Shown here piece after piece: positions 1-64,000 of a stretch of 64,000 bases of DNA. The stretch's first letter is position 1. Each line of letters starts with the position of its first letter. Both the position numbers and the translations under genes were made by a program. The DNA comes from an uncultured Tateyamaria sp. (GTDB taxonomy: Bacteria; Pseudomonadota; Alphaproteobacteria; Rhodobacterales; Rhodobacteraceae). Under the pieces are notes generated by a model, which was given only the letters and a program-made list of their open reading frames with translations, searched no databases and was not told where the DNA came from. The stretch lies in the NCBI RefSeq assembly GCF_947503415.1, contig NZ_CANNDS010000001.1:1584501-1648500 (forward strand). Reading direction: 5' to 3'.

Positions 1-626
1 AGAGCGGCCCAGCCACCCACAGAGTGCACGACTGTCGAACCGGCAAAGTCCTGGAACCCTGCAGCGTCCAGCCAACCTGCGCCCCATTTCCAGGAACCGG
101 AAATCGGATACATGAAGCCTGTCAGAACGACGACGAAGATCAGGAAGGGCCACAGCTTGATGCGCTCGGCCAGTGCGCCCGATACGATGGATGCCGTTGC
201 AGCCACAAACACCAGCTGGAAAAAGAAGTCCGACCCGATGGACGCATAATCCAGCGCCGCCTTTTCTGCCGCAACGCCAACGGGATCAAGCACGGTGGGC
301 ACAAAGAAGCTGCCGATATAGCCGTTAAATTCGCCCGGATACATCAGGTTAAAGCCAACAAGCCAATACATGATCGCGGCAATGGAATAGAGCGCGATGT
401 TCTTGGTCATCTGCATGGTCACGTTCTTGGAACGCACCAGCCCGCCTTCCAGCATGGCAAAACCTGCGGCCATGAAGAAAACCAGAAAGCCCGCCATGCA
501 GAACAGCAGGGTGGTCATGATGTAGGGGCCGATTTCGTCAAAGCCCGGGGCGGCATCCTGCGCCAGCGCCAGCGTCGGCAGGGCGGTCAGACCCGCACCA
601 ACTACAAGAGATTTCGTGAGTTTCAT
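1..626 (-). CDS. amtB: Ammonium transporter AmtB, N-terminal part (cut by window edge)
   Basis: The minus-strand frame from an ATG at 626 stays open to the window edge. It begins with a cleavable-looking signal peptide (MKLTKSLVVGAGLTALPTLA) and then shows Amt-type membrane segments with the hallmark FAMLEGGLVRSKN, followed by TASIVSGALAER and WKWGAGWLDA blocks. About 208 residues are visible, so roughly half the usual length lies outside. The family conducts ammonium or ammonia across the inner membrane. It lies 27 bases downstream of glnK on the same strand, the classical glnK-amtB operon, in which uridylylation-controlled GlnK blocks the channel. Assignment is by eye from these family motifs. 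Confidence 0.95.
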   Translation of the reverse strand, partial: MKLTKSLVVGAGLTALPTLALAQDAAPGFDEIGPYIMTTLLFCMAGFLVFFMAAGFAMLEGGLVRSKNVTMQMTKNIALYSIAAIMYWLVGFNLMYPGEFNGYIGSFFVPTVLDPVGVAAEKAALDYASIGSDFFFQLVFVAATASIVSGALAERIKLWPFLIFVVVLTGFMYPISGSWKWGAGWLDAAGFQDFAGSTVVHSVGGWAA

Positions 627-653
627 TGTTCCGTTTTTCCCTATGACTGGCGC

Positions 654-1070
<417 letters not shown>

Positions 1071-1103
1071 TCACCCGCGCAAAGACCGCGCATGCAGTGG
1101 GTA

Positions 1104-1122
1104 TGTGCATAAAAAATGCGCA
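1104..1122. promoter_or_regulatory. Possible NtrC-binding site upstream of glnK
   Basis: The imperfect inverted repeat TGTGCATAAAAAATGCGCA resembles the GCAC-N-GTGC arrangement bound by NtrC and lies about 110 bases upstream of the glnK start. glnK-amtB operons are commonly NtrC-activated. The match is loose and unsupported by a second site, so this is only a suggestion. Confidence 0.3.
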
Positions 1123-1244
1123 AAACGACGTGACAGCTTAAAAATTTAGCATATCAGAATCGTGAACGCCGCGTGCGCTAGGCGTGGCAAAGCGCGTCAA
1201 ACACGATAAAGTGGCACAAACAAAAGGCCGGGCAGGGGTCGAGT

Positions 1245-3443
1245 ATGAGTGATTCAAAAAAGGGCAAACGACCCTTGGTGGCCGACCGTCGCTACCCCAA
1301 GAAGGCTGCGAAAAAGCCCGTCAAAAAGGTTGCGCGCAAGGGACCGGCCAAGCGTCGCAGGGCTCCGATCAAGAAACCATCTCGCAACATTTTTGTCCGC
1401 TTGTTCCGTTGGGTGCTGCGCCTTGTCTGGTGGGTCACGTGGCGCGTCGGACTAACCGTCACGGCAGGCATTGCACTTGCAGTGGGATACTTCTGGACCA
1501 CGCTGCCGGATGTAAACGAATTGCTTGATGGCCGTGCGCGCGGGTCCGTCACATTGCTGGACCGCGAGGGCGAACGCTTTGCATGGCGTGGCGATCAGTT
1601 CGGTGGGGCGGTAATGGCCTCGACCGTGGCGCCCGGTCTAAAAAATGCGGTGATTGCCACCGAAGACAAACGGTTTTACCGCCATTTCGGCGTTAGCCCG
1701 CGTGGTATGGCCGGGGCCATACGTATCAATCTGAGCGAAGGGCGTGGGCCGTTGCAGGGCCATGGCGGCTCGACCATCACTCAGCAGACAGCCAAGCTCT
1801 TGTGCCTCGGTGTTGAATACGACCCCAGTGAATGGAAATCCGAAGCAGCTTATGTTGCTGATTGCCGTCGCGGATCAATCCAGCGCAAGGCCAAGGAAGC
1901 CATCTATGCCATGGCGATGGAGGCGAAGTATTCCAAGGACGAGATCCTGTCGATCTACCTCAACCGCGCCTATATGGGCGGCGGTGCTTACGGGGCCGAG
2001 GCCGCCGCACAGCGCTATTTCGGCAAGCCCGCCGCCGGTCTCACGCCTGCCGAAGGCGCGATGATTGCAGGCCTTCTGACAGCGCCGTCGCGTATGGCGC
2101 CGACATCCAACCTGCAACGCTCGCAGGACCGGGCAGCCACCGTGCTGCGCCTGATGGGCGATCAGGGTTATCTGTCTGGTGCCGAAGTGACCCAATGGCA
2201 GCAGAACCCGGCAACGTTATCGCCCGCCGCGCGGCGCAAGGCCGGTGGCTATTTCGCGGATTGGGTCATGTCGACCGGTCCGGAGTTTTTCACCCGCAAC
2301 ACCACCGAAGACGTGATCATCCGCACCACGCTTGACCAGCGCCTGCAACGCGCCGCGGAGGAGGCGCTGAAACAGGTCTTCGACACCAAGGTACGCGAAG
2401 GTTCTAAAGCCCAGGCCGCAATTGTGGTGATGAGCGCGGACGGAGCCGTGCGCGCGATGGTGGGCGGCCGCGAAACGCGCGTATCGGGTGTATTCAACCG
2501 GGCCATCCAGGCGGAACGGCAGACCGGTTCCGCGTTCAAGCCCTTTGTTTATGCAGCCGCACTTGAACTTGGCTACTCTCCGCTCGATACGGTGGATGAC
2601 AGCCCCATGACCATCGATATTCCCGGGTCTGGGCCGTGGTCCCCACGCAACTACACCAACACTTATTCAGGCAGGGTGACGCTGACACAAGCCTTGGCGC
2701 AATCACTGAACATTCCGGCTGTCAAAGTGTCCGAAAGTGTAGGCCGCGATCTGGTGCGACGGGTGGCGACAGACTTTGGCATCGACAACGAAATGGCCAA
2801 TGGTCCGGCCCTGGCGCTCGGGGCATCGGAAAGCACGCTGCTCGATATGACCGGGGCTTACGCGGGCATTCTGAATGGCGGGTCATCGGTTACGCCTTAC
2901 GGGCTGATTGACCTGCGCCTGCAGGGGGATGATGAGCCCTTAATGGGCACCGGCGGTGGCATTGGCGAACGTGTGGTTCAGGACAGTGCGGCGGCGCAAC
3001 TGATCTGGATGATGGAAAAGGTCGTTAGCGAGGGCACCGGTGGGCGGGCCCAGTTCGGCGGCCGCGAAATTGCAGGCAAGACCGGCACCACGCAGGCCGC
3101 GCGGGACGCATGGTTCGTGGGCTTCACTGCTGATTATGTGGCGGGTGTCTGGATGGGCTACGACGACAACACGCCGCTGACAGGGGTGACAGGCGGCGGC
3201 CTGCCGGCCGAGATCTGGCGCGAAACAATGGTACGTGTGCACGAAGGCGTGCCAGCAAAGCCGTTGCCGATGCAAGCCCCTGCGGGCGCATCACGCCCCG
3301 AACCTGCCCCGGCAGCACCAAGGCAAAGACGCGAAGTCCCCCGTACCACCGAAGGTTTGATTGAAATGCTGGTGCGGGACATTCTGGGCGGAGGCAGTGC
3401 CCCCACCCGCCCGAATGACCGTATTCCCGGCGAAAGCCGCTAG
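1245..3443 (+). CDS. Bifunctional penicillin-binding protein (class A, PBP1)
   Basis: This 732-residue class A PBP polymerises and cross-links peptidoglycan. It has a very basic cytoplasmic N-terminus (residues 1-45, Lys/Arg repeats), one membrane anchor at about 50-85, then a GT51 glycosyltransferase domain with EDKRFYRHFG (catalytic Glu140) and GGSTITQQTAKL. The transpeptidase domain carries SAFK (nucleophile Ser429, Lys432), SLN (487-489) and KTGT (from Lys612). The C-terminus is a Pro/Ala-rich tail. A Cys-containing insert in the glycosyltransferase domain (CLGVEYDPSEW...DCRRG) looks lineage specific. It is followed after 5 bases by the convergent mlaC stop, with no obvious terminator between. 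Confidence 0.95.
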   Translation: MSDSKKGKRPLVADRRYPKKAAKKPVKKVARKGPAKRRRAPIKKPSRNIFVRLFRWVLRLVWWVTWRVGLTVTAGIALAVGYFWTTLPDVNELLDGRARGSVTLLDREGERFAWRGDQFGGAVMASTVAPGLKNAVIATEDKRFYRHFGVSPRGMAGAIRINLSEGRGPLQGHGGSTITQQTAKLLCLGVEYDPSEWKSEAAYVADCRRGSIQRKAKEAIYAMAMEAKYSKDEILSIYLNRAYMGGGAYGAEAAAQRYFGKPAAGLTPAEGAMIAGLLTAPSRMAPTSNLQRSQDRAATVLRLMGDQGYLSGAEVTQWQQNPATLSPAARRKAGGYFADWVMSTGPEFFTRNTTEDVIIRTTLDQRLQRAAEEALKQVFDTKVREGSKAQAAIVVMSADGAVRAMVGGRETRVSGVFNRAIQAERQTGSAFKPFVYAAALELGYSPLDTVDDSPMTIDIPGSGPWSPRNYTNTYSGRVTLTQALAQSLNIPAVKVSESVGRDLVRRVATDFGIDNEMANGPALALGASESTLLDMTGAYAGILNGGSSVTPYGLIDLRLQGDDEPLMGTGGGIGERVVQDSAAAQLIWMMEKVVSEGTGGRAQFGGREIAGKTGTTQAARDAWFVGFTADYVAGVWMGYDDNTPLTGVTGGGLPAEIWRETMVRVHEGVPAKPLPMQAPAGASRPEPAPAAPRQRREVPRTTEGLIEMLVRDILGGGSAPTRPNDRIPGESR

Positions 3444-3448
3444 CGGGT

Positions 3449-4042
3449 TCAGCCCACTTTGCGCAGGTCAGAGATCATCGCGTCGATACTGCCGCCATTG
3501 CGGTCAATCAATGCACCCACCTCGGTACGTTCGGTGAGCAGAAGGTTCACGCCTTCGATGAACATGTTGAAAAACAGGTCACGACCAGAACGGTTGGACA
3601 CATGAAACGTCACAGCAAACGGTGATTCACCGCGCAAAAAGGCCGTTGTTTCAACTTCGAACCAGTTCTTGACCTTACGCACGCCTTTGACTTCCAGTCG
3701 ACCGCCGATGAACTCGCGGAAACGACGCCCGTATTTGCGCGCAATGTAACCTTGAAAGGCGTCCGAGAAGGCGCGTTTTTGCGCGTTGCTGGCCCGGCGA
3801 CCGTCAACACCCATTGCATATGCGGCGATGTAGGATGTGTCGCTGTACCGGGCAAAGATACGTTCAAAATCGCGGAACATGGCGTTTTCGCCTTTGCCGG
3901 AGGCAATGACACCGTTGATGTCACCGACAAGCGAATTGATCAGACGCTCTGCCCCGGCTTCATTCAGAGCAAAGGCAGGCAGCGCAGGAACGAAGGCTGC
4001 AAAGCTGGTGGCTGTCGCTAGAAAATGGCGTCGTATCATCAT
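3449..4042 (-). CDS. mlaC: MlaC-like phospholipid-binding periplasmic protein
   Basis: A 197-residue MlaC/Ttg2D family protein starting at the first of two consecutive ATGs. It has a Tat-like or Sec signal (MMIRRHFLATATSFAAFVPALPAFA) and the family core with SDAFQGYIARKYGRRF and a hydrophobic C-terminal half. MlaC shuttles phospholipid between the outer-membrane MlaA complex and the inner-membrane MlaFEDB complex. Its start overlaps the mlaA stop by one base (TAATG), so the two are translationally coupled. The rest of the system (mlaFEDB) is not in this window. Confidence 0.9.
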   Translation of the reverse strand: MMIRRHFLATATSFAAFVPALPAFALNEAGAERLINSLVGDINGVIASGKGENAMFRDFERIFARYSDTSYIAAYAMGVDGRRASNAQKRAFSDAFQGYIARKYGRRFREFIGGRLEVKGVRKVKNWFEVETTAFLRGESPFAVTFHVSNRSGRDLFFNMFIEGVNLLLTERTEVGALIDRNGGSIDAMISDLRKVG

Positions 4043-4803
4043 TAAAACCCCTCAGTGTCCAAGGCAAACGGGTCAATCTCGCTTCCGGTTCCCCCATCGC
4101 CCAATTCAAAGCGCCGATTCTGCAGCCAGATCAGGCGTGCCTGGGCATAGCTGTCAGCACTTTCATATAGGATCGAATCCACCGTGTCGGAAAATCTGCC
4201 ACGTCGCGATAGGCCAGAAGCCGCCGCTGCGACAGTGCCGTAGTACTGTTCTGGGCTGTCGACTGCATAGCTGAGCGGGTTGGTGAACAGATCGACCACC
4301 TTGCCTGTGGCATTGCGCGCGGTCGATGGGCCCAGAACGGGCAACTCGACATATGCGCCTTCACCCACACCCCAGACAAACAATGTCTCGCCGAAATCGG
4401 TGTCATGGCGCGGCACGTCAAAGTCGGATGCCACGTCAAACAGGCCAAAGATGCCCAGAACGGAATTGGTCACAAAGCGCACCGTTGAAATGCCGGCCCC
4501 CCGCAAATCGCCCTGCAACAGGCTGTTGACGGTCACCGACGGCTCGCCAAGGTTGCGCGCAAAGTTGCTTATGCTGTCCTCGATCTCGTCCGGCAGCACA
4601 GTTGAGTAGCCAACGGCAGCCGGACGCACGATGGCACGGTCCAGCCCACGGTTGAACTCGTGAACACGGCGGTTTTGCGCCTCATAGGGATCATTTATCC
4701 CCTCGGGTTGTAGCGAACGCGGCTCAGTTGTGGCACAGGCAGCCAACGATCCGACGGCAAGCAACAGAACGGCAGCACGCCGCACTCGGTAAAAAAGAGA
4801 CAA
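4042..4803 (-). CDS. mlaA: MlaA/VacJ family outer-membrane lipoprotein
   Basis: A 253-residue lipoprotein with signal peptide and lipobox LAAC (lipidated Cys23). The MlaA signature NDPYEAQNRRVHEFNRGLD opens the mature protein, and PVLGPSTARNATGKVVD is the conserved loop. MlaA sits in the outer membrane and removes mislocalised phospholipid from the outer leaflet, passing it to MlaC. First gene of the mlaA-mlaC pair. The 158-base gap upstream separates it from the divergent secretion operon and should hold both promoters, but I could not pin down boxes. Confidence 0.93.
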   Translation of the reverse strand: MSLFYRVRRAAVLLLAVGSLAACATTEPRSLQPEGINDPYEAQNRRVHEFNRGLDRAIVRPAAVGYSTVLPDEIEDSISNFARNLGEPSVTVNSLLQGDLRGAGISTVRFVTNSVLGIFGLFDVASDFDVPRHDTDFGETLFVWGVGEGAYVELPVLGPSTARNATGKVVDLFTNPLSYAVDSPEQYYGTVAAAASGLSRRGRFSDTVDSILYESADSYAQARLIWLQNRRFELGDGGTGSEIDPFALDTEGF

Positions 4804-4967
4804 TGTAAATCTCCGTTGGATATTCCTAGGAACGTAATTAATACGGTTATTCTAAATGCCCATAGCGCCGCATGTGGAACCTTGCACATGTGACACTTGC
4901 GTGACAGGCAGAATACGCCATCGTGTAAGAAAACAAAACAGAGCAGTGAGCAAGCGAAAAGGTGCAG

Positions 4968-6704
4968 ATGCAGAATGATCTGACGAAACGGGGACAGGCC
5001 GAATTGCGAGCCGTTCGTCGCAAGAGCCGAGGGCTGTATTGGGCTGTCGGCCTTTTCAGCCTTTTTGCTAACCTTTTGATGCTCACCGGGCCTATGTACA
5101 TGCTGCAGGTCTATGACCGTGTGCTTGGCAGCCGGAGCGAGGAAACGCTGATCGCGCTGTCGCTTCTGGTCGTGTTTCTCTACGGCATCATGGGCCTTCT
5201 CGATTTCACACGTGGTCGGATCATGGCCCGCGTCGGTGCGCGGTTTCAGAACGATCTGGATCGGCGGGTATTTGATGCCGTTGTGCGGAAATCCGCCATC
5301 GCTCCAGACATGCGGACCCAGACGGGGCTCGCTGATCTCGAAGCGGTGCAGCGGTTCATCACATCTCCTGTTTTCATGGCATTTTTCGATCTGCCATGGA
5401 CACCGATCTTCATTCTGGCGATCTTCATGTTCCATCCGTGGCTCGGTATTCTGGCCCTGGTTGGGGGTGGACTTCTGATTGTGATTGCACTGGCCAACCA
5501 ACTGCTGTCCCGTCTGCCGCAGATGCGGGCGGGTCAGGCCGGACAAGTGGCCTCCTCCATGTCGGACCAACTGCGGCTTGAGGCCGAGATGGTGCAGGCC
5601 ATGGGCATGCGGGACGCGGCCTTTGACCGCTGGCAAAACGCACGCGGCAAGGCGCTTGATGAGCAGATCAAGGCGACGGACATTGGCGGTGGCTTCACGT
5701 CGCTGACCAAGACATTGCGCCTGTTCCTCCAAAGCGCGATGCTCGGTCTGGGTGCTTATCTGGTGCTGCAAAACGAGATGACGCCGGGCGCGATGATCGC
5801 GGGTTCCATCCTGCTGGGTCGCGCGTTGGCGCCGATCGAGTTGATGCTGACCCAATGGCCGGTGGTTCAACGTGCGATCAAGGGCTGGACTGCGCTTAGC
5901 GAACTTCTGGGCGCTGTGGCACCCGAACCCGCACGTACAGCCCTTCCGAAACCAAAGGCGCGGCTTGTTGCCAAAAGCCTGACAGTTGTCCCGCCGGGCG
6001 AAAAAGCAGCTGCATTGCGCGGTTTGAATTTCGATCTGCCACCGGGCCACGCGATGGGCGTGATCGGCCCGTCAGGTGCGGGCAAATCGACATTGGCGCG
6101 TTGCTTGACGGGTGTTTGGCGGCCGGCTGGTGGTTCCATCCGTCTGGATGCAGCGGCGCTGGATCAATATGAACCGGATGTATTGGGTCAACATATCGGT
6201 TACCTGCCGCAAAGGGTGCAGCTGTTTGACGGAACAATCGCCGAAAACATCGCGCGCTTGTCGACGTCACCTGACGACAACAAGGTCGTGGCCGCCGCAC
6301 AGAAGGCAGACGCGCATGAAATGATCCTCGAATTGCCTGACGGATACGACACGCGCATTGATGCAGGTCAGCAGCGACTGTCGGGTGGCCAGGTGCAACG
6401 GATTGGGCTGGCGCGCGCGTTGTACGATGATCCGGTGATCCTTGTACTGGATGAGCCCAACTCGAACCTCGACAACGAAGGCACGCAGGCCCTGAACCAG
6501 GCGATCCGGGCGGGCAAAGCGGACGGGCGTTCCGTCATCATCATGGCACACCGGCCTGCCGCGATTCAGGAATGCGACTTGCTGCTGGTGATCGACGGCG
6601 GCGTGCGCACAGCGTTCGGCCCTAAAGACGAAGTGCTGAAATCAATGGTCAAGAACCACGAACAGATCAAACGTGCACCCGCGGGCGCAGGGGGAGTGAC
6701 ATGA
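4968..6704 (+). CDS. Type I secretion ABC transporter, permease/ATPase (PrtD/AprD type)
   Basis: About 578 residues, half-transporter with an N-terminal six-helix membrane domain and a C-terminal nucleotide-binding domain. Walker A is GPSGAGKST (from about 367), the signature LSGGQVQR (from about 471) and Walker B VILVLDEP (about 490-497), followed by a switch His in MAHRP. There is no N-terminal C39 peptidase-like domain, as in PrtD/AprD exporters. I prefer the ATG at 4968 (AAGG ahead) over a GTG six bases upstream. It is coupled by an ATGA overlap to its HlyD partner. No RTX substrate or TolC gene is adjacent. Confidence 0.93.
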   Translation: MQNDLTKRGQAELRAVRRKSRGLYWAVGLFSLFANLLMLTGPMYMLQVYDRVLGSRSEETLIALSLLVVFLYGIMGLLDFTRGRIMARVGARFQNDLDRRVFDAVVRKSAIAPDMRTQTGLADLEAVQRFITSPVFMAFFDLPWTPIFILAIFMFHPWLGILALVGGGLLIVIALANQLLSRLPQMRAGQAGQVASSMSDQLRLEAEMVQAMGMRDAAFDRWQNARGKALDEQIKATDIGGGFTSLTKTLRLFLQSAMLGLGAYLVLQNEMTPGAMIAGSILLGRALAPIELMLTQWPVVQRAIKGWTALSELLGAVAPEPARTALPKPKARLVAKSLTVVPPGEKAAALRGLNFDLPPGHAMGVIGPSGAGKSTLARCLTGVWRPAGGSIRLDAAALDQYEPDVLGQHIGYLPQRVQLFDGTIAENIARLSTSPDDNKVVAAAQKADAHEMILELPDGYDTRIDAGQQRLSGGQVQRIGLARALYDDPVILVLDEPNSNLDNEGTQALNQAIRAGKADGRSVIIMAHRPAAIQECDLLLVIDGGVRTAFGPKDEVLKSMVKNHEQIKRAPAGAGGVT

Positions 6705-8002
6705 GCAAGAAGCGCTGGTCCGCGACGACCCCGGTTGTCATCGGCTTTTTCGGCCTCTTTGGTCTGCTCGGCGGTCTCGTGGCTTGGGCGACAATGACGG
6801 AAATCTCCGGCGCCGTGATTGCCTCCGGTCGGATCGAAGTGGACCAGAACCGACAGATTGTTCAGCACTCAACCGGCGGGATCGTGTCCGAGATCGCTGT
6901 CCAAGAAGGCGACAGTGTTGCGGCGGGTGACCTGTTGATCCAGCTTGATGTGAAGCAAATGCAATCCAGCCTCGCCATTGTCGAAGGTCAGCTTTACGAA
7001 TTCATGGCCCGCCGCGGCAGGCTCGAAGCGGAACGCGACGAAAAGGACGAGATCACATTCGAAGAAGACCTGATCGCTGTCGCCACGACATGGCCGGACG
7101 TGCAGGAATTGATCACCGGGCAGGAAAACCTGTTCCATGCCCGGCGTGAATCTGTCGCACGTCAGACGGAACAGCTTGCTGAACGTGCGGCGCAGACCCG
7201 CAACCAGATCAAGGGGATCGAAGCGCAGGAACGCTCGCTCGCCCGTCAGCTCGAATTGATCGAACAGGAACTTGAAGCACAGGAAAGCCTGTTCGAACGC
7301 GGCCTCGTTCCCGCCTCGGGCGTGCTTGCGCTGCAACGGCAGCAAGCCTCGCTTGATGGGCAGATCGGGGAGCTTGCTGCGTCAAAGGCACAGTCGCAAC
7401 AACGCATCACCGAGATCGAGATTGAAGTGCTTCGCCTTACGTCGCAACAGCGCGAGGAAGCGATCACGCGCCTGCGGGACCTGCGCTCCCGCGAGTTGGA
7501 ACTGATCGAACAGCGTCAGGCATTGCTGACGGATATTGAGCGGATGGAAATCCGTGCGCCTGTTTCTGGCATCGTCTACAACATGCGGGTCCAGACCATG
7601 CGCTCTGTCGTGCGGGCCGCCGATCCCGTCCTGTTCCTGATCCCGCAGGACCGCCCATTGGTAATTGCCGCCCGTGTCGATCCGATCCACATCGACCAGA
7701 TCGTGACCGGACAGTCCGTAAACCTGCGGTTCTCCGCGCTTGATCAACGGACAACACCCGAACTGGTTGGTGAGGTGGCGCTTGTCTCTGCCGATGCGTT
7801 TGAGGACGAGAATGTAGGCGCCAGTTTTTATCGCGCTGAAATTGTTCTGAACCCCGGCGAGATCGAAAAACTGAACGAGGGGCAGGTGTTGGTGCCAGGC
7901 ATGCCGGTGGAGGCATTTATTCGCACCGCTGACCGCTCGCCCCTGACCTATTTGATCAAGCCGGTGGCGGACTACTTCAACCGCGCGTTCCGCGAATCCT
8001 GA
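6701..8002 (+). CDS. HlyD/PrtE-type membrane fusion protein of type I secretion
   Basis: A 433-residue periplasmic adaptor that bridges the ABC exporter to an outer-membrane channel. It has one N-terminal membrane helix (about 10-32), a lipoyl-like half-motif (GGIVSEIAVQEGDSVAAGDLL), a long coiled-coil segment rich in Glu, Gln and Arg (about 95-270), the second lipoyl half (IRAPVSGIVYNM) and a C-terminal beta domain. It overlaps the exporter by four bases (ATGA), so the two form one operon. It ends about 70 bases before the next operon. Confidence 0.93.
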   Translation: MSKKRWSATTPVVIGFFGLFGLLGGLVAWATMTEISGAVIASGRIEVDQNRQIVQHSTGGIVSEIAVQEGDSVAAGDLLIQLDVKQMQSSLAIVEGQLYEFMARRGRLEAERDEKDEITFEEDLIAVATTWPDVQELITGQENLFHARRESVARQTEQLAERAAQTRNQIKGIEAQERSLARQLELIEQELEAQESLFERGLVPASGVLALQRQQASLDGQIGELAASKAQSQQRITEIEIEVLRLTSQQREEAITRLRDLRSRELELIEQRQALLTDIERMEIRAPVSGIVYNMRVQTMRSVVRAADPVLFLIPQDRPLVIAARVDPIHIDQIVTGQSVNLRFSALDQRTTPELVGEVALVSADAFEDENVGASFYRAEIVLNPGEIEKLNEGQVLVPGMPVEAFIRTADRSPLTYLIKPVADYFNRAFRES

Positions 8003-8072
8003 CATCGGCTCTTTTCAGGCGCGCGCGGGCGGTCTAGCGTCCGCGCAAACCCCTGAACCGGAGAGTACCCCC

Positions 8073-8531
8073 ATGTCCATCGAAGCCCGCCTTGCCGACC
8101 TCGGCGTGACCCTGCCCGACGCGCCCGCACCGGCCGCCAACTACGTGCCCTTCGTGCAGGTGGGCGACATCGTCTACATCTCGGGCCAGATTTCCAACGG
8201 CCCCGATGGTCTGATCACCGGCAAGCTGGGCGCGGATATGGAGGTCGAGGCCGGGGCTGCCGCCGCAAAAACCTGTGCGATCAGCCTTCTGGCTCAGGTC
8301 AAGGCCGCGTGCGGTGGCGATCTGGATCGTCTCGTGCGCGTCGTCAAGCTGACGGGTTTCGTGAACTCGACAGCAGATTTCACCAACCAGCCGCAGGTCA
8401 TCAACGGTGCATCTGACTTTTTGGTCGAAGCGCTTGGCGACGCAGGTCGCCACAGCCGCTCTGCCGTGTCGGCTGCGGCCCTGCCGCTGGGCGTCGCGGT
8501 CGAGATCGAAGGCATCTTCCAGATCAAATGA
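8073..8531 (+). CDS. RidA family enamine/imine deaminase
   Basis: A 152-residue YjgF/YER057c/UK114 family protein. The segment VGDIVYISGQISNGPDG and the C-terminal block with GRHSRSAVSAAALPLG-VAVEIEGIF match the longer RidA subfamily; the Arg of the second block is the one that holds the substrate carboxylate in characterised RidA. RidA hydrolyses reactive 2-aminoacrylate-type enamines to protect PLP enzymes. First gene of a tightly packed operon, overlapping the next gene by ATGA. A clear GGAG ribosome site precedes the ATG. Confidence 0.93.
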   Translation: MSIEARLADLGVTLPDAPAPAANYVPFVQVGDIVYISGQISNGPDGLITGKLGADMEVEAGAAAAKTCAISLLAQVKAACGGDLDRLVRVVKLTGFVNSTADFTNQPQVINGASDFLVEALGDAGRHSRSAVSAAALPLGVAVEIEGIFQIK

Positions 8532-9295
8532 CGCCACGCCTACCTGCCGCCTTTCTTGGTGCACCCCTCGCGCATCGCGCTCTGCATGACGTGACGGATG
8601 GTCGTCCGGAAAACAGCCGCGCGGCGATCCGCGCGGCGATCAAACACGGCTACGGGATCGAGATTGACGTGCAACTCAGCGCCGACAATCAGGCGATGGT
8701 GTTTCATGACTACGCATTGGACCGGTTGGCGCACGGCACGGGTCCAGTGCGCGTTGTCCCCGCGGGGACACTTTCAGAGACCCCGCTCAAAGGCGGCGAC
8801 GAGGGCATCCCGATACTGACCGAAGTGCTGACACTCGTGGCAGGCCAGGTCCCCCTGCTGATTGAGATCAAGGATCAGGACGGCGCGATGGGCGACGCCA
8901 TTGGCCCGCTCGAACAAGCCACGGCAGATGCACTGCAAGGCTACGCAGGCCCTGTGGCACTGATGTCTTTCAACCCGCACAGCGTTGCCCGCATGGGCGA
9001 ACTGTGCCCCGACATCCCGCGCGGCATCGTCACCAGTTCCTACAAGGCCGCCGACTGGCCGCTGAACGATGAAACCCGCGATCACCTGCGCACCATCCCC
9101 GATTTCGACCGCGTTGGCGCGTCCTTCATCAGCCACGAGATCACGGACCTCGACCGCCCCCGCGTCGCGGACCTCAAGGCCAAGGGCGCAAACATCCTGT
9201 GCTGGACGGTCAAATCGCCCGAACAAGAAGCACAGGCGCGGCAAGTCGCGCAAAATATCACCTTCGAAGGCTACCTCGCCCCGCATCCCGGTTGA
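8528..9295 (+). CDS. ugpQ: Glycerophosphodiester phosphodiesterase
   Basis: A 255-residue GDPD-family enzyme that hydrolyses glycerophosphodiesters to glycerol 3-phosphate and an alcohol. The catalytic HRALHD near the N-terminus, EIDVQLSADNQAMVFHD (metal-binding Glu and Asp plus second His) and LLIEIKDQDG are all visible, and the protein ends with a TIM-barrel CWTVKSPEQ segment. There is no signal peptide, so it is likely cytoplasmic. It overlaps the RidA gene by four bases. The name ugpQ is by family resemblance; no ugp transporter is nearby. Confidence 0.88.
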   Translation: MTPRLPAAFLGAPLAHRALHDVTDGRPENSRAAIRAAIKHGYGIEIDVQLSADNQAMVFHDYALDRLAHGTGPVRVVPAGTLSETPLKGGDEGIPILTEVLTLVAGQVPLLIEIKDQDGAMGDAIGPLEQATADALQGYAGPVALMSFNPHSVARMGELCPDIPRGIVTSSYKAADWPLNDETRDHLRTIPDFDRVGASFISHEITDLDRPRVADLKAKGANILCWTVKSPEQEAQARQVAQNITFEGYLAPHPG

Positions 9296-9346
9296 TCCGC
9301 GCCGGACGTGACACACATGTCTTATCAAGAGCAGGGGAAGGCACAG

Positions 9347-10534
9347 GTGTCTGAACAAGAAATAGAAATTCGTGTGGTGCCAAGCCTGTCCCAGATCCCG
9401 GAGGCCGAATGGGATGCCTGCGCCTGCCCCGAAGCGGCGCAGGGCGGCAGGTCCAATGACCCGTTTACCACGCACCGTTTCCTGAAGGCGCTGGAGGACA
9501 GCAATTCGGTGGGCGCAGGCACCGGATGGCAGCCGCAATACTTGCAAGCCGTGGCAGACGGTCAGACCATCGGTTTCGCGCCGATGTACGCCAAGAACCA
9601 CAGCCAAGGCGAATACATCTTTGACCACAATTGGGCGCACGCGTTCGAGCGGGCAGGCGGGCGTTATTATCCAAAGCTACAGATCGCCGTGCCGCATACG
9701 CCCGCCACGGGCCGCAGGTTCCTGACGCACCCTGATTTCCGCGAGTTGGGCATGCGCGGCCTGATCTCGGGCGCGGTACAATTGGCCGAAAACAACAACC
9801 TCAGCTCGCTGCACGTGACCTTTTGCACAGAAGAGGAACGCGACTTCGGCGCGGACCTTGGCCTCATGCCCCGCGCAACACAGCAATTCCACTGGTTGAA
9901 CGACGGATACGCGTCCTTCGACGATTTCCTCGCCACTCTGTCCAGCCGCAAGCGCAAGAACATCCGCAAGGAGCGTAAGCAGGCTCAGGAGTTTGGTGGC
10001 ACGATCCACGTGCTGACGGGCGATGATCTGCGGCCAGAACACTGGGACGCGTTCTGGCGCTTTTACCAGGACACCGGCGCGCGCAAGTGGGGCACGCCGT
10101 ACCTCACCCGCCGCTTCTTTGACATTGCACACGAGACGATGGCCGATGATATGGCGCTGGTGCTGGCCGAACGCGAAGGTCGCTATGTGGCGGGCGCGTT
10201 GAACTTTTTTGGCGCACAGGCGTTATATGGCCGGTACTGGGGCTGCACGGAACACCATCCCTGCCTGCATTTCGAGCTGTGCTATTATCAGGCCATCGAC
10301 ATCGCGATCCAGCACGGATTGCAACGGGTCGAGGCAGGGGCACAGGGCGAACACAAGCTGGCACGGGGATATTTGCCAACACAGACTCACAGCCTGCACT
10401 GGATCGGGGACGCGGGCTTTGCCGATGCCGTCGCCCGTTACCTCGAAGCCGAGCGTGAGGCGGTGGAAGAGGAAATAGAAATTCTCACGGATTACGGGCC
10501 CTTCAAAAAGGTCCAGATCGAGGAACAGGAATAA
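9347..10534 (+). CDS. COG3146-type predicted N-acyltransferase (GNAT/FemAB-like)
   Basis: A roughly 395-residue member of the COG3146 (DUF482) family, in which GNAT-like or FemAB-like folds are predicted. Visible blocks are [49 protein letters not shown] and a central [15 protein letters not shown] segment. The biochemical substrate is unknown. I favour the GTG at 9347, with GGGGAAGG five bases upstream; a GTG at 9308 and an ATG at 9317 are in frame further up. The stop overlaps the next start by one base (TAATG), indicating coupling to the dehydratase gene. Confidence 0.85.
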
Positions 10535-10827
10535 TGGAAAAGCTCAGCGACGAGACACGCGGCACCCTTCTGGACCCGCTGTTTGCAACCGGATGGGCCA
10601 TGACGGACGGGCGCGACGCCATCCACAAGACGTTCGAGTTCAAGGATTTCGTGGATGCCTTCGCATGGATGACCCGCGCCGCCATCTGGGCCGAGAAATG
10701 GGACCATCATCCAGAGTGGTTCAATGTCTACAAGCGTGTCGAAGTGACACTGACGACCCATGATGTGGGTGGACTGAGCACGCTGGATGTGAAACTGGCC
10801 CGCAAACTCGACAGCCTGACGGACTAA
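10534..10827 (+). CDS. phhB: Pterin-4a-carbinolamine dehydratase
   Basis: A 97-residue PCD/DCoH protein. The family signature is intact: [20 protein letters not shown] followed by THD and a downstream Asp. It dehydrates 4a-hydroxytetrahydrobiopterin during pterin recycling, though many bacterial copies lack a partner aromatic hydroxylase and act on other pterins. No phenylalanine hydroxylase is in this window. It is embedded in the RidA-to-MscS operon, one base overlapping upstream and three bases from the channel gene. Confidence 0.93.
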
Positions 10828-10830
10828 ATC

Positions 10831-11685
10831 ATGGACTATATCAACGACCTGCTTGCCACAGAACTGTGGGAAGGCAACACGCTTGGCGACTACCTGTCAC
10901 TGGAATTCCTGGCCTCCATCGTGGGATCGGTGGTGGCCGCAATCGTAATCCTGATCATTGGTTGGACAATCGCCGCATGGCTGGGCCGCCGGGTGCGCAA
11001 GATCGGGCTGAACCACGAACATCTGGACGACACGCTGTTCAACTTCCTCGGCTCCATCGTGCGCTACGTGGTGCTGGGCTTCACATTCCTGATCGTGCTG
11101 AACACGTTCGGGGTGCAGACCACGTCGGTCGTGGCGGCGGTGGGTGCGGCGGGCCTTGCCATCGGTCTGGCCCTACAAGGCACCCTGTCCAATATTGCCG
11201 CCGGGGTCATGCTGATCCTGTTCCGCCCGCTCAAGATCGGGGATTTCGTGGATGTGGCGGGCAAGATGGGCACGGTCAAGGACGTCACCCTGAACTTCAC
11301 CGAACTGGCGGATCTGGGCAATGCGCAGGTCATCATCCCCAACTCCGAAGTGTGGGGGAACGTGATCACCAACTATTCGATCTACGACACGCGCCGGGCC
11401 GAATGGACCTTTGGCGTGGGCTATGGCGTGAACCTGAAACAGGCCGAAGATACGATCCGCGACACGATCATGGCCGACGACAGGTCGATGACGGACCCTG
11501 AGCCGTTCATTCAGGTGAACAACCTTGGCGACAGTTCGGTCGATTTTCTGGTGCGGGTCTGGTGCAAAAGCGGCGATTACTTCCAGTATCAGGCCGATAT
11601 GAAGCGCAAGGTCAAAGAGGCGCTGGACGACGCAGGCGTCGACATCCCGTTCCCCACGCGCACGCTGGTCCAGGCGGCAGAATAA
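10831..11685 (+). CDS. Mechanosensitive ion channel, MscS family
   Basis: A 284-residue small-conductance mechanosensitive channel. Three N-terminal membrane segments are followed by the pore-lining helix VVAAVGAAGLAIGLALQGTLSN, rich in Ala and Gly as in MscS TM3, then the beta domain (FRPLKIGDFVDVAGKMGTV, VIIPNSEVWGNVITNYS) and a C-terminal alpha/beta region. It opens under membrane tension to relieve hypo-osmotic shock. Last gene of the operon; a strong terminator lies about 20 bases past the stop. Confidence 0.95.
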   Translation: MDYINDLLATELWEGNTLGDYLSLEFLASIVGSVVAAIVILIIGWTIAAWLGRRVRKIGLNHEHLDDTLFNFLGSIVRYVVLGFTFLIVLNTFGVQTTSVVAAVGAAGLAIGLALQGTLSNIAAGVMLILFRPLKIGDFVDVAGKMGTVKDVTLNFTELADLGNAQVIIPNSEVWGNVITNYSIYDTRRAEWTFGVGYGVNLKQAEDTIRDTIMADDRSMTDPEPFIQVNNLGDSSVDFLVRVWCKSGDYFQYQADMKRKVKEALDDAGVDIPFPTRTLVQAAE

Positions 11686-11705
11686 ATCCAAACGTGATCC
11701 AAATG

Positions 11706-11733
11706 AAAAAGGCCCCCGATCCGGGGGCCTTTT
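11706..11733. terminator. Bidirectional rho-independent terminator
   Basis: Hairpin AAAGGCCCCC-GATC-GGGGGCCTTT flanked by an A-run on the left and a T-run on the right. It sits between convergent mscS (plus) and the peroxiredoxin gene (minus), so it can terminate both. Confidence 0.93.
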
Positions 11734-11759
11734 GCTACATCTTTGATTTGGCGCGCCGA

Positions 11760-12248
11760 TCAGAGCGTTTCCAGCAGCGCCTCACCACCCGACACGTCGC
11801 AGACGCCGGGGTTTTCTTCTTCTTGAAGTACAGTCACCTTGCCGTCCTCAACCACCATCGCGTAGCGGGTTGACCGGTCATAAAGACCCACGGGCGGCGC
11901 GGTGAACGCGCGGCCCATCGCCTTGGTAAACGTGGCATCGGGATCACCCAGCATGGTGATGCCCGCCTTGGTTGCCCCGGTGGCATCGCCCCACGCGCCC
12001 ATGACAAAGGGGTCGTTGACGGACACGCAGATCACCTCGTCCACGCCCTTGGCCTTGAACTGGTCGATGGTGCGGATGAAGCTCGGAACATGCGCCGTGC
12101 TGCACGTGCCGGTATAGGCGCCGGGCAGGGCAAAGATCACGACCTTGCGGCCTTTGGTCTTGTCGCCAAGGTTGACCTGCTCGGGGCCGTCGCCACCCAA
12201 ATGAACCAGAGTTGCTTGGGGCAGAGTGTCGCCAACGGAAATAGCCAT
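11760..12248 (-). CDS. Peroxiredoxin, PrxII/Prx5 type
   Basis: A 162-residue thiol peroxidase starting MAISVGDTLPQATL, chosen for the AAAGGCG site upstream and for the family's usual start; an upstream extension lacks similarity. The peroxidatic Cys lies in PGAYTGTCSTAHVPSF, and a second Cys near the C-terminus (NPGVCDVSGGEALLE) is a candidate resolving residue. The family reduces H2O2 and alkyl hydroperoxides using glutaredoxin or thioredoxin. It is divergent from the FAD reductase gene with an 86-base shared promoter region, and convergent with mscS across the terminator. Confidence 0.94.
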   Translation of the reverse strand: MAISVGDTLPQATLVHLGGDGPEQVNLGDKTKGRKVVIFALPGAYTGTCSTAHVPSFIRTIDQFKAKGVDEVICVSVNDPFVMGAWGDATGATKAGITMLGDPDATFTKAMGRAFTAPPVGLYDRSTRYAMVVEDGKVTVLQEEENPGVCDVSGGEALLETL

Positions 12249-12334
12249 GATGTGCGCCTTTCTTGGAATTGCGTCTGTGTCCCCCTGCGATATAGGCTGC
12301 GCCACGGCAGAGGGCGAGGGCAAAGGTGAAGAAC

Positions 12335-13537
12335 ATGAGCCATGTTGTGGTCATCGGAGCAGGGCAGGCGGGGTCTTCTTGCGTCGCCAAACTGCGCAAT
12401 GGCGGGTTTGAGGGGCGGGTGACGCTGATCGGGTCCGAGCCTGCGCTGCCCTATCAGCGCCCGCCCTTGTCCAAGGCTTATCTGCTGGGCGAGATGCCGC
12501 TGGAACGCATGTTCCTGCGCCCCGACAGTTTTTACACTGACAACGATATTGAGGTGCGGACTGGTGAAACTGTGACCGCCATTGATACGTCGGCTCAGAC
12601 GGTCACGCTTGGTGAAGAGGTGATGGAGTACACGGACCTTGTCCTGACCACCGGGTCCACCCCCAACCGCCTGCCCGCAGCCATCGGCGGAGACTTGAAC
12701 GGGGTCTTCACCGTCCGTGATCTTGCGGATGTCGATGCCATGGCCCCATGGTGCAAGCAGGGCAAGACGGCCCTGATCGTCGGTGGTGGCTACATCGGGC
12801 TTGAAGCGGCGGCAGTCTGCTGCAAGTTGGGCCTGAACGTGGTGCTGGTCGAAATGGCCGACCGCATCCTGCAGCGGGTGGCAGCGCCTGAGACCAGCGA
12901 TTACTTCCGCAGCCTGCACACCTCGCATGGCGTGGACCTGCGCGAAGGAGTCGGCCTGACGCGCCTCACAGGCGACGGCAACGTGACGGGTGCTGACCTG
13001 ACGGACGGCACCAGCCTCGACGTGGACCTCGTGATCGTGGGTGTCGGGATCACACCCGCCACACAGTTGGCCGAAGCGGCAGGGATCACGCTCGACAACG
13101 GCATCGCAACGGATGCCCAGGGCCGCACCTCCGCCCCCCATGTCTGGGCCGCGGGCGACTGCGCGTCCTTCCCCTACAAAGACGACCGCATCCGCCTGGA
13201 ATCCGTGCCCAACGCCATTGATCAGGCCGAATGCGTGGCTGAAAACATCATGGGCGCGGCCAAGGACTATGTCGCAAGGCCATGGTTCTGGTCCGACCAA
13301 TACGACGTGAAACTGCAGATCGCAGGGCTGAACACCGGCTACGACCACGTGGTCACGCGCGACGGCGGCGCAGCCAAATCCTTCTGGTACTACGCGGGCG
13401 ACACATTGCTGGCCGTGGATGCCGCCAACGATCCGCGCGCCTACATGATCGGCAAACGGCTGATCGAGGCAGGCAAGACGGCGGACCCGGCGGTTGTGGC
13501 CGACCCCGAAGGCGACCTGAAAGCCATGCTCAAGTGA
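12335..13537 (+). CDS. FAD-dependent NAD(P)H oxidoreductase, ferredoxin/rubredoxin reductase-like
   Basis: About 400 residues of the pyridine nucleotide-disulfide reductase superfamily without the redox disulfide. The FAD-binding GAGQAG near the start, the NAD(P)-binding GGGYIGLEAAAVCC in the middle and the second FAD motif with WAAGDCASF are seen, followed by a reductase C-terminal domain (ESVPNAIDQAECVAENIMG, WFWSDQYDVKLQIAGL). This layout matches reductases that feed electrons to Rieske ferredoxins or cytochrome P450 systems. No such partner is adjacent, so the electron acceptor is unknown. Start taken at the ATG at 12335. It overlaps rsmD by four bases. Confidence 0.9.
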   Translation: MSHVVVIGAGQAGSSCVAKLRNGGFEGRVTLIGSEPALPYQRPPLSKAYLLGEMPLERMFLRPDSFYTDNDIEVRTGETVTAIDTSAQTVTLGEEVMEYTDLVLTTGSTPNRLPAAIGGDLNGVFTVRDLADVDAMAPWCKQGKTALIVGGGYIGLEAAAVCCKLGLNVVLVEMADRILQRVAAPETSDYFRSLHTSHGVDLREGVGLTRLTGDGNVTGADLTDGTSLDVDLVIVGVGITPATQLAEAAGITLDNGIATDAQGRTSAPHVWAAGDCASFPYKDDRIRLESVPNAIDQAECVAENIMGAAKDYVARPWFWSDQYDVKLQIAGLNTGYDHVVTRDGGAAKSFWYYAGDTLLAVDAANDPRAYMIGKRLIEAGKTADPAVVADPEGDLKAMLK

Positions 13538-14079
13538 GGATCATCGCAGGGCGGTGGCGCGGTATACCGCTTGCAACGGTGGGCAAGGGCGATCCGGGCG
13601 CGCATCTGCGCCCCACGCCCGACCGGGTGCGCGAAAGCCTCTTTTCCATGCTCACCCACCGCGATGTGCTGGACGGTGCCAATGTGCTTGACCTCTTCGC
13701 AGGCACGGGCGCGCTGGGGTTTGAGGCGCTGTCGCGCGGTGCAGCCCACGCCACCTTTGTGGAAAACGGACGGGTTGGGCAAAAGCTGATCGCTGACAAC
13801 ATCAAGAAGCTCGATGCAGGCGATCAGGCAAAGCTGATGCGCACGGACGCTACCAAGTTCAGCACCTGGGACAACCCGACTTTTGACCTGATCTTCCTCG
13901 ATCCACCCTACGGCAAAGGGATGGGGCAAAAGGCACTGGCCGCGATCCGGCCAGCCTGTGCAGAGAACGCCTTGATCGTCTGGGAAGAAAACGCACCGAT
14001 GGCCGCGCCCGAAGGCTATACGATGCTGGACCAACGCCGCTTTGGCGGCACGCATGTCACATTGCTCGAAGCGGAATAG
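13534..14079 (+). CDS. rsmD: 16S rRNA (guanine(966)-N2)-methyltransferase RsmD
   Basis: A 181-residue class I SAM methyltransferase. It starts at GTG 13534 within the stop of the preceding gene (GTGA overlap) with MRIIAGRWRGIPL, the usual RsmD opening. Further motifs are RPTPDRVRESLFSML, DLFAGTGALGFEALSRGA (SAM binding) and the catalytic DPPY in FLDPPYGKG. It methylates G966 of 16S rRNA. Translational coupling to the reductase is probably positional rather than functional. Confidence 0.95.
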   Translation: MRIIAGRWRGIPLATVGKGDPGAHLRPTPDRVRESLFSMLTHRDVLDGANVLDLFAGTGALGFEALSRGAAHATFVENGRVGQKLIADNIKKLDAGDQAKLMRTDATKFSTWDNPTFDLIFLDPPYGKGMGQKALAAIRPACAENALIVWEENAPMAAPEGYTMLDQRRFGGTHVTLLEAE

Positions 14080-14124
14080 GGCGCATCAAGATGCGCCTTA
14101 CGGTAAGGCGGATCTCGATCCGCC
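14080..14124. terminator. Triple-palindrome element between rsmD and map
   Basis: Three inverted repeats in a row: GGCGCATC-AA-GATGCGCC (14080-14097), TTAC-G-GTAA (14098-14106) and GGCGGATC-TC-GATCCGCC (14107-14124). It begins one base after the rsmD stop and lies 7 bases before the convergent map stop. The hairpins could terminate or stabilise both transcripts, but there is no T-run, so a REP-like repeat is equally possible. Confidence 0.6.
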
Positions 14125-14131
14125 ATGCACT

Positions 14132-14956
14132 TCAGCCATAGGTCGGATGAAACGTCCCGGCAGGCGACAGGGTAAAGATTTCGACCCCGTTCTCGGTCAC
14201 GCCAACCGAATGTTCGAATTGCGCCGACAGCGACTTGTCGCGGGTCACGGCAGTCCAGTCATCGGCCAGCGTCTTGGTCTCGGGGCGGCCAAGGTTCACC
14301 ATCGGCTCGATCGTAAAGAACATGCCCGGCTCCAGCACCGCACCCGTGCCTGGACGGCCATAGTGCAGCACATTCGGCGGCGCGTGGAACACGCGGCCCA
14401 GACCATGGCCACAGAAATCGCGCACGACTGACATGCGGTGGCTTTCAACAAAACTCTGGATGGCATGGCCGATATCACCAAAGGTGTTGCCCGGCTTCAC
14501 GGCTTCGATCCCGCGCATCAGGCTGTCATGGGTGATCTCGATCAACCGCTCGGCCTTGCGCGGCAGTTTGCCCGCCACGAACATGCGGGACGTGTCGCCA
14601 AACCAGCCATCTACGATGACAGTGACGTCAATGTTCAGAATGTCGCCTTCTTTCAGAACCTTGTCGCCCGGAATGCCGTGACACACTACGTGGTTCACAC
14701 TGATGCAGCTGGCGTGCTTGTAGCCTTTGTAGCCGATCGTGGCAGATTTCGCGCCCGCTGCCTCGACCATATCGGTGATGACTTTGTCGATGACACCGGT
14801 GGTTTGCCCCGGAAACACGTGCGCCGACATCGCGTCGAGAATCTCGGCCGCAAGCCGACCTGCCGCGTGCATCCCGGCAAAGTCCGATGGGTCATATATG
14901 CGAATGCCATCCTTTGTCAGACGGCCGCGTGTCTCGTGGTTCAAGGTGCGCTCCAT
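14132..14956 (-). CDS. map: Methionine aminopeptidase, type I
   Basis: A 274-residue MetAP that removes the initiator methionine from nascent proteins. Metal ligands and signature blocks are present: NIDVTVIVDGWFGDTSRMF (two Asp), FCGHGLGRVFHAPPNV (His), FTIEPM (Glu) and EHSVGVTENGVEIFT (Glu), plus the substrate His in CHGIPGD. The N-terminus is slightly extended compared with the E. coli enzyme. It lies 50 bases downstream of sfsA on the same strand and probably shares its transcript. Confidence 0.96.
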   Translation of the reverse strand: MERTLNHETRGRLTKDGIRIYDPSDFAGMHAAGRLAAEILDAMSAHVFPGQTTGVIDKVITDMVEAAGAKSATIGYKGYKHASCISVNHVVCHGIPGDKVLKEGDILNIDVTVIVDGWFGDTSRMFVAGKLPRKAERLIEITHDSLMRGIEAVKPGNTFGDIGHAIQSFVESHRMSVVRDFCGHGLGRVFHAPPNVLHYGRPGTGAVLEPGMFFTIEPMVNLGRPETKTLADDWTAVTRDKSLSAQFEHSVGVTENGVEIFTLSPAGTFHPTYG

Positions 14957-15006
14957 AGGCGTTATCGGTCAGAACATACTGCACTGCGGCAAAAAGGGCC
15001 AGCAGG

Positions 15007-15711
15007 TCATAGGGCAACAGAAATGGGCGCACCAACCTGTACGCCCTTTGGGGATATATGGGTGCCCAAACAGACGGTTTCCACCCCCGCCCCCGACGCC
15101 GCCGCATAGGCGCTGGCATAGGTCGGGTCGATATCGGCGGCCAATGTGAACCGCGTGCAATCGGTACGCTGCACCAAATACAGCATCACAGCCCGGTGCC
15201 CAGCCTCTGTCATACGGGCCAATTCCGCCAAATGCTTGGCCCCGCGGGCGGTCACAGAGTCGGGAAATTCGGCCAATCCGGGCTGGCGTGACAAGGTGAC
15301 AGACTTCACCTCCACATAGGCATCGGGCAAGCCCGCGCCCTGCAATAGAAAGTCGATCCGGCTGCCTTCCCCATATTTTTGCTCAGGCCGCACGGTGGTG
15401 TAGCCGTCAAACCCCGGCACCTCGCCCGCCTCGAACGCGGCCCGCAATGCCTTGTTCGGAACAGCGGTATCGACGCCGATAAAATGCCCGTCCCCATGTT
15501 CTACCAGCCGCCAACCGTACTTCAGCTTCTTCTTCGGATCGTCATTCGGCTCCAGCCAGATGCGCATCCCCGGCTCTGCCAGCCCCATCATCGAACCCGG
15601 GTTTGCGCAATGCGCCACCACCTCGCGCCCATCTGCAAGCGTACAATCTGCCAGAAACCGTTTGTAGCGGCGGATCAGGGTGGCAGGCACAAGTTCGGTT
15701 TGAAAGCGCAT
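15007..15711 (-). CDS. sfsA: SfsA family DNA/RNA nuclease-like protein
   Basis: A 234-residue SfsA (sugar fermentation stimulation) family protein. The N-terminal OB-like segment (LIRRYKRFLADCTLADG, VVAHCANPGSMMGL) is followed by the nuclease-like core with RIDFLLQG and DAYVEVKSVTL, matching the Asp, Glu-x-Lys arrangement of the PD-(D/E)XK fold. The role in the cell is not settled. It is divergent from the molybdopterin-binding protein gene, 48 bases apart. Confidence 0.93.
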   Translation of the reverse strand: MRFQTELVPATLIRRYKRFLADCTLADGREVVAHCANPGSMMGLAEPGMRIWLEPNDDPKKKLKYGWRLVEHGDGHFIGVDTAVPNKALRAAFEAGEVPGFDGYTTVRPEQKYGEGSRIDFLLQGAGLPDAYVEVKSVTLSRQPGLAEFPDSVTARGAKHLAELARMTEAGHRAVMLYLVQRTDCTRFTLAADIDPTYASAYAAASGAGVETVCLGTHISPKGVQVGAPISVAL

Positions 15712-15759
15712 GGGCGCAGCCCTATACCGTCACAGACCGCACACGCAAGGAGGCGCCAA

Positions 15760-16482
15760 ATGCCCAACCCCACCGCCGCCATGCTGGTGATAGGAGACGA
15801 AATCCTCTCCGGTCGCACCCGCGACGCCAATATGCATTATCTGGCCGGGCAATTGACAGACCACGGCATCGACCTCAAGGAAGTGCGCGTGGTCAGCGAC
15901 GACCGCGACGCGATCATTGCCGCCGTGCAAGCGCTCAGTGCGGGTCACGACACGGTCTTCACCTCTGGCGGCATCGGCCCGACCCATGACGACATCACGG
16001 CTGACTGCATCGCTGCCGCCTTTGATACGCTCATCGACATCCGCGACGACGCCCGCGCGTTGCTGGAGGCGCACTACGCCAAATCGGGCCTCGAACTGAA
16101 CGCCGCACGGCTGCGCATGGCGCGCATCCCGGATGGCGCGACCCTTATCGACAACCCGGTGTCCACGGCCCCCGGCTTCACCATCAAAAACGTGCATGTC
16201 ACGGCGGGGGTGCCTTCGGTGTTTCAAGCCATGGTCGCCTCCGTCCTGCCCACGCTCACAGGCGGTGCGCCTCTTATCTCGAAAACCCTGCGCATCGACC
16301 GGGGCGAGGGCGACATCGCAGGCCCCCTGGGCGATCTGGCCACCGCACATCCCGATCTCAGCATTGGCTGCTACCCGTTCCAGAAAGACGGACGTTACGG
16401 CGCCAACGTGGTTATTCGCGGCACGGACGTGGCAGAGGTGGACACGGCCCTGACCAAGCTGGCCGAGCAATTCTCCGCATGA
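15760..16482 (+). CDS. Molybdopterin-binding (MoaB/CinA N-terminal) domain protein
   Basis: A 240-residue protein starting MPNPTAAMLVIGDEILSG after a strong AAGGAGG site. It has the MoaB/MogA fold signatures ILSGRTRDANMHYLAGQL and FTSGGIGPTHDDIT. It lacks the C-terminal nicotinamide-nucleotide amidase domain of full CinA, so it is the stand-alone short form common in alphaproteobacteria. It likely binds a nucleotide or pterin ligand, with exact function unknown. First gene of a coupled four-gene operon (ATGA overlap with the next gene). Confidence 0.9.
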   Translation: MPNPTAAMLVIGDEILSGRTRDANMHYLAGQLTDHGIDLKEVRVVSDDRDAIIAAVQALSAGHDTVFTSGGIGPTHDDITADCIAAAFDTLIDIRDDARALLEAHYAKSGLELNAARLRMARIPDGATLIDNPVSTAPGFTIKNVHVTAGVPSVFQAMVASVLPTLTGGAPLISKTLRIDRGEGDIAGPLGDLATAHPDLSIGCYPFQKDGRYGANVVIRGTDVAEVDTALTKLAEQFSA

Positions 16483-17195
16483 TCACGCCCGGGGCCTTCT
16501 ACGCCGCCATCGACGGCACATGGCCCGCCGCCGAAATCATGTGTGCAGGACCTTGGACAATTCGAAATGGTCAAGGTGGTGGCAAACGTGTCTCTGCCGC
16601 AACGGCAGAGGAACCCGTCGTGGACCTCACTCAGGCCGAAGACGCCATGCGAGCCATCGGACAGTCTCCGCTCTTTATGGTGCGGCAAGGCGAAGAGGCT
16701 CTCGACCGTCTGCTTGACACCAACGGCTACACTGTCGTGGATCCTACCAATGGCTACATCGCGCCGGTGGATAAACTCACCGACGTCCCCATTCCCCGCG
16801 TCACCGCCTTCGCCATCTGGGAGCCGCTGGCGATCATGGAAGACATTTGGGCAAAGGGCGGGATCGGGCCTGCGCGTTTGGCAATCATGCACCGGGCGAA
16901 AACCAAAACGGCCATTCTCGCAAGGCACAATGACAAGCCCGCTGGTACGGCCTTTGCGGCCATCCACGATGGTATTGCCATGGTCCACGCGGTCGAAGTT
17001 CTGCCGCATCAACGACGCCGGGGCGTTGCCCAATGGATCATGCGCCGTGCCGCCTTCTGGGCAGCAGAAAACGGAGCCAGCCATATCGCGGTCCTGACCA
17101 CGGCGGCCAACACCCCGGCCAACGCGCTCTATCAGGGGTTGGGCTTCACGCATCTCTGCGGCTATCATTACCGAACAGCGCCGGAGAACACATGA
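16479..17195 (+). CDS. GNAT family N-acetyltransferase
   Basis: A 238-residue protein with the GNAT core in its C-terminal half: HAVEVLPHQRRRGVAQWIM supplies the acetyl-CoA pyrophosphate loop (RRRGVA) and ANTPANALYQGLGFTHLCGYHYR is the typical last motif. The N-terminal half (about 1-120) is less conserved and may form a degenerate second GNAT fold. The substrate cannot be told. Both ends overlap neighbours by ATGA, so it is translationally coupled on each side. Confidence 0.85.
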   Translation: MITPGAFYAAIDGTWPAAEIMCAGPWTIRNGQGGGKRVSAATAEEPVVDLTQAEDAMRAIGQSPLFMVRQGEEALDRLLDTNGYTVVDPTNGYIAPVDKLTDVPIPRVTAFAIWEPLAIMEDIWAKGGIGPARLAIMHRAKTKTAILARHNDKPAGTAFAAIHDGIAMVHAVEVLPHQRRRGVAQWIMRRAAFWAAENGASHIAVLTTAANTPANALYQGLGFTHLCGYHYRTAPENT

Positions 17196-17758
17196 CTGAT
17201 CAGCCCACCGCCCTCGACCTGCCCATGGTCGATCCACTGCCCGAAGCGACACAGAAGTATTTCGACGTGTGCGAGGACAAGCTGGGCATGATCCCCAACG
17301 TCCTGAAAGCACACGCTTTTGACATCGACAAGCTGAACGTGTTCACGGCGCTCTATAACGACCTGATGCTGTCAGACAGCGGCCTGACCAAGCTCGAACG
17401 CGAGATGGTAGCTGTTGTCGTCAGTGCGACGAACCACTGCTATTACTGCCTGACAGCACACGGGGCCGCGGTCCGGCAGTTGTCCGACGATCCCGTCTTG
17501 GGAGAACAATTGGTAATGAATTGGCGCGTGGCGCCTGTCACACCCCGGCAACGTGCCATGCTGGATTTTGCCGAAAAGGTCACGTTGGCATCAGCCCAGA
17601 TCGAGGAAACCGACCGCCAAGCGTTGCGTGATCATGGGCTGATCGACCGAGACATTTGGGATCTGGTCAACGTGACCGCCTTTTTCAACATGTCCAACCG
17701 TGTGGCCAGCGCAACTGGTATGCAGCCCAACCCCGAGTATCACGGACAGGCCCGCTAG
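17192..17758 (+). CDS. AhpD-like peroxidase-related protein
   Basis: A 188-residue carboxymuconolactone decarboxylase/AhpD family protein. The active-site CxxC is in NHCYYCLTAHG (Cys83 and Cys86), followed by the helical repeat region with DFAEKVTLASAQI and a C-terminal FFNMSNRVASATGMQPNPEYH. Such proteins act as alkylhydroperoxidases or disulfide reductants. The start at 17192 lies inside the preceding gene's stop. Two bases separate its stop from the next ATG. Confidence 0.9.
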   Translation: MTDQPTALDLPMVDPLPEATQKYFDVCEDKLGMIPNVLKAHAFDIDKLNVFTALYNDLMLSDSGLTKLEREMVAVVVSATNHCYYCLTAHGAAVRQLSDDPVLGEQLVMNWRVAPVTPRQRAMLDFAEKVTLASAQIEETDRQALRDHGLIDRDIWDLVNVTAFFNMSNRVASATGMQPNPEYHGQAR

Positions 17759-17760
17759 GT

Positions 17761-18681
17761 ATGCAGCTTTGGCTAACGGCCCTTCTTTGTGTCCTTGCGG
17801 GCCCGGCACTGGCCCTGCAACTGGAATTGCCATCGAACGCCCGGCAAACGGCGGCGCGCGACACCATTCTCGACCGCGTATCTGTGGCCACAGCCCCTTT
17901 CGCAGATGGCACGGTTGCTGCTGAACGCATAGACGGACCCGTCAAACGGCGCAGCTATAGGGTACCATCGCCCGGCCTGACGCCCTTGCAACTCCTTGCA
18001 CCGCTTCGCGATCAACTGGTTGACGCGGGCTATGAAACGCTGCTGGATTGCGATGCAGATACCTGCGGTGGCTTCGATTTTCGCTTTGCCATAGATGTGC
18101 TGCCCGCGCCCAACATGTACGTCAATGTCCGGTCCTATCACTTCGTCAGTGCGCGCCACCCCGATACTGGCGATGCGGTCACGCTACTGGCCAGCACGGC
18201 CCCCGAAGCGGGCTACTTGCAGGTGATCCAGGTTGGCGCGCAAGAGGCGGCAGTGCCCTCCGCTCCGCCCCCATCTGCGGTCGTCCCCACGCAGCCGTCC
18301 ACAAATCTTGGACAACGATTGCTGGCAACCGGATCGGTCATTCTGCGCAGCCTTGATTTCGCGGTGGGCACCACGAACCTGGGCGAAGGCCCCGCACCTG
18401 AGTTGGAACAAATCGCAGCACTGATGACCAATCGTCCCGACCTGCGGATCGCGGTTGTAGGGCACACCGACACGGTGGGCGGGTTGGAGGCGAACATCGC
18501 TGTTTCTCGTGCCCGCGCCAGCGCCGTGCGGGATCGTCTGGTGGATCGCTATGATGTTTCGCGGGATCGGATCGAGGCGGGTGGAATGGGTTATCTATCC
18601 CCTGTCGCCAGCAACCTTACAGCCGAAGGACGCGAGATGAATCGCCGGGTTGAGGTTATTGTCGTGAACGAAGACGGGTAA
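17761..18681 (+). CDS. OmpA family protein with N-terminal signal peptide
   Basis: A 306-residue exported protein. A clear signal peptide (MQLWLTALLCVLAGPALA) precedes an N-terminal region of unknown fold with a two-Cys pair (LLDCDADTCGGF). The C-terminal OmpA/MotB peptidoglycan-binding domain shows VVGHTDTVGGLEANIAVSRARA and a final NRRVEVIVV. It likely tethers an envelope complex to peptidoglycan. The ATG at 17761 was chosen because it begins the signal peptide. Last gene of the operon; no hairpin terminator is evident downstream. Confidence 0.9.
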   Translation: MQLWLTALLCVLAGPALALQLELPSNARQTAARDTILDRVSVATAPFADGTVAAERIDGPVKRRSYRVPSPGLTPLQLLAPLRDQLVDAGYETLLDCDADTCGGFDFRFAIDVLPAPNMYVNVRSYHFVSARHPDTGDAVTLLASTAPEAGYLQVIQVGAQEAAVPSAPPPSAVVPTQPSTNLGQRLLATGSVILRSLDFAVGTTNLGEGPAPELEQIAALMTNRPDLRIAVVGHTDTVGGLEANIAVSRARASAVRDRLVDRYDVSRDRIEAGGMGYLSPVASNLTAEGREMNRRVEVIVVNEDG

Positions 18682-18876
18682 CCTTCGTTTCTGGTTCGTC
18701 GAAGCTGTCATGCGGTGCAGAATACGGGGTGTCTCTCGCGCCGGATCGCGGGTGAGAAACGGTTGCCAAGCAGGACGGGCAAGACGTTCTCCACTTTGAT
18801 ACCCACCCTCAAGGCAGCGGGAAATGATCCGTTTTGTTATACTCGTCTGCTCAGAATTAAGGTCGAGCCGCAGCGC

Positions 18877-19818
18877 TTACGTCGACGTATCCAAGCGGAG
18901 GCGCGAAACAACGCCGCGCCACATGCCGCTGGTGATCATGTCCGCAAGACAGTTTTCGAGTATGGTGATCACTTCTCCCCATGGATGCCCGCTGATCGGT
19001 TCGTTCGGCACAATGACTGAAAGGTTCAGTTCAGGGCTGGGGTCGGTGATGCGCACCGCGCGCAAATCGCCCTTTGCCACGTCCTGAGCGGCAGATGTGT
19101 AGGGCATGACACAATGCGCCCCATGGTTTGCCACAAGGTGCCGCAGAGTCGGAAGCGAGTCGATCTGGGAGCCGAAGGTGAGCTTTACATTCAGCGTTTC
19201 CGCGATGCTCTCCAACGTCGTGCGAGATGTGCTGGGCACGGCTTGGGTCAGAAGTTCAAACCCGGCGAGGTCAGCGAAGCGGATTTCATCCTTGATCACG
19301 GATGTGTCGGCGGCCGTCATGAGAAAGAGTCGTTCGGTCGAGAAAGGGATCGTTCGGCATGGGCCTGAAACCTGATCCCCGTACACGATTGCCAGATCGA
19401 GCCGTTTTGAATTGACCCAGTCGATCAGCTGGTAACTGTAGTCCTCGATCAGCACGAAATCGGCTTGCGGGAACCGCGCCGTGATGTCGGTGGTCACCTT
19501 CGTCATGAACAGCGGCCCGAACGAGGGCAGGAGCCCGATGGTGATCTTGCCGGGGCGGTTGGCATGTCTGGCCGCGGATTCCCTTGCCTTGATCAGCCGC
19601 GCCTCGATCCGGGTCACGTGTTCGTAGAATTCCTGCCCAGCAGGCGTCAGTTGCACGCCCCGGCCGTCCCGGAAAAACAGATCGGTTCCCAGTTCCGCTT
19701 CGATCAGTTTGATCTGGCGACTGAGCGCAGGTTGGGACACGCGCAGGACCGACGACGCGCGGCTGAAACTTTTGACTTCGGCGATCACCCGAAAATATCT
19801 GAGCTGCCTGAGTTCCAA
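18877..19818 (-). CDS. LysR family transcriptional regulator
   Basis: A 313-residue LTTR, apparently intact. The winged helix-turn-helix (MELRQLRYFRVIAEVKSFSR, VSQPALSRQIKLIEAELG) is followed by a substrate-binding domain (PGKITIGLLPSFGPLF onwards). It lies downstream of the aminotransferase remnant on the same strand, 65 bases apart, rather than divergent as most LTTRs are. By position it may have regulated the decayed catabolic cluster. Inducer unknown. Confidence 0.9.
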   Translation of the reverse strand: MELRQLRYFRVIAEVKSFSRASSVLRVSQPALSRQIKLIEAELGTDLFFRDGRGVQLTPAGQEFYEHVTRIEARLIKARESAARHANRPGKITIGLLPSFGPLFMTKVTTDITARFPQADFVLIEDYSYQLIDWVNSKRLDLAIVYGDQVSGPCRTIPFSTERLFLMTAADTSVIKDEIRFADLAGFELLTQAVPSTSRTTLESIAETLNVKLTFGSQIDSLPTLRHLVANHGAHCVMPYTSAAQDVAKGDLRAVRITDPSPELNLSVIVPNEPISGHPWGEVITILENCLADMITSGMWRGVVSRLRLDTST

Positions 19819-19883
19819 GTGACCGGGTCCAACCGTTGTGGTGCGTCACCGGGGTATGTGAGCAACCCGTGAAGTCAAGCCTG

Positions 19884-21140
19884 TCACAGAATACGTGCCT
19901 CTTTCAGGTCATGGAATGCCCCGTCGAATGCGGTGAGTGTTTCGTCCACATCGCGGTCGGTATGTGCGGCGGAAGTTACCGCGCTCATTGCGGACATGAG
20001 GTCGACGCCCCGCGCGTTCAGGGCGTTCATCAGGCCGGAGACAAGTGCTGGATTTGGCATGCGGATTGTGGCGGCGGGAATGTCGTTCAGCGTGCCGTCA
20101 TTTTCGCCAAAGTAGAGATGGAAGGTAGAGCTTTCACCGTAAGCTAGTCCCGGAATGCTATGTTTGCCCATTAGGTCGTTCAACCCGTCGCGGATGTTGT
20201 GCGCGATCCGGTCGGCATGGGCCTGTGCCTGCCCGTCAGCGAGCAAGTCCAGCATGACCACGGCCGCAGCCGCCACAATGGGCGCGCCGTTGAAGGTACC
20301 CTGATGCAGCACACCCGGCGCCATGCCGTTTTTGGTGACGGATGGGTCCAGCATGTCCATCACTTGGGCATTGCCTGCCAATGCACCGCCAGGCATGCCA
20401 CCGGTGGCGATCTTGGCCAGAGTTGTCATGTCGGGATTGACCTGTGCCAGTGCTTGCCGCCCGCCCGGCGCCCAGCGAAACCCGGTTATGATCTCGTCGA
20501 GGATCATCAGCGATCCATGGCTGCGCGATACCTCGCGGGCGGCCAACAGGATGTCCTGCGCCATGGGCACCGCGCCATAGTTCGCGCCAGACGCTTCGAC
20601 GATCACCGCCGCAATGTCTGGATGTTCGGCAAAGGCGGCCTCCATCGCGGCCCGGTCGGGTGCGCAAACCAGCGTGAGGTCGGCGATTTCGGGTGGCACA
20701 CCAAGTGACGGCAGCGCTTCGGACCCCGCTTTGGCGCCTTTCATCAGGTGGTCGTGCCAGCCATGATAGTGCCCGTCGATACGCAGGATCTTGGCACGCC
20801 CGGTATGTGCCCGCGCCACGCGGATGGCGAGCATCGTGGCCTCGGTCCCGGAGGCTGTGAACCGCACCCGTTCTGCAGAGGGCACCATGTCCGTGATCCG
20901 CTTTGCCCAGTCGATCTCAATCGGGTTGCAATCACCCGCGAAGATCACGCGCCCCGCCTGTTCGGCAATGGCCTGCAAAATCGCGGGATGACAATGGCCC
21001 ATCATCTGACTGGCTGCACCCATCTTGTAGTCGATGAAGCGTTTCCCCTCGACGTCCCATTTATAAGCCCCCTCAGCCCGATCCACATAGTTGGGGTTGG
21101 GCAGCCGCCAGCGGTAGCGGTGAGAGATGCCGACGGGCAT
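19884..21140 (-). CDS. Class III aminotransferase (GSA-aminotransferase-like), start lost or unclear
   Basis: A PLP-dependent aminotransferase related to glutamate-1-semialdehyde aminomutase. The frame is intact through the cofactor region: FTASGTEATMLAIRVARA, GHYHGWHD, ILDEIITGF and the Lys-bearing LAKIATGGMPGG. The first in-frame ATG (21140) falls after a conserved segment, SPDTSATLFAKARQV, and no ATG, GTG or TTG lies between that segment and sequence overlapping the upstream pseudogene. The upstream pseudogene also lacks its normal C-terminus. I infer a small deletion that removed the junction and this gene's start. It may therefore be non-functional, or translated from a distal start as a fusion. 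Confidence 0.6.
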   Translation of the reverse strand: MPVGISHRYRWRLPNPNYVDRAEGAYKWDVEGKRFIDYKMGAASQMMGHCHPAILQAIAEQAGRVIFAGDCNPIEIDWAKRITDMVPSAERVRFTASGTEATMLAIRVARAHTGRAKILRIDGHYHGWHDHLMKGAKAGSEALPSLGVPPEIADLTLVCAPDRAAMEAAFAEHPDIAAVIVEASGANYGAVPMAQDILLAAREVSRSHGSLMILDEIITGFRWAPGGRQALAQVNPDMTTLAKIATGGMPGGALAGNAQVMDMLDPSVTKNGMAPGVLHQGTFNGAPIVAAAAVVMLDLLADGQAQAHADRIAHNIRDGLNDLMGKHSIPGLAYGESSTFHLYFGENDGTLNDIPAATIRMPNPALVSGLMNALNARGVDLMSAMSAVTSAAHTDRDVDETLTAFDGAFHDLKEARIL

Positions 21141-21204
21141 GACCTGGCGGGCCTTTGCAAAAAGCGTGGCGGAGGTGTCCGGGGATTGCTTGTTCTTATC
21201 ACGT

Positions 21205-23116
21205 CCTTTGGTTTTGGCCGCGCTTTGCGCATCTCGCCGTAAAGCTCGATGTCCATGGTCGTTCCGGCCCTGGCGTGTGCCGCGTCGAACCAAGCAATTG
21301 CCATGGGCTTTTTCACCCAATGACCGAACCTGCCTGATGTGGTCTGTCCGATGTAGATGCCGTCCTTGAAAATAGATCCCGCATCGATGCAGTCCGCATC
21401 GTCCACGTCCACCTCAAGCAGGCAGAGGCAATGCTTAAGCGGCTTGTCCGCCAGTGCCTTGAGGGCTGTGCGGTCCGGAAAGTCGGTGTCCTTTTTGAGG
21501 TTCACCAGAAAGGACAGATGCGCCTCAAAGGCGGTCACTTCGGCGGTGACATCGTGCCTCCACAGATACCAACCCTTTTCGAGCCGCAGCGAATGCAGCG
21601 CGCGCGCCGGCAAGGCGCAGCCCAATAGGCGCCCCCGCGACCTTGATCCTGGCATAAAGTGCGCGGTGATATTCGATGGGGACATGGTTTTCGTAGCCCA
21701 GGTCCCCGGAAAAACTGACCCGTAGTGTCAAGGAGCGGCACAGGGCAAAATCCAGCGTTCTGGCCGACAGGAACGGCATTGCTACGTCCGGGACATCATC
21801 CGCAACAAGCGCATCCAGGATCGCGCGGGATTTGGGGCCTGCGATGTGCAGCACGCCAAAGCGGGTTGTGTCGCGTGCAAGGTGCATGTTCAGTCCCTGC
21901 GTGTCGTTCAGGATGTCCCAATGCACCCCTTCGCCGCCGCCTGAGCCCACGATGAAGAGTTCGTCGTCGGTCACAGCCGCCGCTGCGAAGTCGCCGAGAA
22001 TGCCCCCTTTTTCGTTGCAAAGCAGAGCAAGTGTGGCCCGACCCGTTTTCGGCACACGCCCGGTGAATGTGCTTTCAAACCATGTTTTCGCATCCGGCCC
22101 CGTGACCCGATATTTGCCGAAGATCGACATGTCGAAGAGGGCCGCATCCTCGCGGCAGGCTATGTGTTCGGCTGCGACATGGGCGAAACTGGCGGGCCGT
22201 TTGAAGCTGACGCTATCCACCGGATCGGTGCCCGGAGGAGCGAACCACAATGGTCGTTCCCACCCGTTGACGACGCCGAACACCGCGCCGTCGGTCCTTT
22301 GCTGGTCGTCATTGGTACCGGTTTGCGCAGGCCGCCCGGCGCGCCCTTCGAGGCCCGGATAGGGCACCTCGGCATAATGCTCGGTTTAGGCTTTAATCGC
22401 GCGGGGGGTGGTGTATTCGACCGTGGCGTAGTCGCCAAAACGCCTCGGATGGCACGCCAACGGGTCCCATTCCGTCGCTCCTTCGGTCATCCATTCGGCA
22501 AGGAAACGGCCCATGCCGCCACCCTGAATGATGCCAATCGCGGTGCCTGCGCACACCAACATGTCGCGCAAGTCGGGATGCGGCCCGATCAGCGGGCATT
22601 CATCTGGCGTATAGGGGATCGGCCCGTGCACCACCCGGCTGACGCCGCCGTTTTCCAGGCAGGGCACGCGGTGCACGGCCGACAGAATGCCAGCCTCCAG
22701 CCTGCCCAGATCATCGGGCAACAACTCCTGCCCGAATGTGGCGGGAATGCCGTAGGGGTGCCAGACCTATGGGTTGGATTCGTATGGCCCCACCAACAGG
22801 CCCTGACGTTCCCGATGCAGGTAAAACGAGTTCTCGCGATCCCTGACAGCCGGGAACTCTTGGGCCAGCGCCTCGATCTCGGAGATGGTGTCGGTCGCGA
22901 AATACTGGTGCAACATTGGTACAATGGACAGGTCTGACCCCGCAAAGCGCGCGATTTCCGGTTCTCATTGCCCGCCGAATGCCACGTGGACCCTGCCGTC
23001 AGTTCGTTCTTTTTCAGAAGCAGGGTGTCAGCCACGCCGTTCAACGCGAGGTGATACAGCACGCTGCATCCGACAACACCACCTCCGATAATAGCCACCT
23101 CAACATGTGCGGTCAT
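21205..23116 (-). pseudogene. Decayed FAD-dependent oxidoreductase/GcvT fusion (dimethylglycine or sarcosine dehydrogenase-like)
   Basis: Reading from ATG 23116, a Rossmann start ([20 protein letters not shown]) runs to [10 protein letters not shown] at about residue 48, then jumps by an inferred large internal deletion and frameshift to a distal FAD segment ([13 protein letters not shown]). An in-frame TAG is at 22767-22769 and a TAA at 22386-22388. The C-terminal aminomethyltransferase (GcvT) domain follows (NGWERPLWF, SLRLEKGW), with another frameshift near 21610, and the last residues are missing at the junction with the aminotransferase. Functional relatives of about 800 residues oxidise N-methyl groups and pass them to folate. 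This copy cannot make that protein. Confidence 0.88.
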
Positions 23117-23266
23117 GGCTTGCCCTTTGCTTTCTTCAAGCCTGTTAGACAAGATCCCGAGGTGCTCTTGGTAGGTCAGTCCACGGCATAGCTGTTATAA
23201 CCAGAATATATTGGCGGTACGCCGATTGCAGGCCCTGGGGTTCCGTCACTGCGCGCCGAGGACCCC

Positions 23267-23908
23267 ATGACCAACCGCGACCTTACCCAGTCTGCCAGGG
23301 CTGTGGTCATTGGCGGCGGCATTGTGGGCCTTTCGGTTTTGTAACACCCGACCAAGCTTGGGTGGCGCGCTGTTGTCCTGCTTGAAAAGAACGAGCTGAC
23401 CTCGGGCACCACATGGCACTCCGCAGCGCTGGTCAGTCCGATCTGGTCCATGCTGGTGCCCATGCACTGAATGTCCTGCGCCTGGAGCGCGGATTTCGCA
23501 GTTGGGGGCACGATATGGGACCGCGCGATACGTCGCTGGAGGCGGCCTCGGGCTTTGCCGTCGCATGGCCCAAGAACCAGTCGTTCAGGGGGCGCGATGC
23601 GCTGCTGCGCCAACGCGCGAGGGGTCTGACCCGTCGCCTCGTGTCCCTGACGACGGACATGGCGGCCTGGCCACATGGGCACAAACCGATTTACCGCAAT
23701 GGTCAGCTCGCGGGGGGAGGTCACATCAGCGGCCTATTCGCCCACGCTGAGCCAATCTGTTGCGTTGGCGTGGATTGAACAGGGTTCGGTCAAGCCAGAC
23801 GACCTGATGCCCGACAGGTTCGAGATTGATGTCGCAGGCACGCACCATCCAGCGGACATACATGTCAGAGCGCCGTTTGACCCGGATGGCACAAGGATGC
23901 GGGCATGA
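23267..23908 (+). pseudogene. Second decayed FAD-dependent oxidoreductase/GcvT fusion, mostly deleted
   Basis: Begins MTNRDLTQSARAVVIGGGIV with an in-frame TAA at 23342-23344 after only 25 codons. The frame continues through VVLLEKNELTSGTTWHSA to a TGA at 23468-23470. It then runs directly into a GcvT C-terminus in another frame (LNVLRLERGFRSWGHDMG), so some 600 residues are missing. A further frameshift lies in a G-run near 23715, after which the original C-terminus (RFEIDVAGTHHPADIHVRAP) resumes. It was the first gene of a plus-strand operon, overlapping the aldehyde dehydrogenase start by ATGA, and it is divergent from the other FAD/GcvT pseudogene. Confidence 0.88.
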
Positions 23909-25325
23909 GGGAGGCAAGGCTCTATATCGACGGCGTCTGGCGGGACGGTGCGAGTACATTCGAGGTCTTTGACAAATTCACCCGCGAGGTGATTGGTCAC
24001 GCCCAGACAGCGGATAAGGCGCTGGTAGATGAGGCCGTGGCTGCCGCATCGCGCGCCTTTCAGTCGAGCGTGATTGATCTGGCAGAGCGCTATGCGCTGC
24101 TGATGAGTACCCATGACATTCTATTGCGACGCAAGGATGAGATCATTGATGCCATGGTCGCGGAGACGGGGTTTACCCAATCCGACAACACGAGCGATTT
24201 CAATCGCTGCGTCCAGACCCTGCTGACCTCGGCAGAAGAGGCCAAGCGCATCACCGGAGAGATCATTCCCACCGCCTCCGCACCCGGCCATACCGGGGAA
24301 ATGGCCTTTACCATCCGCGTGCCCGTGGGGGTGGTCGCCTGTATCACGCCGTTCAATTCGCCGCTCAATACGGTCGCGCACAAGATCGCGCCGGCGTTGG
24401 CAGCAGGCAATGCGGTGGTGTTGAAACCAGCCAGCTACACGCCATTCTCCGCCATGCTGCAGGTCGAGGTGTTCGAGGAGGCCGGACTGCCCAAAGGGTG
24501 GCTTAATCTTGTAAACGGTCCGGGCGGGCGCACGGGTGCCGCGCTGACCGAAAACCAGGGCGTCAATTTCTTTGCCTTCACGGGCGGCGGTGATCCAGGT
24601 GCGCTGATACAAGCCGCGGCAGGCATGCGGCGCACGCAGATGGAGCCGGGCAATATTTCGGCCACCATCGTGTGCGAGGATGCCAGTCTGCAAAAGGCGG
24701 CCCGGAAATGCTGTGCAACCGCTTTTCGCAAGGCGGGACAGGTATGTACGTCGTAGCAGCAGCTCTATGTGCATGAGGACGTGGCGGGCGCGTTCATGGG
24801 CCTTTTCATGGCTGCGGCGCAAAAGTTGACCGCCGGTGATCCGCGCCATCCGGATACGCAGGTTGGCCTGATGATTGACCCACAGGATGCAGACACGGCG
24901 CAGGCACACATCTCGGCAGCATGCGATGCAGGGGCGCGGTTGTTTTGGCGGGCACGTGCGACGGTGCGATGTTGCACCCGACAGTGTTAACGGACGTGAC
25001 GGATACGATGCCATTGATGGCCGAGGAAATGTTCGCCCCGGTGGTCTGTCTTGTGCCCTGCAGCGATTTCACCGATGCGATTGCCGCCGTGAATGGCACG
25101 CCGTTCGGGCTGTCGGCGGGGATTTTCACCCGTGATATCGACCGCGCGTTTGCCGCCGCGCGTCAGGTAACGGTCGGACTGTTCAACATCAACAACACGT
25201 CGTCCAACCGGGCCGACCCTATGCCCTATGGCGGCTGCAGCGCGTCCGGGTGAGGCAAGGAAGGCCTGCGCGCTGCAATTCGCGACATGACAGAAGAACG
25301 CGTTGTCACGATGACCCCAAGTTGA
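23905..25325 (+). pseudogene. Aldehyde dehydrogenase pseudogene
   Basis: The NAD-dependent aldehyde dehydrogenase fold is recognisable throughout: PFNSPLNTVAHKIAPALAAGNAVVLKPA, the nucleophile region GQVCTS, and EEMFAPVVCLVP. Three lesions break it. A TAG at 24754-24756 falls just after the active-site Cys, a frameshift lies at about 24930-24950, and a TGA at 25251-25253 falls in the C-terminal motif. The last residues (RAAIRDMTEERVVTMTPS) can still be read after the TGA. The first 283 residues could still be translated but would lack the rest of the catalytic and oligomerisation domains. Confidence 0.9.
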
Positions 25326-25338
25326 AGGCATAAGGTCC

Positions 25339-26286
25339 ATGGATATTCACGCAGACGAAGTTGCAGTTGACGCAGGCGCATACAAATCGCTGCCCGCGCA
25401 TCTTTATACGGACGACTCCGTCTTCGAACGCGAAATGGCGGCCATACGCTACTGTAAGGATCAGGCAACCGCCGCATCGTTGTGTGCCCCTATCACGCGT
25501 GGTGCTACGATACGCGCGGGCGGCTCAAATCCTTGCGCAATGCCAAGCATATCCTGGAAATTCAGTTGAATGAGCACGGGTTGCGGCGCGTCTCGCTTGA
25601 GGTGTTTCAGGGTCTTGTCTTTGTAAACCTAGACACTGACGCGGCGCCTTTGGCGGCCGGCCTTGGGGCGACAGCGGATGAGATACGGGACTATCTGCCG
25701 AACTTGCCATCCTGTCATTTCGCGCACCGGACAGAGGCATTGCTCAAGGCGAACTGGAAGATCGTGATCGAGAATTTCTCGGAATGCTATCATTGCCATA
25801 TCGTGCACAAGACGTTCACGGAAGGTGTTATAAAACCCGAAGCCTACAAGATCATCGCTCGCGGCGACAGCCGTCTGCACTGCGCGCTGCCGCAGTCCGG
25901 CGACACCAATGACACGGCAGCGGATCAGGCAGCAAAGACAGACATTTTTACAGCCTGGTATCTTTGGCCGCTGACGGCAGTTCAGGTTTATCCCGGTGGT
26001 GTGGGCACGACCTTTCGCTGGATCCCGCTGGACCCGGAGTTGACCAAATTCGAGGTCGATTGGTGGCTTGCTGCGCCTAAGCCTACATCTTCGGAGCAGG
26101 CTATGAACAACCAGCACGAGGCCACAACCTTTGCTTAAGACACTGCCTTGGTTGAAGTCGGTGCAGCGCAACCAGCACAGCCGGGGCTTTGCCAATGGTC
26201 TGATCATGGTAGACGCGCCGCGCGGCAACATGTCAGAACATGGGGTTGAAGGCGTTCAAGGGCACCTACACTTAGAAAATGGACGC
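25339..26286 (+). pseudogene. Rieske oxygenase alpha-subunit pseudogene (glycine betaine/carnitine oxygenase-like)
   Basis: An N-terminal stub (SLPAHLYTDDSVFEREMAAI) breaks near 25445. The sequence resumes in another frame at CPYHAWCYDTRGRL, the second half of the Rieske site, so the Cys-x-His first half is deleted. The catalytic domain follows (NWKIVIENFSECYHCHIVHKTF) up to a TAA at 26136-26138. The natural C-terminus (SRGFANGLIMVDAPRG, MSEHGVEG) is in a third frame, without its own stop, running into the next gene. With half of the [2Fe-2S] ligands gone the enzyme cannot work. The substrate class is inferred from the C-terminal pattern and neighbours. Confidence 0.87.
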
Positions 26287-26292
26287 TGTATC

Positions 26293-27582
26293 ATGAGCAA
26301 TCCTCCCGTGACCCCGACTGAGCGGCTGTACAAGATCGTGCAGGACGGAATGTGCGTTGGCTGTGGCCTATGCCAGTCGATTGCGGGACCGGATACCATT
26401 CGTGTCGCCCGGGTCGAGAACGGCTATGAACGCCCCGTCGTGACCGGCACGCTTGATCACGAAACGATGGACCGGATCGAAGACGTTTGCCCCGGCAAGC
26501 GCCTTGAAGGGTTGCCGCCCGAACTGCAAAACGCCAACACGCAGATGGACATGGTTTGGGGGCCGTACCAGAGTATGGCACTGGCCTATGCCACTGATCC
26601 CGAGGTCCGTTTCAAAGGGTCAAAAGGCGGCGTGTTGACCGCTTTGGGCCAGTACCTGATCGACACCAAAAAGGTCGTTTTCATATTGCACGTGAAGCAA
26701 TCTGGCACATACGCCACCTTTGGCGAGCGCCACGAGAGCCACAGTGCGGCGGACGTTCTGGATGGAGCCGGATCGCGCTATGGCCCCGCCGCGCCGCTTG
26801 TGGATGTGCTGGAGGTGCTGGACCGGGGCCAGCCTTTCGCTTTTGTTGGCAAACCCTGTGACATCTCTGCCCTACGCAATCTTGCGCGCCACGATCCGCG
26901 CGTGAACGAACTGGTGAAATACTGGCTGACGCCTGTTTGTGGCGGGTTCATGCCTCCGCAGGACATGACACGCTTTCTGCGCCAGAAATACGATGTCGAG
27001 AACGAAGCGCTGACCGAATACCGTTTCCGCGGCCACGGCTGTCCCGGCAAAATGCGCTTTGCCACCAAGGACGGGGAGGCGCAGGAGTTTCGGTATACCG
27101 ACTTTTGGGGCACGGATCAAAGCATGTGGACGCTGCCGTTCCGATGCAAGGTCTGCCCCGATGGGATCGGAGAGGCGGCGGATATTGCGGCGTCCGACAC
27201 CTGGCCGGGCGGCTCGCCCGATCCTTCGACAGAAGATGATGACCTCGGCACCAACGCGGTGATTGCGCGCACCAAGGCGGGTCTTGATCTGCTGAATGCG
27301 GCTCAAGAGGCTGGCTATGTCACGGTCGAAAATGAGTGCAATCCTCGGTACTTGGACGAGGTGCAGCCGCATCAGACCAAAAAGAAGCTTGCCGTGCTGG
27401 CCCGGTTCGAAGGTCTGCGTGCCGAAGGGCATACCGTGCCGCGTGCGGTCGGGCTGAGGCTTGATGAGTTGAAGGCGACTTTGTCTGACGAGGACTACAA
27501 GTGGCAGTTCGACGGTGCCCGTGAGCGTGTGCGCGTCGGCAAGGCCAGCGAGCCGACGCCGAAGCTTTGGGAAAGACAGTGA
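26293..27582 (+). CDS. FrhB/FdhB-like Coenzyme F420 hydrogenase beta-subunit family protein
   Basis: An intact protein of about 429 residues starting MSNPPVTPTERLYKIVQDG. An N-terminal Cys cluster (MCVGCGLCQSIAG) suggests an iron-sulfur site, and the C-terminal FrhB domain shows FVGKPCDISALRNLARHDPRV, RGHGCPGKM and CKVCPDGIGEAADIAASDTW. Members reduce or oxidise flavin, F420 or related electron carriers; F420 itself is not expected in this group, so the true partner is unknown. It is the only surviving gene of the plus-strand side of the decayed island. Its frame is open upstream because the Rieske remnant has lost its stop. Confidence 0.85.
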   Translation: MSNPPVTPTERLYKIVQDGMCVGCGLCQSIAGPDTIRVARVENGYERPVVTGTLDHETMDRIEDVCPGKRLEGLPPELQNANTQMDMVWGPYQSMALAYATDPEVRFKGSKGGVLTALGQYLIDTKKVVFILHVKQSGTYATFGERHESHSAADVLDGAGSRYGPAAPLVDVLEVLDRGQPFAFVGKPCDISALRNLARHDPRVNELVKYWLTPVCGGFMPPQDMTRFLRQKYDVENEALTEYRFRGHGCPGKMRFATKDGEAQEFRYTDFWGTDQSMWTLPFRCKVCPDGIGEAADIAASDTWPGGSPDPSTEDDDLGTNAVIARTKAGLDLLNAAQEAGYVTVENECNPRYLDEVQPHQTKKKLAVLARFEGLRAEGHTVPRAVGLRLDELKATLSDEDYKWQFDGARERVRVGKASEPTPKLWERQ

Positions 27583-27759
27583 GTGTCGCTGCTGCGGAAG
27601 GTGTTCAACCAACCAAAAAGATGAGCGGCACTCCTTGTGTTTGACGAGAGCGCAATGCGGTAATCGTCCGCCGCAGGTGTCCGAGCTCATAGCTCCTATG
27701 CCGTGTCGAAACCACCAACACGGACGAAAGCCACACAGGCCTTGCGACTCACATATTTG

Positions 27760-27774
27760 GAACATAACATGAAC
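27760..27774. promoter_or_regulatory. LexA (SOS) box upstream of the radical SAM/UdgX operon
   Basis: GAACATAACATGAAC is an exact GAAC-N7-GAAC, the direct-repeat operator described for LexA in Rhodobacter and other alphaproteobacteria (GTTC-N7-GTTC on the other strand). It ends two bases before the start codon at 27777. The position implies direct repression of a transcript starting close to the gene. The downstream products are DNA-repair proteins, which fits SOS control. Confidence 0.8.
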
Positions 27775-27776
27775 AA

Positions 27777-29012
27777 ATGGCTTCCAAATCACTTCAACAG
27801 AAACTCGCAGTGCTGAGCGATGCGGCAAAATACGACGCATCCTGTGCCTCGTCCGGGTCAAACAAACGCGACAGCCGAGATGGCAAAGGCCTTGGGTCGA
27901 ACACGGGGGCGGGGATCTGTCATTCCTACGCGCCTGACGGCCGGTGCATCAGTCTTCTGAAGATCCTGATGACCAATTTCTGTATTTATGACTGCGTGTA
28001 TTGCGTGAATCGTGTGTCGTCCAACGTTGAACGGGCGCGGTTCAGCGTCGACGAGGTTGTGAAGCTGACAATTGACTTTTATCGGCGCAATTATATCGAA
28101 GGACTGTTCCTTTCGTCCGGCATCATACGCTCACCCGACAAGACCATGGAGGACATGGTGCGTATCGTGCGCAAACTGCGCCACGAAGAGAATTTTCGGG
28201 GCTATATCCACCTAAAGACCATCCCAGATGCAGCGCCTGAATTGATAGAAGAGGCGGGGCGATTGGCGGATCGGTTGTCGATCAATGTCGAACTGCCGAC
28301 CGACGCCGCTGTGGAAGCCTTCGCGCCTGAAAAGAACCCGTCTCAAATCCGGAAAGCAATGGCCGACGTCAAATTGCGCCGGCGTGTGTCAAAGGACAAA
28401 TCGCACACCGGACGCCGCCCTGCGCCCTTTGCCCCGGCAGGCCAGTCAACCCAAGTGATCATCGGTGCAGATGCCGCGAACGATCTGACGATTCTGAAAC
28501 AATCGACGCGCTTATACGGCAGCTACGATCTGAAGCGGGTCTATTACTCGGCTTTTTCGCCAATACCGGATGCGTCATCGCGCCTGCCCTTGATTAGTCC
28601 GCCTCTGCAACGCGAGCACCGTCTGTATCAGGCAGACTGGCTTTTGCGGTTCTACGACTTTCAGTTGCACGAGATTGCGGACGCGGCGCTTGGCGGAAAT
28701 CTGGATCTCGATATCGACCCCAAACTTGCCTGGGCTTTGGCCCATCGCGACCTTTTCCCGGTCGATGTGAATACCGCGCCGCGCGATGTCTTGTTGCGGG
28801 TGCCGGGATTTGGCGTGAAAACCGTGAACCGCATTCTGACCACGCGGCGGCACCGCACTCTGCGATACGAAGACATCAACCGGATGGGCGCCTCTATGAA
28901 AAAAGCGCGCGCCTTTGTCAGTGCGCTGGGTTGGAGCCCGCATGGACTGTCCGACACCGCGGACTTGCGGGCCACGTTCGCGCCCCCGCCAGAACAGCTG
29001 ACCTTGTTCTGA
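27777..29012 (+). CDS. Putative DNA modification/repair radical SAM protein
   Basis: A 411-residue radical SAM protein, SplB-related, of the family regularly paired with UdgX. The [4Fe-4S] motif is CIYDCVYC (Cys69, Cys73, Cys76). AAKYDASCASSGSNKRDS opens the protein, and a C-terminal helix-hairpin-helix (LLRVPGFGVKTVNRIL) suggests DNA binding. The family is thought to act on DNA lesions, but no reaction is proven that I know of. No strong ribosome site precedes the ATG, and the LexA box occupies that space, so translation may be leaderless. Seven bases separate it from the UdgX gene. Confidence 0.92.
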   Translation: MASKSLQQKLAVLSDAAKYDASCASSGSNKRDSRDGKGLGSNTGAGICHSYAPDGRCISLLKILMTNFCIYDCVYCVNRVSSNVERARFSVDEVVKLTIDFYRRNYIEGLFLSSGIIRSPDKTMEDMVRIVRKLRHEENFRGYIHLKTIPDAAPELIEEAGRLADRLSINVELPTDAAVEAFAPEKNPSQIRKAMADVKLRRRVSKDKSHTGRRPAPFAPAGQSTQVIIGADAANDLTILKQSTRLYGSYDLKRVYYSAFSPIPDASSRLPLISPPLQREHRLYQADWLLRFYDFQLHEIADAALGGNLDLDIDPKLAWALAHRDLFPVDVNTAPRDVLLRVPGFGVKTVNRILTTRRHRTLRYEDINRMGASMKKARAFVSALGWSPHGLSDTADLRATFAPPPEQLTLF

Positions 29013-29019
29013 GGCTGCG

Positions 29020-30465
29020 ATGACTCAGCGCATTGTCTTGCCGCGTCTCGGGACCGGAACAGCTTGGCGCGACAGTGCGCGCGTGTGTCTTGCGATGAAC
29101 CTGCACCCAAACGATGTGCGTTGGAGTGACACCGCCGAGGACAGTTCGCTGTTTGACGCTGCGCCGGATGCACCGCCCGCCGTACATGATCAGGCAAAGG
29201 TGCCCAAAGCGTTTGTGTCTCTCGCACAGTCGGTTGTCTGGCACACAGACGCGGACAGGTTTGATCGACTTTACGCCGCACTCTACCGCATCCGCAGCAC
29301 CCCGACCTTGATCCGCGACCGTGCGGATCCGGCCATCGCGCAACTGCGCAAGATGGAAAAGGCGGTGCATCGGTGTCAGCACAAGATGAAGGCGTTCGTC
29401 CGTTTCCGCGAGATTGGTGATCCAACCGCACCTCGGCGCAGCTTTGCGGCCTGGTTTGAGCCGACGCACAACACCATGGAGCCGACGGCGGACTTCTTCG
29501 CCAAGCGGTTCGCGGACATGGATTGGCGCATCGTGACCCCGTCAGTCTCTGCGATTTTTGAGGGCGGTAAACTGTGCTTTGCGCTCGATCTGCCGCGGCC
29601 GGATTTCCCTGAAGATGCCAACGAGAAGCTGTGGACCACCTATTTCTGCAACATCTTCAATCCGGCGCGGTTGAAGGTGAATGCCATGACATCGGAGATG
29701 CCCAAGAAGTACTGGAAAAACCTGCCTGAAGCCGCGTCCATCCCGCACCTGATTGCAGGCGCTCCGGCCCGCGCCCGCGCCATGGCTGACGCCGCTCCGA
29801 CCTTGCCACCTGTGCGCACAGCGCGGGTACAGCGTGCCGCCGCTGACTTTGACACCGCATGGAAAGGGCCCGGCGACGCCTTGGGTGCGGCCCTGTCGGC
29901 ATGCACCCGGTGCCCCCTGCACGCCACTGCAACGCAAGCCGTGGCCGGATGCGGCCCAGACACTGCGCGTCTGATGATCGTGGGCGAGCAACCGGGTGAT
30001 CAAGAGGACCTCACCGGTCAACCGTTTTCTGGCCCGGCTGGCAAAGTATTGGATGGGGCGTTTGCGCAGGCCGGGGTTGATCGGGAAGGCGTCTATCTGA
30101 CCAACGCGGTGAAGCATTTCAAACATATCGTCCGAGGGAAACGGCGCATCCATCAAAGCCCAGACAGAACTGAGATTGAGCATTGCCGTTTCTGGTTGGA
30201 TGCGGAAATTCGACGTATCCAACCCAAGATCATCGTTGCGATGGGCGCGACGGCTGCCATGGCCCTCACCGGTGACCGTCGTGATATTCTGAAACGGCGC
30301 GGGCACTTGGAAACTGGACTATGCGGTCGTCCAGTCATGATAACAGTTCACCCGTCGCACATTTTGCGAACGCCGGATAAGGCGAAACAGAATGAATTGC
30401 GCGAGATGTTGGTAGGCGATTTGTCCGGCGCACATGCCATTTCATTGACAGAAACGGCGATGTGA
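29020..30465 (+). CDS. DUF4130 plus UdgX-type uracil-DNA-binding protein
   Basis: A 481-residue two-domain protein. The N-terminal half (to about 270) matches the DUF4130 repair-associated domain (RKMEKAVHRCQHKMKAFVRF, MPKKYWKNLPEA). The C-terminal half is a family 4-like uracil-DNA glycosylase fold with CTRCPLHATATQAV, GEQPG (322-326) and the UdgX loop KRRIH (374-378). In mycobacterial UdgX the matching His forms a covalent bond to the uracil site, so His378 is the predicted cross-linking residue. Second gene of the LexA-boxed operon, and convergent with the next gene. Confidence 0.93.
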   Translation: MTQRIVLPRLGTGTAWRDSARVCLAMNLHPNDVRWSDTAEDSSLFDAAPDAPPAVHDQAKVPKAFVSLAQSVVWHTDADRFDRLYAALYRIRSTPTLIRDRADPAIAQLRKMEKAVHRCQHKMKAFVRFREIGDPTAPRRSFAAWFEPTHNTMEPTADFFAKRFADMDWRIVTPSVSAIFEGGKLCFALDLPRPDFPEDANEKLWTTYFCNIFNPARLKVNAMTSEMPKKYWKNLPEAASIPHLIAGAPARARAMADAAPTLPPVRTARVQRAAADFDTAWKGPGDALGAALSACTRCPLHATATQAVAGCGPDTARLMIVGEQPGDQEDLTGQPFSGPAGKVLDGAFAQAGVDREGVYLTNAVKHFKHIVRGKRRIHQSPDRTEIEHCRFWLDAEIRRIQPKIIVAMGATAAMALTGDRRDILKRRGHLETGLCGRPVMITVHPSHILRTPDKAKQNELREMLVGDLSGAHAISLTETAM

Positions 30466-30473
30466 CAATCACC

Positions 30474-32219
30474 TTATGCGGCGCGGGCAATCATCCGTTC
30501 CACTGCTGCCGCCGCCCAGTCCTGCGGCCGCTTGCCAAAGCATTCAAGGATCGCATCCACGCCAATAATGGTGCCCTTCGCCAAACGGCCCAAGACCGCG
30601 ACAGGCACCCCATCGTCTGAGTCCGATACGATGAAACCATCAGTTGTTGTGTCCACACCAAGGTCGTCATGAACCGCGGCCAGAATTCCATCGGTCAAAA
30701 GCCGATCCATCAAAGGTGCGTTTACATCCTTGATCTTTGGCGGCTGAAGAACCGCATCGACCATCACGGTGGCTGTTGTCCGGTTGGATCCGTTGGACAA
30801 GGTCCAACCATCACCGGAAACCTCAATGTCCGGATCATTCACGTGGTCCAAATTCAGCACACCGGCACCATGCAGCGCAATCAACTGCTGCAGGCTTTCG
30901 ACCGGGGGACCGAAGGAATACCGCTTCATGCTTTCATCGAGGAATATGATGTTGGCCAGGGCCTCGTCCGAAAGCTGGCCATGCGAAAGCGCCGTATAGA
31001 TCGTGGGATGGCAGTGCCGCCACACCTGACCAATGCAATAATCAAGGCTGACCGGAGCGGCGCCGACTGACATACCCACGAGCTCTTGCAGGAGGTCCAC
31101 AGGGGCGACGTCAGTGCTTAAAATACTGCTGTGATCATGGCTCTGGTCGTTGACCCAATCTGCGATCAGACGCTCGAGGTCTTGCGGATCAGCCGGGGCG
31201 CATTCGCGCCTGTGCTGCAACGTCGGGTAGACGCCTGCCATGATCGGGACAATCGCATCGACCAAGAACGTCTCGTCCTGAGCGGCAGCTTGTGCCTTCG
31301 GATCGCTGAGTTGAGTGTCGAGCTTGTCCAAAGCCTCTTTCGACGGCTTGAATTGCATATCAAGGCGTTCGTTCAGCGGTTTTGGCCCCAACGGCAGCCC
31401 ATCGAGTGAGAAAGGAACGATGTTCACTTCAACATCTCGGACCAGCTCGAAGCTTTGGGCACGCGTCAACTCATCTTGGATCGTGAAATCACCGAACGCC
31501 TCCGCTGTGGCGCGCGCGATATCAATTGTCGCCAGACCATACCCACGAACCGCCATATTAACCTTGGTCATCTCGCTGACGCTATTGACGATCTGCTCCA
31601 CCGGATAGGGATCAGGGAACAAATGCAGTGCTGGATTGTCTTCTGTTGCGGCGATCCAGTCTTTGATCTGAGCGTCCCGGTGCGTTGGCTGATGCCCAAC
31701 AGTCAGCAGGGCTTGGTCTGCGGAAAACGATGCCCCCGTCTTGGTCATGACAGATAAGCGGTCGTTCATCACAGACAGGTCGTCCACGCGCTCGGACACG
31801 AGTTCTGCAAGACCTGCCGCCAAAATCGGCTGCAAGAGCGTCTCGAACCTTTTTGATAGATACTGACCCACAGTTCGCCGCTGCGGGTAGACGTCAGGTG
31901 ACTTCTTGCCGTCATCTGCTTGGCTTATATTTGCCCAATCATGATAGCTGGGAAATGCGCTGATCGTTGTTGATCCCAATTGGATTTCTGGCCGTTCCGG
32001 CAGGATCAAAATGCGGTCGTTGATATTGCTCCAGTTGCTGGCGGATTGAGACATATCCCAAACCGGGCCGTTGCCTGTCTGATCCGTTTCCTCGAACAGG
32101 ATGATCTTTGCATTCTGTCTGTCGGATGCTGCGGCAAGACTGTGAAGAAAGCATTCCAGAGCGTAGTGGCCCCGTGGGCCCAAGCCGACGATGGCCAGAT
32201 TGTAGTGTGGTTCGTTCAT
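30474..32219 (-). CDS. FAD/NAD(P)-binding protein of unknown function
   Basis: About 581 residues, starting MNEPHYNLAIVGLGPRGHYALE; a TTG ten codons upstream is less likely. The Rossmann GLGPRG and the following region match the FAD-NAD(P)-binding (NAD_binding_9) family, in which many members act on siderophore or amino-acid precursors or are uncharacterised. FEETDQTGNGPVWD and QALLTVGHQPTHRD are internal landmarks. No partner gene is nearby. Its stop lies 8 bases from the UdgX stop. A recurrent intergenic motif (32520-32540) lies about 300 bases upstream. Confidence 0.8.
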   Translation of the reverse strand: MNEPHYNLAIVGLGPRGHYALECFLHSLAAASDRQNAKIILFEETDQTGNGPVWDMSQSASNWSNINDRILILPERPEIQLGSTTISAFPSYHDWANISQADDGKKSPDVYPQRRTVGQYLSKRFETLLQPILAAGLAELVSERVDDLSVMNDRLSVMTKTGASFSADQALLTVGHQPTHRDAQIKDWIAATEDNPALHLFPDPYPVEQIVNSVSEMTKVNMAVRGYGLATIDIARATAEAFGDFTIQDELTRAQSFELVRDVEVNIVPFSLDGLPLGPKPLNERLDMQFKPSKEALDKLDTQLSDPKAQAAAQDETFLVDAIVPIMAGVYPTLQHRRECAPADPQDLERLIADWVNDQSHDHSSILSTDVAPVDLLQELVGMSVGAAPVSLDYCIGQVWRHCHPTIYTALSHGQLSDEALANIIFLDESMKRYSFGPPVESLQQLIALHGAGVLNLDHVNDPDIEVSGDGWTLSNGSNRTTATVMVDAVLQPPKIKDVNAPLMDRLLTDGILAAVHDDLGVDTTTDGFIVSDSDDGVPVAVLGRLAKGTIIGVDAILECFGKRPQDWAAAAVERMIARAA

Positions 32220-32519
32220 TCGGTGGCCATTCGTTGGGCTGAAGTTCAATCGACGTACCGCCAGTTGGCCCTTACAAAGTCGTGGGAGATACCCGGGCGT
32301 TCAGTCAACTGTCGGTGGGCGGTCTTAGCATAACGTCAGTCGGGACCTTATCATTGCAGTCTGGTCAAAGCCCAATCTCGGTCAGTTTGTCATGTCATCA
32401 CGAGCGCTCGAAGCGGATTTGTGGCGGCGGGGAGGATCGGTCTTGACCTGTGCAGTCCTGAAGGCATCGCAAGCATCGGGGGCGGTATCCACCCCACTCA
32501 GGGGGTGATCTGGGTAAAT

Positions 32520-32540
32520 CCTAAACCAGGACAGCTTTTG
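32520..32540. repeat. Recurrent intergenic motif, copy 1
   Basis: CCTAAACCAGG-ACAGCTTTTG, one of four related sites (others at 36551, 41452, 42785) found only in spacers of the 32-43 kb region. Probably a protein-binding or promoter element rather than a mobile repeat, because the flanks are unrelated. Confidence 0.5.
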
Positions 32541-32622
32541 GGCGGAATACACGGCAATTGGTTGCCCTTTTTGGCAGGCAGGTCACGACCGGGCTTGCAC
32601 ACAGTGATATATCAGCCGTATA

Positions 32623-32638
32623 CCATCCACATGGATGG
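32623..32638. promoter_or_regulatory. Palindromic operator candidate for the RHH regulator
   Basis: CCATCC-ACAT-GGATGG, a perfect 6-base inverted repeat ending 9 bases before the GTG start and touching the GGAG ribosome site. RHH proteins bind such palindromes, so autorepression is plausible. Confidence 0.45.
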
Positions 32639-32647
32639 AGAATGGAT

Positions 32648-33064
32648 GTGAGCAACGTCAAACAGCTACGAGACAAGCAGCCTGAGAATGAGAAGATCAC
32701 AATCAACCTCGGCTTTGTCGACCTTGGGCGCATCGACCTGCTGGTTCAGGAAGGGTTCTATTCAAACAGAAGTGACCTGATCCGCACAGCAATTCGGAAC
32801 CAGTTGGACACGCATACTGGCGTGGTCAGCAAAACGCTTGAACGACATACGATGGAACTGGGTTTGCGCGACTACTCGGTCGCTGATCTGGAGACATTGC
32901 GGGACGCCGGCGAGATGCTGCACGTCAAGGTCGTCGGGCTCGCGCGGATCGATGGTGCCGTAACACCGGAACTGGCACTGCAAACCATCGGGTCCATCAC
33001 GGTGCTGGGTGCCTTGCAGGCCAGTACGGACGTCAAGAAAGCACTTGCCGACCGCATCAAGTAA
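32648..33064 (+). CDS. CopG/ParD-type ribbon-helix-helix regulator
   Basis: About 138 residues starting MSNVKQLRDKQ. The GTG at 32648 has GGAG seven bases ahead, whereas the ATG two codons upstream would be only one base from it. The RHH DNA-binding unit is ENEKITINLGFVDLGRIDLL with RSDLIRTAIRNQL, residues about 13-55. The C-terminal half (YSVADLETLRDAG, HVKVVGLARI) is longer than a plain CopG and may bind a ligand or partner. It precedes the PHB-depolymerase-type gene by 28 bases, so it probably controls that gene and itself. Confidence 0.85.
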   Translation: MSNVKQLRDKQPENEKITINLGFVDLGRIDLLVQEGFYSNRSDLIRTAIRNQLDTHTGVVSKTLERHTMELGLRDYSVADLETLRDAGEMLHVKVVGLARIDGAVTPELALQTIGSITVLGALQASTDVKKALADRIK

Positions 33065-33092
33065 GGTGCGCAACGCTTAAAAGGAAAACGAA

Positions 33093-34163
33093 ATGAAACT
33101 CTTTGACATAGGCGCATGGCGCCCTGCGACCGATGATGCACGCCTGTCTGCAGCCAATGATCTGGTGCAACGCACTCTTGCACGGCATGGGCTAGCCCCT
33201 CAATCGGGGACGGCGCAGCCGGGTGGGATCGCGATGGATGACATGCTCGCTCGGTTGTCGCAATTGCATAGTCCAACCGCAGCGGCTCAACCTAAAATCC
33301 CCGAGGGGGCGCAGTTTCTCCAGAACACGTACGCCTGCGATGCGGGCACTCGTGCATATTGGATATATACTCCGACGTCAGCGCTCGAGGGCGCAACGGG
33401 CGTTGTCATGATGCTGCATGGCTGCACGCAAACCCCTGTGGATTTCGCGGCAGGGACAGGGATGAACAGGCTGGCGGACCAGAATGGCTTTGTCGTGATC
33501 TATCCAGCGCAATCGCGTGGGGACAACGCTCAGTCCTGCTGGAATTGGTTTAGCCGAGGCGACCAGCGTCGGGGCAGAGGTGAGCCTGCCATACTGGCCG
33601 GATTGGCCGCGCAAGTTGCGGCAGATCACGGCGTCGATAAAGAGCAAACATTCGTCGCGGGCTTGTCAGCAGGTGGGGCGATGGCCGCCATTTTGGGCGA
33701 AACCTACCCCGACGTTTTCGCAGCCGTTGGTGCGCATTCAGGATTGCCAGTTGGCGCGGCCAAAGACGTGCCGTCCGCCTTTGCAGCTATGGGAGGCACT
33801 GTCCTTGAAGCCTCTGGCAAAGTCGAAGCGGGTTCAGGTGTTCGGACAGTCGTTTTTCATGGATCGGCCGACGCGACGGTGCATCCAAAGAATGGCGACC
33901 GTATCGTGCAGCGCGCGATGGACGTTGTCGGACGTCAGAGCGTTGAGACAACGGAACGGGGCGCAGAGAATGGCCGGACCTACACACGCAAGATCATCAG
34001 GAACGACACGGGCGTTGGCATGGTGGAACACTGGCGCATCGATGGGCAAGGGCATGCCTGGTCCGGTGGGGCAGCAGCAGGCTCGTATACTGACCCACAA
34101 GGTCCAGACGCCAGCGCTGAAATGATCCGCTTCTTTTTCGGCGCGGCCGCTGAGGTCGGGTGA
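33093..34163 (+). CDS. PHB depolymerase/LpqC-type esterase
   Basis: A 356-residue alpha/beta-hydrolase of the esterase PHB depolymerase family. The oxyanion region is MMLHGCTQTPVDFAAGTGMN, the nucleophile elbow is GLSAGGAM (Ser192), and the catalytic His is in DGQGHAWSGG. There is no clear secretion signal; an N-terminal segment of about 75 residues (MKLFDIGAWRPATDDARLSA) precedes the fold, as in intracellular-type members. It hydrolyses short ester polymers or feruloyl-type esters, substrate not predictable here. Likely cotranscribed with the upstream RHH regulator. Confidence 0.9.
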   Translation: MKLFDIGAWRPATDDARLSAANDLVQRTLARHGLAPQSGTAQPGGIAMDDMLARLSQLHSPTAAAQPKIPEGAQFLQNTYACDAGTRAYWIYTPTSALEGATGVVMMLHGCTQTPVDFAAGTGMNRLADQNGFVVIYPAQSRGDNAQSCWNWFSRGDQRRGRGEPAILAGLAAQVAADHGVDKEQTFVAGLSAGGAMAAILGETYPDVFAAVGAHSGLPVGAAKDVPSAFAAMGGTVLEASGKVEAGSGVRTVVFHGSADATVHPKNGDRIVQRAMDVVGRQSVETTERGAENGRTYTRKIIRNDTGVGMVEHWRIDGQGHAWSGGAAAGSYTDPQGPDASAEMIRFFFGAAAEVG

Positions 34164-34241
34164 TTGAGTACGCGATGATTGGAGTGGGAACAGGTTCAAC
34201 TCGGGTTGCCTGTTCGCATTCTGGCTGCTCGGGAATTTTAG

Positions 34242-35030
34242 TCAGCCTGGGGCGTCAACGATAGACACAGACACCCGTTGCTCTTGAAAAGACATCCAGC
34301 CAAAGCTGCTCAGGAATGGCACTTCCGCCGCATCCATACCCACCCCAATCCGGGCCATTTCCCCAGCAGTGGCCATACCGGTTGCATCAACAAGATGCCA
34401 AGTGCCATTCAGAAAAACCTCGGCCACCGCATGGAAATCCTGTGGTGTGACATGCGGCGCATACACGCTCGCAAAACGCGCCGGGATGGCTGATGCCCGT
34501 GCCAGAGTGATCATCACATGCGCAAAATCCCGGCAAACACCCTGACGCTGCACGAATGTGTCGATCGCGGTGGTCTGCGCCGTGCTGGACCCGGGCATGT
34601 ACCTATAGTGACGAGATATCCAATCGCGGATCGCTGCAATGCGCGCGCCGCCGGTCAAGGTGCCGAATTCCGCAGCCACGAAACTCTGCAACTCGTCTGA
34701 CTGGCAATACCGGGATGGCATCAGATATCGCACAGTGTCGCCGGGCAGCATATGCACCGGAACCGCATCAAGCTGCTCAAGTGTCAGCTCGGGCCGGTCA
34801 ATTTCGATCTGCGCTTTGTAGGTGCACCGAAACTTCTCAGCGGCGCGCATCAAAATGCGCGCGCCCAATCCGGCTTCACCGGCGATCCGTCCGACATGAT
34901 CAGGTGATCCGAAGTCGATGTGCTCGGACATAACCGTTTGATCGTGAAAGCTGGGGGCTTCTATCTGCAGGATGAGGTCGACAGGTTGGTCCAAGCCGTA
35001 GGCCAAGGACACGTCTATGTTCAGGATCAT
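34242..35030 (-). CDS. Transglutaminase-like domain protein
   Basis: A 262-residue protein with the bacterial transglutaminase-like fold. The Cys-His-Asp triad is visible as QGVCRDFAHVMITLAR, DFHAVAEVFLNGTWHLVDAT. The N-terminal half contains a beta-sandwich region with few landmarks. Bacterial members usually act as proteases or peptide ligases. It stands alone, convergent with the esterase gene and divergent from the Crp/Fnr regulator gene, with 128 bases between. Confidence 0.88.
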   Translation of the reverse strand: MILNIDVSLAYGLDQPVDLILQIEAPSFHDQTVMSEHIDFGSPDHVGRIAGEAGLGARILMRAAEKFRCTYKAQIEIDRPELTLEQLDAVPVHMLPGDTVRYLMPSRYCQSDELQSFVAAEFGTLTGGARIAAIRDWISRHYRYMPGSSTAQTTAIDTFVQRQGVCRDFAHVMITLARASAIPARFASVYAPHVTPQDFHAVAEVFLNGTWHLVDATGMATAGEMARIGVGMDAAEVPFLSSFGWMSFQEQRVSVSIVDAPG

Positions 35031-35158
35031 GTCGCGTCCTTTGTGTCCTGCCTCATCGATCAGACGAGCGCAGGTTCGATTGTTGGCTTTGTAAACCAGC
35101 CTGAGGATACCGCGAGCAATCCGCGCGGCAAGATAAATGCGACCGCGCGTCCTAACCC

Positions 35159-35965
35159 ATGTTAAGATTATTCATGACTGATGATGAACAAAGCTGCCTG
35201 GTCAGCCGTCTATCGCGTTTTGTGAGCCTAACGGACGCTGAATGCGCCTTTATCGAAGAGATGGAAAGGGATGAACACCCCCGTCGCAAAGGCAGGCCGG
35301 TCATCAGTGTCGGCGACGTGACCGAAGGCATCATGGTTCTGAAAACGGGCTGGGCGGTCGTAAAGGCCGACAGTGCGGATGGCCGCAGCCAGATCTTGCG
35401 GGTCTATCTGCCGGGCGAGGTTATGGGGCTTGCCGAAATCGGATCAACCCACGCCAACCACCGGATCATCATGCAAACCGATGGCAAGATTTGCCCGTTT
35501 CCACGCACCGGACTCGCCCCGCTGTTTTCCGACTATCCCAGGTTGGGCGCACTTTTGACCGCTCTGGGCAGTCTCGATCAGATCGCGCTGCGCCATCATG
35601 CAAGCAGTTTGGGATCAATGGACGCAGCAAACAAATTGAAGTTCTGGTTGCTTCAGCTTCGGTCACGACTTGAGGTTGCGAATGTGGGACTTGGGAACCG
35701 ATTTCGCGTGCCTTTCAGTCAGGTCGAGATCGGCCAGGCTGTGGGACTGACGTCAATCTATGTGAACAAGTTGCTGCGCAGATTTGTCGATGACGGCGAT
35801 ATCGAAATTGACCGACCCTATTTCCGGCTTCTCAAACGGGATGAATGGGAAAGGGACTGCGAATTTGTGAACGCATTCCATGACATGGACACATCATGGT
35901 TCCCACCTGCCCATACTGAGAAACCGACCAGTACGGCAGATATGTCCGCATCAACCGGTTCTTAA
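35159..35965 (+). CDS. Crp/Fnr family transcriptional regulator
   Basis: A 268-residue regulator: cyclic-nucleotide-binding-like N-terminal domain (VGDVTEGIMVLKTGWAVVKA, VYLPGEVMGLAEIG) and C-terminal winged helix (VPFSQVEIGQAVGLTSIYVNKLLRRF). There is no N-terminal Cys cluster, so it is not an FNR-type oxygen sensor. The recognition helix with QVEIGQAVGLTSIYV differs from the NnrR-like protein at 47.6 kb. An ATG five codons downstream (35174) is an alternative start. The tail overlaps the convergent DUF892 gene by four bases. Confidence 0.88.
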   Translation: MLRLFMTDDEQSCLVSRLSRFVSLTDAECAFIEEMERDEHPRRKGRPVISVGDVTEGIMVLKTGWAVVKADSADGRSQILRVYLPGEVMGLAEIGSTHANHRIIMQTDGKICPFPRTGLAPLFSDYPRLGALLTALGSLDQIALRHHASSLGSMDAANKLKFWLLQLRSRLEVANVGLGNRFRVPFSQVEIGQAVGLTSIYVNKLLRRFVDDGDIEIDRPYFRLLKRDEWERDCEFVNAFHDMDTSWFPPAHTEKPTSTADMSASTGS

Positions 35966-36462
35966 GTCCGTGCATCCTTGCTTACGCGACCGGTTGCCAG
36001 TTGTGTCATGGTTCGGTCTGTGTCGTACGCGGCATCCAAGCGGTCTTTCAATGTCGCCAGATCGTCATCCAGCTCCAACCGGTCTGCGAAAGCGATCAGG
36101 CAACCATAGCCTGCAATAACGTAGTGGGCGAGGTGCTGGTACTGGGTGATGATCATTGCATCCTTTGTGGTTGGGTCACCAAAAGGTTGCGCGAGCGCTT
36201 GAGCATGAGCCTCTATCGCCAATCCTTCCATACCCTTGCACAGCGCACCACCAAGGTGTTCGTCGTGACGTTGCGCCATCTGTTCCAGTGCGGCGAGGCC
36301 CCCTCGAATGCTGTCTGCACCCGCCTGCAATGCTTTGCCAAGGTCCGTACCGCTGGCCGCATCCGTCATCTTTTCCGTCACATCCAGCGCCTGCTCGTTT
36401 GCGCTGTAGATGTCCTTGAGTTGCTCGAGATACAGGTCTTCCAATGTGTCGATGCGCATCAT
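35962..36462 (-). CDS. DUF892 ferritin-like protein (YciE/YciF type)
   Basis: About 166 residues; I chose the ATG at 36462 because AGGA lies just upstream. The DUF892 opening DTLEDLYLEQLKDIYSANEQ and the helical segment HDEHLGGALCKGMEGL match the family, whose fold is a ferritin-like four-helix bundle associated with stress. The iron-binding residues are not obvious by eye. A copy of the recurrent CTAAACCAG motif lies about 90 bases upstream. Confidence 0.9.
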   Translation of the reverse strand: MMRIDTLEDLYLEQLKDIYSANEQALDVTEKMTDAASGTDLGKALQAGADSIRGGLAALEQMAQRHDEHLGGALCKGMEGLAIEAHAQALAQPFGDPTTKDAMIITQYQHLAHYVIAGYGCLIAFADRLELDDDLATLKDRLDAAYDTDRTMTQLATGRVSKDART

Positions 36463-36550
36463 GTGTCCTATCAAAGTGAGACGTCACGCTAACCGCGAAT
36501 AGCGGCCCCGGAAGATGTCATCGGCGTATCGGTGGGAGTTATTCGGCGTT

Positions 36551-36571
36551 CACTAAACCAGATTAGTGTCT
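36551..36571. repeat. Recurrent intergenic motif, copy 2
   Basis: CACTAAACCAGATTAGTG, which is also an imperfect palindrome (CACTAA...TTAGTG), the most symmetric of the four copies. It sits 89 bases upstream of DUF892. Confidence 0.5.
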
Positions 36572-36600
36572 GAAGACCGCGCCGTCCCAACCAAGGTCAT

Positions 36601-36759
36601 ATGCTGGTCCGATCACAGGCTTGCGCAAGCGGCCTCGTTTCGAAGGGTCAGTCCGCTGTAATCGGAAAAGGGCGCTGTACTAGGCACGCAGCCGAGCGCA
36701 TCGCAAAGAAGGCCAAAACCGCCGTTGAAAAAGAAAAGCTCGGCAAACCCAAGACTTGA
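36601..36759 (+). CDS. Possible 52-residue basic small protein
   Basis: A short frame from ATG 36601. Its C-terminal half (RIAKKAKTAVEKEKLGKPKT) has the Lys/Ala-rich periodic look of a real small protein, while the N-terminal half does not. No good ribosome site is visible at this ATG, so the true start may be internal and non-ATG. Not recognised. Kept at low confidence. Confidence 0.3.
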   Translation: MLVRSQACASGLVSKGQSAVIGKGRCTRHAAERIAKKAKTAVEKEKLGKPKT

Positions 36760-36819
36760 GAAACCAAAAGGGGGGTCCCGTCGTTAATCTCCTTTGAACG
36801 ACGCTGAGAAGGGCACACC

Positions 36820-37767
36820 ATGGTACGTGGTCGCAACGCAGAAGCACCAACCGGCATTCCCAGCGCAGGGTGGAAAGACATCGCCTTTCGGCTGAAGGAT
36901 GAAATCGCAGAGGATCGGGTGGGGCTTATCGCTGCTGGTGTCGCCTTCTATGGTTTGCTGGCGCTTTTTCCTGCGATCACTGCGCTCATCGCCATCAGCG
37001 GTCTTTTGGTTGAACCAAGTGCCATTGTTGAACAACTGCGTGGGCTGGCTGGCATGGTGCCCGAAGAGGTGATTGGAATCGTCACCGACCAAGCAACAGA
37101 GGTGGCAGGCTCCCGCGAGGGTGGATTGGGACTGGCCGCTGTCTTTGGCATTCTGGTGGCCCTGTATTCCGCGTCCAAGGGAATGGGGAGCCTGATGGAA
37201 GGCATCAACGTCGCCTATGATGAGCAAGAGAAGCGTGGCTTCATCAAGCTCAAACTGGTGACGTTTGCGCTGACTTTGTTTTTGATGATCGGATTGCTGG
37301 TTGCCCTACTGTCAATGCTCGCCCTTCCGGCAGTACTGGCGTTCGTGGATCTTGGCGGGCTCATGGAAACCACCATTACAATTGCCTTCTGGATCGGCCT
37401 TGTCGTGTTGACGATGTTCGGGCTCTCCGTCCTCTACCGCTATGCGCCATCGCGGGACGAGCCGGAGTGGAAATGGGCGTCAGTGGGCGCGGTCATAGGG
37501 TGCCTGCTTTGGATCGTGGCGTCCGCGGGGTTTGCCTTTTACGTCAGCAACTTCGGGTCCTACAATGAAAGCTTCGGAACATTGGCTGGCGTCATCGTGC
37601 TGCTCATGTGGTTCTGGATTTCCGCATTCATCATTCTGATGGGCGCCGAATTGAATGCCGAGCTAGAGGCGCAGACACGGGTTGATACGACGCAGGGTCG
37701 TGATTTACCTATGGGCCAACGCGATGCCGAAAAGGCCGACACTCTGGGGGAGGCGGCCGGTATTTAG
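36820..37767 (+). CDS. YihY/BrkB family inner-membrane protein
   Basis: A 315-residue protein of the YihY (formerly RNase BN) family. Six or so membrane segments are evident, with the family landmarks RVGLIAAGVAFYGLLALFPA, VFGILVALYSASKGM, YRYAPSRDEPEWKWASVGA and GSYNESFGTLAGVIVLLMWFWISAF. The role is unknown. It begins a run of three plus-strand genes (YihY, EEP nuclease, AI-2E transporter) with 16 bases before the nuclease and an overlap after it. Confidence 0.93.
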   Translation: MVRGRNAEAPTGIPSAGWKDIAFRLKDEIAEDRVGLIAAGVAFYGLLALFPAITALIAISGLLVEPSAIVEQLRGLAGMVPEEVIGIVTDQATEVAGSREGGLGLAAVFGILVALYSASKGMGSLMEGINVAYDEQEKRGFIKLKLVTFALTLFLMIGLLVALLSMLALPAVLAFVDLGGLMETTITIAFWIGLVVLTMFGLSVLYRYAPSRDEPEWKWASVGAVIGCLLWIVASAGFAFYVSNFGSYNESFGTLAGVIVLLMWFWISAFIILMGAELNAELEAQTRVDTTQGRDLPMGQRDAEKADTLGEAAGI

Positions 37768-37783
37768 CGGCGGCAGAAGTCAA

Positions 37784-38764
37784 ATGTTGAATGCAATATT
37801 TTGGTCCGTGGCCGTTGCCGTTGTTGTCACAACGCTCTTGCCGCTGACAAACAGCGTGCAATGGTGGATACGGATGTGGGACTTCCCCCGTCTCCATATC
37901 TCAAGTGTTGCGTTACTCGTGATTTTCGCGGCCTTGCTGACCACGGTGACTTACAAACCTCTGCTTATTGGGGCTGTTTCTGCTGCGTTTGTGTACCAAG
38001 CGTGGCAGATATTCCCGTACACACCGCTTGCCGCAACCGAAATTGCGTTGACCACGGCCCCCCAAGGCGCGGCAGAAGTGGACATGTTGGCGATCAACGT
38101 TCTGATGGAAAACACGCGCCATGATGATCTGATCGAGGTGATCAATCGCGAAGATCCCGACGTATTACTCTTAATGGAGACTGACGCGATCTGGGCTGAA
38201 GCGTTGCAAGACGTGCTTGCAAGATACGCTGTAGTGAAATCGCATGTGGCGGATGACCACTATGGCCTCATTTTTGCGACCCGTTTGGATGTCATCAGCG
38301 CAGAGTTCTTGTGGCCGCACGACGATGTGACACCGGCGGTCAAGGCAGTCTTGCGCGCGTCCAACGGGCCAGAGTTCAACTTCATTGGCTTGCATCCTCG
38401 CCCACCGGTTCCGGGCAACGACACAGAAACGCGCGATAGGCAGATCAAGAAGGCAGCGCTGATGACGTCATCTTCGGAGCGTCCGACCGTTTGCATGGGT
38501 GACTTCAACGACGTGGCATGGTCGTGGACCACCAAACGCTTCAAACAGTACGGCAACTTTGCGGAACCGCGCGTCGGGCGTGGCATGATTTCGAGTTTTC
38601 ATGCAGATTACCCCTTCATGCGGTTGCCAATTGACCAGCTTTTCGTGACCGACAATGTCGGTCTTGTGTCTTTCTCGCGCCTTGAGAGCTTTGGGTCTGA
38701 TCACTTCCCCATTGCCGCGACAGTGTATTTCAATGACGACAGGAGCGCGGACGTTGGACAATAG
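37784..38764 (+). CDS. Endonuclease/exonuclease/phosphatase family protein with N-terminal membrane segments
   Basis: About 326 residues starting at ATG 37784. The N-terminal part carries about three hydrophobic segments (WSVAVAVVVTTLLPL, SSVALLVIFAALLTTV), followed by an EEP domain: INREDPDVLLLMETD, GLHPRPPVPGNDTETRDRQ, VCMGDFNDVAWSWTT and a final FGSDHFPI with the catalytic His. Such membrane-anchored EEP proteins hydrolyse phosphodiesters outside the cytoplasm. The nucleic-acid versus lipid substrate cannot be told. Overlaps the next gene's likely start. Confidence 0.9.
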   Translation: MLNAIFWSVAVAVVVTTLLPLTNSVQWWIRMWDFPRLHISSVALLVIFAALLTTVTYKPLLIGAVSAAFVYQAWQIFPYTPLAATEIALTTAPQGAAEVDMLAINVLMENTRHDDLIEVINREDPDVLLLMETDAIWAEALQDVLARYAVVKSHVADDHYGLIFATRLDVISAEFLWPHDDVTPAVKAVLRASNGPEFNFIGLHPRPPVPGNDTETRDRQIKKAALMTSSSERPTVCMGDFNDVAWSWTTKRFKQYGNFAEPRVGRGMISSFHADYPFMRLPIDQLFVTDNVGLVSFSRLESFGSDHFPIAATVYFNDDRSADVGQ

Positions 38765-39881
38765 TGACCAGAAGAACAACGTCGAAGCGCCGATTGCGTC
38801 TGCACCACAAAGCAGGAGCAGGTTGGAGATCCCACTCATAGGCATATTGGGCCTGTTGATGCTGCAGGTTCTGGTGTCGGCCAGTGACTTCCTCGTGCCC
38901 GTCATTACAGCGATGCTGGGGTATTTCGTCCTGAACAGACCCCGACGTTGGTTGGGGCAGGTTGGCGTTCCTCCCGTGCTGTCCGCCGCACTGTTCACGA
39001 CACTGCTGACCGCGCTGATCGTTGTGTTGCTGGTCCAACTTAGCAGCCCTGCCGCACAGTTCATCGAGGACCTTCCGTCGTTGATGGAAGAAATCAAAGA
39101 GAAACTGACAGCGTCCGGCGGCGCGCTTGAAGCGATCAATGAAGCGACCGACGCCGCCGAGGAAATCATGGCGGGTCAGGATGGGAGCACTGTTGCCGTT
39201 GAAGTCGTCTCCAACACAGGCGTGGCGGCGACAATTTTCAGCATGGCGCCGGGATTTCTAAGCCGGATCGCATTTGCCCTCATCCTGCTTTTCTTCCTCG
39301 TGGCTTCTGGCGACATGTTCCTGATCAAGACGGTGCAGAGTTTCGAAAGGTTCCGGGACAAGCGCCGCGCGGTAGAGGTTTTGCATTCCATCGAAGACCG
39401 GCTTGGCTACTATCTGGGCGGCATCGCGATCATCAATGCAGGCTTGGGAGTAGCCGTTGCGATTGCCATGCATCTTTGGGGCCTACCGAACGCGCTTGTC
39501 TTCGGGTTCATGGCATTCGGACTGAATTTTGTGCCGTTTCTTGGCGGGCTCATGGGGGCAACGATTGCAGCCGCCGTTGCGTTTGTCAGCCTTGATGGGG
39601 CATGGGCCGCCGCGGGCGTTTTTGCGACGTACATTGTGCTGACGTCGATTGAAGGGCAGTTCATTACCCCGCTCGTCATTTCACGGCGGATGCGTTTGAA
39701 CACAACGGTTGTTTTTCTTACCGTCGCGTTCTTTGCCTATATTTGGTCGGTTATGGGCATGGTTGTCGCATTACCGGTTCTGATCGTGATCAAGATCGTC
39801 TGCGATGAGACAAACACACTCTCGACCTTCGCCAGATTCATCGGCGACGAAGAGGTCGCAAAGTCCGAAGCGAATACTTAA
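38733..39881 (+). CDS. AI-2E family transporter (PerM-like)
   Basis: A membrane protein of about 380 residues with the eight-helix AI-2E/PerM architecture, two N-terminal helices, a soluble amphipathic insert (about 100-165) and a helical C-terminal half. Landmarks are FALILLFFLVASGDMFL, FGLNFVPFLGGLMG and a final VALPVLIVIKIVCDE. The ATG at 38733 is used; a TTG at 38754 with AGGAG eight bases ahead is a real alternative and would reduce the overlap with the nuclease gene. Transport of autoinducer is shown for few members, so the substrate is open. Confidence 0.9.
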   Translation: MTTGARTLDNSDQKNNVEAPIASAPQSRSRLEIPLIGILGLLMLQVLVSASDFLVPVITAMLGYFVLNRPRRWLGQVGVPPVLSAALFTTLLTALIVVLLVQLSSPAAQFIEDLPSLMEEIKEKLTASGGALEAINEATDAAEEIMAGQDGSTVAVEVVSNTGVAATIFSMAPGFLSRIAFALILLFFLVASGDMFLIKTVQSFERFRDKRRAVEVLHSIEDRLGYYLGGIAIINAGLGVAVAIAMHLWGLPNALVFGFMAFGLNFVPFLGGLMGATIAAAVAFVSLDGAWAAAGVFATYIVLTSIEGQFITPLVISRRMRLNTTVVFLTVAFFAYIWSVMGMVVALPVLIVIKIVCDETNTLSTFARFIGDEEVAKSEANT

Positions 39882-39919
39882 GCGAGGGGAATAGGGTTGG
39901 GGGGTGGCACGCGTTTGGA

Positions 39920-40054
39920 TTACCCGCCACTTGCCCCCGATTGCCTATGTTTGCGACGGACAAGACGCGCCACATAGATCAACACACAGGCCCCTGCCGC
40001 AGCGACGATCAATTGACCGATCCAACCTATTCCAGCGATGTGTCGTCCTTTCAA
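39920..40054 (-). CDS. Small membrane protein with unusual start (about 39-44 residues)
   Basis: The frame encodes AGIGWIGQLIVAAAGACV, a single membrane helix and a basic tail RLVRRKHRQ, like the C-terminal part of GlsB/YeaQ/YmgE stress membrane proteins. A strong AAAGGA ribosome site is followed six bases later by ATC (40039), not ATG; an in-frame TTG at 40054 is the only standard start and lacks a good site. Either translation begins at a rare AUC codon, or the start has mutated. Confidence 0.4.
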   Translation of the reverse strand: MKGRHIAGIGWIGQLIVAAAGACVLIYVARLVRRKHRQSGASGG

Positions 40055-40073
40055 ATGCCTCACTAGAGGCATT
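40054..40073. repeat. 8-base perfect inverted repeat
   Basis: AATGCCTC-ACTA-GAGGCATT, immediately upstream of the small membrane protein frame on the minus strand. No T-run follows, so an operator is more likely than a terminator. Confidence 0.5.
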
Positions 40074-40167
40074 AATAATGGGCGAAGCATCGTAAACCGG
40101 AGACATCCGGCTCAGACACTTCGCCCGTGTTAAATGCAGCCTAGACGACGGCTACCAATGGGTCCGA

Positions 40168-41241
40168 TCAATCGAGGCCGAGTTCTTCGGCCAGACGAAC
40201 ACCGGGTTCCAGAATGCGCACTTCGCTTTCGTTGTATTCCGGCATGTTCTCAAGCTGGGTTTGAGTGAACTGGGGAACGATCAGTTCGTTGCGACGCACG
40301 ATCAGCTTCTCAAGCGGCACTGCGACTTCGTTTTCACCCATGCCAAGGAAACCTCCGACGCCGATGATGGCAACGAGGGTCTGGCCGCGCATGCCGATGA
40401 AATCGACCTCGCCGACGTCTTCGCCGGACTCTGTTGCCACACTGCGCCCGATAAGATCTTCGGCTTTCTGGTCAAAGATCGGCAATACCCGAACAGAATC
40501 CTGATACCGTGCGCGATCTTCATCCGACATGTTGCCTTGTGCGTCTGCGTTGAAGTCTTCCATGACCACACGGGCCTGCAGCTGCTCAACCTCCACATCG
40601 GCTTCGCCACCATCCACGATGTTGACTTCGGCTTCTTCGCTGGTGACGGACACATCGGCATTGTCGCCTTGTTCCACGTTCACTTGGGCGTCTTCCTGGG
40701 TCACGTTGATTTCGGCGGCGTCAGAGGCAGTCACGTTGACCTCTGCTTCACCCTGCTGGAATTCGATGCGCGGCTGCGCTTCTTGAATGGTGATCTTGGG
40801 TTCGGGACGGATAAAGCGCACGACGGGCTCAGGTTGGTCCAGATCAATGATCGGCTCGCCGGTTTCCACGTCAACTTCAGGCTCTGGCACCATGACGGTG
40901 ACAACCGGCTCGGGGATCACAACGGTGATCTGCGGCTGGGCCTGTTCGACGGTGATGATTGGCGCCTGTTGCCGCACCCGTACTGTCGGCTCGGGCACAA
41001 CCACTGTGATTTCGGGCTGAGGCTGTTCAACGGTGACGACAGGTTGGCCTTGCGTCACTTCAACATTCGGATCGGGCACGGTCACGTTGACGGTCGCGTC
41101 TTCCTGTTCCACGACAACCTGTCCACCCTGAACAGGAACGGCGGTTTCGTTGGTTTCGGTTGTAGATTGCGCGAATGCGCCGCCAGCAGCCATCGCGCCG
41201 AACGCAACGGTGCCAAGCAGATTTCTCATGGTCGAGGTCAT
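40168..41241 (-). CDS. Exported PRC-barrel protein with a long repetitive acidic beta region
   Basis: About 357 residues from ATG 41241 (GGGAAG ahead), with a signal peptide (NLLGTVAFGAMAAGGAFA). From about residue 40 to 225 the protein is a string of short strand-like repeats of the type xxPEPxVxVxQ (for example PQPEITVVVPEPTVRV, QPQITVVIPEP), turning more acidic toward its end (EDAQVNVEQGDNADVSV). A PRC-barrel domain follows (LIGRSVATESGEDVGEVDFI). The repeats may form a beta-solenoid or an extended fibre. Periplasmic or outer-membrane location is inferred. A recurrent motif copy lies about 210 bases upstream. Confidence 0.85.
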   Translation of the reverse strand: MTSTMRNLLGTVAFGAMAAGGAFAQSTTETNETAVPVQGGQVVVEQEDATVNVTVPDPNVEVTQGQPVVTVEQPQPEITVVVPEPTVRVRQQAPIITVEQAQPQITVVIPEPVVTVMVPEPEVDVETGEPIIDLDQPEPVVRFIRPEPKITIQEAQPRIEFQQGEAEVNVTASDAAEINVTQEDAQVNVEQGDNADVSVTSEEAEVNIVDGGEADVEVEQLQARVVMEDFNADAQGNMSDEDRARYQDSVRVLPIFDQKAEDLIGRSVATESGEDVGEVDFIGMRGQTLVAIIGVGGFLGMGENEVAVPLEKLIVRRNELIVPQFTQTQLENMPEYNESEVRILEPGVRLAEELGLD

Positions 41242-41451
41242 GTCTTCTTCCCTGATAGGACCCACACAGCCGCCACGCCGCTAGGGGCGGCGAACGATCA
41301 AGGTGCCGGTCTTTTGTGATTTTCCCGCATTCCGGATCGGAGAACGCGCGGTTCTGCGATCACCAAATTCGGTGGCCCAGACTGGAAATGTCGCCAGCCT
41401 TTCAAGCTACTTAGTAAGTACCAGATCAAACCCGCTGACGGGTCTTGGGTG

Positions 41452-41473
41452 CACTAAACCAGAACAAGTTTTG
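41452..41473. repeat. Recurrent intergenic motif, copy 3
   Basis: CACTAAACCAGAACAAGTTT, the copy closest to the consensus, in the space upstream of the PRC-barrel gene (211 bases from its start). Confidence 0.5.
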
Positions 41474-41502
41474 ACCGCTTTTTGGCACGATGATCCCGTG
41501 TG

Positions 41503-42021
41503 TCAGTCAGCCGACACGACGCCGTTGAGCAGAGCATCATCAACATGCCCGCCGTGCAGGACAGAGACGTCTCCGGTCGCCTCCAAAACCACCGCGCGCA
41601 CCGTCGACAGTTCTATGGCATTGGCCTCGCGCAGCTTCGCCATCAGGTCCTCTTCGGTCACCCGCGTTTTCAGCAGCGCGCCACGGAGGATTGCACCATC
41701 TTTCATCAGCAGAACCGGTTCATTCTGAAGTGTTGAGTCGATCACGCCGGACCGTTGGCGCATGTACGCGACACAAAACTGCACGCCAAACAATGCGGCC
41801 ATTGCCGTCATCGTTTGCAGCAAAGCCGCCCAATTGCCGGTCTGCGCGGCGCCCGCCAAAAGGGAGCCCATCGCGACCGTCATGACGAAATCGAAATTGG
41901 TCATCTTTGAGAAGGACCGCAACCCGACCACTCGAACAAGAAGGATGATCCAACCAAGCCCCAGCGCGCTCAGCAATGCGCCCTTGGCAATGGCATCGAG
42001 GAGAGCGTGATCGAAAAACAC
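41503..42021 (-). CDS. DUF421 (YetF-like) membrane protein
   Basis: A 172-residue protein with three N-terminal membrane segments (GALLSALGLGWIILLVRVVG, then MTVAMGSLLAGA) and a small cytoplasmic domain (LLMKDGAILRGALLKTRVTEEDLMAKLRE), the DUF421/YetF layout. The family is linked to sporulation and stress in other bacteria but its function is unknown. Three bases after the DUF998 gene on the same strand, so likely cotranscribed with it. Confidence 0.9.
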   Translation of the reverse strand: MFFDHALLDAIAKGALLSALGLGWIILLVRVVGLRSFSKMTNFDFVMTVAMGSLLAGAAQTGNWAALLQTMTAMAALFGVQFCVAYMRQRSGVIDSTLQNEPVLLMKDGAILRGALLKTRVTEEDLMAKLREANAIELSTVRAVVLEATGDVSVLHGGHVDDALLNGVVSAD

Positions 42022-42024
42022 TGT

Positions 42025-42690
42025 CTATTTCTGACGTGTTGAAGTTGCGTGCGATTTCTCGCGTCCGACCGAGATCAGCATCCACGAGAAAGACACGACC
42101 CAGACGACAGTGATCACGCCCAAGCCCCGTTCATACGCTCCATCATAGCCAGTTGGCATGAAGAAAAAGATCGGCGCGCCAAAGATCCAAAATGCGGCAC
42201 AGACATAACTGATCAATGCATAACGGCGAGCCACCATCGCCATGCCGCGTCCCATCAAAAGGAATAGGGCCGCAAACAGAAAGCCAATGACATAAACAAC
42301 ATAGATGTGGATCACGACGCCCTCATTGTCTTGGTCGCCGTATTCATTCCGCGCTCCGATAATGATGATGCACATGACCAGCAGCGCCAGACAGCCGATG
42401 CCAAGGTTCCAGCGGGTGCCATCCTGATGCAGGTGTGCTGCGCCAACCGCGCACGCCATGACCGCCGCCGCATACCCGTACAGCGCCACATCCTGAATGA
42501 TCTCGTACCGTCCCGCAGCCAGGTCACTGACCGTGTCCGCAACCCAGTCGTGGTTCGGAACAACGACGCTGCCCACAATGTTGCCCAGGACCATCAGGAT
42601 CGAGCCCACAATCGCTATGATCCCCGTGGCAATCAGCAAGTCTTTGTCAGGGCCTTGCGTGCCCTCGGTGGCGGGCTTTGGTTCAGACAC
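42025..42690 (-). CDS. DUF998 family membrane protein
   Basis: About 221 residues from GTG 42690, chosen because AAAGGG lies seven bases ahead; an ATG 25 codons upstream extends into non-conserved sequence. Six to seven membrane segments are seen, with the family-type extracytoplasmic loop HDWVADTVSDLAAGRYEIIQD between the first two. Function unknown. First of a pair with DUF421. A copy of the recurrent motif lies 95 bases upstream of this start. Confidence 0.8.
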   Translation of the reverse strand: MSEPKPATEGTQGPDKDLLIATGIIAIVGSILMVLGNIVGSVVVPNHDWVADTVSDLAAGRYEIIQDVALYGYAAAVMACAVGAAHLHQDGTRWNLGIGCLALLVMCIIIIGARNEYGDQDNEGVVIHIYVVYVIGFLFAALFLLMGRGMAMVARRYALISYVCAAFWIFGAPIFFFMPTGYDGAYERGLGVITVVWVVSFSWMLISVGREKSHATSTRQK

Positions 42691-42784
42691 CTCGATCCCT
42701 TTCGGCAGTGCTTGGACATGGCCGGCGTCATGCCGAGCATCCATGTATCGGTAGCAACTATTCATGTGCCTGTGACGGCGGGCG

Positions 42785-42806
42785 CATTAAACTCGAACAG
42801 CTTTTG
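42785..42806. repeat. Recurrent intergenic motif, copy 4
   Basis: CATTAAACTCGAACAGCTTT, the most divergent copy, upstream of the DUF998-DUF421 pair. Confidence 0.45.
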
Positions 42807-42884
42807 GGGGGTTCAAGCGCGAGGGCGGGCGAACCAACTCAATCGGCAGGGGGGCATTCCGCGAGCTTTCCGATTGTCGAGCCA

Positions 42885-43292
42885 TCAGGCTGAAGACAGG
42901 CTGCGCTCAATGTCGCTGGTCGGCGAATTGATCAACGTTTTGTCCAGCTCAATGGTGATCTTCTCCACGACTTCCTGATGGAGTATCGGACGCATTTCAC
43001 CCAACGTGTCGGGATCGGCGATCAGGATCAAATGATCAAAATCACCGCCATGCGCCTTTGCATAAAGATGATGCGCCAGTTGCTTGGCAAAGGTCGCTTC
43101 ATCGGTCTCCTGAGCGGAGGAGTCCGGAGGGCGATTTCCGGACGGGCCGTCATCATCAAGGTTCTTCGGCGTGAGGCCTCCGACATGCCGCAGCTTGATA
43201 TCCTCGGCCGAACCATCGTTCAAAAAGAACTTGGCCTCTGCGCCGGATGCGACGACGACGAAGGCATTCTTGGGACATGTAGGCTCTGACAT
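42885..43292 (-). CDS. Host attachment protein family (PF10116-like)
   Basis: About 135 residues from ATG 43292, which has GGAG seven bases ahead; the ATG two codons upstream is too close. The core FVVVASGAEAKFF and the C-terminal LILIADPDTLGEMRPILHQEVVEKI match the Host_attach family, named from Agrobacterium and related to the archaeal Pelota/eRF1-like central fold. The cellular role is not settled and is probably stress-related rather than adhesive. Confidence 0.88.
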   Translation of the reverse strand: MSEPTCPKNAFVVVASGAEAKFFLNDGSAEDIKLRHVGGLTPKNLDDDGPSGNRPPDSSAQETDEATFAKQLAHHLYAKAHGGDFDHLILIADPDTLGEMRPILHQEVVEKITIELDKTLINSPTSDIERSLSSA

Positions 43293-43364
43293 ATTCATTC
43301 TCCGTTCAAGTGATCCGCCCGCAATACTCGCAAAGCAGAGCCACCCATTTTTGATCCCAAAAAA

Positions 43365-43517
43365 TCACTTCGTCCTTTGATACTCATTCAGGTCTTCCAG
43401 AACCGCGCCATCCTCGTCTTTTTCAGTTTGATCGGTGTCATCTTCTGACGGTGTGTCGGAGTTGATCTCAGCCAAAACCGTGTCCTCTTTGGTGTCATTC
43501 TTAGGAATGGATATCAT
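43365..43517 (-). CDS. Small acidic protein of unknown function
   Basis: About 50 residues from ATG 43517 (AAGGA eight bases ahead); an ATG 14 codons upstream (43559) is the alternative. The sequence is rich in Asp, Glu, Thr and Ser (EINSDTPSEDDTDQTEKDED) with no hydrophobic segment, so it is likely disordered. Not recognised. Lies between the host-attachment gene and creA on the same strand. Confidence 0.4.
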   Translation of the reverse strand: MISIPKNDTKEDTVLAEINSDTPSEDDTDQTEKDEDGAVLEDLNEYQRTK

Positions 43518-43574
43518 CGAGTACGTCCTTACAATCTTCGTTTCCGTTTGCGAGGTCATCCGCTTCCTGTGGCG

Positions 43575-44030
43575 TCACGGATTAAACAAAGGCACGGTTG
43601 AGATCGACATCTTTGCGGACCCATCCTGGACGTCCCGCGCATGTGAGATATAAATCAGCGTTTGATTGGCCTCATCGAAAATGCGTTTCACCTTCAGCGA
43701 TTTCCATATAATCGACCGACCCTCGGAAAACACGCTTTCGCCCTCATCTGAACGGTCAATATCACCGATGGAGACGACGCCAGTCTGCCTGCACGCAATG
43801 GACGAATTTGACGGATCCTCGAACCAATTGCCCTTTTGCAAACGGTCAATCAGCCCACGTTCAAAGTAAGCGACGTGGCATGTTACACCTTCGACCTTGG
43901 GGTCTGCGAAGGCTTCAATCACGATGTCATTCCCCAGCCAGTCGACATCCACATTACCGACTTGATCTGCCGCGGCAGGAGAGCAGATCGTGAGCGCAAA
44001 AAGCCAGGTAGCTGTATTTCGAAGAGCCAT
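43575..44030 (-). CDS. creA: CreA family periplasmic protein
   Basis: About 151 residues with a signal peptide (ALRNTATWLFALTICSPAAA) from ATG 44030; a GTG two codons upstream is the alternative. The CreA pattern is clear: VEAFADPKVEGVTCHVA, SSIACRQTG and the C-terminal IWKSLKVKRIFDEANQTLIYIS. The two Cys can pair. The family's function is unknown. The gene starts four bases after a 24-residue peptide gene, so the two are coupled. Confidence 0.88.
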   Translation of the reverse strand: MALRNTATWLFALTICSPAAADQVGNVDVDWLGNDIVIEAFADPKVEGVTCHVAYFERGLIDRLQKGNWFEDPSNSSIACRQTGVVSIGDIDRSDEGESVFSEGRSIIWKSLKVKRIFDEANQTLIYISHARDVQDGSAKMSISTVPLFNP

Positions 44031-44040
44031 TATCACGTGA

Positions 44041-44115
44041 TCATCGCAGCCCGAAAAACGACAAAATCAGTAAGATGATGACGATCAAGCCAACGAGGTA
44101 GATAATGCGGTTCAT
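44041..44115 (-). CDS. 24-residue single-span membrane peptide
   Basis: MNRIIYLVGLIVIILLILSF followed by FGLR and a TGA. A GCAGGAAAAAC ribosome site precedes the ATG. One hydrophobic helix fills the whole peptide, flanked by Asn-Arg and Arg, a Lep-like or stress-peptide design. It lies directly upstream of creA on the same strand. Too short for routine annotation, but the combination of ribosome site, helix and coupling makes it credible. Confidence 0.6.
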   Translation of the reverse strand: MNRIIYLVGLIVIILLILSFFGLR

Positions 44116-44329
44116 GATGTTTTTCCTGCGTTCTGCAGATGCGTATTAAGCACCCGACCGACAGGTTAACGAAAGCGAGCGACAATAGTTCCCATCGCAA
44201 AGTCACATGCATGGAACAAACCACGGGATGCAAAAATGCGTATCCGCGCCGATTGGGCCCTGCGTCTAGGGGTGCCTGGCAAGTGTAAGAAGCACACCAT
44301 GTGAGGCCAACTTGGCTTCCATTTGCGCC

Positions 44330-44851
44330 CTAGCCTGAGTGGTCAGACCATGCATGCTCAACTGCACTGCGGTCGCTTTCGTCCCGACATCGCCACTTTT
44401 TGAGACCATCGGCACTCCGGAATACTTCCGAGATGTACGAGTGGAATTTGGACCTGTTCCTGAGACTGCGGAGCGCAAATCGGTACTGCTGCCATGGCCA
44501 ATCGACATTGCCGGGTGGCAGTTCTGGTCTGGTCCGTCCAAGGTTTTTCCACGGGCGCGTTGCAAGCTGCCATCCCCTGACCTGTTCTGGTGGATCCAGC
44601 CAAACCAGCGCGTCAGCCTTTGCAACCGCTTGCGCCAAAAGGCTCGGGCCGCCTTCCAGTATCCACGCATCCTGTTCAAGCGTGCTTGCCAGAGCGGCAT
44701 CTGTCTCGAAACGCGGCCGTTGCCGCCAGCCGGTTCTAAGCTTGATCGCATCGAAGGAGACCACGGGAACATCTGGCCGAACCAAAGCCAATCGCTTGGC
44801 GAAATGGCTTTTCCCGACGCCGTTTGCTCCGGTGATGATGATCTTCTTCAA
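44330..44851 (-). CDS. P-loop kinase-like protein (adenylate-kinase/FlaR type)
   Basis: A 173-residue P-loop NTPase starting MKKIIITGANGVGKSHFAKR, whose GANGVGKS is the Walker A motif. SFDAIKLRTGW and DAWILEGGP fit the small-molecule kinase or topology-modulation family. The C-terminal AVEHAWSDHSG resembles the end of relatives, so the protein looks complete. The substrate is unknown. It stands alone, with about 200 bases without features on either side. Confidence 0.8.
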   Translation of the reverse strand: MKKIIITGANGVGKSHFAKRLALVRPDVPVVSFDAIKLRTGWRQRPRFETDAALASTLEQDAWILEGGPSLLAQAVAKADALVWLDPPEQVRGWQLATRPWKNLGRTRPELPPGNVDWPWQQYRFALRSLRNRSKFHSYISEVFRSADGLKKWRCRDESDRSAVEHAWSDHSG

Positions 44852-45043
44852 TCATGCCCCTGTGTCATGTCGCTTCCAAACGCACAGTAACGGGGGTTGT
44901 TTCGACAGCCAACGCCAGTTAAGTCGCAGCCGACCTTTTGTGGTCCGAATTGCTGAACGTCGTTGGAGCGCTGTTGCTCGCTTCGCCATTTTCTGTTCAT
45001 CAATGCTGCTTTTCGACCAAGCAGGGACACACGCACACCTATT

Positions 45044-45790
45044 TCAAGTTGGTTTATCCGACACGAGGCGCATTCCAAGATGTGCAGGCGGTGTGCCGAC
45101 AGCACACCCACCGCGCGCCGGGTCGCGGACAAGATACGACATCGCCGCAATATGCTCTCCGCCGACAAAGAAAGCCGGGCAGCGGTCTGAATCCATGCTT
45201 CCTGCAGATCCCGCATAGCATTCCTGCGTCCATTCCCACACGCTTCCGTCCAGATCGACCACGCCTTCGGGCGAGGTGGAAAAGCTGCCCTGTGGCTTCA
45301 GCGCGCGGGGCGCGTTGCCTTCGATCAGATAGGCGGAGGCCCATGTCAGGGACGGATCGGTAAAGATCGGATCCGGGGCCTCTGGCATTACCGCTGCTGC
45401 CATATTGGCCCATTCGGCTGCTGTTGGGAGCCGAAAGCTGTGGCCGGTTTTGGCGTTGATCCACGCGACATATTGCTGGACGTCCACATAGCTGAGGCCG
45501 GTTGCCGGTGTCACCTGTGCGTCCTGATCGGGGCGCGCACGCACATGCAGAGTGCAACCGCCCTCAGTGGCGCAGGCGTTCCATTCGGCGACTGTGACCT
45601 CGTGCCGTTGGACATAGATTGCGGCCCCGTCGGACAGGGCGATTGGCTGGTCCGCCATGTCCGGCAGATAAGCAGGGTCGGGGCCGCGTCCGAAGAGCGC
45701 GGCCCCAAGAAAAACCGCCGCCAATATCCCGAACGCCGCCGCAAGAAGAAATCGCGCCATCGGGGTTCCAGAGATTTTGGCGGGGATCAT
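45044..45790 (-). CDS. nirV: NirV-like formylglycine-generating-enzyme fold protein
   Basis: About 248 residues from ATG 45790 with an N-terminal membrane anchor (ARFLLAAAFGILAAVFLGAA). The SUMF/FGE fold is seen as EVTVAEWNACATEGGC, VAWINAKTGHSFRLPTAAEW and GSVWEWTQECY through HLGMRL. NirV commonly follows nirK in Rhodobacter and relatives, though no activity is established. The catalytic Cys pair typical of true FGE is not obvious; a Cys remains in RGGCAVG. It is downstream of nirK with 15 bases between, last gene of the operon. Confidence 0.88.
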   Translation of the reverse strand: MIPAKISGTPMARFLLAAAFGILAAVFLGAALFGRGPDPAYLPDMADQPIALSDGAAIYVQRHEVTVAEWNACATEGGCTLHVRARPDQDAQVTPATGLSYVDVQQYVAWINAKTGHSFRLPTAAEWANMAAAVMPEAPDPIFTDPSLTWASAYLIEGNAPRALKPQGSFSTSPEGVVDLDGSVWEWTQECYAGSAGSMDSDRCPAFFVGGEHIAAMSYLVRDPARGGCAVGTPPAHLGMRLVSDKPT

Positions 45791-45805
45791 GTTTTTATCC
45801 AATCA

Positions 45806-47029
45806 TCAGGTTGAGAATTCGCGCGGGGCGACGACCTGTTCCATCAGGTTGTTGTCCCACTGTCCTTCGACCACAAAATGCGCGGTGGCCCCCAGCAAAA
45901 CGCCGATGATCAGGTTGTGATTGACGTAGGCGTAGACCCCCGGCTGTTCGAAAGTGTACATGGCCGCCGCCGCACACCCGCCGCGCACGAACCATGTCTC
46001 GACCCCGGTGAGCGCCGGATCGGTGAACGAGGTTTCCCAGACATAGTTGCCGTGCCCGCCAATCAGGTGCGGACGGCTGTCGACGTTGCACGAATTGTGC
46101 ACCATCAGGACGGTTTCCCCGACCTTTGCCTTGAGGGCGTTTTCACCGGTCAGCGCGCCCACGGCCCCGTTAAAGATCTGGTGGGTGGGCACCAGTGTGC
46201 GCATGGCTTCGATGCTGTCGGCGTAGTCGTCGCCTGCGGCTTCGTAGGTCTTGTAGTCGCCGTTTTCGTCTTTCGGCAGGTAGTAATCCTGCTCTCCGAT
46301 ATAGGCGATGCTGTCGTAGCGCAGTGGGTTGCCGTCCCTGTCCTTCAGCCCATCGCGGGGCAGGACCATGATCGCACCGTTCATACCGTGGCAGACGTGG
46401 TAAGGGATCATCGCGCCACCGGGGGCACAGTGATAGGTAAAGCAACCGGGCTTCGTCGCTTTCCAGCGCAGCACAGTTTCTTCGCCGGGATAGACATGGG
46501 TCAGGCCACCGCCACCCAACGCCCCGGTCGAGGCGTGGAAGTCGATATTGTGCTCCATCACGCTGTCCACCGGGTTGCGCAGGGTCAGTTCGACCATGTC
46601 GCCTTCGTGGCAGATGATCAGCGGGCCGGGAACCGAGCCGTTATAGGTAAGCGCCCAGACCTCCGCGCCTGTATCCTCGTCCACCACCATCAGCTTTTCT
46701 GTGGTTTCCATGGTCACTTCGATGATCTTGGGCCCGCCTGTGGCGACCTGTTCATGTTCGGGGGCAAAGGGTGGGGCGACAAGTTCCTGCTTCACACGGG
46801 TGTAGCCGGACAGGTCTGCGGGCTTGGCATCGGTTTCAGCCGTTTGTTCGCCTGCCGCCTTGTAGAGCTTGGCTGACGCGGCATTGATCGCGTCGAATTT
46901 GGCGGGGCGCTGGGTGGCCATTGCGCCAGCACCTGTGCCTGCCACAGCGGCGGCACCTGCCAGGACGGACCCGCGCAAGACGTTGCGACGGTTGGTTTTC
47001 ACAAGGCCGGGATTGGTGAGTTTGGTCAT
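45806..47029 (-). CDS. nirK: Copper-containing nitrite reductase NirK
   Basis: A 407-residue precursor with a twin-arginine-type leader ([19 protein letters not shown]). Two cupredoxin domains carry the copper ligands. [31 protein letters not shown] and [14 protein letters not shown] supply the His, Cys and Met residues of type 1 and type 2 sites. It reduces nitrite to NO in the periplasm. The motif HVCHGM has an extra Cys beside the type 1 His compared with common NirK. It lies downstream of pseudoazurin (41 bases) and upstream of nirV, all on one transcript. Confidence 0.96.
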
Positions 47030-47070
47030 TGGTTCCTCCAGTTCATGTCATGGTGTTGGGGTGCCGGGCA

Positions 47071-47502
47071 TCACAGGTTGCCCAGTTGCGCCTCAAAGCG
47101 TTCCTTGGCCCGTTTGGGCACGCGTCCTTCGAGAAAGCTGTCGGGGACCGTGACATCGCCCACGGCGATGGTCATCACCATCCCCATGGCGTAATGCGGT
47201 TTGCAGATCACGCCGTAGACTCCTTCGACATCCAGCGTGACTTCGATCTCTTCGTTGATCTTGCCTTTGAACGCGTCGGCGCCGTCGGGCAGCATGTCCT
47301 TGCCCACCTCGGCATTATGCCCCTTGTCTGTGGCGATGAATTTGATCGTGTCGCCCGGGGCCGCCTGAACGAAGGCGGGTTCAAACACCATGCGTTCACC
47401 GTCAGAGCCCTTGTTGAGCATCTGCACCTCGAAGGTTTCGGCAAATGCGGCCGACCCCATGAGAGCGGTGAGTGCAAGCGTGGTTGCAAGTGTTCGGATC
47501 AT
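47071..47502 (-). CDS. Pseudoazurin
   Basis: A 143-residue blue copper protein from ATG 47502 with a signal peptide (TLATTLALTALMGSAAFA). Copper ligands are the His in DKGHNAEVGK and the Cys, His, Met of ICKPHYAMGMVM. Pseudoazurin donates electrons to NirK. First gene of the paz-nirK-nirV operon, 41 bases before nirK. An NnrR-type box lies 67 bases upstream of its start. Confidence 0.94.
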   Translation of the reverse strand: MIRTLATTLALTALMGSAAFAETFEVQMLNKGSDGERMVFEPAFVQAAPGDTIKFIATDKGHNAEVGKDMLPDGADAFKGKINEEIEVTLDVEGVYGVICKPHYAMGMVMTIAVGDVTVPDSFLEGRVPKRAKERFEAQLGNL

Positions 47503-47568
47503 CGTGGTGTTCCCTTCTCGATCAGCTTCGGTTGACGCCAATTGTGACAGACGGAGCGGGATGGAAGT

Positions 47569-47582
47569 TTGTGCTGGAGCAA
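47569..47582. promoter_or_regulatory. NnrR-type box between paz and nnrR
   Basis: TTGTGCTGGAGCAA fits the TTG-N8-CAA core with the same CTGG centre as the norC site. It is 67 bases upstream of paz and 71 upstream of nnrR, so it could serve both the nir operon and nnrR autoregulation. Confidence 0.65.
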
Positions 47583-47652
47583 AGAAAGCGGCGAATGTGG
47601 CAAGGGCAAATGAACGTGGCGTTTTGCGCTGACCTGTGGCAGGGTCGTTCGA

Positions 47653-48369
47653 ATGGATGTGGCCGCAAAAAAGACTTCATTTCCGCGGCTTGACGAAAGC
47701 CTGCTGAGCCATCTGCCCCCGTTCTCAAAGCTGGAGACCCGGCAAATCCGCACCGTTTTGGACCAGGCAACGTCGCGGCGTTGCGAGGCAAACCATTGCG
47801 TTTTCAGCGAAGGCGATGTGGCGGACCGGTTCTATATGCTGCTGGACGGGTATGTACGCGTGATACGCGTCACATCCGACGGAGAGCAGGTGACGTCGCT
47901 GCATATTCCCGCAGGCCAGTTGCTTGGGATAGCAAAGGCATTGGGCAAAGACACGTATCCAGCCACCGCAATGACGGCGTCGGAATCCATTCTGCTGAGC
48001 TGGCCCATGCGGTTGTGGGACAATTTCGTGCAGGACTATGACGGGTTCGCCACCGAGACTTACAAGACTGTCGGGGCACGTGTGGGCGAGATGAACAACC
48101 GGATTGTCGAGCTTGCGACGCAACAAGTGGAACAGCGCGTCGCGAATGCGATCCTGCGGCTAATCAACCAGACGGGCCGCAAGGTCGAGGACGGGATCGA
48201 GATCGACTTTCCCATCACCCGTCAGGATCTGTCCGAGTTGACGGCCACTACACTGCACACGGTCAGCAGGCTGCTCAGCGCATGGGAAAAACAGGGCCTC
48301 GTGACCAGCAAACGCAAACGCATCAAAGTCTGTGACCCCCACGCGCTTGTGGTCCTCAGCCAGGGCTGA
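47653..48369 (+). CDS. nnrR: NnrR-like Crp/Fnr regulator of nitrite/NO metabolism
   Basis: A 238-residue Crp/Fnr protein: sensor fold (FSEGDVADRFYMLLDGYVRVIRV, LHIPAGQLLGIAKALG) and winged helix (ITRQDLSELTATTLHTVSRLLSAWEKQGL). There is no FNR-type Cys cluster. It is divergent from paz-nirK and sits between the nir and nor operons, and boxes of its predicted type precede both. I therefore infer an NO-responsive activator of the Nnr group. The stop is six bases from the convergent DUF1858 gene. Confidence 0.88.
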   Translation: MDVAAKKTSFPRLDESLLSHLPPFSKLETRQIRTVLDQATSRRCEANHCVFSEGDVADRFYMLLDGYVRVIRVTSDGEQVTSLHIPAGQLLGIAKALGKDTYPATAMTASESILLSWPMRLWDNFVQDYDGFATETYKTVGARVGEMNNRIVELATQQVEQRVANAILRLINQTGRKVEDGIEIDFPITRQDLSELTATTLHTVSRLLSAWEKQGLVTSKRKRIKVCDPHALVVLSQG

Positions 48370-48375
48370 GTTCGG

Positions 48376-48588
48376 TCAGGCCAACCCGGCAGCCTGCATC
48401 AGTTCGGTCAAGAATACCTCTTGATCCAGACTGTATTCGGCGCAGGCATCCGTGACCGTATGAAACGGTCCGATCAAACATCCAACACAAAGCATGTTGT
48501 GCTTCACGAAGACCGGAATCGTCTGTGGCCATTCGGTCATCAGGTCAGCCAGCGGCAGGTCGGGATCATCCAGATGGACACGGACCAT
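48376..48588 (-). CDS. DUF1858 domain protein (redox disulfide type)
   Basis: About 70 residues from ATG 48588; an upstream in-frame start adds 12 residues outside the domain. The core is LADLMTEWPQTIPVFVKHN followed by MLCVGCLIGPFHTV, whose CxxC is typical of the DUF1858 hybrid-cluster-associated disulfide proteins. Sited opposite norC across a perfect NnrR box, it is probably NO-induced, possibly delivering electrons or repairing clusters. This is inference. Confidence 0.85.
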   Translation of the reverse strand: MVRVHLDDPDLPLADLMTEWPQTIPVFVKHNMLCVGCLIGPFHTVTDACAEYSLDQEVFLTELMQAAGLA

Positions 48589-48636
48589 GCACCATTCCTT
48601 TCTCCGACCATCATAGGCGTGCATTCCAGCGAAACG

Positions 48637-48650
48637 TTGCGCTGGCGCAA
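48637..48650. promoter_or_regulatory. NnrR box in the DUF1858/norC divergent promoter
   Basis: TTGCGCTGGCGCAA is an exact TTGCG-N4-CGCAA, the NnrR-type operator reported in Rhodobacter. It lies 60 bases upstream of norC and 49 upstream of the DUF1858 start. Confidence 0.85.
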
Positions 48651-48709
48651 ACTATGAGCGGCTGAGCCGAAGTAAAACTGGCCATCCCGATCACGCAGGA
48701 GGCCGGACC

Positions 48710-49162
48710 ATGGCTGAAATTCTCACGAAATCGCGGGCGCGCAACATCTTCTACGGAGGCTCGATCTTCTTTGTCGTCGTCTTTGTGGGGATGACTGTGC
48801 ATTCGCACCGATACGTGGTGACCACATCGACCGCTGGCATGGCACTGAGCGATGAGGTCCGCCATGGCAAGCATGTCTGGGAACGGCATTCCTGCATCAA
48901 CTGCCACACGCTGCACGGCGAGGGTGCCTATTTCGCCCCCGAACTTGGCAATGTCATGACCCGGTGGGGGGTGCAGGACAGCCCCGAAGACGCCTTCGAA
49001 GTGCTCAAAGCATGGATCGAAGGCCAGCCCAGCGGCATCGAAGGCCGCCGCCAGATGCCCGCCTATGACATGAGCGACGAAGACATCCGCGGCCTCGCCG
49101 AATTTCTGCGCTGGGCCGATCAGACAGACACGCAGGGCTGGCCGCCCAATGATGCCGGATAA
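48710..49162 (+). CDS. norC: Nitric oxide reductase subunit C (cytochrome c)
   Basis: A 150-residue membrane-anchored cytochrome c with one N-terminal helix (NIFYGGSIFFVVVFVGMTV) and the heme-binding CINCHTLHGEGAYFAPEL. The sixth-ligand Met is in RRQMPAY. It passes electrons to NorB. GGAGG ribosome site. First gene of the nor operon. Confidence 0.96.
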   Translation: MAEILTKSRARNIFYGGSIFFVVVFVGMTVHSHRYVVTTSTAGMALSDEVRHGKHVWERHSCINCHTLHGEGAYFAPELGNVMTRWGVQDSPEDAFEVLKAWIEGQPSGIEGRRQMPAYDMSDEDIRGLAEFLRWADQTDTQGWPPNDAG

Positions 49163-49174
49163 GGAGGGCACCCC

Positions 49175-50524
49175 ATGAAATATCAATCTCAAAAGGTGGC
49201 GTATTGGTACATCCTTGCCGCGATGGCGCTGTTCGGCATTCAGGTGCTGGGCGGGCTGCTTGCGGGCTGGATTTATGTGTCGCCCAATTTCCTGTCGGAG
49301 CTGTTGCCTTTCAACGTGATCCGCATGATCCACACCAATGCGCTGATTGTCTGGCTGCTGCTTGGCTTTTTCGGTGCGGCCTATTTCCTGATCCCGGAGG
49401 AGTCGGAGCGGGAGATATGGTCAACCAAACTGGCCTATATCCAGTTGATTATACTGCTGGTTGGCACGCTGGGGGCTGTGGGCAGCTATCTTGTTGGCAT
49501 CCACGGCGGGCGTGAATTTCTTGAGCAGCCTCTTTGGGTCAAATTCGGCATTCTTGTCGCCGCGCTGATCTTTCTGTTCAACGTGTCGATGACGGTGCTG
49601 GCGGGCAAGAAGACAGCCATCACCAACGTTTTGCTCATGGGCCTGTGGCTCTTGTCGCTCTTGTGGGTCTTTGCCTTCATCAACCCCGACAACTTGTCCC
49701 TGGACAAGATGTACTGGTGGTTCGTCGTGCACCTTTGGGTGGAGGCAACGTGGGAGCTGGTCATGGCTGCGATCCTCGCCTTTCTGTTGCTCAAGCTGAC
49801 CGGCGTGGACCGTGAAGTGGTCGAAAAATGGCTCTATGTCATTGTCGCCACGGCGCTGTTCTCGGGCATCCTTGGCACCGGACACCACTTTTATTGGATC
49901 GGACTGCCGGGCTACTGGCAATGGGTCGGGTCGATCTTCTCGACTTTCGAGGTGGTCCCGTTCTTCCTGATGATGTCGTTTGCGTTCGTCATGGTCTGGA
50001 AGGGGCGCAAGAACCACCCGAATAAGGCCGCGCTGTTGTGGTCGCTGGGGTCCAGTACGGTTGCTTTCTTCGGCGCCGGTGTCTGGGGCTTCCTGCACAC
50101 GCTGCACGGGGTCAACTTCTACAGTCACGGCACGCAGATCACCGCCGCCCATGGGCACCTTTCGTTTTACGGCGCCTACGTGGCGTTGAATCTTGCTCTC
50201 TTCAGCTATGCCATGCCGATGCTGCGCGAACGTGCGCCTTACAATCAGGTGCTCAACATGGCCAGCTTCTGGCTGATGACGGGTGGCATGGCCTTCATGA
50301 CCTTTGTGCTGACCTTCGCGGGCACGATCCAGACGCACATGCAGCGTGTGATCGGAGACTATTACATGCAGGTGCAGGACAGCCTGTCGGTCTTCTACCT
50401 CATGCGCTTTGGCGCGGGGGCCGCGGTTGTGATCGGGGCGCTTCTGTTCATCTATTCGATGCTGGTGGTGCGCAAGGACGAGATCATCGCCCCCGGTCCT
50501 GCTGCGTCCGTGCCGGGGGAATAG
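49175..50524 (+). CDS. norB: Nitric oxide reductase subunit B
   Basis: A 449-residue heme-copper-oxidase-like membrane protein with about 12 helices. Ligand-bearing blocks include IRMIHTNALIVWLLLGFFGAAY, HLWVEATWELV, GTGHHFYWIG and HGHLSFYGAYVALNLALFSYA. It reduces two NO to N2O at a heme b3/non-heme iron centre. Twelve bases after norC. The absence of a quinol-oxidase N-terminal extension and the presence of norC identify the cytochrome c-dependent cNOR type. Confidence 0.96.
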   Translation: MKYQSQKVAYWYILAAMALFGIQVLGGLLAGWIYVSPNFLSELLPFNVIRMIHTNALIVWLLLGFFGAAYFLIPEESEREIWSTKLAYIQLIILLVGTLGAVGSYLVGIHGGREFLEQPLWVKFGILVAALIFLFNVSMTVLAGKKTAITNVLLMGLWLLSLLWVFAFINPDNLSLDKMYWWFVVHLWVEATWELVMAAILAFLLLKLTGVDREVVEKWLYVIVATALFSGILGTGHHFYWIGLPGYWQWVGSIFSTFEVVPFFLMMSFAFVMVWKGRKNHPNKAALLWSLGSSTVAFFGAGVWGFLHTLHGVNFYSHGTQITAAHGHLSFYGAYVALNLALFSYAMPMLRERAPYNQVLNMASFWLMTGGMAFMTFVLTFAGTIQTHMQRVIGDYYMQVQDSLSVFYLMRFGAGAAVVIGALLFIYSMLVVRKDEIIAPGPAASVPGE

Positions 50525-50527
50525 GTG

Positions 50528-51322
50528 ATGAATATCGCAAACACACCCACCTTGCCGTTCTATCAACCCACAGGGCGCGAATGCGATCTGTTTCAAACGG
50601 CCCATGACAATGGTTTGCCCCTTCTTCTGAAGGGGCCCACCGGCTGCGGCAAGACCCGCTTTGTCGAGCATATGGCGGCGCGGCTGGGCAAGCCGCTCTA
50701 TACCGTGGCCTGCCATGATGACCTGTCGGCGGCAGATCTCATTGGGCGCTATCTGCTCAAAGGGGGCGACACCGTCTGGGTCGACGGGCCGTTGACCCGG
50801 GCCGTGCGGGAGGGCGGCGTTTGCTATCTTGATGAGGTGGTCGAGGCGCGCAAGGACGTAACCGTGGTGCTGCATCCGTTGACGGATACCCGCCGCACCC
50901 TGATGATCGACCGCACGGGCGAAGAGCTGGTGGCACCTGCGGGTTTCATGCTGGTGGCGTCCTACAACCCGGGCTACCAGAACGTGCTGAAGCGGCTGAA
51001 ACCCTCGACCAGGCAGCGGTTTCTGTCGGTATCGTTCGATTTTCCGGACGCTGAGACAGAGATCGCCGTGGTCGCCAGCGAAAGCGGTTTGGAGGCGGGT
51101 CGCGTAGCACCTTTGGTGCGGTTGGCCGGGCATATCCGGCGATTGTCGGGCATGGATCTGGAAGAGGGCGTATCGACGCGGTTGTTGATCTATGCCGCGA
51201 CGCTGATGGCGGGTGGCATGGGCGTCGATCAGGCGCTGGAAGCGGCCATCATAGAACCGCTGAGCGATGAGCCGGACGTGCAGCAGGCGCTGCGTGATCT
51301 GGTCGCGACGATCTACGGATAA
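50528..51322 (+). CDS. norQ: NorQ, MoxR-type AAA ATPase
   Basis: A 264-residue ATPase from ATG 50528 (a GTG precedes it). Walker A is GPTGCGKTRFVEHMA, Walker B CYLDEVVEARKD, and the arginine region is KPSTRQRFLSVSF. NorQ with NorD inserts the non-heme iron into NorB in characterised systems (CbbQ/NirQ/NorQ family). Three bases after norB. Confidence 0.94.
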   Translation: MNIANTPTLPFYQPTGRECDLFQTAHDNGLPLLLKGPTGCGKTRFVEHMAARLGKPLYTVACHDDLSAADLIGRYLLKGGDTVWVDGPLTRAVREGGVCYLDEVVEARKDVTVVLHPLTDTRRTLMIDRTGEELVAPAGFMLVASYNPGYQNVLKRLKPSTRQRFLSVSFDFPDAETEIAVVASESGLEAGRVAPLVRLAGHIRRLSGMDLEEGVSTRLLIYAATLMAGGMGVDQALEAAIIEPLSDEPDVQQALRDLVATIYG

Positions 51323-51327
51323 GCCTG

Positions 51328-53211
51328 ATGCGCCTTCTTGACCTCATGGAGCCGGAAGAAACGGTGGGCAACCTGTGGCACGGGATGGCCAGCGGGATCG
51401 GGGCGGATATCCGGTATCCTGATGCGGCCATTGCACTGACCTCGGTACGGCCCAGTCTTGCTGTGCTCTTTCGGTCCCTAGGGGGCGCACCGGGGGTAGA
51501 GATCCGCGAGGCGGCAGCAACCGTAGTGCGGCACCGCCAGCCGCTGCGCCGTAAGTTGGGCACAGATCGGGACCGGGAATGTGTCGCACTGTTTGACGGG
51601 GAACAGCTCGCGTTACCGCCGGTTATTGCGGCTTTTGCCGATCCGATATTGAACCGTGCGGCATATTTCTGGCTGACGGCGATGGCGGCATCAGTCGATG
51701 TGGCTGGCATTGAAATGCCTCAGGACGGACTGGCTGGTGATTGCGCGTATGTGCGTGCAAATGCCGTCGCGACTGAGGCGGCCTACTCCGCCTGTCCGGG
51801 ATTGCGCCCGGCATACGCACGGATGGCGCAGCACTGTCTTGCAGCCCGCAACGAGCTTTGGCGCCCCGCACAGGAGACCGCACTGGAGATGGCGATCCGT
51901 GATCAGCTACAGGACATCGCGCCGCTCTTACCGCTTGTTCCAGCTCCACGTGGCTACATGGCCGCCGAACCTGTGCCAATCTGGTTGCGCATTGCGCGGC
52001 CCGGATCAGGCGCAATTGCCGAAGAGGAGGAGGCCGACCATGCACCGCGGCCCCCAAACGCTGCCCATAGCACGCGCAAGCTGGGAAAGCGCAAGGATCG
52101 GGATCAGCAGAACCGCAAGGACAGTTTCATCATTCATCGGTTTGAATCCATCCTGTCTTGGGTCGAGTCGATGAACATCAACCGCAGTATTGACGATGAT
52201 GACGACGATAACGCGCAGAAAGCGGCAGACGACCAGGACGAGATCACCCTGTCGAAACAGGATCGCAAGGCTGCAACCCGGCTGCGCTTGCATCTGGACC
52301 TGTCGCCGGCGGACGCAGATCACGAAGCGCTGGCCGGCACGTACACCTATCCCGAATGGAACCACCGGAGCCGCAGCTACATGGCCGATCATTGCCGCGT
52401 TCTGGATGCACCCGCCAAACCGGGCTGTATTCGTTTTCATCCGAACGAACGACACATCCGCAACGTGCGCCGTCAGTTCGAAGCGCTGCGTCCGCGCCGA
52501 ATCTTGCAACCCCGGCAAGTGGATGGCGCCGAACTGGACCTTGATGCGTTGCTGACGGCCCGCGCCAACATCGCGGCCACCGGGCGCGGATCAGACCGCA
52601 TCTGGCACTCCGCTCGCCAGATCGAACGCGACCTGTCAGTGGCGTTTCTAATCGACACGTCCCGGTCCACCGAAGCCGCAATTGGCGATACATCGGTGAT
52701 CGAAGTTGCCCGGGACGCCATGGTTGCCCTGGCGGGAGGGATCGATGCGGTGGGCGACAGGCTTGGGATTTGGGGGTTTTCATCACTACGGCGCGACAGG
52801 GTCTTTCTTACGCGATGCAAAACGTTCCAAGAGCCGATGTCGGGCGACATCACAGCGAATATCGGGGCCCTGACACCCAGCCATTACACGCGCTTGGGTG
52901 CTGCCATTCGACATGTCACCGCGCAACTGGCAGAAGAGCCAAGCGCGCGCAAACTGCTCATCGTCCTGACGGATGGCAAGCCCAACGATCTGGACCACTA
53001 TGAAGGCCAGCACGGTATCGAGGACAGCCACATGGCCGTGCGTGACGCCCGTGCCGCAGGTCAAAGCCTCCATGGCATCATCATCGACGAGGATGGACAG
53101 GATTGGTTCGCCCGCATCTTTGGCCGTGGTGGATTCACGTTGCTGCCCGATCCAAAACGTCTGAACCGGGCGCTGCCTGACATCTATCGCACCCTCACAC
53201 AGGAGACATGA
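51328..53211 (+). CDS. norD: NorD, von Willebrand factor A domain protein
   Basis: A 627-residue partner of NorQ. The C-terminal vWA domain has the MIDAS start AFLIDTSRSTEAAIGD and KLLIVLTDGKPNDLDHYEG. A central low-complexity acidic insert (DDDDDDNAQKAADDQDE, about 290-305) splits a helical N-terminal domain from the rest. Cofactor insertion into NorB is its accepted role. Five bases after norQ. Confidence 0.93.
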   Translation: MRLLDLMEPEETVGNLWHGMASGIGADIRYPDAAIALTSVRPSLAVLFRSLGGAPGVEIREAAATVVRHRQPLRRKLGTDRDRECVALFDGEQLALPPVIAAFADPILNRAAYFWLTAMAASVDVAGIEMPQDGLAGDCAYVRANAVATEAAYSACPGLRPAYARMAQHCLAARNELWRPAQETALEMAIRDQLQDIAPLLPLVPAPRGYMAAEPVPIWLRIARPGSGAIAEEEEADHAPRPPNAAHSTRKLGKRKDRDQQNRKDSFIIHRFESILSWVESMNINRSIDDDDDDNAQKAADDQDEITLSKQDRKAATRLRLHLDLSPADADHEALAGTYTYPEWNHRSRSYMADHCRVLDAPAKPGCIRFHPNERHIRNVRRQFEALRPRRILQPRQVDGAELDLDALLTARANIAATGRGSDRIWHSARQIERDLSVAFLIDTSRSTEAAIGDTSVIEVARDAMVALAGGIDAVGDRLGIWGFSSLRRDRVFLTRCKTFQEPMSGDITANIGALTPSHYTRLGAAIRHVTAQLAEEPSARKLLIVLTDGKPNDLDHYEGQHGIEDSHMAVRDARAAGQSLHGIIIDEDGQDWFARIFGRGGFTLLPDPKRLNRALPDIYRTLTQET

Positions 53212-53212
53212 T

Positions 53213-53389
53213 ATGCGCGGACTGACCATTTTGTGCACCACCCTGATCTCATTCCCGGCTTTCGCAAACGGATTTGACCGTCCAATTCCGCAGGCACAAT
53301 CGGCCACCGCCGAAGTCTGGTATGGGCTCGCTTGCCTTGCCCTTGTTGTGTCCATGATCGCGGTCCAACGGCTGGTGTCGCGCCGATGA
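53213..53389 (+). CDS. Small exported or membrane protein of the nor operon (58 residues)
   Basis: MRGLTILCTTLISFPAFANG is a signal-like segment, followed by a second hydrophobic stretch (VWYGLACLALVVSMIAV) and a basic end RLVSRR. AGGAGA ribosome site seven bases upstream. One base after norD. In some Rhodobacter nor clusters two small genes (nnrT, nnrU) follow norD; I cannot tell whether this corresponds. Overlaps the next gene by ATGA. Confidence 0.75.
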   Translation: MRGLTILCTTLISFPAFANGFDRPIPQAQSATAEVWYGLACLALVVSMIAVQRLVSRR

Positions 53390-53634
53390 CAGGAGGCGGC
53401 TGGTCCACACCCAAGATCACGCTTGTGCTCTATCCGTTCGGGGCGGGGGCCGCGGCGGTGAATGTCTTTTTCGCTTCGCTGATTTTCAGTTGGATGGGTG
53501 GCCCCATTGCGTCAGCCGTATGGTCCATCGGGCTTGGGTGTCTGATCGGGATACCAGCCACATGGTACTTCGCCCGGCATATTCGCCATCTGATGGATCG
53601 CGCCGAAGTGGGTGGCACGGACGCAGGAGCCTGA
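53386..53634 (+). CDS. Small two-span membrane protein of the nor operon (82 residues)
   Basis: Starts at the ATG inside the preceding stop (ATGA overlap). Two membrane segments, ITLVLYPFGAGAAAVNVFFA and ASAVWSIGLGCLIGIPATWYF, followed by a basic RHIRHLMDR tail. Not recognised as a named family. Coupling on both sides makes a role in NO reductase assembly or NnrS function likely. Confidence 0.75.
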   Translation: MTGGGWSTPKITLVLYPFGAGAAAVNVFFASLIFSWMGGPIASAVWSIGLGCLIGIPATWYFARHIRHLMDRAEVGGTDAGA

Positions 53635-53635
53635 G

Positions 53636-54814
53636 ATGGCGCGACCGACCCAAGTTCATGTGGGAGGCTGGCAAGGGCCAGCGCTGTTCAGTTTCGGGTT
53701 CCGCCCCTTTTTCCTGCTCGGAGCCGGGTGGGCGTGTTTTGCGATGCTCCTGTGGTTGCCTGCTTTGGCGGGCGCCATCGCGCTGCCCACGCATTTCGAT
53801 CCGGTGTCGTGGCACGCCCATGAATTCCTCTTCGGATATCTAGGCGTTGTTCTGGCAGGCTTTCTGCTGACGGCCGTGCCAAATTGGACTGGACGTCCGG
53901 CTTTTGTAGGTTGGCCGCTGGCCTGTCTGACGGCGCTCTGGTTGGCGGGAAGGATAACCATCCTGTTTTCCGCCATACTGCCTGAAGGTGTGCCACTTAC
54001 GGTCGATCTTCTCTTTCCACTGGTGCTGGGCGCGGTTGTCCTGCGCGAGATCGTAGCAAGCCGGAACTGGCGAAATTTGATCATTCTGGCCTTGTTGGCG
54101 GTGTTCACGCTGGCCAATGCCATGTTTCACATCGAAGGGATGAGAGGTGGGTATCCGGCCCAAGGTTTTGGTTTGCGACTGGGGGTTGCGACGGCGATTT
54201 TGATGATTGCCGTCATTGGCGGGCGGATCATTCCGACGTTTACCCGCAACTGGTTGGAAGGCACGGGCAGCAGCGCACGACCTGCGGTACCGATGCAGCG
54301 CTTTGACAGGTTTGTCCTTCTCGTTAGCGTGATCGCCCTGTCATTCTGGATTGCCAAACCTGTCGACACGTCTACTGCCATGCTGTTGGCCTTGTTCGGT
54401 CTGTTACATCTGGCGCGGATGGCGAGGTGGCAGGGGCATCATACGCTGCAAGAGCCGCTGGTTTGGGTGCTGCATGTTTCTTATGCGTTCATCCCTGCGG
54501 GTGCTTTGGCGCTTGGTCTTGGTCATGTGATCGAACAACCCGCCACGATCGCCGCACAACACATTTGGATGTCGGGTGCGATTGGCGCAATGACGTTGGC
54601 GGTGATGACGCGGGCGACACTGGGCCATACCCAGCAACCATTGACTGCGAACAGGGCGACGGTCGCTATTTATTTCTGTCTGTTCGGGTCTGTGTTCGCC
54701 CGTTTGGGCGCGTCCGTTTATCAACCGCTGAGCTATGTGTCCGGCGCATTTTGGTTGGCAGCTTTTGGAGGGTTTGTGGTTGCCTATGGACCTTCTCTGC
54801 TCAAAGCGCGTTAA
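53636..54814 (+). CDS. nnrS: NnrS family heme-copper membrane protein
   Basis: A 392-residue protein with about 12 membrane helices. The NnrS start LFSFGFRPFFLLGAGWACFAM, the WHAHEFLFGYLGVVLAGFLLTAVPNWTG block with conserved His, and GGRIIPTFTRNWL are present. NnrS protects cells against NO-derived stress and is part of the NnrR regulon in Rhodobacter. One base after the small membrane protein gene. Last gene of the nor operon. Confidence 0.92.
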   Translation: MARPTQVHVGGWQGPALFSFGFRPFFLLGAGWACFAMLLWLPALAGAIALPTHFDPVSWHAHEFLFGYLGVVLAGFLLTAVPNWTGRPAFVGWPLACLTALWLAGRITILFSAILPEGVPLTVDLLFPLVLGAVVLREIVASRNWRNLIILALLAVFTLANAMFHIEGMRGGYPAQGFGLRLGVATAILMIAVIGGRIIPTFTRNWLEGTGSSARPAVPMQRFDRFVLLVSVIALSFWIAKPVDTSTAMLLALFGLLHLARMARWQGHHTLQEPLVWVLHVSYAFIPAGALALGLGHVIEQPATIAAQHIWMSGAIGAMTLAVMTRATLGHTQQPLTANRATVAIYFCLFGSVFARLGASVYQPLSYVSGAFWLAAFGGFVVAYGPSLLKAR

Positions 54815-55476
54815 GCGTGGTTTCCGGTTGGACATGCTCCCTCGGAGCGGACCGTTAAGGCGCTTATTCGCAGCCTTCGCCACCTGACATCCCAAATATC
54901 GTTTTAGGCCAATTGGCCCCATTCCATTGGCTTTTGAACAGATGCGAAGACGTGCAGCGTGCTCCCCGTTGTTGTCTCTAACTGTGCCGATATGTTGCGC
55001 GAGATTTGAGGTCCAGCCCGGTGAGATGAGGCGGCAGCGGTGTGAAACTCCGTATGGCAAACGCGGCCCTTATCGAGACAGATCACTTCTATCTGCCTGC
55101 CGGAGTGATCCGAATTCCAGATGGTTTGAATTCGACCAACACTCGAACAATCAATTTGGGCCAAGGAGCGTCGCAGCCTTACCGATCATATGTTCGAAGC
55201 AAAAGAATTTGGCGTCGCCCCCCACGAGTGCCCCTTATCAATGACCAGAACTGGAAAAAGCTAAGCGAGCAATTCCCCTTTCTATCTGCGGTTCATACTG
55301 GCTAAATACGTTTCGACTGACAGATCGCCGCGAGTATCGCATCGCGCCCAAGCCACCCAAAGCGTCCGCCGGCTTGAAGGACACCTTGCTCGATCTTACA
55401 AACCGTAAAACGAAGTCCCAACATTCCCGCAGGAAACGGGTCGCACAGGTCTGTCGCTTCCCATACCTTCAGGACC
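54815..55476. other. Noncoding region of 662 bases between nnrS and ada
   Basis: I see no recognisable gene. Base composition is more AT-rich than its surroundings. Short frames (for example 55042-55305 plus, 54904-55164 minus) have no motif or good ribosome site. It may be the remnant of a lost gene. Confidence 0.5.
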
Positions 55477-56337
55477 ATGGAACAGACACAGATCCCTGAC
55501 ACCGAAACCGGTTACCACTTCAACGTCATGCGCCGCGCCATCGACCTGATCGACGGAGCCGACGAGCCGTTGAGCCTTGATGCTTTGGCCACCGAAATGG
55601 GCATGAGCTCGGCGCATTTTCAACGCATATTCTCGCGCTGGGTCGGCGTGTCGCCCAAGCGTTACCAGCAGTATTTGGCGCTGGGCCATGCCAAGGCTCT
55701 GCTGAATGATCGGTTCACCACGTTGGAGACGGCGCATGCAACGGGCCTGAGTGGCTCGGGGCGGCTGCATGATTTGTTCCTGCGCTGGGAGTCGATGAGC
55801 CCCGGCGATTATGCCAAGGGGGGCGAAGGTCTCACCATCTATTGGGGATGGTTCGACAGCCCGTTTGGCTTAGCTCTGGTCATGGGGACCGAGAAGGGAA
55901 TTTGTGGCTTGGGTTTTGCGGCCGAGATGGGTGAAGACTGGGCCATGCAGGATCTGGTGCGGCGCTGGCCAAAGGCGGCCTTCGTGGAGGACCCGATGCG
56001 GCTGCGCCCTTGGGTATTGGCCGCCTTTGGAGCGGAGGATGCCGAATTGAAGGAGGCACCGCTGTATCTGATCGGCGCACCCTTCCAGATCAAGGTGTGG
56101 GAGGCATTGTTGCAGGTCCCTTCGGGTCACGTGACCACCTATTCCGAGATCGCGGACAGCATCGGCAACCCCCGGGCGGTGCGCGCCGTAGGTACTGCCG
56201 TGGGCCGCAATCCTGTCAGTTGGCTGATCCCTTGCCACCGAGCCTTGCGCAAGTCGGGCGGGCTTGGCGGATACCACTGGGGGCTGCCTGTCAAACGCGC
56301 TCTTCTGGCCTATGAATCGGCGCGGGCAGAGGCCTGA
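55477..56337 (+). CDS. Ada-like AraC-type regulator plus O6-methylguanine-DNA methyltransferase
   Basis: A 286-residue fusion: an AraC-type HTH (DALATEMGMSSAHFQRIF, about 30-80) and a C-terminal methyltransferase domain whose acceptor Cys253 is in PCHR (LIPCHRALRKSGGLGGYHWG). GRNPVSW and the helix-turn-helix IADSIGNPRAVRAVGTA are present. It repairs O6-alkylguanine. The N-terminal methylphosphotriester-sensing Cys domain of E. coli Ada is absent, so it resembles the AdaA-less, AraC-Ogt type. Confidence 0.92.
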   Translation: MEQTQIPDTETGYHFNVMRRAIDLIDGADEPLSLDALATEMGMSSAHFQRIFSRWVGVSPKRYQQYLALGHAKALLNDRFTTLETAHATGLSGSGRLHDLFLRWESMSPGDYAKGGEGLTIYWGWFDSPFGLALVMGTEKGICGLGFAAEMGEDWAMQDLVRRWPKAAFVEDPMRLRPWVLAAFGAEDAELKEAPLYLIGAPFQIKVWEALLQVPSGHVTTYSEIADSIGNPRAVRAVGTAVGRNPVSWLIPCHRALRKSGGLGGYHWGLPVKRALLAYESARAEA

Positions 56338-56479
56338 GATACCCGTTCACAATTGTGCGCAAGATGCCGCTTATGGCATTTTCCCCCTATTTCTTGGAAC
56401 ACAGCGCCCCTATCTTGCGTCCATATAAGGGGGCGTGCCCGAACGCGGCCCCGTTTTGGAAGGCAGTAGGACAATAGAT

Positions 56480-57142
56480 ATGCTTAAAACCCCCACATTC
56501 ATCGCCATTGGCGCCATCGCTGCACTGAGCGCGTGTACCGACCCCGGATCCCTCGGCACAGTTGGTCCAAGCGGTGAACCCATCAACCAGAAACGCAACA
56601 CTGGTGCTGCCATCGGGGCTGCCTCTGGTGCCGTGATCGGTGCCGTCGCAGGCGATACAGGCGCTGCTGTCGCGGGTGCCGTTGTCGGTGGCCTGATCGG
56701 TGGCGCCATCGGTTATGACCTTGACCAGCAAGAGGCAGAGTTGCGCCGCGAACTGGACAGTGGTGTGACCATCACCAACACGGGCGACCGCCTGATCGTG
56801 TCCTTCCCCGAAGCGATCCTGTTCGCCGTCAACAGCTTTACCGTGCGTCCGGGCCTGAATGCAGACATGGCGTCGCTGGCCCGCAGCCTCGAACGTTATC
56901 CGCAGTCCACCGTTCAGATCGTAGGCCACACCGACAGTGACGGTGACGCCGCCTTCAACCAGCAACTGTCCGAGCGTCGCGCCAATGCCGTCGCTGACGT
57001 GCTGCTGAACCAAGGCGTGCCGTTCAACCGCGTGCAGACCTTTGGCCGGGGCGAGAGCCAGCCGATTGCCACCAACGCCACCGCGGCAGGCAAACAGCAG
57101 AACCGTCGGGTCGAGATCGTGATCCTGCCCACGCGACAGTAA
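56480..57142 (+). CDS. OmpA/YiaD-like lipoprotein
   Basis: A 220-residue lipoprotein from ATG 56480: signal peptide with lipobox LSAC, then a glycine-zipper membrane segment (GAAIGAASGAVIGAVAGDTG) and an OmpA domain (VQIVGHTDSDGDAAFNQQLSERR, NRRVEIVI). It probably anchors the outer membrane to peptidoglycan. A terminator follows 27 bases after the stop. Confidence 0.92.
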   Translation: MLKTPTFIAIGAIAALSACTDPGSLGTVGPSGEPINQKRNTGAAIGAASGAVIGAVAGDTGAAVAGAVVGGLIGGAIGYDLDQQEAELRRELDSGVTITNTGDRLIVSFPEAILFAVNSFTVRPGLNADMASLARSLERYPQSTVQIVGHTDSDGDAAFNQQLSERRANAVADVLLNQGVPFNRVQTFGRGESQPIATNATAAGKQQNRRVEIVILPTRQ

Positions 57143-57168
57143 GCTGACAAAACCATCATTCGCTGATC

Positions 57169-57200
57169 AGAGGCCCCGGAACATCTCCGGGGCCTCTTGC
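57169..57200 (+). terminator. Rho-independent terminator after the OmpA-like lipoprotein gene
   Basis: AGAGGCCCCGGA-ACATC-TCCGGGGCCTCT, a 12-base perfect stem, followed by a short T-containing tail (TGCGTTG). The weak T-run makes efficiency uncertain. Confidence 0.8.
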
Positions 57201-57253
57201 GTTGTGAGGAGCGTGCGCCATTCTGTGCATGACAGACTGCCAAAGGATTCCTC

Positions 57254-57796
57254 ATGACCACCCCGAACTTGCTGGGCATCTCCGGCTCATTGCGCGCTGC
57301 ATCGACCAATACGAAATTGTTGCGTGAGGCAGCGCGGCTGTTTGGGGACTGCACCTATGTTCAGGCAGATTTGCAGATGCCGCTATATGACGGTGATCTT
57401 GAGGCATCGGAGGGCATTCCCGAGGCGGCCAAGGCCATTGCTGCCCAGATCGAGGCAGCGGATGCTGTGCTGATTTCGACCCCGGAATACAACAAGGCTC
57501 CGCCCGGCGTATTGAAGAACGCATTGGATTGGGTAAGCCGGGTCAAGGGCAATCCATGGGCAGGCAAGCCTTTGGCCGTGATGTCGGCCGCGTCTGGTCG
57601 GGCCGGCGGGGAGCGGGCGCAGATGGTGTTGCGTGGCTACATGGTCCCGTTTCGTCCGCGCATCCTGCAGGGGCCGGAAATTCATCTGGCCAATTGTTCA
57701 GAGCAGTTTGATGACAACGGTCGTTTGACGGGAGAGATGTATGTGCGCGAGTTGACCCAATTGATGGACAGCTTGCGCGCCGAGGTAGGGCGCTAG
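57254..57796 (+). CDS. NADPH-dependent FMN reductase family protein
   Basis: A 180-residue flavodoxin-fold reductase. The phosphate-binding LLGISGSLRAASTNTKLLR, the STPEYNKAPPGVLKNALDWVSR block and the C-terminal QLMDSL helix match the NADPH-dependent FMN/quinone reductase (ChrR-like) family. It reduces quinones or flavins; substrate unclear. Its stop overlaps the convergent VOC gene by four bases. Confidence 0.92.
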   Translation: MTTPNLLGISGSLRAASTNTKLLREAARLFGDCTYVQADLQMPLYDGDLEASEGIPEAAKAIAAQIEAADAVLISTPEYNKAPPGVLKNALDWVSRVKGNPWAGKPLAVMSAASGRAGGERAQMVLRGYMVPFRPRILQGPEIHLANCSEQFDDNGRLTGEMYVRELTQLMDSLRAEVGR

Positions 57797-58194
57797 GCGC
57801 GTGCGCCGACTTCGATCAGGTTGCCATCCGGGTCGCGGATATAAAGCGACTGCATAGGCCATTGCGCCCCGGTGCGCGGAACCGGGCCCAATTCGATCTC
57901 GGTGCCCGTTGCCGCGAAATGCGCCTGCCACGCATCAAGCGGGTCTTGCGTTAGAAAGCACAGGTCCGCTGTGCCTGCGTCGGCCATGCGGGCCTTCGGC
58001 TCGAATTCCGCCCCAAGCTGATGCAGGTTGATCTTGTGCCCCCCAAAGAACAGCGCATGCCGCGGACGTTCGCCCGGCACCTCCAGCGTGCGGTGCATCA
58101 TGCCCAGGACCTGCGTATAGAAGGTAATGGTCGCGTCCATGTCGGCCGCAGTGATGACCAGATGATCAAGGCTGTAGAGGGTGGGTTGTTCCAT
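57793..58194 (-). CDS. VOC family (glyoxalase-fold) protein
   Basis: About 133 residues from ATG 58194. Vicinal-oxygen-chelate fold with LDHLVITAADMDATITFYTQVLGM and the C-terminal LYIRDPDGNLIEV, giving His and Glu metal ligands. The reaction (dioxygenase, lyase or resistance type) cannot be assigned. Divergent from the dehydratase gene by 29 bases. Confidence 0.9.
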   Translation of the reverse strand: MEQPTLYSLDHLVITAADMDATITFYTQVLGMMHRTLEVPGERPRHALFFGGHKINLHQLGAEFEPKARMADAGTADLCFLTQDPLDAWQAHFAATGTEIELGPVPRTGAQWPMQSLYIRDPDGNLIEVGARA

Positions 58195-58223
58195 TTTACG
58201 GCTCCGTCGTACAGGGTGCACTC

Positions 58224-59021
58224 ATGCAAAGTGCCAAGATAGATAGGCTTCGTCAAAGCGACGTGATGGACTCCGCCCGCGCCCGTGCGATGCAGGTGGC
58301 TTTGGGACAGGCGGCGACTTTGGTGGTGGGCGATCCATTGCCGCCGTTCTTTCATCAGCCGTATTTCTGGACGCCGGAGCCTGCGGAACGATTGGGCCGG
58401 GATGGGCATCCGAAGGTGGGCGGTGTGATCCCGGATATGGGCCTGCCCCGGCGGATGTGGGCCGGGGGACGCTTGGCCTTTCATGCCCCCTTGCGCCTTG
58501 GGGTCGCCGCGGAGCGGGTGACCGTTTGTGAAAAGGCCGAGCGCAAGGAAGGGCGGACGGGACCGTTGGCCTTTGTCACTTTGCGCCACGAGATATGGCA
58601 GGGTGGTGCGGCGTGTGTGACGGAGTGGCAGGATCTGGTCTATCGCGAGGATTCTGATCCGGGTGCAGTGCGGCCTGTGCCCCCCATAGCTGCGGCGGAT
58701 GAGGAAGAGGCGGTGGAGCGGTCGTTCGATGCGACGCTGCTGTTTCGCTATTCGGCGCTGACCTTCAACGGGCACCGGATTCACTATGACCAGCCCTATG
58801 CCCGCGACGTTGAGGGCTATGACGGGTTGGTTGTGCATGGGCCGCTGTTGGCGCAGCATTTGATGTTGATGGCTGAAGCGGCGTTGGGGCCCTTGGAGAC
58901 TTTTCGATACCGAGCAACATCGCCGTTGATGCACCACGAGGTGGGCATGTTTTGCCGGAAAGGACGGACGCTGTGGGTGCGTGGCTCCGATGGGCGGATG
59001 TGTATGGAGGCGGAGGCTTGA
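58224..59021 (+). CDS. MaoC/FAS1-type dehydratase, mesaconyl-C4-CoA hydratase-like
   Basis: A 265-residue double-hotdog protein. N-terminal hot-dog (FFHQPYFWTPEPAERLG, GLPRRMWAGGRLAFHAPL) and C-terminal hot-dog (FRYSALTFNGHRIHYDQPYARDVEGYDGLVVHGPL), whose HRIHYD and HGPL segments match the MaoC hydratase centre. The family includes mesaconyl-C4-CoA hydratase and similar acyl-CoA hydratases. Substrate unproven. Confidence 0.85.
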   Translation: MQSAKIDRLRQSDVMDSARARAMQVALGQAATLVVGDPLPPFFHQPYFWTPEPAERLGRDGHPKVGGVIPDMGLPRRMWAGGRLAFHAPLRLGVAAERVTVCEKAERKEGRTGPLAFVTLRHEIWQGGAACVTEWQDLVYREDSDPGAVRPVPPIAAADEEEAVERSFDATLLFRYSALTFNGHRIHYDQPYARDVEGYDGLVVHGPLLAQHLMLMAEAALGPLETFRYRATSPLMHHEVGMFCRKGRTLWVRGSDGRMCMEAEA

Positions 59022-59080
59022 AGCATGTCGCTGAAAAGTGGTTCGCACTTTTCAGCTTTTCGACTTGAGGCAACAAAAAT

Positions 59081-60118
59081 TCACAGCGAGGCCTGCACCT
59101 CGAACCCCTGCGGGATTGTGTCGTGCCCATCAAGGATGAGGTCGGCCATCGTGTGTGCGACCTTGGGGGCCATGCCGAAGCCGATCTTGAAGCCGCCATT
59201 CGCGATGAAGTGACCGGGCCTGCCGGGCCATGGCCCGAGCATCGGCGCGCGGCTGCGTGACCGGGGGCGGAGGCCAGCCCATTTTGCGATGACTTTTGCG
59301 TTTTTCAGCGCTGGGATTGCGGCGCGGGCACGGGCGACGATGTCGTCGAGTTGCCGGTCTGTGCTGGTCGCATCGTCATATTCCCGCTCGGTCGTGGAGC
59401 CGATGGCGGTGGTGCCGTCGGCGTGCGGGATGATGTGCAGCGTGTCGGCAAAAAGTTGGGGCGCGTCGGGCGCGGCGAAGTCCAGAAGGGCGGCTTGGCC
59501 CTTTATGCCTGCGCCGACCATACGGGTGCGACCCGCGTTGAGCTGGTCGAGGCCCACGACGCCTGTGGCGTGGACTGTTATGTCCGTCTCGGGCGCGTCC
59601 GTGAGGATGTCGACGCCTTGGGATGCGAGCGCGGCGGCAAGGGCGTGACAGGCATGGCGCGGGTGGATGCGCGCGCTGAGCGTGTCATGGATTTCCATGC
59701 CGGTGGGGCTGTTGGCGGCCCATTCGGGGTTTTGGATGGGGCGGACGGTCCATGTGGCGTTTTTCCCCCAGAGGTTTTTGGCGGTTTCCACGCGCTGGAG
59801 CGCGAGGGTGAGGGCCGGTTCGTCTGCTATGGGTTGGCAGCGGCCCGTGCGGGCGTAGCCGGGGGATATGCCGCCAGCCTGCTGCACCTCGGCCCAGAAG
59901 GTTTCGGCCATCAGCAGGCTTTCCAGCTGGAACTGCTTTTTCGGGTTCCAGTTTTCGGGCACATGCGGGGCCAGCGCGCCGACGATGCCGCCGGAAGCGC
60001 CTGCGGCGAGACCGTTCGGGTCAACCACCTGCACCTGTGCGCCACGACACGCGAGGACCCACGCGATGGACAGGCCAAAGATGCCTGCGCCGCGGACGGT
60101 GATGTCTGCCGTTGCCAT
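59081..60118 (-). CDS. FAD-dependent oxidoreductase, MnmC oxidase-domain-like (DAO fold)
   Basis: A 345-residue DAO-family protein. FAD motif VRGAGIFGLSIAWVLACRG, then ASGGIVGALAPH and a C-terminal GLRPRSRSRAPMLG-PWPG with FIANGGFKIGFGMAP. Divergent, 51 bases away, from the MnmD methyltransferase gene. In enterobacteria the oxidase and methyltransferase are one protein, MnmC, so this is a candidate MnmC(o) half acting on the tRNA wobble uridine. A glycine oxidase (ThiO) role is the alternative. Confidence 0.8.
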   Translation of the reverse strand: MATADITVRGAGIFGLSIAWVLACRGAQVQVVDPNGLAAGASGGIVGALAPHVPENWNPKKQFQLESLLMAETFWAEVQQAGGISPGYARTGRCQPIADEPALTLALQRVETAKNLWGKNATWTVRPIQNPEWAANSPTGMEIHDTLSARIHPRHACHALAAALASQGVDILTDAPETDITVHATGVVGLDQLNAGRTRMVGAGIKGQAALLDFAAPDAPQLFADTLHIIPHADGTTAIGSTTEREYDDATSTDRQLDDIVARARAAIPALKNAKVIAKWAGLRPRSRSRAPMLGPWPGRPGHFIANGGFKIGFGMAPKVAHTMADLILDGHDTIPQGFEVQASL

Positions 60119-60169
60119 TTTTCATGCCTTTCGCCAAGGTCGCGCCGGTATCCTTTACAGGGGCAGGGA

Positions 60170-60832
60170 ATGCAGGACCAGCGGGCGGATTTGGAATGGC
60201 GCGAGGGCCGGGTGCCGGTGTCTGTGCGCTTTGATGATCCGTATTTTTCGCTTGATAATGGCTTGGCCGAGACGCGGCATGTGTTTCTGGATGGGAACGA
60301 CCTGCCTGCGCGGTTTGTGGACGGGTTTCACATTGCGGAGTTGGGGTTTGGGACGGGGCTGAACTTTCTAACCACTTGGGCGGCGTGGCGAGAAGCTGGC
60401 GTTGCGGGTCGGTTCCATTTCACCAGCTTTGAGGCGTTTCCAATGGAATTGCACGCAATGGAGAAAGCGTTGGCCGCGTTTCCAGAGGTTGCGCAGTTGG
60501 CTGCGCAACTGGTTGCTGCCGGTGGCGGGTCGGCTGAATTTGAGGACGTGACGCTAACCGTGATCGAAGGCGATGCGCGCCAGACGTTGGCCGCGTGGGA
60601 TGGCAATGCGGATGCATGGTGTCTGGATGGGTTTTCGCCTGCGAAGAACCCGGAACTGTGGGGCGCGGACCTGATGGCTGAGGTGGCGCGTCACACTGTC
60701 CCCGCGGGGACAGTCGCGACGTATACGGCTGCGGGGTTTGTGCGGCGGGGGTTGGAAGAGGCCGGGTTCACCGTGACCCGCGTACCCGGATTTGGCCGCA
60801 AGCGGCATATGACGCGGGGCGTTCTGGGGTGA
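60170..60832 (+). CDS. mnmD: tRNA 5-methylaminomethyl-2-thiouridine methyltransferase MnmD (MnmC methyltransferase half)
   Basis: A 220-residue DUF752-type SAM methyltransferase from ATG 60170. SAM motif IAELGFGTGLNFL, then VIEGDARQTLAAWDGNADAWCLDGFSPAKNPELW and a terminal GRKRHMTRG. It converts nm5s2U to mnm5s2U. Its stop overlaps the GTG of the DMT transporter gene. Confidence 0.9.
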   Translation: MQDQRADLEWREGRVPVSVRFDDPYFSLDNGLAETRHVFLDGNDLPARFVDGFHIAELGFGTGLNFLTTWAAWREAGVAGRFHFTSFEAFPMELHAMEKALAAFPEVAQLAAQLVAAGGGSAEFEDVTLTVIEGDARQTLAAWDGNADAWCLDGFSPAKNPELWGADLMAEVARHTVPAGTVATYTAAGFVRRGLEEAGFTVTRVPGFGRKRHMTRGVLG

Positions 60833-61698
60833 GCCAAGGCAACAATACGCGGTTGGGCATTGCGCTGATGATCGCCGTATCGGTGGTGTTTGCGAGCCAG
60901 GACGGGATCTCGCGACACTTGGCCGGGGAATACAACGTCTTCATGGTGGTGATGATCCGGTATTGGTTCTTTGCGGCCTTTGTCATCACGATTGCAGCGC
61001 GCAAGGCTGGGGGGCTGCGGGCAGCGGCGCAGACGCGGCAGCCGGTGGTGCAGGGACTGCGTGGGCTGCTGTTGGCGGCGGAGATTTGCGTGATGGTCAC
61101 GGCCTTTACCGTGCTGGGGCTGGTAGAGAGCCATGCGGTTTTTGCGGCTTACCCTTTGTTGGTGGCCGCCTTATCGGGCCCGATACTGGGCGAGCATGTG
61201 GGCTGGCGGCGGTGGGCCGCTATTGGTGTTGGGTTCCTTGGGGTCTTGTTTATTTTGAAACCCGGCCTCGGCGTGTTTGATGCGGCGGCGGTGATCCCGC
61301 TCGCGTCGGCCATCATGTTCGCCGTGTACGGATTGCTGACGCGGTATGTGGCGCGGGATGACAGCACGGCGACGAGCTTTTTCTGGACCGGGACCACGGG
61401 GGCTGTGGCCATGACCTGCGTGGGCGTGTGGTTTTGGGAGCCGATGACCGCGCCCGATTGGGGCTGGATGGGCGCGCTGTGCCTGACGGGGGCCTTGGGG
61501 CATTGGCTGCTGATCCGCACCTATGAGGTGGCAGAGGCGAGCGCGGTGCAGCCTTTTGCGTATTTTCAGATGGTCTTTGCCGCGCTGGTGGGCATCACCG
61601 TGTTTGGCGAAGTGCTGGAGGTGAATGTGATCATCGGTGCAGCCATCATCGTGGCCGCGGGTCTATTCACCCTGTGGCGCGAACGGCAGCAGGGTTGA
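60829..61698 (+). CDS. DMT superfamily (EamA) transporter
   Basis: A 289-residue transporter with ten predicted membrane helices in two EamA repeats (GISRHLAGEYNVFMVVMIRYWFF, then AEASAVQPFAYFQMVFAALVGITVFGEVL). Exports or imports small metabolites; substrate unknown. It starts at GTG 60829 inside the MnmD stop, and its 3-prime end overlaps the convergent slt gene by 36 bases. Confidence 0.9.
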   Translation: MSQGNNTRLGIALMIAVSVVFASQDGISRHLAGEYNVFMVVMIRYWFFAAFVITIAARKAGGLRAAAQTRQPVVQGLRGLLLAAEICVMVTAFTVLGLVESHAVFAAYPLLVAALSGPILGEHVGWRRWAAIGVGFLGVLFILKPGLGVFDAAAVIPLASAIMFAVYGLLTRYVARDDSTATSFFWTGTTGAVAMTCVGVWFWEPMTAPDWGWMGALCLTGALGHWLLIRTYEVAEASAVQPFAYFQMVFAALVGITVFGEVLEVNVIIGAAIIVAAGLFTLWRERQQG

Positions 61699-63633
61699 GC
61701 CGGTGAGTTCTTCGGAAAACGGAATCGGCAGTGGGTCGCTGCCCAGACGGGCGCGGTAGATGGGCAAGCTTTCGGTCACGCGCATCACGTAGTTGCGGGT
61801 TTCGCGGAAGGGGATGTGTTCGATCCAATCGATGACGTCGAAATCCTTGGTCCCTTTGCGCGGGTCGCCGTAGCGCAGCATCCATTGATCGGGGCGGCTG
61901 GGTCCGGCGTTGTAGCCTGCCGACATCAGGATCACGTTGCCGTCGAAGCGGCCCGCAAGTTGGTTGAGATAGGTGGCGCCGAGCCGTGCGTTGTAGACCG
62001 GGTCGGAGATCAGTCGGGCGGTTGTGTGATCGGCGGACAGACCCAGACCGGCGGCCACCTCGCGCCCGGTGCCGGGCATGATTTGCATCAGCCCACGCGC
62101 GCCGACGCCTGATTGCACGACTGGGTCAAATTCGGATTCGCGCCGCGCGATGGCGAGGGACATTTCAGGGGCCATGGGCAGGTCCGCATCAGCCAGCGGG
62201 TGCAGGGGGTAGTAGGGCGCGTGGATCGTGATACCGCGCCGCGCCACGCGCTTGCCGATCATCACGGCGAGGTGCGGTTGGCCTGCGGCGATGGCGACCT
62301 GACCCAAGCGGCCTGCGGCGTCGCGGTCGAGCGTTTCGGCCAGATGAGTCCAGAACCGTTCGGCGAGGCTGAGTTCGCCGGACGCTTGCAGGAGCAGGCC
62401 CGCCTCGAAGAGGTCGCGGGCGGCGAGGGGATTGTAGGGCGAGGCGGGGAAAGACTCTGAGCCGTCAAGAAGCGGGTCCATGGGAAGGTTCCCGCGTTCG
62501 GCGGCGAGAAGGCCGTAGAATGAGGTTTGGTATTGCGCCCCTTCGGCGTAGGCGGCTTGGGCTGCCTCTGGTTGGTCCATCGCCTCGTGTGTGCGCCCGA
62601 TCCAGTAGCCTGCGCGCCCGCGCGAAATGGGCGAGCGGGTGGCGTTTCTATGGTTTGTGAAGTGGCCAAGGGCGACTTCGGGGTCATCCATCAGGCGCAG
62701 GGCAATGTAGCCCGCGAGCCATTCGAGGTCGGCATAAGCGGACCCTTCGGTCAGGAAGTGGCGGGCGGCGAGCTGGTAGGCTTGGGGCGGGTTGCCGTCG
62801 CGCATTTCATCGCGGGCCAGCGCCCGGCGGCGGTTGGCCCATGCGTCCGCGCGCCCGAGTTTCTCGGCAGAGCGTGAGCGGTCCATGAGCAGAGCCTTGG
62901 CATCGGCCCAGCGGCCCTTGCGCACCCGCCATTCGAACCGGGCGTGGGCGAGGCCAGGGTCGTCCTGCAGCGCGTCGGGGATGGCGTCGATCATTGCGTC
63001 AACGTTGTTCGAGAGCGCGCGCAGGGCGATGCGCGCATTTGCGAGCGCAACGTGAGCGTCATCCACCAGACCCAACATGCGCCGTGCGCTTGTGGTGTCG
63101 CCAGACCACAAAAGCGCGTCCAGCCGGGCGGTGTGGTGCGGTTTGAGAAGGTCGGCGTGGGCCTCCAGATACTGAGCCTGTGTCAGCGCGCCCATGGGGA
63201 GCGTGCGCCAGGCGAGGACAAGGGAGGCCTCTGCCTCGCCCATCCGGTCGGCACGTATCAGCGCCGCGGCGTGGGCAAGGATGCCTTCGGGTGTTTGGGG
63301 GCCCGTTTCCGCGAAAAAGGACAGAATGTCGGCGTCGGGGCGGTCGATCACCGCCTCTTCTGAACGGCTGCGCAGCAGCGCCTCGCCCGGCCAGTCGGGG
63401 CGGCGGTCGAGGAACGCGGTAACTTGGGCATAGGTACCCCGTCCGGCACGCAGGCGTTGCCATTCAATGACGTCGGCGGCGACGGGGCCATCACGCGCGG
63501 CAAGGGTGGCGGCGCTATCCCAATTGCCGTTTCTCAGCGCGTCCATCGCCCAGCCGAGTGGGCGCGGCCGTTCCGCAGATGCGGCCACAGCGAGTGTAAA
63601 AAACAAGGTCAGGGCAAGGGCAATTGGGCGCAT
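61663..63633 (-). CDS. slt: Soluble lytic murein transglycosylase
   Basis: A 656-residue periplasmic enzyme with signal peptide (ALALTLFFTLAVAASA), a long alpha-helical superhelix (about 30-470) and a C-terminal GEWL-fold domain. The catalytic Glu is in AIARRESEFDPVV, followed by GARGLMQIMPGTGREVA and the AGYNAGPSRPDQW motif. It cleaves glycan strands to anhydromuropeptides. Convergent with the DMT gene with overlapping ends. Confidence 0.94.
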   Translation of the reverse strand: MRPIALALTLFFTLAVAASAERPRPLGWAMDALRNGNWDSAATLAARDGPVAADVIEWQRLRAGRGTYAQVTAFLDRRPDWPGEALLRSRSEEAVIDRPDADILSFFAETGPQTPEGILAHAAALIRADRMGEAEASLVLAWRTLPMGALTQAQYLEAHADLLKPHHTARLDALLWSGDTTSARRMLGLVDDAHVALANARIALRALSNNVDAMIDAIPDALQDDPGLAHARFEWRVRKGRWADAKALLMDRSRSAEKLGRADAWANRRRALARDEMRDGNPPQAYQLAARHFLTEGSAYADLEWLAGYIALRLMDDPEVALGHFTNHRNATRSPISRGRAGYWIGRTHEAMDQPEAAQAAYAEGAQYQTSFYGLLAAERGNLPMDPLLDGSESFPASPYNPLAARDLFEAGLLLQASGELSLAERFWTHLAETLDRDAAGRLGQVAIAAGQPHLAVMIGKRVARRGITIHAPYYPLHPLADADLPMAPEMSLAIARRESEFDPVVQSGVGARGLMQIMPGTGREVAAGLGLSADHTTARLISDPVYNARLGATYLNQLAGRFDGNVILMSAGYNAGPSRPDQWMLRYGDPRKGTKDFDVIDWIEHIPFRETRNYVMRVTESLPIYRARLGSDPLPIPFSEELTGSTLLPFAPQGE

Positions 63634-63772
63634 GATCTTGCATTTCCTGTCGTCGCGTGGCTAGAGCCTGTGAGCATATGTCTGACCCGCGAGGATTCAA
63701 CTCACGTTTCCGGGCATGTGCGCATTTCATCCCAGGCCCTCTGCCTGCCACACGTAAAAAAGGAGCGTGAGA

Positions 63773-64000
63773 ATGTTTAAAGGTTCTATGCCTGCCCTCG
63801 TCACGCCGTTTCGTAACGGCGCTTTGGATCTGGAAACCCTCAAGAAGCTGGTCGAGTGGCATATCGGCGAAGGATCACACGGGTTGGTGCCTGTGGGGAC
63901 CACGGGCGAAAGCCCGACCCTGAGCCATGAAGAACATGAGACGGTGATCGAGACGGTGGTCAAGGCTGCTGCGGGCCGGGTGCCTGTGATTGCCGGGGCC
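63773..64000 (+). CDS. dapA: 4-hydroxy-tetrahydrodipicolinate synthase, N-terminal part (cut by window edge)
   Basis: The first 76 residues are visible from ATG 63773 (AGGAG ahead), beginning [19 protein letters not shown]. The [17 protein letters not shown] block is the DapA active-site entrance with the Thr-Thr pair. It condenses pyruvate with aspartate semialdehyde in lysine and diaminopimelate synthesis. Divergent from slt. Confidence 0.95.

Follow-up and report, generated by a model that had tools for sequence, protein, structure and literature searches.

The two-gene operon at positions 27777-30465 of the window, which is the whole 64,000-nucleotide stretch of DNA that was analysed, would encode an SOS-induced, clamp-recruited lesion-processing pair to which UdgX was joined as an optional add-on, a reading that is held with somewhat better than even confidence. 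Bound over the -10 element of a probably leaderless promoter, LexA would repress the operon, and DNA damage would open the promoter. The radical SAM enzyme, predicted to act on DNA, would dock on the replication sliding clamp through its QLTLF tail and, together with a DUF4130 partner that is here fused to UdgX, would act on a damaged base. As an optional module, UdgX would excise uracil (or a related base), and then stay covalently bound to the abasic site, which it would probably shield; it would be an add-on where uracil-like bases matter. A role in repair, and with it the putative processing of lesions, is proposed because of the SOS control, the tail and the partners.

The arrangement described in the first-pass annotation was found in place. 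A perfect match to GAAC-N7-GAAC, the LexA box GAACATAACATGAAC (27760-27774, forward strand), ends 2 bases upstream of the ATG at 27777 that opens the radical SAM gene (27777-29012, forward strand; 411 amino acids). The ATG of the second gene, encoding a DUF4130-UdgX fusion of 481 amino acids (29020-30465, forward strand), follows after a gap of 7 bases, and the UdgX half carries the KRRIH loop that had been claimed for it. The radical SAM protein matched TIGR03916 (rSAM_link_UDG) at 574.5 bits against a cut-off of 343.5; this was its sole match in NCBIfam at E up to 0.001. TIGR03915 matched residues 12-238 in the first half of the fusion protein (190.4 bits; cut-off, 112.25) and TIGR03914, for UdgX, residues 241-469 in the second (295.7 bits; cut-off, 189.95). 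The Pfam matches across both proteins were Radical_SAM, DUF4130 (residues 79-237; 29254-29730, forward strand) and UDG. Because the upstream neighbour encodes an FrhB-like protein (ending at 27582) and the downstream neighbour a convergent FAD-NAD(P)-binding protein, each named from a match below cut-off, the operon appears to consist of two genes.

Motif A of the UdgX half, GEQPG (29983-29997, forward strand), aligns with the solved UdgX, as does the R-loop, KRRIH (30139-30153, forward strand), the His of which falls on the cross-linking H109 of M. smegmatis UdgX (PMC10359453); motif B, HPSxxLR, reads HPSHILR in the window. Among the 72 named loci having a UdgX match, GEQPGDxED was found in 70, the R-loop pattern in 68, with two further R-loops visible by eye, and HPSxxLR in 58, the other 14 having no match to it in the aligned stretch; structure alignments of the second protein covered 54 of the 72 located sequences. 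The preservation of GEQPG and the R-loop, the direct fusion, and the shielding role that has been proposed for UdgX (PMC10359453) would suit a rival reading that puts UdgX at the centre of the operon: SOS induction would raise the level of a suicide uracil binder, abasic sites would be shielded by it, and the radical SAM and DUF4130 proteins would only prepare the DNA or resolve adducts. The distribution of UdgX makes that reading unlikely.

Within the Rhodobacteraceae, the radical SAM gene was present in 27 of 149 genomes (26 over the cut-off and one, G147, split), and the same 27 held both DUF4130 and UdgX over cut-off; a weak DUF4130 match was seen in one genome (G117) beyond these. All three models also scored over cut-off in a Caulobacter control genome, and Phaeobacter inhibens is a further laboratory species with the operon. 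All 80 named loci had DUF4130, 72 had UdgX and seven had DUF4130 without UdgX, the last (L068) being cut off. Outside the Rhodobacteraceae, DUF4130 was found at 58 of 60 loci and UdgX at 40, with 17 lacking it, two having it further on and one being cut. With 139 of the 141 loci counted (L068 and L199 were left out), two loci with UdgX further along (L169, L171) scored as positive, and two whose genomes have one elsewhere (L144, L149) scored as lacking it, UdgX was missing from 24 loci. No UdgX over cut-off was found anywhere in 15 of the 19 genomes checked, and its presence on the tree required 10 changes, at least 8 of them forced by starred branches. All 24 loci retain the Q-led tail motif of the radical SAM protein in some form; 12 have an exact GAAC box, seven an exact CTGT box, three a near match and two none. 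Since UdgX is missing while the radical SAM protein, DUF4130 and mostly the box remain, it is regarded as an accessory: judged from gene content, UdgX is dispensable, and what is retained is DUF4130, the tail and, mostly, the box. These losses led to the rejection of UdgX as an obligatory core, and the emphasis that the first-pass annotation had placed on the suicide uracil binder was too strong.

The preferred reading, in which the radical SAM enzyme is brought to the clamp and UdgX is optional, draws on the C terminus of that enzyme, the clearest new clue to the protein. Its very C terminus carries QLTLF (28995-29009, forward strand), a putative clamp-binding motif fitting QxxLF, the more general form of the beta-clamp-binding consensus QL[S/D]LF (PMC12309361). 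Of 141 radical SAM proteins, 123 fit a strict pattern, Q[LM][STDEAGN]L[FLWI], within their last 16 residues, 45 of them with exactly QLSLF; random draws of the same composition produced such a tail at a rate of 0.0005, and the pattern never occurred elsewhere in the same proteins. Each of the remaining 18 ends in a Q-led hydrophobic tail. Five divergent members (37-51% identity) from the Bacillota, Fusobacteriota, Gemmatimonadota, Acinetobacter and a gut phage contig, hand-picked from match lists and scored by a looser pattern with no control, have QLSLF, QLKLF, QLSLW, QLSLGF and QLSFF among them, within the last 39 residues. A clamp motif was also considered for the downstream proteins and rejected, as the strict pattern occurred in 0 of 56 open reading frames over 250 residues (one of which, L169, is not DUF4130). 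Taken as sequence evidence, the tail of the radical SAM protein is a predicted beta-clamp-binding motif, and it suggests that the replication clamp is the workplace of the enzyme. The placement of the operon in DNA-damage repair, already proposed in the first-pass annotation, gains further support from this motif and, weakly, from a possible helix-hairpin-helix region at residues 329-358 (28761-28850, forward strand). With E allowed up to 0.1, all 28 members gave a Pfam HHH_3 match (best E, 6.1e-6), and the window's own match (E of 0.0048; 17.4 bits) lies below the Pfam cut-off of 27.

The CX3CX2C motif of radical SAM proteins is present as CIYDCVYC (27981-28004, forward strand), and its cysteines, C69, C73 and C76, are invariant in 28 of 28 members. 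Ahead of this motif stand three extra cysteines, C23, C48 (with H49 next to it) and C57, with codons at 27843-27947 (forward strand). None of them varies in 28 diverse sequences or in 66 closer ones, and the triad is kept in four of the five divergent members, Gemmatirosa being without it. A second Fe-S cluster held by C23, C48 and C57 is a fair guess from this pattern. The AlphaFold model of the protein is of moderate quality (pLDDT of 71.5), and since residues 20-82 fall under 50, it gives no verdict on the second cluster. A fold search with this model recovered the barrel only, with lipoyl synthase, NifB, PFL-AE and HydE close together, and a profile search of the family against solved structures returned only short, weak stretches (best E, 0.017). 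The protein was not matched by NF033668 (rSAM_PA0069), also in NCBIfam, and so falls outside the PA0069 (SplB-like) family by that model. Structure alignments covered 64 of the 80 named radical SAM proteins plus L201, the rows for L060 and L095 being one residue short. As to a phage or mobile origin, relatives of the radical SAM protein were seen in two viral contigs (identities of 61 and 65%, one of the two partial), in 10 phage records, none of which reached 60%, and in 158 plasmid records.

A more specific form of the proposal is tentative and, on balance, doubtful: the QLSLF-type tail would recruit the radical SAM enzyme to SOS-stalled forks, a second iron-sulphur cluster and radical chemistry would remodel the blocking base with DUF4130, and a uracil-like product would be captured by the fused UdgX. 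For DUF4130 itself, a mutagenesis-related enzymatic role has been predicted, in association with radical SAM photolyases and with uracil glycosylases that "might modify thymines" (PMC3765255). In a profile search, no solved relative of DUF4130 was found at E up to 0.01, and the matches listed by a fold search aimed at it were all of the UDG fold. The statement on thymines, and an NCBI model name that leaves modification or repair open, would accord with a DNA base-modifying system, rather than a repair system, in which the radical SAM protein makes a modified base and UdgX clears mistakes. This was considered improbable, given that SOS control in several clades and the clamp motif better fit repair or tolerance, and that the operon is sporadic in the Rhodobacteraceae, as the genome count above illustrates.

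Control of the operon by LexA is nearly certain on the comparative evidence, and LexA is predicted to bind at the box. The count of the motif by itself provides no support for a genuine box because it is close to chance, with 2 occurrences of GAAC-N7-GAAC in the window against 2.04 expected and 147 genome-wide against 194 for the reversed motif. The evidence comes instead from relatives. In a 295-base stretch around the start, the exact box was found in 80 of 80 named relatives, compared with 8 of 2226 stretches of equal length from elsewhere in these loci; the reversed motif was found in none of the 80, and each of eight other spacer lengths in at most one. For 73 named loci the match begins at an ATG; in 72 of these a gap of 2 to 4 bases separates the box from it, the exception (L113) having only a reverse-strand box, at -44. 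At the other seven the box stands 21 to 27 bases ahead of the first residue that was matched, a distance not based on the ATG, as the match there starts at residue 3 to 5. Full-length loci of the Rhodobacteraceae, the window's own included, gave the exact box in 25 of 26 between -250 and +60 (two on the opposite strand), with one mismatch in the 26th and the reversed motif absent from all 26 over the same interval. This set was taken from 29 matched places, with L057-L059 (the split G147 gene and a weak G051 match) excluded, and shares at least five loci with the 80 relatives.

Outside the Rhodobacteraceae, 60 of the 61 loci over cut-off were taken (a fragment, G193, was excluded). The box was present at 42 of 43 other alphaproteobacterial loci, on the opposite strand in 7 of the 42, and at 0 of 17 beta- and gammaproteobacterial loci. 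The latter have CTGT-N8-ACAG, exactly in 12 of 17 and in 15 of 17 allowing one mismatch, all 15 being no more than 80 bases from the start. Over the full stretch of the 17 loci, nine decoy patterns gave 0 exact matches and 0 to 4 with one mismatch. Three loci (L141, L180 and L181) had no recognised box. With near matches counted, the type of operator changed three times on the tree, and this tracking of clade is as expected under selection for LexA control. SOS control, the central claim of the first-pass annotation, is thus strongly supported by the conservation of the box and the clade-wise change of operator; a lack of conservation upstream of orthologs had been named there as grounds for abandoning the claim, and the box was conserved in all three sets of loci. 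That the box arose by chance, with the operon outside SOS control, is very improbable: the exact motif is indeed not enriched in the window or the genome, but the box holds its place before the ATG despite drifted flanks, and in other clades a LexA motif of their own stands in its stead, so chance was rejected on conservation even though the plain count agrees with it.

The same genome encodes LexA (G000:C2:337978; PF01726, 60.1 bits against a cut-off of 23.7); an exact box lies 33 bases upstream of the start used for its open reading frame. Among 12 of the genome's boxes picked for AT-rich cores, four are sited at genes that can be recognised as serving SOS or repair. One of these genes is lexA; at the other three, namely pdeM, a PA0069-family radical SAM gene and a gene resembling imuA (matched under its cut-off), the box precedes or overlaps the gene start. 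The other eight boxes are not at such a gene, and the use of a box in this genome as a marker of SOS genes was rejected on that account.

Within the window's own family, alignment suggests that the LexA box covers the -10 element of an apparently leaderless promoter. The -10 element, TAACAT (27765-27770, forward strand), occupies positions 6-11 of the box, and the -35 element, TTGCGA (27742-27747, forward strand), is separated from it by a spacer of 17 bases. An alignment anchored on the box (102 of 106 loci, 97 distinct sequences; L113, L042, L045 and L054 are absent) revealed a conserved TTG at box positions -18 to -16, with frequencies in the distinct sequences of T.77, T.93 and G.91 (0.90, 1.51 and 1.46 bits); the remaining columns from -50 to -1 held at most 0.29 bit, except -15 at 0.36. 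Positions 6-11 of the box form a TATAAT-like hexamer (T.99, A.95, T.58, A.44, A.45, T.62). As the ATG in the window starts 7 bases past the last base of the -10 element, the mRNA is probably leaderless. Outside the family, the 2-base distance from box to start was seen in only 10 of 35 plus-strand cases and the -35 element is less regular; judging from the spacing, the leaderless layout is a feature of the family and its closest relatives and does not extend to the class in general.

The clamp-type tail, the invariant cysteine triad and the accessory nature of UdgX turn a vague repair label into directly testable hypotheses. This is of importance as the physiological role of UdgX has been called largely unknown (PMC10359453), and DUF4130 and the radical SAM family are structurally little covered. 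What appears to be new is the box over the -10 element of a leaderless-type promoter, the clamp-type tail, the three extra invariant cysteines and the dispensability of UdgX. A literature search that covered few subscription papers returned none that dealt with the clamp motif, the three extra cysteines, the loss of UdgX or the layout of the promoter, and none that combined UdgX and radical SAM; among the matches listed for clamp and radical SAM together, there was no use of radical SAM. The accessible parts of PMC6473078 (on Dinoroseobacter LexA sites), PMC3323433, PMC13384398 and PMC9578287 make no mention of the window's radical SAM gene; the last, a review, gives the Caulobacter LexA motif as GTTCN7GTTC, the reverse complement of that in the window. 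One LexA-bound radical SAM gene has been recorded in Streptomyces (PMC9380542). The layout of the operon may nonetheless be set beside several known systems.

COG4277 is presumably the radical SAM family of the window's TIGR03916 protein, and a single paper among those searched names it. Given that identity, SOS control of the pair is not new, for it was stated in print for the COG1573-COG4277 operon of Bacteroidetes, with earlier reports of SOS control of a uracil-glycosylase system in Verrucomicrobia and Alphaproteobacteria (PMC8565304). The Bacteroidetes operon likewise consists of two genes with a uracil-DNA glycosylase under LexA; its LexA motifs differ from the window's, and the accessible account of it contains no clamp motif, cysteine triad, UdgX losses or promoter layout (PMC8565304). 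SplB-type radical SAM proteins have also been tied to DNA repair and SOS (PMC8565304), which is the likeness to the window's protein. The latter matches TIGR03916 only; the PA0069-family radical SAM gene, which has a box of its own, is at another place in this genome. Lipoyl synthase, a two-cluster radical SAM barrel, has NifB, PFL-AE and HydE within about 1.5 Z of it as matches to the window's model, and no functional claim is attached to the likeness. The solved M. smegmatis UdgX (6ail) is a chain of 229 residues comprising UdgX alone, unlike that of the window, which follows DUF4130 in one fused protein and shares its operon with a radical SAM gene. PolC and other clamp clients likewise have a C-terminal motif of the QLSLF type (PMC12309361); PolC is a polymerase, whereas the bearer of the motif here is a radical SAM protein for which binding to the clamp is predicted.

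An exact copy of the LexA motif GAAC-N7-GAAC was located in the Tateyamaria genome at G000:C2:64284-64298, 12 bases upstream of the start of an ORF encoding a radical SAM protein of the PA0069 family. As the TIGR03916 radical SAM gene of the window's operon is likewise preceded by an exact box, two radical SAM genes of this genome may be SOS-controlled. Another box, GAACAAATATAGAAC, is found at G000:C1:308031-308045 and is the same in sequence as that of the imuA-like gene; an ORF of 115 residues starts 20 bases past it. A search of NCBIfam with this ORF (E up to 0.001) returned no match, and the ORF is a possible new SOS gene. The second exact match within the window, on the minus strand at 32744-32758 (GAACCCTTCCTGAAC), falls within chance expectation for GAAC-N7-GAAC, as judged from the motif count over the window.

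A copy of the locus in L096, a record titled Nocardioides marinus, clusters with roseobacters in the tree, and its box is of the alphaproteobacterial type; the record is probably contaminated or mislabelled. L211, a relative of the window's radical SAM protein (37% identity) encoded on a Gemmatirosa plasmid, retains CX3CX2C and the clamp-binding-type motif QLSLW without the cysteine triad, and perhaps represents a separate subfamily. With respect to the partner protein, the UdgX part of the window's fusion matches a UDG-like region near the N terminus of the family-A DNA polymerase of phage phiLo (PDB 9qhs).
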